25,847 nucleotides of DNA, from contig QZWS01000112.1 of the NCBI GenBank assembly GCA_004114245.1, forward strand, positions 1 through 25,847, written 5' to 3'. This stretch comes from Zoopage sp. CT-All (lineage: Eukaryota > Zoopagomycota > Zoopagomycetes > Zoopagales > Zoopagaceae). Below, one piece after another: positions 1-25,847 of the stretch. Numbering within the stretch: the first letter of the stretch is position 1; each line of letters starts with the position of its first letter. The notes under the pieces are model-generated. The model ran no database searches, was not told the DNA's origin, and was given only the letters and a program-made list of their open reading frames with translations. The position numbers were made by a program, and so were the translations under genes.

Positions 1-1
1 C

Positions 2-58
2 CCAGCCCTTGCACTGTCCGCCGCCTCTAGCCCCGAATCCGCCCGGGCATCACAATAA
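2..58 (+). CDS. Possible 3' end of a gene cut by the left edge
   Basis: An open frame enters from the left edge, gives 18 residues rich in Ala and Ser (ending ESARASQ), and stops at a TAA at 56-58. The first ~50 bases are GC-rich like the coding exons elsewhere, and the sequence turns sharply AT-rich just after the stop, as expected for a coding end followed by a 3' UTR. No family can be recognised from so few residues. It could equally be untranslated or chance-open sequence. Confidence 0.25.
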   Translation, partial: PALALSAASSPESARASQ

Positions 59-531
59 CTCTGTATTCCACAAGACACACACACCTCACAACCTCCCACT
101 CTCACAAAAACCCTACCCACCATACTACATACATCCAAACTCTCCTAACACTCACTATAATACCTATATAGCTTAGATTTGAATATACTATTTATTGAAG
201 AAGCATCATTAAATAAACCTGTTACTGTGTATAAAGGCAGTTAAGGAATTCTCTTCTTTTCTAGCAGTCAATACAACCAACCCCTTGTATGCTGCAAGTA
301 TAGTCCTTTCCAATAAAACCCAAGTTGTAAAAGTCAGAAATTACCAGAGATGTCTGATCAGGTGAGTTTTATTTTTAATATCTAACCAGACACTGCATTC
401 CAGATTAAAGAGTATCAGTATATCACAATACTATTATCATGCTTACCTGGCCTTCTCTTTTTCTGCATACCTTCCACATATGTCTAATACCTCGTTCCTT
501 CCAAATACGCCAGAATATAACAATACAAGTG
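59..531. other. AT-rich intergenic stretch left of REV3
   Basis: This stretch has no convincing long gene. It is AT-rich and holds CA-rich simple sequence at about 80-110. It includes the 3' flank of REV3, whose stop codon is at 532-534. Plausible intron signals occur on both strands between about 360 and 455 (see the separate small-ORF candidate), so part of it may be transcribed. Confidence 0.5.
350..487 (+). CDS. Candidate two-exon micro-ORF, hydrophobic peptide
   Basis: A possible small gene: ATG at 350 in a four-codon first exon (MSDQ), a 42-nt intron at 362-403 with a GTGAGT donor, a CTAAC branch-like site and a CCAG acceptor, then 27 codons to a TAA at 485-487. The 31-residue product would have a charged N-terminus (IKEYQY) and one hydrophobic stretch (ITILLSCLPGLLFF), so it could be a single-pass membrane peptide. 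I do not recognise it. Against it, the minus strand also shows an intron-like GTAAGC...GCAG at about 393-446 with open frames on either side, so at most one of the readings is right. Support rests on splice signals alone. Confidence 0.18.
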
Positions 532-3500
532 TTATCCCAAGTTATCATTCATTTCAACTCCTAACAAGCGCAGCATTCGATTAAGTCCTGGCAATATCTG
601 CTTTTTTGAGTAATATCCGAGGTTTAATCTTAGGCTGTAAATATAAATAATGACGATAAAGGAGATGGCACTCATGTTACCCTTCTTCAATGAATTCTTC
701 CGGCGAAACGACTTGATCAATCAGCCGCGATCCTGGTGCTCTTTCAACAACAAGAATCGGCACCCGTTCGCCATGCTCGGGCGCATTACGATGGTCCTTC
801 TCCATTTGACGATGGCCAACGATGGCATTTGGCGGGAGCAAGCTGTGCCATGCTCAAGATGTCGAATACAAAAGATGCTTACCGGTATGTGCCAAGTCTC
901 ACCTCTTTCGCTATGAAAAAATGCGAAAGCGGATATTTGAATCGCATTTCCCGTAAAGCTTGCTCTAGGCATGCCTGTAGTCGTGGGATGCTTCTTGTTT
1001 GAAACAGCTCCCTTTCGATTTTTAGCTATTAAAGTATGCAAAAACCCCATATCACCGGAGCAGCGCTTCAAGCATAACCTGTCCAAGAACACACCCATCT
1101 CTGCGGATTGTTTCTATGCCTCTTGCATCAAATTCTGCGTGCTCTCGACCAGGCTCATGTGCCATGCCCACGTATCGCTTCTTCGATAAAAGGAAGCACG
1201 GTTGATACGTTTTCTCAAACTTTAGACGAACGGGTTTGCGGGATTGCCGTGTAACCCTGTTGACAATTTCTTTTGCAATATCAAACGAGCGAGGCACTGT
1301 TGAGCCCGTCTGGACCACAAAAAGACTGTCGGTATCGCCATAGACTACGCGGCCAAGCCCAGCTTTCTCGGTTGACGCCATAGCCTAAAGGAGATTGCGA
1401 CCTGCAGGTGATGCGCTTAGCCTACCCAAGTAAGTATGTCGCGGCTGCTCTGAACAATGCTATCGGCGATATGGACACAAGGCATGCGTCCACTATAGCT
1501 TGCACCAACATAGCCATATGTCACATTGGCGATAAACTTGAGACTCAGCTGTCGATTATGAAGCTGACGAAGTAGCTCGGGCGATCCAGCATAAAACTTG
1601 GCCGACTGCTTGACCATGACTCGTGTCTCGAGAATTTCTCTCAACATACGGCCAAGAACACTGGGCCGAATGCTCTCCGGTACATACATTACGCCGTTCG
1701 CGGCGACTGACTCAAGGAGTAAGTCCAAGTAAACAGCTGCAAAGCTACCTTCAACAACAGAATGGGGTGGCAAAACTTCCCGAGACGGCTGATAATAGCA
1801 GAAGCCAAGCTCGCCTTCATCGTTGAGATCACCAAGGCACGTCGAATAGCAGAGATTATATGCCATCATAACAGATGGATACAATGACTGAAAATCGCAG
1901 ACTATCACAGGGCAAGTATAAAACGAAGCCGTTGGCTCGAGCACAAGCGGGAGCGCTTCTGCCGAGCGTTGTTGAGCAACCTTTGAGACGTCGTCAGTAT
2001 AGTAGTGGAACAATTATACGTGCCTGTTTCCGACTTGGAGATGCCATGACAAAATTCTCCGATTTTGTAATACGCACCACGAGCGATTCTACCTTATACT
2101 GACTTCCTTCATACAGAAGTGAGCGATACCGATGAAGGATCAAACAAACCTCGCGTCAAAATGCTGTAAAAGTCGATGCCGAATACTCGGGCAAACTCGC
2201 TGATAGAAGAATTAAAATCGATTACATATAAATAATCCCAATACCTTGCTCGGTCGACAATGCCAGTGCTGTCAAGCAGCTCGAGATTCGCCCGGCAGCG
2301 AAACTTGATATACATCAGAAAACGAGCTTTGTCTGCAAGAAGTGGTGATGCCATCCATGCTTTAACCTGCTCTGGTCCGACGGCAGCAATGCTAGTCTCC
2401 AGCAAACTCTGATAGCAGTTTTCAAAAGAATGAAGGTTCAGCTTGGTAGCTTCACTGCGCAGTATCTTCCAAATGTTGATAATTTGACGGCCAGAAATAC
2501 CGTAACGCGATGCTTTTCGTCCTTTATACTCGTCCGAAGGGGGATTCCGATCTGGAAGAAAGCAATCGCGCGTGACGAGTTCCGAAAGTTCCAGGCCTAA
2601 GACGCTCATTAGATCATTAAGCACCACCACTGCCACCACTACCATAGACGAATTTGGCTCGTTCCAAGAGGTAGCCCCAAGAATCGCGATTGACATCCCA
2701 GCCAACTAGTATGATCAGCCAGGTTGGCTCACCCTCGGAAGCATACCGATCAGATCAGGGTCAAGTTCACGAATGATCCTGCAGCATTCAGTTATGAGGT
2801 GGAGCTCGTTACTAAGAACTACAGCGGCTAAAAATCGGTATATAGTTTGACCAATGGAGCATAAATATACAACCTCTATCGACAAGCGGAAGGCTACAGT
2901 TTCGGACGCAAATCAGAACGTGTCTAGTCCATGCAAGTCAGCACCTAGTTAAATCGATAACACACATACCGGTCAGGCGCGTGACGTTCGCCACGCGGGC
3001 GAAAAAGCATCGCAATGCAGTCAACAGCATCCTTTTCTGGGTCTGACAAGCGCTCTTGCTCGTCAACGACACTAGCATATAACTCCAGAGAGAGAAGACT
3101 GAGCGAGGAGGGCTGCAAATATGCTGTCGCTTTATGGTCTAATTCTGGCGTCGGAGTCTAGATATACATTAATTCGGATCAACTCAATGCTGATTCACCT
3201 TATATATCGGATTTGCAGCTGCCCATTGGACGACTTGCTGACGCGTTGGTGGCATTCTGCTTGGCAACCATGTTTGAATACGTGATTTGGACCTGTAGTC
3301 TAGTTAGAGACATACACATAGCGTGCCTGAAACTGACATTAGCATCGGCGAAGACCCTGCCGGTCTGCACAAGAGTCGTTCCATCGTGCCAGTATGAGCA
3401 TCACAGAGCAGGCCTTCGATGGGCGCATAGGGCTTGGATCCAACATCGAATGAGTCAAGCAGTGCCTTTGATGTGGGTGCTGGGACACCATAATAATATA

Positions 3501-4919
3501 ACCGAAAGGGACTAAATGCCGTGACTGGTGAGTCCATTGTGATTGGTGTCACGAAGGAGGACGGCAGCGAATATGTGGCCAATAGCGGTGACGACAATAG
3601 CGGAGCTGCGTTTGATGACGATTCCAGCCGCAATGAAAGGCTCGAGGTGGTTTGCAGTGGCTTAGGTTCGGCCTCCCTCTGGCCGGCATTGCTACATAAA
3701 GTTAATCCACGCAGGCATGCTGGAATAGTTAGGCCTACGAAAGATCCACCAAGTCTGACCATAGACATTCGAGCAAAGCATGGTCAACTCCAACAGGCCG
3801 AGCATCATGTAGCTCGCCGTCTTCGTGCGATGACGCCACCGTCTCATAGCCAGCATCGTCAAGGATCACTGGCTTGGATAATGACGTTTCTTCGACAGCA
3901 ACCACAACACCCACAGCTTCCACTGCATCCACAACATCCACTGCAATATCTGCTGACATGGTAACAGACGCAAATGCCGTCGGATAATCTTTCATCCAGG
4001 CAGCGTTCTCCTCAGTTACAGCATCGCTCACATTTGCCGATCTAGACGAAGAGCGATACTCCTCGAGGCGGTGCAGCATTTCCGTATGACATTTCCAGGG
4101 ATCTTCGCATGGAATGTCTTGGCGTGGCATGGATGAAAACTCGGATGCTGTCTCATTGGGCAGTCGAGGCAGGTGAAGTTCGTCACGACGCCGCCGTTCG
4201 TCTATCCAAATATTTTGTAGCGAAGGAAGGATTCGGCCTGACGTCTTGGGCTCTGGCACCGTCGTATGGATGCCGCGTTCGATGAGCATGCTACGGTTGA
4301 GGATACCTGCAACATCAGCTCTCGCATGCAGTACATGCCTCCCAGCGTCTTGAATATTGTCCGGCTCCATGGTTTGATACTGGGCAAAATCGACCCAATC
4401 CATTCCGTAAATGTTATAGTCCGCCATGAACTGCAACATGAACGGGATATGGGACTCATGAGGCCTCAAGCACATTCCCAGCACAACACCACGCAGAAGC
4501 ACATCTGCTGCGATCGATAGATCCGACGGGTCTTTCAGCAATATCTTAAAATACAATCGATGTCCAACGTGATAGCCGTAAAATGGCACTGCCTTGACTG
4601 GGACCACGGCATGAATGCGCGAAGACAGCATCGACTGCCGATGGTTTGAGGTGAACGAGGGGCGCTGGTGGGACATGAGCGCCAAGTTGAGTTGATATTT
4701 TATGGCATCCGCAGCCTCTCGCACCGCCTTGGTCGAATGCAGCTGCATGGAGGATGTGGACGAAACGTACAGGTATGGGTACGCGCCGTGGACGTGTACG
4801 ACAGCCGAAGTATGGATTGCATTGGCTGCATGTGTAAGTTCGCCAATAACGCGGACGATGGGCATGTCGTCGAGAATTACCGCGTCGAGATAGAAGGCGC
4901 GGACCGACAGGGCCGCCAT
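532..4919 (-). CDS. REV3: DNA polymerase zeta catalytic subunit (REV3), 15 exons
   Basis: Family-B translesion polymerase that extends past DNA lesions in the nucleus. Exons, 5' to 3': 4919-3767, 3719-3338, 3292-3199, 3157-2970, 2923-2871, 2827-2747, 2705-2643, 2596-2245, 2199-2150, 2106-2024, 1980-1426, 1384-1056, 1011-883, 842-681, 634-532. They sum to 3777 nt, in phase throughout (1258 aa). The N-terminus has the Rev3 pattern ([30 protein letters not shown]). Residues 522-531 ([10 protein letters not shown]) match the Rev7-binding motif. Catalytic sites: D862 in DFQSLYPS, D1035 and D1037 in YGDTDS, then KKRYVG. The start at 4919 aligns with family N-termini; an in-frame ATG lies at 5009. 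The intron at 1981-2023 appears to be GC-AG. The exon 1/2 junction (intron 3720-3766) is the least certain. It ends at [11 protein letters not shown], before the usual two C-terminal cysteine motifs, and is shorter than the yeast protein (~1500 aa). Confidence 0.9.
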
Positions 4920-4979
4920 CGCGGCGACAGATGGGAAACGCAAGTCTGTGCCGTGAATCTGCCACTGCGTCATCCCACG
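4920..4979. promoter_or_regulatory. Short shared promoter between divergent REV3 and CCZ1
   Basis: Only 60 bp separate the REV3 ATG (minus strand, 4919) from the CCZ1 ATG (plus strand, 4980). Promoter elements for each gene must therefore overlap the other gene's 5' end, or one start is placed wrongly. No TATA box is evident. The assignment is by position only. Confidence 0.4.
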
Positions 4980-7267
4980 ATGCCGCTCCCGCTCCCGCAC
5001 CCAATCCAAACCTCGGCACTATCACCTCCTCCGCCCGAATCCATCCACTCACGTGAATCCACTGCAATTCCTATCAAGCACGCCGACGGGTACCATCCTC
5101 CCGTACTTACCCACTTCTACATTTTCCAGCCTGCACTCGCCACGTCCGAGGTCAACGAGGCGAGCCAGCTACTGTATCGGTGGGGCGTTGCCAGCGAGGA
5201 GGGAGCGGTGGAGGGAGCATCGGGAGACGGAGCGGTGGACGAGGACAGTGCGTTAAAGCATATTGGTCTAGCCCAGGCCATGTCGGTCTTTGCGGGGTGA
5301 GTATTGCGCGATTTATTGCCCTGCCACAGGCCCTGCCACAGTGCCTGATATGTCCTTGATGCTTAGTTCATTTGGAGGAGCGGCTGGATTCGACGCGGTA
5401 AGATCCCAGCGACAACGGCTACTGCAGATTGAGATCGAACCAGGATATTTTATTCTCGCGGTATGCATATTTGTGCATCGTAGGATGCCAATTGATAGAC
5501 TCTCTACTAGCGCATTCGTCTTGGCTACACCGCACGCCCCGTAAAACGCGACACGACAAAAACAGAGCTAGTGTACAGCGAGACATCGGTAGATGACTTT
5601 GCCAGTCGTGCTGTCCTTTGGAACGAATATCGACGTTTTGTCGTACGTCACTATGCTACTAACCGACTTTCGCTCATCCGAGTAGCTCCATAATGGATCA
5701 TTAGCGTTCTATGCATCACAAAACACTGTCGAAAGTCTTCGGTCCATTTTAAGCAATTATTTCGCGGTTGTTGTCAAGCACTGGACGTTCGCCGACTTGG
5801 ATATACACACCGCGCTCAACGGCATTAGAATGCTCCCTATCACTCCAACATCGGAGCATCTTGCCGAAAGACTGATCGATTCCCTTGTACCCTCGACTGC
5901 CTCATCTGACCTGCCCGCCTCGGCTCTTCCAATCGCTAGCTGCCTTGTATCCTGGCGCGGGAAAATAGTTGCATGTCGTGCATCGCATCATGCTTCGGGC
6001 TCTATCGAGATGGAGGACATGCGCTCCCTTGCATTTATGCTGCGCGACAGGTACGACCAAGAACGTGCACTTCGGCGGCAGGTCGAAAAGGAGATGTCGG
6101 CTGCCAAGGCCAAGCTCAAAGCCTCTATGAATGGTGCCGAGTCCAGTCTATTTGCCAACACACTTCGTGTTCTCAACCCCGCCACCATCTTTCGCTCCAT
6201 TCCGTTCTTTTCAAACGATTCGAAAAAGGCGGAGCCTACACCAATTGTCCCGCCCACACCAGCTCTCAAGGGAGCGTTCGACACCGACGCAGACGATAGT
6301 CCAAATAGAATTGAAGATAGCTGTTCTGCCCCACCTTCCGCTACCCCCGCTAACGAGCCTCACTCGCTGGAAATGTCGGTGGGCGCACTGACGCCTGCGC
6401 CCGCTTCTTCATCTGCAACTCCTCGATCAAGGGCTGATCGGTTCTCGGATGTCATGCTCAAGTCCAGATTTCTAATGGACGACAGGCCTCGCATGCGAGC
6501 ATTTTCCCTCGATACAGCCCAGAGTCAATTGGAATCGAGCAATGGACATGGCTCTGCACATAATGGCATCTCAAAAGCAGCAACGGTGACTGGTGTCCCC
6601 ATCATTTACCTAGTCGAAGGCACAGAACCACACTTTTTGCTTGTCTATCAGGTGCGCTCCTTCGCTACTCTATGCACATTGATATGTATTCCAGTGCGAG
6701 GTGCATCTGTACGTGGCCATGGTAATATCTATATCCGACTCGGCCACCACTTTTCTCCGACGATCCAATATGCTCGCTGATCTCGAGCATTCTCTTCGTC
6801 CGAAAGGGGAGCAGTTGGTGCAATGCATTCTCTCGGAACGACAGCAGCTATCGTCAACAAGGTGGCATCGTTTGCACTCTCGTGGCCAAGCTCACATGTA
6901 CATCTAGAGAGCGACAACTTGGCAACTTTCGCTTCGTGCATTTCAACCGGAGCACCCTTGACGTTCAGTCTACGTTGCGCTTGCGAAGGCCCAAGCCCGA
7001 GGTTTCTCGCTGCATACTTGGCCTCCATGCCGAGTTTATAAGGCATGGGTCCCAGCTCCCAATCGACTAGTCTGATCAATATATAGGCATCCAAAAAGCA
7101 GAGAGATGCTCTCGAGATTGACCGAGTCCAAGCACTGGATAATTGGTCGCCGTGACGCGAAGCGCGAGGTGTACCTTGTCGTGGAGAACAAAGATATCAG
7201 TCTGATTCAAGCTGAAGGCAGGCCCACAGTGCATCCCTCCTTCACGACTTTCAACTGCTCCCACTAG
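4980..7267 (+). CDS. CCZ1: Vacuolar fusion protein CCZ1 homologue, 7 exons
   Basis: Ccz1 pairs with Mon1 to form the guanine-nucleotide exchange factor for Rab7/Ypt7, needed for fusion at late endosomes, vacuoles and autophagosomes. Exons: 4980-5296, 5367-5460, 5511-5642, 5686-6651, 6695-6861, 6908-7042, 7087-7267; in phase, about 663 aa. The N-terminal longin part shows LTHFYIFQPAL, then IGLAQAMSVF, and LLQIEIEPGYFILA runs over the second junction into RLGYTARPV. The middle (about residues 220-430) is a low-complexity Ser/Pro linker preceded by a short charged helix. Later family features are FRFVHFNRSTL and the C-terminal HWIIGRRDAKREVYLVVE. The last intron can use a GC donor at 7043 (44 nt) or a GT donor at 7049 (38 nt, adding two residues); both stay in frame. 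It converges on the CSC1-like gene, with 99 bp between the stops. Confidence 0.85.
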
Positions 7268-7366
7268 ATGAATTCCAAAAGTTTGCTAGTGTGGATCTCA
7301 GTCAGATAGTCTTGGAATAATGTGGCCAATTTATCAATGTATTAAGCAACTAAATGCCAGGTACTT

Positions 7367-10139
7367 TCACACAGCATGCTCTCCTTCGGTGAGGCCACTC
7401 CGGTACTCAACCTCGGGAATACCATGCTCCCCCACGCTCACGCTGATACGTTTGCCGTCGAATGTCGCGCCTTCGGCGCTTGCGGGAATGCCAGCAGCCA
7501 TGAGCTCCGCCACTTGTGCATCTGTGACACCATTTGAATCACGAGGAAGCCAGATCGTGTTTGGATGCGTCTTCAGCTCGGGTCGCACGTAATAATCACC
7601 GAGATCATTATTCGACATTATGGACGCATTTGAAGCCAGATCAAGAGAAGACGCATTGACCGATGCCGCCAGCAGGCTATGGTCATCGGTTGACAAAAGG
7701 TGGCGGAAGCTCTGGGCGACGGTCAATTTGGGCTTTTCTGCGGTGCCTTTCTCATTTGATGAACCTACGGGCATCGCTTTGGGCGCCCTGCTTGGCTCAG
7801 AATCGGCCAATATAGTCTGCTCTTCCTCGATAGCATCAGCTTTGTCAGCTTGTTTCTCCAACGCCTCGGTCTGCTTAGCTTGTTCAGCGACAGCAAGGAG
7901 CTCGTCCGTATCTCCCGCTGCTTCCCCGCGCTCCGCTTTAAGGCCGACCTCGATGGGCAGGTAGTTAAGTGTGCGCATGAAGCCGCGATCCATATACCGA
8001 TTTATAGCTGCCGTTGCAACGATAGCCAGTGCCGACAGGACAATCAGCGCAACCTGCTTTTGAATAGCGAATAGCCCAAGCATGACAACCTGATGGATAT
8101 ACAGCCCAACAAAAGTATGGTAAATTGCGCGAGGGAACGCCCTTCCGCCCAGACTGAGATGCCTAGGTTGATCCCAGCAGTAGAGCAGCAAATAGCGATA
8201 TGCAAGTGCATGAAGGACGAAGAAAAGACCGACAAAGGGAAGAATCAAGGGCGACACGACAGAATAGGTGATGCCTAAAGTGGATCAATACGCAACGTTT
8301 CACTGGGTTAGTCTCACCAATCGCGAATATCAGCACATTATCGGGGAAGAAGAGGCCCCATTCCATTTCACTGGGGGCTTTGAGCTTCACGAGGCGCCTC
8401 GGGGTTTTGGCCAACAGCTTGCGGAAGATATATTTCAGAACGATCTGAACCAGCTGCAAAAGCAGCTGAAAGCTTCCAGTAATGCCCTGAAGGAGAACAA
8501 GAGTGATGAAGAAGGTAGACGCCTGGGGCAGAGTTGCTGATAGAACGGTCAGCGCTTCGGACGGGTTGGCCATCAGCTGCCCCAGGGACGAGAAGATGCC
8601 CGATGCAAACGACGCGACCAGGAGGATGTTGACAATCTATATTAAGTCCATTCAAGCCGCAAATAGCGAATGCTACATCACTTACCAAGAAGAAGTAGTA
8701 CTTGTGCATGACCGAGAGCTGAACTTCGGAACCAAGTGGGATTCCTTCGAATTCCGACAGCTTGGTCAAAATAATTGGCAGAAGGAACATGAGCACGGCA
8801 ACGGCTACAGCCGGCAGGATACCCTGAATGAGGCCAACCAGCCACTGGGGCCAGTTGAGAATCGGCGCGAGAAACGGCAAGACGCTGACGAGCTTGGAGA
8901 GCGACGCGATACCGGACACGAAGGTGATCAGAATTGACCAAACGATGACGAGGACAGTGGCAATAAGCATACTGATAGCGTAGCGTATCCAACGCTGGTA
9001 TCCAAACACAGTGAGATTGCTCCAGATAACAGCATCGGGGTACGGCTCCTGCCAAGTTTCGCACAGCCTCCAGACGGAGTGGCCGAGCGACACCTGCGAC
9101 GCGACCTGGGCATCGCGCTGGCGCTTGAATGTGACAAATGCGGCTGCCATGGACGTTCCCTCTGGAGAATCCTCTTCCTTCTGAAACTGATCCCTGCGCT
9201 GCTTCTCGGTCGACTCCATGCGCTTGACGTATTCCTCACGAAGAAGCACCAGTTGCTCGCGCTCCTTCTCGGTGACGCTGTTGCTAGTGGTGCCGTTGCG
9301 AATGAGCTCGCATTCGGCCAATTCGAGCTCGTCGGCGCAGCTATTGCGATTAGCGGTCTTCTTTGCCGCCTTGCCGGCGGGAAGCACGCGCCAGATACGC
9401 TCGACAGGGCCAATGGCATTGAAGATCTCCTCCAGCCTGCCGACCATGCGCAGGTCCTTATTCACAGCCGTGACAAGAATGGTGCGTGCTTCAACCCTCT
9501 CGCGGTACCCTCGGGAGATGAGATAAGCGTGGCGCAGGCGCATATAGCGCTTCAGTTCACGATGCAACACCCAGACGGTAAGCGCCGAGAAGAGAGCTGA
9601 GAGCAGCCAGTATGCCCACAGACGCGATTTTTCCGTGATGTTGCCCATGGTCAGACGATTAAGCCCATCGAGTTGGCCGCCTGGATCCGTCGCAGCGATA
9701 GGCAGGAGGATGGGGAGGGCGATGAGCGTAAACACGGTGAAGAGCGCAGCAGACATGTGGCAGTATCGCAGGAGAACATAGGCGTCAAGCCCACACAGAC
9801 GTATGATTTCGCGATCGGTGATTTGCAAGAGGTCTGGAAGCCATCCAAGGAAGCTGGTGGAGAGTTTGGGTGGGTGCTTGCTGCAAGGGAGGTCAGATCG
9901 ATGCTGGGAAACAGTATCACCCACCTCGTCGGATTAAGGTACGACGTCTTTGGAGCAAAGACATTGCGGTTTCTCGTCCTCAGCACGCAGAAGAGTAGGA
10001 ACAGGGCGACACCGATGATGATGTTAAAGAGGAGCGATGACACAAAGGTGTTGAGGGAGGAGTCGGCGGTGAGCTGCTCGTTTGCAAGCGCATTGCCGTC
10101 GGTTGCCGGCGTCCCAGACACGTCGCGGCTTTTGGACAT
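7367..10139 (-). CDS. CSC1/OSCA-type calcium-permeable stress-gated channel, 4 exons
   Basis: Member of the CSC1/OSCA/TMEM63 family (formerly DUF221; fungal relatives Csc1, Rsn1, Phm7), cation channels opened by osmotic or mechanical stress. Exons: 10139-9925, 9880-8686, 8636-8318, 8274-7367; introns of 44, 49 and 43 nt; 878 aa. Order of parts: one N-terminal membrane segment after a short polar head (FVSSLLFNIIIGVALFLLF), VFAPKTSYL, the second membrane region around YVLLRYCHMSAALF, then a long charged cytosolic domain (AAAFVTFKRQRDAQVA, WQEPYPDAVIWSNL). After that comes the multi-pass pore block with KYYFFLIVNILLVASFASGIF-like and FVGLFFVLHALAYRYLLLY segments. The C-terminal ~200 residues are hydrophilic, acidic and probably cytosolic. 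Both ends are complete. Family membership is clear; paralogue identity and ion selectivity cannot be read from sequence. Confidence 0.9.
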
Positions 10140-10341
10140 GGTGCAGGCGCGGCACTGGATGTATTAGTGGGGGTAAGTGCGGGAGGACTGCAGCCACGGC
10201 GGGATGCGTGAGGCGGGCTGTGGGGTAATATATCGCCTGGGACTGCGGCAGCGGAGCATTGCAAATTGCTTTGTGTAACATTTGGCAATGTATGTGAATT
10301 AGAGTGTATTCGATGGGCAGCTAATGAGATGTGGACGGCGC

Positions 10342-11586
10342 TCAACCAGAGATGACTGCATCTGTGGGGGCCTTGTCGGCTCCATGGCTAGTCGACGCGG
10401 GGTCGCTGGTGCCGGAGTTCGGCTCGGCCATGGCTGGTTCGGCCATGACTGGCTCGGCTGCGGCTGGCTCGTGCGGCGACTCGCTAGATGGCGGCGGCAG
10501 ATTACTGCTGCTGGACGACGGCGATGACGAGTCTGCTGGACCACTACTCGATGCTAGCTGCAGCGGCAGATTACTGCTACCAGGTGACGATGGCAGCGAA
10601 GAGGCCGCCGGGCCATTGCTAGATGTTGATTGACGCGGCGGCAATTCGGACTGGTCTCCACCCACACTCCAGTCAATGCTGGGCTGAGAAGTCAAGTCAG
10701 CAGCAGTCTGGCGCAGTTGATCGACGCCAAAGAGCGAGTTGCCAATATCGGCGAAGGTAGAGCCACTGTCGCTAGGGCCGGAGAAGCCGCTATCGGCATT
10801 CGAAGAGGGCGGAGCTTCAAACCCACCACCACCGCCGATTGATACGACAGGTGATGGGGCCGGACTGCTTCTTGCAGGTGGTGGTGGGCTAGAATTGCCA
10901 CCACCGCCAGAGCTCGGCGGAGAATTCCCACCATTGCCGTTCCCGTTGCCACCATTTGACGGAGCTATCTGATTCTGACCGCTGTTTGCTGACTCGTCAT
11001 TGCCATTGCCAGAGCCAGAGCCAAAATCATTGCCAGAGTTGGCGCTCAACGTAGGAGCACCACCACCGCTTGATCCGACCGGCTGTCCGACCGAAACCAA
11101 GAGGGATCCGTCGCTGGGCATGCCATCATTGGCAACAATCACCGGCGCACCCACCGATGCAGTCGATAATTCACCGCTGGATGGTGCAGCTAGAGCAGGA
11201 GTAGGGGTAGAGGCAGGGGCAGAGGCAGGGGCAGAGGCAGGGGCAGGAGCAGATCCGGGCGATGACTGAACCAAGCCATTTGCAGACGAACCGGTAAAAG
11301 ATAAAGATGATGGTGTATCGTACTCGGCATCGCAATATTCAACATCACTGCCATCATCGTAATAATCCGATGTGCGGGATGAATGACGCGAGCTACGATC
11401 ATTGGAACGGTAATTTCGGCGACCACGGTGATTATCGTAATCATGGCCACGCGAATCGTGGTGGAGACGCGTTGGCGCGGCATTGGCGATGGCGGGGATG
11501 TTGGTGGCAGCGAGGGTAGTGAGTGCGATGACGCCAGCGAGCATCAGCAGGCTCCCACGGCGCATAGAACCCACAGCAGTACTCAT
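10342..11586 (-). CDS. Secreted Ser/Pro/Gly/Asn-rich low-complexity protein
   Basis: Intronless, 414 aa. Residues 1-36 look like a signal peptide: a basic start (MRRG), a hydrophobic core (SLLMLAGVIALTTLAA) and Ala-X-Ala ending ANAAP. A charged segment rich in Asp, Arg, Tyr and Ser follows (about residues 40-85). The rest is Ser/Pro/Gly/Asn-rich, including an APAS repeat (about 110-130) coded by 12-bp units at about 11196-11250, SGSGNGN tracts, and a Ser/Pro-rich block near the C-terminus repeated as SSNGPA / SSSGPA. The mature part has only one Cys (EYCDAEY), so it is not a cystine-knot effector. There is no C-terminal hydrophobic tail for a GPI anchor. It is probably a secreted, possibly O-glycosylated wall or extracellular protein; the function is unknown. 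Confidence 0.7.
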   Translation of the reverse strand: MSTAVGSMRRGSLLMLAGVIALTTLAATNIPAIANAAPTRLHHDSRGHDYDNHRGRRNYRSNDRSSRHSSRTSDYYDDGSDVEYCDAEYDTPSSLSFTGSSANGLVQSSPGSAPAPASAPASAPASTPTPALAAPSSGELSTASVGAPVIVANDGMPSDGSLLVSVGQPVGSSGGGAPTLSANSGNDFGSGSGNGNDESANSGQNQIAPSNGGNGNGNGGNSPPSSGGGGNSSPPPPARSSPAPSPVVSIGGGGGFEAPPSSNADSGFSGPSDSGSTFADIGNSLFGVDQLRQTAADLTSQPSIDWSVGGDQSELPPRQSTSSNGPAASSLPSSPGSSNLPLQLASSSGPADSSSPSSSSSNLPPPSSESPHEPAAAEPVMAEPAMAEPNSGTSDPASTSHGADKAPTDAVISG

Positions 11587-12006
11587 GGTATTTAATTAGT
11601 GTAAAAGCGGGGGCGCGGATGGGTGGAATGGGTGGAAGTGGGCGGCCGCTGATGGGGAGGTTCAGGCTGACGAGAACAGCCAGGACGGCAATATGCGATG
11701 TCGGGTAATGATTGCATGCATCCTATTTTTGGAATGTCCAAAGTCTCCGGACCATATGAATTTGTGCTACCATCCGCATCGGGCCAGCTGCAGAATGGTA
11801 CGCCTAGTCACTGGTTGTGGGCTGATAAGCATGCTCAAGAGCGTGCGCACGATGCCAGCTTGCCACTGGATTTACGCCCATGTCTTGATGCATATCATGC
11901 TAATTCCCATTTAATAAGTAGGTTAATATTTGCCTTATACACATAACTAAAGTTATCTGCGTATGCACATGCATATGCACCCTGTGCCGCCCGCAATGCC
12001 CCGATC
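11587..12006. other. Intergenic gap between two minus-strand genes
   Basis: This 420-bp gap separates the secreted low-complexity gene (start at 11586) from the first SMS-type gene (stop at 12007-12009). The part just upstream of 11586 is G-rich, with GGGTGGAATGGGTGGAAGTGGGC-like purine runs at about 11619-11644. The other half is AT-rich and contains alternating TGCATATGCA-type sequence at about 11966-11978. I see no coding exon, tRNA or repeat of note. Confidence 0.5.
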
Positions 12007-13113
12007 TCAAACATGAACAGCATCGCTGTCAGTCTTATCTCGGAAAACAACAGTATCGGCTTCGCTTTTGGCCTCGGAGTTGGAATCCGTCTGAATGACA
12101 TCAGGCGTCACAATAGCCGCATCGGTACGCTCGGGGAGCTCAAGTCGCTTGCGCAGCTCACCCCATCGCAAATCGACACCGTCCAACCAGCCTACAACAC
12201 GCGTAACCATTGTCGAGCCAAGATCGCGTCGAGAGCCTTTTGCTTCCGACCACCACCCCGCTTGCTCCTCGCCATCGCGATGCTGCTTTAGGGACATCGA
12301 CCACTCCACCAATGCACGTCGTTCTTCGATCGCGCGGTAAAGCAGTGCCAAATACGCAGACCATATCCCCAGAGTGACCATGACGGCGAGTACGAGATCG
12401 ATGGTGTAGTGCCGACTTGTCAGTCCCACAAACAGGATCCCTACCGTTGCATGCACGTAGCCATAGTACGAGACGAATCGCCAGCGTGGATAGAGTCTAA
12501 ATTGGACGGCACACATGCTCATGATCATCGTGTGACCGCTGTATATCATATCCGTGCAGGCCTTGGTCGAGCCGAACGCAATCTTTACGGCACTGGCCAG
12601 CACCGCGGCAGGACCATTGCCAAACGTAGTTACTGGCACGCAACCAGGAAGCGGCGACGGCATGAGAGTAAGCGAAATAATGAGCGAGCGGCCCAGATAC
12701 AACATCCCGGTGATCCAGCAGACGCGGCGGATGGCGATTAGGATCCGGTGAAGCCAGCCTTTGTATGAATCGGGGCGACCCCGTGCCGTACGTGTTTCAA
12801 TGAGGATCATAAGTATGGTTATGCCTAGTAGCGTCTCCATAAACAAATCCGCGGCTTTGGGCAGATCCAAGAAGACGGCGTCGAGAAGAAGGTCCTTCAG
12901 GCGAGGCGCCGAGCCACCAACTGCATCAAGATACTGCTGCCACCGCCAATCCGACGACTGAATGGAGATACCGCACACTATCCCCGCTATAAATAAAAAG
13001 AGCGCCGCTAGAAGGGTGCGCGATGTCTCGCATTGGAGGCGGAGTGCTTTTACGATTCGCGCACGAACGGCGAGTCGGTCGAAAGCCGGAATCGACGGCC
13101 ATCGTACGTGCAT
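12007..13113 (-). CDS. Sphingomyelin-synthase-type (PAP2-like C) phosphotransferase, copy 1
   Basis: Intronless, 368 aa, multi-pass membrane protein. It carries the sphingomyelin synthase signature: LGRSLIISLTLMPSPLPGC resembles the D2 region (family: LPVPG), IYSGHT supplies catalytic His194 (D3 motif), and HYTID supplies His235 and Asp239 (D4 motif). This His/His/Asp triad transfers a phospho-head group onto ceramide in the Golgi or plasma membrane in known SMS enzymes. Head group and acceptor cannot be read here; related enzymes make sphingomyelin, ceramide phosphoethanolamine or inositol phosphorylceramide. A soluble C-terminal tail of about 100 residues includes VVGWLDGVDLRW, shared with the neighbouring copy. 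It lies in tandem with copy 2, 187 bp apart on the same strand. Confidence 0.85.
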   Translation of the reverse strand: MHVRWPSIPAFDRLAVRARIVKALRLQCETSRTLLAALFLFIAGIVCGISIQSSDWRWQQYLDAVGGSAPRLKDLLLDAVFLDLPKAADLFMETLLGITILMILIETRTARGRPDSYKGWLHRILIAIRRVCWITGMLYLGRSLIISLTLMPSPLPGCVPVTTFGNGPAAVLASAVKIAFGSTKACTDMIYSGHTMIMSMCAVQFRLYPRWRFVSYYGYVHATVGILFVGLTSRHYTIDLVLAVMVTLGIWSAYLALLYRAIEERRALVEWSMSLKQHRDGEEQAGWWSEAKGSRRDLGSTMVTRVVGWLDGVDLRWGELRKRLELPERTDAAIVTPDVIQTDSNSEAKSEADTVVFRDKTDSDAVHV

Positions 13114-13300
13114 GGTACCACAGTCGGATATACCTGTTTAGGCGAGAGAGTGGGGAGAGGATGGAATATCGGTTGACGGATGTGGAGCGATTGGAGCGAT
13201 GTGGCGACGCTTATTTTTGGTGCAGATCTATTTTTCGACCGCGGCCGATGCTTCCGAAGTCGCACAAAATCAATATAAATTATTTGGCCATTACGATGCG

Positions 13301-14443
13301 CTACACCTGTTCATTGCTATCTCGCACCTCTAGCACAGAGTCTGTGCGAAGAGTAGTTGCATCAGGCGGTGTACTGCCCCAGTCATGATCCACCTCGCTC
13401 GCTGGAGCAGAACGCTGCCCGGCATCCGGCTCCTGCTTATCCCCAAATACTGCACGAGTCTGCTTAGGCAGCAGCGACAGATTGCGCGAGACCTGCTCCC
13501 ATCGCAAGTCGACTCCATCGAGCCAGCCCACGACGCGGGCAAGCACGCCGGCTCCTAGCCATCGTCGTACATTCATTGCCTCCCACCACCAGCCTTCCGA
13601 TTCTGCGTCCCAGTGCCGCGTGAGAGGCAGCCCAACCGTGACCAAAGTATGGCGCTCTTCAATCGCGCGGTCTAGCATCAGGAGGTACGCAAACCACGCG
13701 CCGACTGTCACCATCAGCGCCAGGACCACATCAACAGTGTAGTGCAGATGCGTTAGCACCACAAACACCACGCCCGTGGTCGCATGAACATATCCGTAGT
13801 AGGATAGGAAACGCGATCGGGGATAGAGGCGGAACTGTATCGCGCAGGTGGTGAGAATCATCGTATGACCACTGTAGATCATATCGCTGCACGCCTTGGT
13901 AACGCCAACAATAAGCAGCACGGCGGTAGCCAGAACAGTTCCAAACCCGTCGTGAAACGTCGCGATGGGCTTGCAGTTGTCGGTTGGGGCGGGAAGCAGT
14001 GTGACGGAGAGGGCGAGCGCTCGGCCGAGGTAGAGCATAGAGGTGATCCAGAAAATGCGTCGTAGAGCAGTGGATGCCCGTCGTCCCCAGCCCTCGGTTG
14101 ACCACGGTCGACCCCGGGCAGTTCGCGTTTCCACCACAATCATTAGAATAGTAAGGGCAAGCAGCGATAGCATGAGTGCATCGGCGGCGGCGGGGGCGTG
14201 CACGTACACGGAATCCAGCACCAAGTCCTGCAAGCTCTCCCCCGAGCCGCTGCTTGTTTTCAAGTAATCGCTCAATCGGTTGTCTGACGCCTCGATTGCC
14301 ACAGCACATATTAAGCCGCTTATGATAACGGCGATGCCGGCGAACACGGTGCGAGATGCTTCGGTTCGGAGGAGGATGATTGCTTTAAGGCGGGCGTGAT
14401 ATCTATTCCACCATGCGCCGTTCTGAGGCGGAGATGGATGCAT
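13301..14443 (-). CDS. Sphingomyelin-synthase-type (PAP2-like C) phosphotransferase, copy 2
   Basis: Intronless, 380 aa; a tandem paralogue of the gene at 12007-13113. Both share ETRTARGRP, W-I-T-x-MLYLGR, the D3 motif IYSGHT (His193 here), FRLYPRxRFxSYYGYVHAT, the D4 motif HYTVD (His234, Asp238) and the tail motif RVVGWLDGVDLRW. All catalytic residues of the family are present in both copies, so neither looks dead. The copies differ in the N-terminal 30 residues, in the lumenal loop before D2, and in the last ~60 residues. That divergence suggests an old duplication kept for two roles, perhaps two head groups or two compartments (inference). Expected location is Golgi or plasma membrane. Confidence 0.85.
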   Translation of the reverse strand: MHPSPPQNGAWWNRYHARLKAIILLRTEASRTVFAGIAVIISGLICAVAIEASDNRLSDYLKTSSGSGESLQDLVLDSVYVHAPAAADALMLSLLALTILMIVVETRTARGRPWSTEGWGRRASTALRRIFWITSMLYLGRALALSVTLLPAPTDNCKPIATFHDGFGTVLATAVLLIVGVTKACSDMIYSGHTMILTTCAIQFRLYPRSRFLSYYGYVHATTGVVFVVLTHLHYTVDVVLALMVTVGAWFAYLLMLDRAIEERHTLVTVGLPLTRHWDAESEGWWWEAMNVRRWLGAGVLARVVGWLDGVDLRWEQVSRNLSLLPKQTRAVFGDKQEPDAGQRSAPASEVDHDWGSTPPDATTLRTDSVLEVRDSNEQV

Positions 14444-14666
14444 GAGCAGGCAGGCGACGATGCTAATGACGACGTGGGGCGTGCTTGTGATGCGTAATGT
14501 GGGCTGATCGTTGACTGGCTGCCAGTCGCAATGCTTAGCTTTATCTCAAGAGCACAATGCTGAGATTGTTGGGGTAGAGAGTATGCTGCACATTGTATAT
14601 GCTGACAAAGTCTATATGGTCTCATCGACCCAGCCACACCTCTTCCGGGGCAGCATCCATGGCCTA

Positions 14667-15059
14667 TCAATGCCAATGCTGGTATCTCCAGAGCCTCCTT
14701 GCAGGTTCAATCTCCAATCCAAACGTCGCCAGCATCCCCGCGACTGTCATATGCGCTGCTGCCTGTATGGGCCCTCTGACCGCTGATGAGGTAACTCGTC
14801 CTGCAGCAAGCAGCGACGACTGGGCCTTGTCCCCAACTGTTGCAGCCGGGTTCCGCATCACGTCCTGGTGATCATTGATGGCACGGTCAATTCTGTTGCA
14901 CGAGTGGTCAAGTTTTGTCCTGGCTTCATGGACCTGCCTATGGGCAAGAAAAAGGCAAGGATTTGCATGAACAAGCATATGCGCAGCCGAGACAGGCATA
15001 GCGGGGCCAAGGGCAGGGATAGCAAATGGCATGGCAATGAAGATAACAATTGTGCGCAT
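14667..15059 (-). CDS. Small putative secreted protein, unrecognised
   Basis: An intronless frame of 130 aa starting at ATG 15059, chosen because it opens directly into a signal-peptide-like stretch (MRTIVIFIAMPFAIPALGPA, then VSAAH); the frame stays open further upstream without a better start. The mature part has a helical charged segment (HRQVHEARTKLDHSCNRIDRAIN) and a more hydrophobic Ala/Gly-rich C-terminal segment (AAAHMTVAGMLATFGL), with two Cys in total after the signal. I do not recognise a family. It lies between the SMS-type pair and the tandem secreted-protein genes, so it may belong to the same patch of fast-evolving secreted proteins. Confidence 0.45.
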   Translation of the reverse strand: MRTIVIFIAMPFAIPALGPAMPVSAAHMLVHANPCLFLAHRQVHEARTKLDHSCNRIDRAINDHQDVMRNPAATVGDKAQSSLLAAGRVTSSAVRGPIQAAAHMTVAGMLATFGLEIEPARRLWRYQHWH

Positions 15060-15359
15060 GATGACGTAATTTTGCTTTCCGTGGAGTGGCAGTGGCAGAG
15101 GTGTGGGTGGAGGAGTGGTGATGTTTGCGAGTTTGCTGACTGTTCTTGTATAAGATGAGACGCCTAACAACCAATTATAGGAATTGGCCTGTGTGAAGCG
15201 CCGTCAAATTCATATGAAACACTTATAGACAATCACCATTCATGGGAAATTCACACGTGTTAATATAGCTATGAATAAAATCAGATCCACAGTACTTTCC
15301 CAACATTCCACCATCGCCCCCAACACAGTTACGACACTACCTACGACGAACATTACACC
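15060..15359. other. Divergent intergenic region upstream of two secreted-protein genes
   Basis: This 300-bp region lies between the minus-strand start at 15059 and the plus-strand start at 15360. The last ~70 bases are C/A-rich and match the 5' flank of the second copy of the secreted pair (about 15905-15973). No gene, RNA or repeat is seen apart from that. Confidence 0.5.
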
Positions 15360-15725
15360 ATGCAGTTGACAACGCGAGCCAGCGCCTTTCTTCTTGCTTC
15401 TACCGCCGTCGCCTTTGTTGTGACCACACCCCCCTTCATCTCGGCATCCACCACCGTCGTCAGCGATCCGGACCTCGACTATTACCTCTGGCGTCAAGAG
15501 AGGCTAAAACCTATTGCTTTACAGGTGAAACGTGATCATCCAAGCTTCAGCGCTGAGCAGGTGGAAAAGGAGACCGAATTAAGATACAAGGTGATGCGTG
15601 CAAGGTATTCTGGTTTTTCGCGGGCAGTGAGTGGGTTTACTGGCTCAAAACCCACACCCTCACAGAGAGCGGATAGGTCGAGTTTTCCCAAAAAGCACTG
15701 GAATAATGCCGAGACACATTCTTAG
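15360..15725 (+). CDS. Small secreted protein, first of a tandem pair
   Basis: 121 aa, no intron. The N-terminus is a clear signal peptide (MQLTTRASAFLLASTAVAFV, then VTTPPFISAS). The mature part is a Tyr/Asp stretch (DLDYYLWRQERLK), a conserved block KxIALQVKRxHPSFSAEQVExE, and a basic Ser-rich tail ending FPKKHWNNAETHS. It has no Cys. I know no named family that fits. The neighbour at 15974 is a paralogue sharing promoter, signal peptide and conserved block, so the pair arose by a local duplication of roughly 600 bp. Probable role: a secreted protein facing a host or the environment, but nothing in the sequence proves that. Confidence 0.65.
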   Translation: MQLTTRASAFLLASTAVAFVVTTPPFISASTTVVSDPDLDYYLWRQERLKPIALQVKRDHPSFSAEQVEKETELRYKVMRARYSGFSRAVSGFTGSKPTPSQRADRSSFPKKHWNNAETHS

Positions 15726-15973
15726 GCAGTAGTGATTGCTGAGGCGATGTAAGCATGAGATCAAGTACAGATACCTGTGCGTTGATTATTTCACCTGCGC
15801 TGAGAGAAGCGCATTCCTTTCTTCCTAGCTTGTATTCTCTCACAAATGGGAGGAGCTAGAAAGTGGCTCGGTATGTGATGTGTTGACTGTCCAAGGTTTT
15901 ACTCTGTTCGGTCCAAACCTTTCACCATCGCCACCAGCACGGTTACGACATCACCTACAACAAGTATAGCACC

Positions 15974-16399
15974 ATGCAGTTGACAGCAAAAATTGGCACC
16001 CTTCTTCTCGCTTCTGTCGCCGTTACCTTTGTTGTGACCACACTCCCTTCTATCTCGGCATCCAACACCAACCCGTACACCAACCAGTACACCAATCAAT
16101 ACACCAACCAATACACCAACCAATACACCAACCAGTACACCAATCACGACACCGACCTGTACACCGACCCGTACACCAGATATTGTCTCTGGTATCAAGA
16201 GCGGCTAAAAACTATTGCTCTACAGGTGAAACGTGAACATCCAAGCTTTAGTGCTGAACAGGTGGAAGAGGAGGCCAAATTAAGACACAATAAGAGTAGG
16301 TGGCATCCTTATTATATACGGGCAGCGAGCGGGTGTACTGATTCAAAGCCCGTGGACTCGCAGAGGGCGGATAAGTCGGGGCTTCCCAAAAAACACTAG
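15974..16399 (+). CDS. Small secreted protein with NQYT repeats, second of a tandem pair
   Basis: 141 aa, no intron, with a signal peptide like its neighbour (MQLTAKIGTLLLASVAVTFV). Between the signal and the conserved block sits an array of four-residue units (consensus Y-T-N-Q) coded by 16064-16180. After it come LWYQERLKTIALQVKR and HPSFSAEQVEEE, then a basic tail ending GLPKKH. The stop is at a TAG (16397-16399) where the first copy has TGG (Trp), so this protein lacks the last seven residues; a second in-frame TAG follows at the place of the first copy's own stop. The single Cys residues after the repeat (YCLW, GCTD) are absent from copy 1. Function unknown. Confidence 0.65.
   Translation: MQLTAKIGTLLLASVAVTFVVTTLPSISASNTNPYTNQYTNQYTNQYTNQYTNQYTNHDTDLYTDPYTRYCLWYQERLKTIALQVKREHPSFSAEQVEEEAKLRHNKSRWHPYYIRAASGCTDSKPVDSQRADKSGLPKKH
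16064..16180 (+). repeat. 12-bp coding tandem repeat (TAC ACC AAC CAR)
   Basis: Nine full 12-nt units and part of a tenth run in frame from 16064. The central units (16076-16135) differ only at third codon positions (AAC/AAT, CAA/CAG). The outer ones have drifted to Asn-Pro, Asn-His, Asp-Leu and Asp-Pro variants. The first copy of the gene pair has no such array at the same place, so it expanded after the duplication. A repeat of this kind changes length easily by slippage. Confidence 0.85.
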
Positions 16400-16605
16400 A
16401 GTAATGTCGAGACGCATTCATAGGCAGTAGTGATCACTGAGGCAATGTAAGTGTGAAATCGAGTACAGATGCTTTGTGTTGATTATTACACCTACGCTCT
16501 TTGCATTAGGGGAAGTCCACGCCTTTCTCCTATCTAGCTGTAAATTATTCTGCCCAGCATTCAAGAGTTCTAAATACTACCATGCTATACTTGACACAGT
16601 ATTAT

Positions 16606-16875
16606 TCATTCATTTCGTAAGCAAACAATTGCACCATTTAAAGATGTCTGCGGTGCTGATTCCAGAGCGTCCCAGTTAGCACTCAGCTCAGGTGCCCAGC
16701 GATGCAAGTCCTTCTTATCCAGCTCAGTAAAGCCCTGCCAGGTGGAAGCCTCGGCAATGAGCATATGGTAGCGTGGATTGTTAAAAACATAGTACCGACG
16801 CATAGAGCTGCTCCAGGAGCGGGAGCGACGATTGATGGAATCGCGACAAACGATGGTTATGGGAAGTACCGCCAT
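16606..16875 (-). CDS. Small basic protein, unrecognised
   Basis: An 89-residue frame starting at ATG 16875. The N-terminal third is Arg/Ser-rich (RDSINRRSRSWSSSMRR) and could be a mitochondrial presequence. The rest looks like a folded Trp-containing domain (YYVFNNPRYHMLIAEASTWQ, then ELDKKDLHRWAPELSANW). I do not recognise the family. A different frame upstream begins MAATQQDLSSGQTAGKK at 16937, but I found no intron that joins it in phase, so the true N-terminus is uncertain. It is divergent from eIF3g, with 138 bp between the chosen starts. Confidence 0.4.
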   Translation of the reverse strand: MAVLPITIVCRDSINRRSRSWSSSMRRYYVFNNPRYHMLIAEASTWQGFTELDKKDLHRWAPELSANWDALESAPQTSLNGAIVCLRNE

Positions 16876-17013
16876 CACTTTTCTTTCCAGCAGTCTGCCC
16901 GCTTGACAAATCCTGCTGAGTTGCCGCCATGACCGACGTCCTGTGCGCCCATATCCCGCTGCACCGGCCGCTGCTAACGCTCGCGACTGTCCTGTAGCGC
17001 TGCTCCAAAAAGG

Positions 17014-17889
17014 ATGGACTGGGCCGATGACGACGACAGCCTGGAGATCGACTACGCGCGCCCCACCGCCTTCACCGACGCCGACGGCTTCAAAATCCTT
17101 GTAGAGTACCGCGAGAACGACGCCGGCCAGCGCGTCAAAATCACCCGCAAGATCAAATCAACGCTGCACAAGGAGCGCGTGAATAAATCCGTGGCAGAGC
17201 GCAAGCGGTGGCAGAAATTTGGCCAAGAGAAGGGCAACCCTGCCGGACCCGACGTCGCCACCACCACCGTTGGCGAGCAAATCATGCTCAAGCTCTCGCT
17301 GGCCGGCAACAGCGCCGAGCTGGCTGCTGCGGCCGCAGCCGAGGCCGAAGAGGCCGAGACCCAGCACATGAAAGATCAGCTCAAAGGCAAGAAGATTCTG
17401 TGTCGCATTTGCAAGGGCGATCATTTCACCACAAAGTGTCCCTACAAGGACACCCTGCAGCCGCTGGATGAGATCGATCAGGCGCGGGAGGCCGCGGGCG
17501 CTGGTGGAGCCGCATCGGCTGCGGCTGCTGGGGCCGCTGGCGAGAAGAGCAGGTATGTGGCGCCGCACATGCGCGGCGGTGGCGGCGTTGGGGATCGCAT
17601 GGGCGCGGGTGGCGATCGACAGGCCCGAGACGATTCATGCACGCTGCGTGTCACGAATTTGTCCGAGGATACCCGCGATGCGGATGTGCATGATCTCTTC
17701 CGTCCGTTTGGGCAGATTGCGCGCGTGTTTCTGGCCAAGGACCGCGAGACGTTTCGCTGCAAGGGTTTTGCGTTCGTCAGTTTTGTGCTGCGCGAAGATG
17801 CCGCCAAGGCTCTCGAGGCTATCGACGGTCATGGCTATGATAGTTTAATTCTGCGGGTGGAGTGGTCCCAGCCCGCGCCAAACAAATAG
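17014..17889 (+). CDS. Translation initiation factor eIF3 subunit g
   Basis: eIF3g (yeast Tif35) is an RNA-binding subunit of the eIF3 complex on the 40S ribosome, involved in scanning and reinitiation in the cytoplasm. The frame is 291 aa without introns. The N-terminus has the family's acidic start (MDWADDDDS) and the ITRKIKSTLHKERV block that contacts eIF3i. A CCHC knuckle lies at residues 130-143 (Cys130, Cys133, His138, Cys143; CRICKGDHFTTKC). Then come an Ala/Gly-rich linker, the SRYVAPHMRGG motif, and one RRM at about 209-286 with RNP2 (LRVTNL) and RNP1 (KGFAFVSF). The length is normal for the family. Codon use is strongly GC-biased, as expected for a well-expressed gene. Its stop is 58 bp from the stop of the convergent TRMT2A-like gene. 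Confidence 0.95.
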   Translation: MDWADDDDSLEIDYARPTAFTDADGFKILVEYRENDAGQRVKITRKIKSTLHKERVNKSVAERKRWQKFGQEKGNPAGPDVATTTVGEQIMLKLSLAGNSAELAAAAAAEAEEAETQHMKDQLKGKKILCRICKGDHFTTKCPYKDTLQPLDEIDQAREAAGAGGAASAAAAGAAGEKSRYVAPHMRGGGGVGDRMGAGGDRQARDDSCTLRVTNLSEDTRDADVHDLFRPFGQIARVFLAKDRETFRCKGFAFVSFVLREDAAKALEAIDGHGYDSLILRVEWSQPAPNK

Positions 17890-17947
17890 GTGTTGCTGCT
17901 GTTATGAATTATCAACCTTTCTCTCATAAAGTTGCATGCATATCGTA

Positions 17948-20061
17948 TTACTCTTTGGCCTCTTTCGCCGCAGCGCCCTCGTCCGATGCGGCCTCCTCAA
18001 TGGCAGGGATACGGCGGAATTCCATCACAAGTTCGCAGTGAACAGTGTGCGGGAAGAGATCAACGGGCTGTGCTTGGCAAGGCCGAAACGGGCGCCCAGC
18101 GTACCTGTTGGAGGTCGGCCGACACAGGCTAAAAGACGTCAAGGCCGGCGTAGTTAAGCAGTGACCTACTCGATGAAATTCTGGGTAGCTTGCTTAGCAT
18201 CGCATGCAATGTAGACAACATGGTCAATGGCTGAGCATTCACGAATGGCCCGAATGACGCTCGCGTGGACTCCGGCACTAGAGCAAGATTAGGAGTGGTG
18301 GCGAGAGTGAGGCTTACCGAGGAGGATCCAGAATGGCGGCAACATGGTCGCCAGGCTGGAGCATGCCAACAACCTGGCGCATGGCGTCCTCCACCTTGGA
18401 GCATATATATTCTACGTTCGTCACTTCTACTCAGCGCCAATGTCAAAGGGCATCGAATATAATAGCGGGTGGACGCACCATTATCAGCGGCATTCCTGAT
18501 TGCATCCTTCACTGCACTCTCGACAATCTCTACACCGATGACACGGTCAAAGTGCTTAGCCAGAGTGATGCCGATTGTGCCCGTGCCACAGCAGAGGTCG
18601 AGAAGGACAGTTTTGATGGGTGTCTCGGTGGAGATGACTGCAAGGCTTTCGTCGCGCTGGGTGGCCCAGTCAGCACACTTTCGGTACAGGAGTTCTGTGG
18701 CTGGGGTATTGACTTGGAAGAACGAGAGCGGCGAGAGTTGGAATCTATCAAATACGCTCTGTGGGACCTGGCATTCAAGAGTAGATTTCACGTACCGGCA
18801 TCCAAGCAGCTCCTCATGCACATAGCCGGATCCAGTCAAACATTCAATAGGCGCTTTATCAGTGATTCCATTCGAAGAGCCGGACCATTCCTACCCATAT
18901 GTCACTATAGCCGGGCCGTTGCACACAATTGTACCTGAACGAGCAGGGTATCAACACGGCATGGAGCATTACTAAAGTAAGTAACAAGTGCCGCTTTCTC
19001 GGCTACAACCTGTTCGGGTGTCATCGTAGACGGATCCAATTGGACCATGACCATGGCTAGAGGGGCATCGTAATATGGCGCTGGATGGAAATCCAACGAC
19101 ACTAACCTTCTCCGGTGCGTTGGGTGCGCGTCAATAGCGTCCGCCATACACCTTGCTTCGCGACGCGATCGTAGACGGGAAACGGCGACGAGCGAACGTA
19201 TACTTGAAAGGCTGCAGCAATCGCCTTTGCTTCGTCCCCAACATGCAAACACTGCTCGGGACTCAAGACGCAGACGATCCCGTCCTTGAACATTCCCAGC
19301 AAGAATCCAACGGTTGGAACACCATCCATATCGGTTCCGACGGTAAACTCGCACTTTGTTCTGTACCCGTCAATGGCAGGGCTCGCCACGGTGGGATGCA
19401 GGGTACACGGGAGGTTAAAGCCGAATTCGCTCTTTGGCACAACCCAGGCCAGCAGCGGGTGCTCCTTCTCCGAAGTCTCGACAAGTCCACGGAGTTTTGT
19501 CCTAAATGAGGAAAGATTTTTGGTCATCCCTTTGTGCTTCTCAGCCAGTTGCTCGTCATAGGGTTGACGCCACAATGCCGTGACTTGATCCGCGAGCCTC
19601 TCCCACGGACTCCGCGTATCCTCCACAGCCTCCTCGGACCTCGCAGCGCGCTTTTTCTCAAATATTGCGTCTCGGTCTCGTTGCAACACATCTGCATCGC
19701 TCACTGACACTTCCGAGGCTTTGAATAATGCGCCCGAGAGCTTCTCCCTCGCGGCGGCCTTTGCTTCGGCGTCTGCAAAGGTAACAAACGCATAGTCCCA
19801 TTTTGGGGCTTTCTTGACGCGAGGATCAACGAGGCCGAGGGAAGTGAGGAACTTCTTAAAGGCATTTGGGGCTATGTGCTTCGGAAGATTGGAGACCTTG
19901 AGGCGTAAGGTGATGTCGGCGACAGCAGCCGCAGCCGCAGCAGACCCCGAAAGCGTAGGCATTTCAATGGGAGATTCCTCTGTGGATGTAGCGACCAGAG
20001 GCGGGGAGATATTAGAATGGACGCGGGCTCGTTTTGCAGCAGGACACTCCGTATCGGTCAT
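17948..20061 (-). CDS. TRMT2A-like tRNA uracil-5-methyltransferase with RRM, 6 exons
   Basis: SAM-dependent enzyme that makes m5U54 in the tRNA T-loop. Exons: 20061-19107, 19056-18935, 18890-18479, 18426-18318, 18277-18170, 18128-17948; introns of 50, 44, 52, 40 and 41 nt; 628 aa, in phase. An N-terminal RRM-like domain (KVSNLPKHIAPNAFKKFL, WDYAFVTF) matches the animal TRMT2A layout. The catalytic part shows SPLSFFQVNTPATELLY, the SAM site DLCCGTGTIG, GVEIVESAVKDA, ILDPPRAG and the C-terminal VDLFPHTVHCE, which holds the general-base Glu. The nucleophile motif, usually SCNP, reads IACDAK here; the Cys is kept but its neighbours differ. Junctions fit the family closely (DNEVTNVEYIC; NFIDLCRPTSNR). 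Start 20061 was chosen because further upstream the frame is not protein-like. Confidence 0.9.
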
Positions 20062-20579
20062 TGTCGAAGGTCTTTTTTTTCTTTGTCCCAAATGAGCGAG
20101 CACTTCAAGTTTAACTGCTCTGAGGAGGATGAACACAATCAGGCTGAATGCAACTATAAATACTGGCAGACTGTGGATGTCTCGGACAATGTATTCTCTC
20201 TTGCCTTATTTGAAATTTGATGCTCTGCTTCTATTGATTATTATGTGACACTGCATTGGTTATTCAAATATGATATATCCAGGGGTGCTTATTTTAGGCG
20301 CCTGCCTTAATTATTTAAAGCAGCTGAGCGCCTATTTTAAGCAACCCTGGATATATCTAATCAGTGATGCTAGTACCAGCCAAAAATTGTCTATGACACA
20401 TTCTGTTGACTCCTGTCTGGTTGACATTCAACACATGCACTATTTGACAGTCCGGTCTCACAAAGATTTGAATTCTACCATTGCTGTACTGAAATACACT
20501 GCTGAACAAGCCTGTCCAATAAAGGAACCCAATACATACGTCCACAACATAATCCACTATGAAAAACACATTGCACATA
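20062..20579. other. Intergenic region with a fold-back element
   Basis: This 518-bp AT-rich region lies upstream of the TRMT2A-like gene and downstream of PXMP4, both on the minus strand. Apart from a T8 run at about 20072-20079 and the inverted repeat listed separately at 20272-20357, I see no gene or RNA. Open frames here are short and of low complexity. Confidence 0.55.
20272..20357. repeat. 86-bp fold-back inverted repeat
   Basis: Two 30-bp arms (20272-20301 and 20328-20357) are reverse complements with four mismatches: each reads GATATATCCAGGG from its outer end and closes with TAGGCGC. The 26-bp spacer contains CTGCCTT/AAAGCAG, which can pair further, so almost the whole element can fold into one hairpin. 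It could be a small MITE-like relic or a structured promoter or 3'-end element. No convincing target-site duplication is visible. Confidence 0.7.
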
Positions 20580-21206
20580 CTATCGATTATGCCAAAACAG
20601 AGTCCGCAGCCCATCCCACCGATTCGAATCCAAATACAAATACTGCATGGAGGCCTGCAACGATCCCTGGAGCGTATCCCTCTCGTGGCGAAACAGCCAC
20701 ATCACTGCCGCCCAGGAGAGCGCGGCAAACACCCTAAACGCAAGCTCCGGATTCACATCCGCGGCGCCAGGAATGAGGCCGTGCTTGGAAGGAAGCTTGG
20801 CAAGCGCGGTGATGGATCGCGCAAACACATACAGCACGATCTGCTGATTGATAGGGTTATTGGAGCCAAAGACGTGCCAGCCGCCAACGAGGCCAGCCAG
20901 AAACGGATGGGCGCTAGCCTCCTTCCCGCCTCCCAGAATCCGGAGGGCCAGCATGATGGACTTGTATATTGTTACAAAGGAAGCGAGGTTACGAGCGTGC
21001 TGCCAGGTGGCGCGGAAAATAAAGCGCAGCTTGGCGCGTGCCGAGCCGTCGCGGAACAGAAGGGTCATGACGAGAGCATGCGGGAAACGGATCTTTGCGC
21101 CATAGACGAGGCCATTGCGAGTGCCTTTGAGGATGGCGAGCAGCGGGTGCAGCCGAGGAGCGAGGATGACGCGGTTGATTGAGTCTTGCAGCGTCATTAT
21201 TGTCAT
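20580..21206 (-). CDS. PXMP4: Peroxisomal membrane protein 4 (PXMP4/PMP24)
   Basis: Small multi-pass peroxisomal membrane protein related to the Tim17/22/23 fold; its transport role is not settled in any organism. The 208-aa frame has no intron and matches the family along its length: LLAILKGTRNGLVYGAKIRFPHALVMTLLFR, then KLRFIFRATWQHARNLASFV, FLAGLVGGWHVFGSNNPINQQI, and the C-terminal RDTLQGSLQASMQYLYLDSN. The length is normal (human about 212 aa). The first ATG is at 21206, with an in-frame alternative at 21197. It is divergent from PIG-F, with start codons only 12 bp apart. Confidence 0.93.
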   Translation of the reverse strand: MTIMTLQDSINRVILAPRLHPLLAILKGTRNGLVYGAKIRFPHALVMTLLFRDGSARAKLRFIFRATWQHARNLASFVTIYKSIMLALRILGGGKEASAHPFLAGLVGGWHVFGSNNPINQQIVLYVFARSITALAKLPSKHGLIPGAADVNPELAFRVFAALSWAAVMWLFRHERDTLQGSLQASMQYLYLDSNRWDGLRTLFWHNR

Positions 21207-21218
21207 GTGACCACATCA

Positions 21219-22090
21219 ATGTTGCTGGCTGCCGGGGATGCTGCATTGCCCAAGTCCTCGGCCCCGAGACCGCCGCGGAATGCTATGAAATACTCTGTGC
21301 AGGCGAACCTTGCGCTGGCGTCTGTGCGCGTCGCAGCCATCCTCGCCGCCGTGTTTCTCCTCCCGACGCAGCCGCTCCTTCAGCACCCAGTGACGTCGCT
21401 TCAGCAAGCATCGCTCTATGTGCTTGTGATGCGGGCGGTCGAGAATTGGGCTGGGTGGCCCGTGGTTGCTGGAGACGGGGCTGGCCACTTGCGAGTGTTG
21501 CACTATCGGCGACGCGTCAAGGTTGCTCCACTTGTCACCCGTTTCATTTAGCCACGCAGGTCTGTTGATAGAACGTCGTCAGGATGCTAATCTTGACTGT
21601 TTTGGCGGCAGTTGTGCTTCACATTGTCGCCGTTTTATTTGGTGCTCCATTCGTCGCGTTCGTTTGTCAGCTCCATGCATTCGATGCTGACATTGCTTGT
21701 GCTGAACAGACAGGCAGAGTATACTTGGAGCGGCGCTTTTTTGATATCGACTGTCGCCATCTCTCCGGCTGCGCGCATCCTCGGATTGAGTCCCGATTCA
21801 TGGTCCCGCACTCTGCCCTCAGCCGCGTATTGCTGCCTATTCCGCTTTTGTCATTATATTGAGCTGTGTGCGTTAGGCCGCGCACCGCTGAGGAGAGATT
21901 TATTCGGGTGACAATTATAGCCTCACTGTTTGGAGCTTGGCTCGGTGCGTTTGTCATACCCTTGGACTGGGACAGGCCGTGGCAACAGTGGCCTCTGCCC
22001 TGTGTCCTGGGATCAATTGCTGCCTGGGCTGTATCTCAGTACCTTGCTGTCGGACTGGAAGCGGTTGTAGTACATGGTAGGCTGGACTAG
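21219..22090 (+). CDS. GPI-anchor biosynthesis protein PIG-F (Gpi11), 4 exons
   Basis: PIG-F is an ER membrane protein that partners the ethanolamine-phosphate transferases PIG-O and PIG-G late in GPI-anchor synthesis. Exons: 21219-21521, 21572-21661, 21714-21826, 21877-22090; introns of 50, 52 and 50 nt; 239 aa. Family features continue across the junctions: VVLHIVAVLFGAPFVAF runs into AEYTWSGAFLIST, and the conserved IIASLFGAWLGAFVIPLDWDRPWQQWPLPC lies in the last exon. Several hydrophobic spans fit a multi-pass protein of normal length (human 219 aa). The exon 1 start is uncertain; an in-frame ATG at 21288 (MKYSVQ) is an alternative. The first intron donor (GTTGCT) is weak. Confidence 0.88.
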
Positions 22091-22273
22091 GTACAGGAAA
22101 GCGATGGCATAGCATGCATCAGCCGCAGAGTAAATTTGTTTCTATTGCAACGTATCGTCCGTCCCAAGCACGCTCTTCGCACCAACCAGCAATGTGAAGT
22201 GGATATATCCAGCGATGATCTCCAGCATTACGCGGTGCTTGTTACGACTGACGCTCCACTGCATCGCCTTTAC

Positions 22274-22783
22274 TCACCCACATGCACACGACAGCCGGCA
22301 CTGACACCCAACTCCGCTTCCCTGGCACTCGCACAACTGCGAGTGCTCCACCGGCGTCTCGTGCTGTTCCAGCTCGTGCCGCTGCTTCACATGGCACGCA
22401 GCACTCTCACACGCCTCTGCCTGCATCCTCGCCAGCGGGACCCAGCGACACGCATACACGGATGGGGAGGACTCGTCTGTGAATGTCTTCCCACACTCCC
22501 GAATCCGCACGATATCTGCCTCAGTGTACGCCGTTGCCGCATTGGCATAGTCAAAGTCAGCAAGAAGCTCGTAGCTGTAAACATCTTCAAGTGTGATAGA
22601 CGTTCCGGTGATGCGGGATGGACGAGTGGCGGTGGCGGTGGTGGGAAGCAGGGTGCTGTGCAGGGCGTCGTCGATCGCATCATTGCAAGGTTCAACGGAG
22701 GCGTTTGCTTGCAAGCTAACGAGTATTTGCTTTTGCTGGGCGCTGTCGTCTGACGCAAGAAATGGATATTTGTGAGTCTCCAT
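22274..22783 (-). CDS. Unrecognised protein, 3' end uncertain
   Basis: A 169-residue frame starting at ATG 22783 (METHKYPFLASDD). The first ~115 residues look like a real folded protein: DSAQQKQILVSLQ, a Ser/Thr-rich middle, then TLEDVYSYELLADFDYANAA and EADIVRIRECGKTF. The C-terminal ~40 residues are odd and Cys-rich (LCECQGSGVGCQC, ending SCACG), and the stop TGA overlaps a perfect GTGAGT donor. A 40-nt intron at 22234-22273 would lead into a plausible hydrophobic exon (HRVMLEIIAGYIHF, ending TDDTLQ, stop at about 22143), but only from another frame. So either an upstream intron has been missed or the frame ends at 22274. No family recognised. Confidence 0.45.
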   Translation of the reverse strand: METHKYPFLASDDSAQQKQILVSLQANASVEPCNDAIDDALHSTLLPTTATATRPSRITGTSITLEDVYSYELLADFDYANAATAYTEADIVRIRECGKTFTDESSPSVYACRWVPLARMQAEACESAACHVKQRHELEQHETPVEHSQLCECQGSGVGCQCRLSCACG

Positions 22784-23082
22784 GGTAGAATGGGTCAGCA
22801 GGCGGGGCGTGTGGGAAAAGCACTGAATGACGTGTTTTTGAATGACGTGTTTTGAATGACGTGTTTCTACTTGCATTGTCGTCTCGTACATACGCCTACC
22901 GGAGAGTGACCATCGAGCCATCTGCGTGGTCTGAAGCAGTCCACATGACTAGGACGCAATCATATCAACTTCCATTGCACTTGACAGCATGGCCATTCCA
23001 GACTCTCCCAGCCATCGCTCTCTCCCAGCCATCACTTACTCTCAATCGCCGCTCACTCACTCCCAGTCATCACTCAGTATCC
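22784..23082. other. Intergenic region with short direct repeats
   Basis: This 299-bp region lies between the unrecognised gene (start 22783) and the stop of the SHMT 3' fragment. It contains three TGACGTG repeats (listed separately). It also has an imperfect CTCCCAGCCATC repeat, at about 23003, 23023 and (as CTCCCAGTCATC) 23060, inside a pyrimidine-rich stretch. No exon is visible. Confidence 0.5.
22824..22866 (-). promoter_or_regulatory. Triple TGAATGACGTG repeat, possible bZIP (ATF/CREB) sites
   Basis: Three direct copies of TGAATGACGTGTTTT-like sequence put the core TGACGTG at 22828, 22843 and 22857, about 40-80 bp upstream of the start at 22783. TGACGT is the half-site bound by ATF/CREB-type bZIP factors. 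The spacing of 14-15 bp is a little more than one helical turn. The strand given is that of the presumed target gene. Regulation is inferred from the motif only. Confidence 0.4.
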
Positions 23083-23423
23083 TTAATCATGACGCTTGAT
23101 GCTTGTCGCATCAAATCCGGGCATGGGGAATGACTGGGCCAGCTCGATGACCTCACGCTTGACCTGCTCCAACTCAGCATTGCCCTCCAAGGCGACCAGG
23201 AAATCCTTGACGAGCTTGCTGCCGGACCTTTCCTGCACCATCAGAGCAATCTGTGCGGTGCGGTGCAGTAATTCAGCGACCTTGACCATGTCTGACTCCT
23301 TGAACGAGCGCGAGGTGAGCGCAGCAGTACCGATGCGTATGCCGCCAGGGGACAACGCCGACGTATCTCCGTGAACAGTGTTCTTATTCAGTGTGATGTT
23401 GGCCAAATCACAAATCTTCTCCA
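23083..23423 (-). pseudogene. Detached 3' end of serine hydroxymethyltransferase
   Basis: This frame encodes the last 112 residues of an [53 protein letters not shown], and a C-terminus ending DATSIKRHD. It has no start of its own; it begins inside an exon and is preceded by the end of the coiled-coil gene. Its first 55 bases (23369-23423) are a perfect reverse complement of the last 55 bases of the window, where the SHMT body is cut. Body (374 residues) plus this piece, less the 18 shared residues, gives about 468, the normal cytosolic SHMT length. It is therefore most likely the missing end of the same gene, displaced by misassembly or inversion, rather than a decaying copy; no disabling change is seen in it. 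Confidence 0.85.
23369..23423 (-). repeat. 55-bp perfect inverted repeat, left copy
   Basis: Reverse complement of 25793-25847, identical over all 55 bases and diverging immediately outside (GTGG against ATGG at the body side). It codes for the same SHMT residues in both places. In this copy it also supplies the last codons and the stop of the coiled-coil frame. Confidence 0.97.
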
Positions 23424-24590
23424 CTTGACTGAGTCAGCTGGTCGAGCACACTTTCGATCTGTGCAATCCTGGCAGCATTACCATCACCAGTCTGTCCATG
23501 CTGTGCAGACTGTCTGAGAGCCAACCGAATTTCTTCCAGCACGGCACTGGACGGTAGAGCAGGTCCCGCTTTGGGGACAAGGGCACTGACATCTGCTGCG
23601 GTTTGAGCGTCTATAGCGGCTCTGCTCTCAGTGTACTGCGCTTCCTCGTCGTCTACTACCATCAGCCAGACATGGTGGAGGACGGTGAATACGGAGTGCG
23701 GCCAGCTCCTTCTTCTTCGATGCGAGTTCTGTCTGCAACCGAGTGCACTCTGCGACATCCAGGGTCAGATCAGCGTGCACTTCGTCATTCAAATCCGCGG
23801 CTGTCCTATTCAATGCGTCCAATCTTGCCTCCGCTCTGTCATTCTGCATACGCATTGTGGCCATATATGCTTCAAATTCGTCGAGAATTCGCATGATTTC
23901 ATCTCGCTTGCGTGAGAGTGAATGCAGCTTTGCCTTCTCCTCGCGGATGGAGCTCTGTAGCGCGCGGTGCTCATCCATCTCCACATTCTCCTCTGACTGC
24001 TCCACCTGATCCTCGAGTTCGTTCTGTGCAAATTAAGAATATGCGGTGGAGGACGGAATGGTACAGTTTGCAGTTGCGTCTCATAGAGATCGATCTTGTC
24101 CTGGGCCCCGTTGAAGCGCTGCGTAATGTCGTCCAGCTCCTCCAGCACTCCAGGGACATCGCTTCCGAGATATTAGCAATGCAAATCTTTCATCTTAATC
24201 ACACACCATATCTCTCTAAGCGAGTCAATGGCGTTAAAGATGGCCTCGAGCGCGTCTTCATGTTGCGACGTCTTACCAGCACGTACATCCCGCTGTACCT
24301 GCCGAGCCTCTCTACAAGCTGCCTCAATAAACCCCTCATAATTACCAAGACTCTGCGTACATTAGGGCCTCGTCTTTGGTGCGATTGTCGACGAGGTACA
24401 TCTGCTGCTCGGAAAGCGTGGCACCGCGCTCGATGACTCCGCGATGGATGTGTACCGCGGACCACGACGCGTCGGCATCGGAGATAAAACTCGCGTCGCT
24501 GTTGCTGATGGTTGCCATGAGCGCATTGTGGGCGTTTGCTGCCTGCGCGGACGCGGCCACGGCGGCATTGAGCGAGGTGGCCCAAGGCAT
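23408..24590 (-). CDS. Coiled-coil protein, 5 exons, C-terminus suspect
   Basis: Model: exons 24590-24400, 24350-24207, 24161-24065, 24023-23693, 23652-23408; introns of 49, 45, 41 and 40 nt; 335 aa, in phase. The N-terminal part is Ala-rich (SLNAAVAASAQAANAHN). Then come helical segments (GFIEAACREARQVQRDV; VLEELDDITQRFNGAQDKIDLYETQL) and a long charged coiled coil from about residue 145 to 245 (EDQVEQSEENVEMDEHR, LHSLSRKRDEIMRILDEFE). The C-terminal helix contains LEEIRLALRQSAQ. The layout suggests a structural or complex subunit, but I do not recognise the family. The first junction is uncertain, and intron 4 may end 3 nt earlier (37 nt). An upstream ATG at 24632 overlaps the SHMT start. 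The last residues (GEDL, stop) lie inside the SHMT-derived 55-bp repeat and may be an artefact. Confidence 0.55.
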
Positions 24591-24630
24591 GTTGACGACT
24601 CGAGCAGTCTGCTTTTCTCCGCACGCAGAC

Positions 24631-25847
24631 ATGGCCTCTCCTGCCCCCGTCGTCGCCGATTCCTGGGTAGCAGCCCTCGGATTGTCCATAATTATCCTAA
24701 TCGCTATATTACAGAACACCGGCTTGAACACGACGCTGCAGCAGGAAGATAAGGAGATCTACGATCTGATCGAGAATGAAAAATATCGGCAGTGGAGTGG
24801 CCTCGAGCTGATTGCCTCAGAGGTGCATTGCTCCCTCCCTTTGTGCTGTCCCATAGCCGCCGTATAGAATTTCACATCGCAAGCTGTGATGGAGGCAAAC
24901 GGCTCCTGCTTGACAAACAAATACTCCGAGGGGCTGCCAGGCGCGCGCTACTACGGCGGAAACGAATTCATCGACGAGGTCGAAAATCTGTGCCGCAAGC
25001 GCGCGCTCGACGCTTTCCGACTCGCGCCGTCCGAATGGGGTGTCAACGTGCAGCCATACTCGGGCAGCACTGCCAACTTTGCAGCACTCACCGCGCTCAT
25101 CAAGCCCCATGATCGCCTGATGGGTCTGGACCTGCCATCCGGCGGCCACCTTACGCATGGCTACCAGACTGCCAAAAAGAAGATCTCGGCCTCGTCGATC
25201 TACTTTGAATCGATGCCGTATCAGGTGGATTCGGAGACGGGATTGCTCGACTATGATCAGCTGGAGCGCAACGCGGAACTGTTCCGGCCCAAGCTCATCA
25301 TCTGCGGCGCCTCGTGCTACGCCCGCGACTGGGACTATGGGCGACTGCGCAAGATCGCTGACCATCACGGCGCATACCTCATGGCTGACATCGCGCACAT
25401 TTCTGGGCTGGTCTCGGCTCAGGAGGCCGAGAACCCATTCGTGTATTGCGATGTGGTGACCACCACGACCCACAAGACCCTGCGTGGCCCGCGCGCTGGC
25501 CTCATATTCTTCCGCCGCGGTGTTGACCACACTGACCTCGAGTCGCGTGTCAACCAGGCCGTGTTCCCTGCGACTCAGGGCGGTCCACACAACAACACCA
25601 TAGCCGCGGTCGCAGTGGCACTCAAGCAAGCCGCGAGCCCGGAGTTTCGTCGCTATGCACAGCAGGTCAAGGCCAATGCGCGCAAGCTCGCCGCCGCGCT
25701 CATGGAACACGGCTACACCATTGTCACCGATGGCACCGATAATCACACCGTGATCTGGGACCTACGTCCCATAAAGCTGACCGGATCCAAGATGGAGAAG
25801 ATTTGTGATTTGGCCAACATCACACTGAATAAGAACACTGTTCACGG
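24631..25847 (+). CDS. Serine hydroxymethyltransferase, truncated at the right edge
   Basis: PLP enzyme that interconverts serine and glycine while loading the one-carbon unit onto tetrahydrofolate. Exons: 24631-24666, 24715-24822, 24868 to beyond 25847; introns of 48 and 45 nt; 374 residues present. Family features: [13 protein letters not shown] joined across intron 2 to [17 protein letters not shown]-like [41 protein letters not shown], and the PLP lysine Lys251 in [12 protein letters not shown]. No mitochondrial presequence is evident, so it is probably the cytosolic form. Intron 1 is a multiple of three with no stop, so a raw reading shows a false hydrophobic segment. Its ATG is 41 bases from that of the divergent coiled-coil gene. 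The missing C-terminus is at 23083-23423 on the other strand. Confidence 0.93.
25793..25847 (+). repeat. 55-bp perfect inverted repeat, right copy ending at the window edge
   Basis: Identical to the reverse complement of 23369-23423. The match ends with the last base of the window, so its true length on this side cannot be seen. Exact coincidence of repeat end and sequence end is what a de Bruijn assembler leaves where a contig stops at a shared k-mer. Confidence 0.97.

Follow-up and report, generated by a model that had tools for sequence, protein, structure and literature searches.

The window analysed here is the whole of contig C360, 25,847 nucleotides long, in the 419-contig, 8.62-Mb assembly of Zoopage sp. 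CT-All, and base 25847 is a contig end. Close to that end lies an SHMT gene in two pieces on opposite strands: a body that runs on the plus strand to the last base, and a 3' piece on the minus strand, next to a divergent coiled-coil gene that lies between the two pieces. A stretch of 55 bases, which we call v, is shared by the two SHMT pieces in inverted orientation, and its terminal copy forms the last 55 bases of the contig. The coordinates are collected in the table, together with the contig ends of the assembly at which a comparable inverted copy was found; contig ends are written with s for the start and e for the end. Further to the left, at 12007-14443, there are two adjacent PAP2_C (PF14360) genes, apparently a tandem duplicate, and at 15298-16470 there are related small open reading frames in tandem (15360-15725 and 15974-16399; 78-82% DNA identity in blocks), of which the one at 15974-16399 has a 12-bp tandem repeat that is in frame and reads NQYT.

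Table. Features of contig C360 and inverted copies of terminal sequence at contig ends of the same assembly
Feature	Position	Strand	Basis or remark
Left contig end, 55-bp overlap with the end of C9	1..55		exact, reverse strand
SHMT 3' end, last 112 residues and stop codon	23083..23423	-	PF00464; P0003, 78% identity
55-mer v, internal inverted copy	23369..23423	-	exact for 55
Divergent coiled-coil gene, short inferred introns	23408..24632	-	reading frames
Loop block, orientation most likely wrong relative to 1-23423	23424..25792		both ends on 55-mer v
SHMT exon 1 (inferred)	24631..24666	+	12 residues; by eye against the P0003 N-terminus
SHMT intron 1 (inferred)	24667-24714	+	48 nt; GT..AG; by eye
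SHMT exon 2 (inferred)	24715..24822	+	36 residues; by eye against P0003
SHMT intron 2 (inferred)	24823-24867	+	45 nt; GT..AG; by eye
SHMT exon 3, the body, open up to the contig end	24868..25847	+	PF00464; P0003, 81% identity
55-mer v, terminal copy at the right end of C360	25793..25847	+	divergence at base 56
Inverted terminal copy, C360e			55 exact; 2369 nt between arms
Inverted terminal copy, C3e			51; 1570 nt between arms
Inverted terminal copy, C300e			52; 602 nt between arms
Inverted terminal copy, C50s			50 exact, 57 with 1 mismatch; 423 nt between arms
Inverted terminal copy, C250s			28 exact, 46 with 1 mismatch; 2453 nt between arms

The identity of both pieces is firmly established by profile search and by comparison with relatives. 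The plus-strand frame at 24886-25845 matches PF00464 with an E-value of 8.7e-154 (512.4 bits, profile positions 37-363), and the minus-strand frame at 23424-23086, in which the coding part of the 3' piece runs from 23423 to 23086, matches it with an E-value of 6.3e-15 (55.1 bits, positions 348-398 of 399). Both scores exceed the curated cut-off of 27 bits, and jointly the two pieces cover positions 37-398 of the 399 in the profile. SHMT chains in the PDB are likewise matched by both, for example 9dhb at 73-401 and at 384-494. Among the 120 best of 8000 scored candidates, the named relatives are mostly early-diverging fungi, with one plant-labelled record, and the best of them is P0003 (473 aa), from a MAG labelled Piptocephalis tieghemiana. 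Residues 52-378 of P0003 align to the body with 265 of 327 identical (81%), and residues 361-471 align to the 3' piece with 87 of 111 identical (78%), in the same frame as the body. The PDB and P0003 alignments also make visible a 14-residue stretch in the body that we take to be the PLP-binding lysine region. These results bear out the sequence-only reading, which had placed an SHMT body on the plus strand up to the last base and the final 112 residues on the minus strand, and which had put the two together at about 468 residues, the usual length of an SHMT: with the two inferred introns removed the pieces come to about 469 residues, although not as a single chain in the contig as assembled, and the relatives P0003 and P0005-P0011 are single chains of 465-473 aa.

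The two alignments to P0003 overlap at its residues 361-378, which is the region of the 55-mer; v carries 17 whole codons of this region in the same frame, and the first 17 residues of the 3' piece are accordingly encoded a second time by the terminal 55-mer of the body. What the contig shows as two inverted pieces, the body and the 3' piece, is a single gene. Because passing from the body through v into the 3' end yields a continuous conserved protein, we regard that connection as the true one. The SHMT gene itself is ordinary, and only the order and orientation of its parts in this contig differ from the PF00464 family. That the organism really makes its SHMT from two separate genes is suggested by nothing beyond the raw gene layout; it is contradicted by the 17 codons common to both pieces, by the lack of any natural end or start at the break, and by the relatives just named, each of which is one chain, and we consider it extremely improbable.

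Between the two SHMT pieces, the coiled-coil gene is read in several frames on the minus strand, the last of which crosses 23423/23424 and meets its stop no more than 16 nt into v. No homologue reached E<=0.001 among 7489 candidates, three of its frames gave no Pfam match in the profile search, and no continuation of the gene beyond 23424 was found on any other contig searched. The SHMT and coiled-coil genes point away from each other, and the first candidate start codons of the two overlap at 24630-24633; the genome is compact, and its inferred introns measure about 40-50 nt.

The repeat itself had been described from the letters as an exact reverse complement of 55 bases that stops precisely where the sequence ends, and the repeat search agrees on both counts: the arms are 55 nt long, 100% complementary and 2369 nt apart, and the right-hand arm is the last 55 bases of the contig. 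Six further inverted pairs were listed, all 21-39 nt long and 72-90% complementary. In a genome of 8.6 Mb the match between the arms has an E-value of 1.4e-21, far beyond chance. At the inner borders the letters read CAAG/TGGAG on the coiled-coil side and CAAGA/TGGAG on the body side (the slash marks the junction), and BLAST lengthens the repeat here by a few gapped bases. The opposite end of the contig has a shared stretch of the same length: bases 1-55, once reverse-complemented, are identical to the final 55 of contig C9 (18854 nt), an end-to-end overlap of one k-mer.

Repeated sequence of other kinds was also seen at and near contig ends. Bases 1-54 of the window resemble near-end sequence at C258:35-88, C138:28-81, C123:2-52 and C230:61317-61371, as well as the interiors of other contigs, the resemblances being those of a dispersed repeat where contigs break. 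A MITE-like dispersed element, about 80 bp long and bounded by the terminal inverted repeats TGTGGTG...CACCACA, matched more than 15 contigs, with copies on C419 (L011:3-59), C264 (L102), C254 (L106), C269 (L104) and others, seven of them viewed in context. The short element at the start of C419 had been taken as intron-like, an idea that was dropped once its wider context revealed these same terminal inverted repeats, TGTGGTG...CACCACA. A second dispersed family of about 110 bp (TGTGGAG...CTCACCACA) is present at the start of C30 and on C318, C20, C7 and C127.

The length of the repeat led the argument beyond this locus to the assembly as a whole. We searched 97 contig ends, the right end of C360 included, against the entire assembly; the ends outside this survey are C4s, C95s and C105s (simple repeats), C350s and C374e, and C418s, C390s and C310s (these three N). 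A terminal exact run of 55 bases that is also present elsewhere in the assembly was found at no fewer than 15 of the 97 ends, a lower bound in that five of the searches scored the best 40 of 45, 58, 68, 65 and 79 candidate places and some stretches read N. Among the diverged repeat matches, exact terminal run lengths were determined for a minority. At 11 of the 15 the letters were checked and the mismatch falls at base 56 (C360e, C360s, C400s, C359e, C359s, C340s, C340e, C361s, C3s, C290s and C370s, with C359s having three partners for its terminal 55-mer); the other four (C25s, C65s, C254e and C192e) are known from BLAST coordinates only. We left out of the 15 C30s, which has a dispersed element at its start and BLAST runs of 55 and 56. 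Terminal runs of other lengths occur as well, namely 28, 45 (C410s), 50, 51, 52, 56 (C30s, by BLAST) and at least 80 (C35s and C190e), and the remaining ends have either no match or diverged repeat matches (for example C30e, C110e, C210s/e, C370e, C350e and C264e).

Similarity remains high past the mismatch at base 56 in three of the 15 cases, C3s, C361s and C340s, where the contig breaks off at a real diverged repeat or haplotype. At C3s, 55 bases are exact and identity is about 96% over 93 bp, and the partner looks like a diverged local duplicate; the partner of C340s is on C241. Some ends have counterparts that are 98-99% identical (C361s with C190, C410s with C349). The last 55 bases of C359 lie inside C192 (11440-11494) and the last 55 of C192 lie inside C359 (23293-23347), a reciprocal overlap that suggests a bubble or a haplotype pair. 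A terminal shared stretch of fixed length that recurs across an assembly is the mark of a k-mer end-overlap artefact, and such a stretch recurs across this one; 55 looks like the word length of the assembler. The default final k of SPAdes and metaSPAdes is 55. The right end of C360 resembles the end overlap of length k left by a de Bruijn assembler of the SPAdes type in its 55 shared terminal bases and in the difference at base 56, and it departs from that type in that its partner lies inside the same contig, inverted, which would close a hairpin loop.

Inverted partners of this sort are not confined to C360. At no fewer than 5 of the 97 ends the terminal 46-57 bases recur, inverted, at a distance of 0.4-2.5 kb along the same contig, and since four of them are on unrelated contigs, the inverted pattern is not special to SHMT. 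The length is exactly 55 at C360e alone, and 46-57 at the others, which may represent dead-end tips and not loops that close. The nearness of the arms is not expected by chance, as a random partner could lie anywhere in 8.6 Mb. Inverted joins of neighbouring segments are known from MDA, whose inverted chimeras (Lasken and Stockwell 2007) share with the present cases the inverted orientation, segments less than 10 kb apart and, here, an occurrence at several contig ends. The single-cell MDA data set of that publication comprises 475 chimeras, of which 406 were inverted; the segments lay less than 10 kb apart in 337 of the inverted chimeras and in just 11 direct ones (PMC1855051). In another study chimeric distances range from 0 to more than 5,000 nt and peak at 250-300 (PMC4595205). 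Judged from the contigs alone, the likeness lies in recurrent inverted joins 0.4-2.5 kb apart, and the orientation and spacing of the inverted terminal copies fit local chimeras of the published MDA type. Inverted chimeras would not be the sole local event, because C3s, C290s and C254e have their exact terminal 55-mer repeated on the same contig in direct orientation.

A real short inverted repeat at this locus is unlikely. Its likeliest form is a partial inverted duplication, by which an SHMT stretch of at least 55 bp, perhaps even the whole 3' end of the gene, was copied beside the coiled-coil gene while an intact SHMT continues beyond the contig end. Such a contig would likewise break off at the shared 55-mer, and exact 55-bp runs at diverged real repeats do exist in this assembly (C3s, and C340s with C241). 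We searched the 3' end and the whole block against the organism's own contigs, the smallest of those seen being about 10 kb: among them there was no second SHMT 3' end, and v turned up at two places and at no third. A real second SHMT 3' end was therefore rejected as a candidate, for besides the two known places the search returned nothing but the SHMT on C386, the sole other one found, a separate paralogue with 56% identity and no internal stop. The 3' piece, moreover, is intact, in frame and conserved nearly as well as the body, and looks like the only 3' end there is, and inverted terminal copies are seen on four unrelated contigs too. We therefore hold a partial inverted duplication to be unlikely.

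We conclude that the contig very probably contains a single, ordinary SHMT gene from an early-diverging fungus, mis-joined in the course of assembly by way of a hairpin loop at k=55. We counted in favour of this mis-join the fact that the 3' piece and the body are in one frame and have similar identity to one relative. In the de Bruijn graph with k=55 that we infer from the contig ends, the block between the arms, with the coiled-coil gene and the SHMT body, would become a hairpin loop hanging on v. Both ends of the block would lead into v, the join through the SHMT body being the true one and the join of the coiled-coil gene at 23423/23424 the false one. The false edge between the coiled-coil gene and v would most likely stem from a local inverted (fold-back) chimera in the reads or the library, its presumed source being an amplification chimera, a fold-back during library preparation or a minor variant. 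Such a loop could be passed in either direction, and the assembler would have chosen the wrong one, coming from the SHMT 3' side and entering by the coiled-coil end. On returning to v through the SHMT body it would have had to stop, the sole exit being the SHMT 3' side already used; the exact coincidence of the contig end with the last base of v would follow from the assembler having stopped on meeting v again.

The sequence-only reading had offered two explanations, a misassembly at a shared 55-mer and a real inversion or flip between short inverted repeats. The first is supported by the exact terminal 55-mers at 15 or more of the 97 ends, the end-to-end overlap of 55 with C9, and the four further inverted copies; nothing that we found speaks specifically for the second. 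The geometry at the contig end can be counted in favour of an inversion polymorphism or flip of the 2.4-kb block, whether it distinguishes haplotypes or strains or comes from recombination between short inverted repeats, and haplotypes or close paralogues may be mixed in the assembly, as the 98-99% identical pairs C361s/C190 and C410s/C349 indicate. A clean inversion, however, would be expected to branch at 25792/25793, with v and the far flank as the alternative continuations of the body, and not 55 bases later, and a flip mediated by the repeat requires v to be followed by a third sequence, of which there is none among the contigs seen (of about 10 kb or more). C360 has no outer flank beyond 25847. 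We regard a real inversion or flip as very unlikely, and rate lower still the more far-reaching notion that the block exists in both orientations, within the population or the nucleus, and that its flipping at an inverted repeat of at least 55 bp switches SHMT, a one-carbon gene, on and off.

Under the assembly reading that we prefer, the split and inverted SHMT seen here is almost certainly not a real biological feature, and no biological importance attaches to it. In this assembly a terminal repeat of exactly 55 bp is likely to mark an artefact, and so is an inverted copy of a terminus elsewhere in its own contig; apparent inversions, split genes and inverted repeats at its contig ends, at least 5 of 97 of which have the inverted form, should not be taken for rearrangements of the genome without support from reads.
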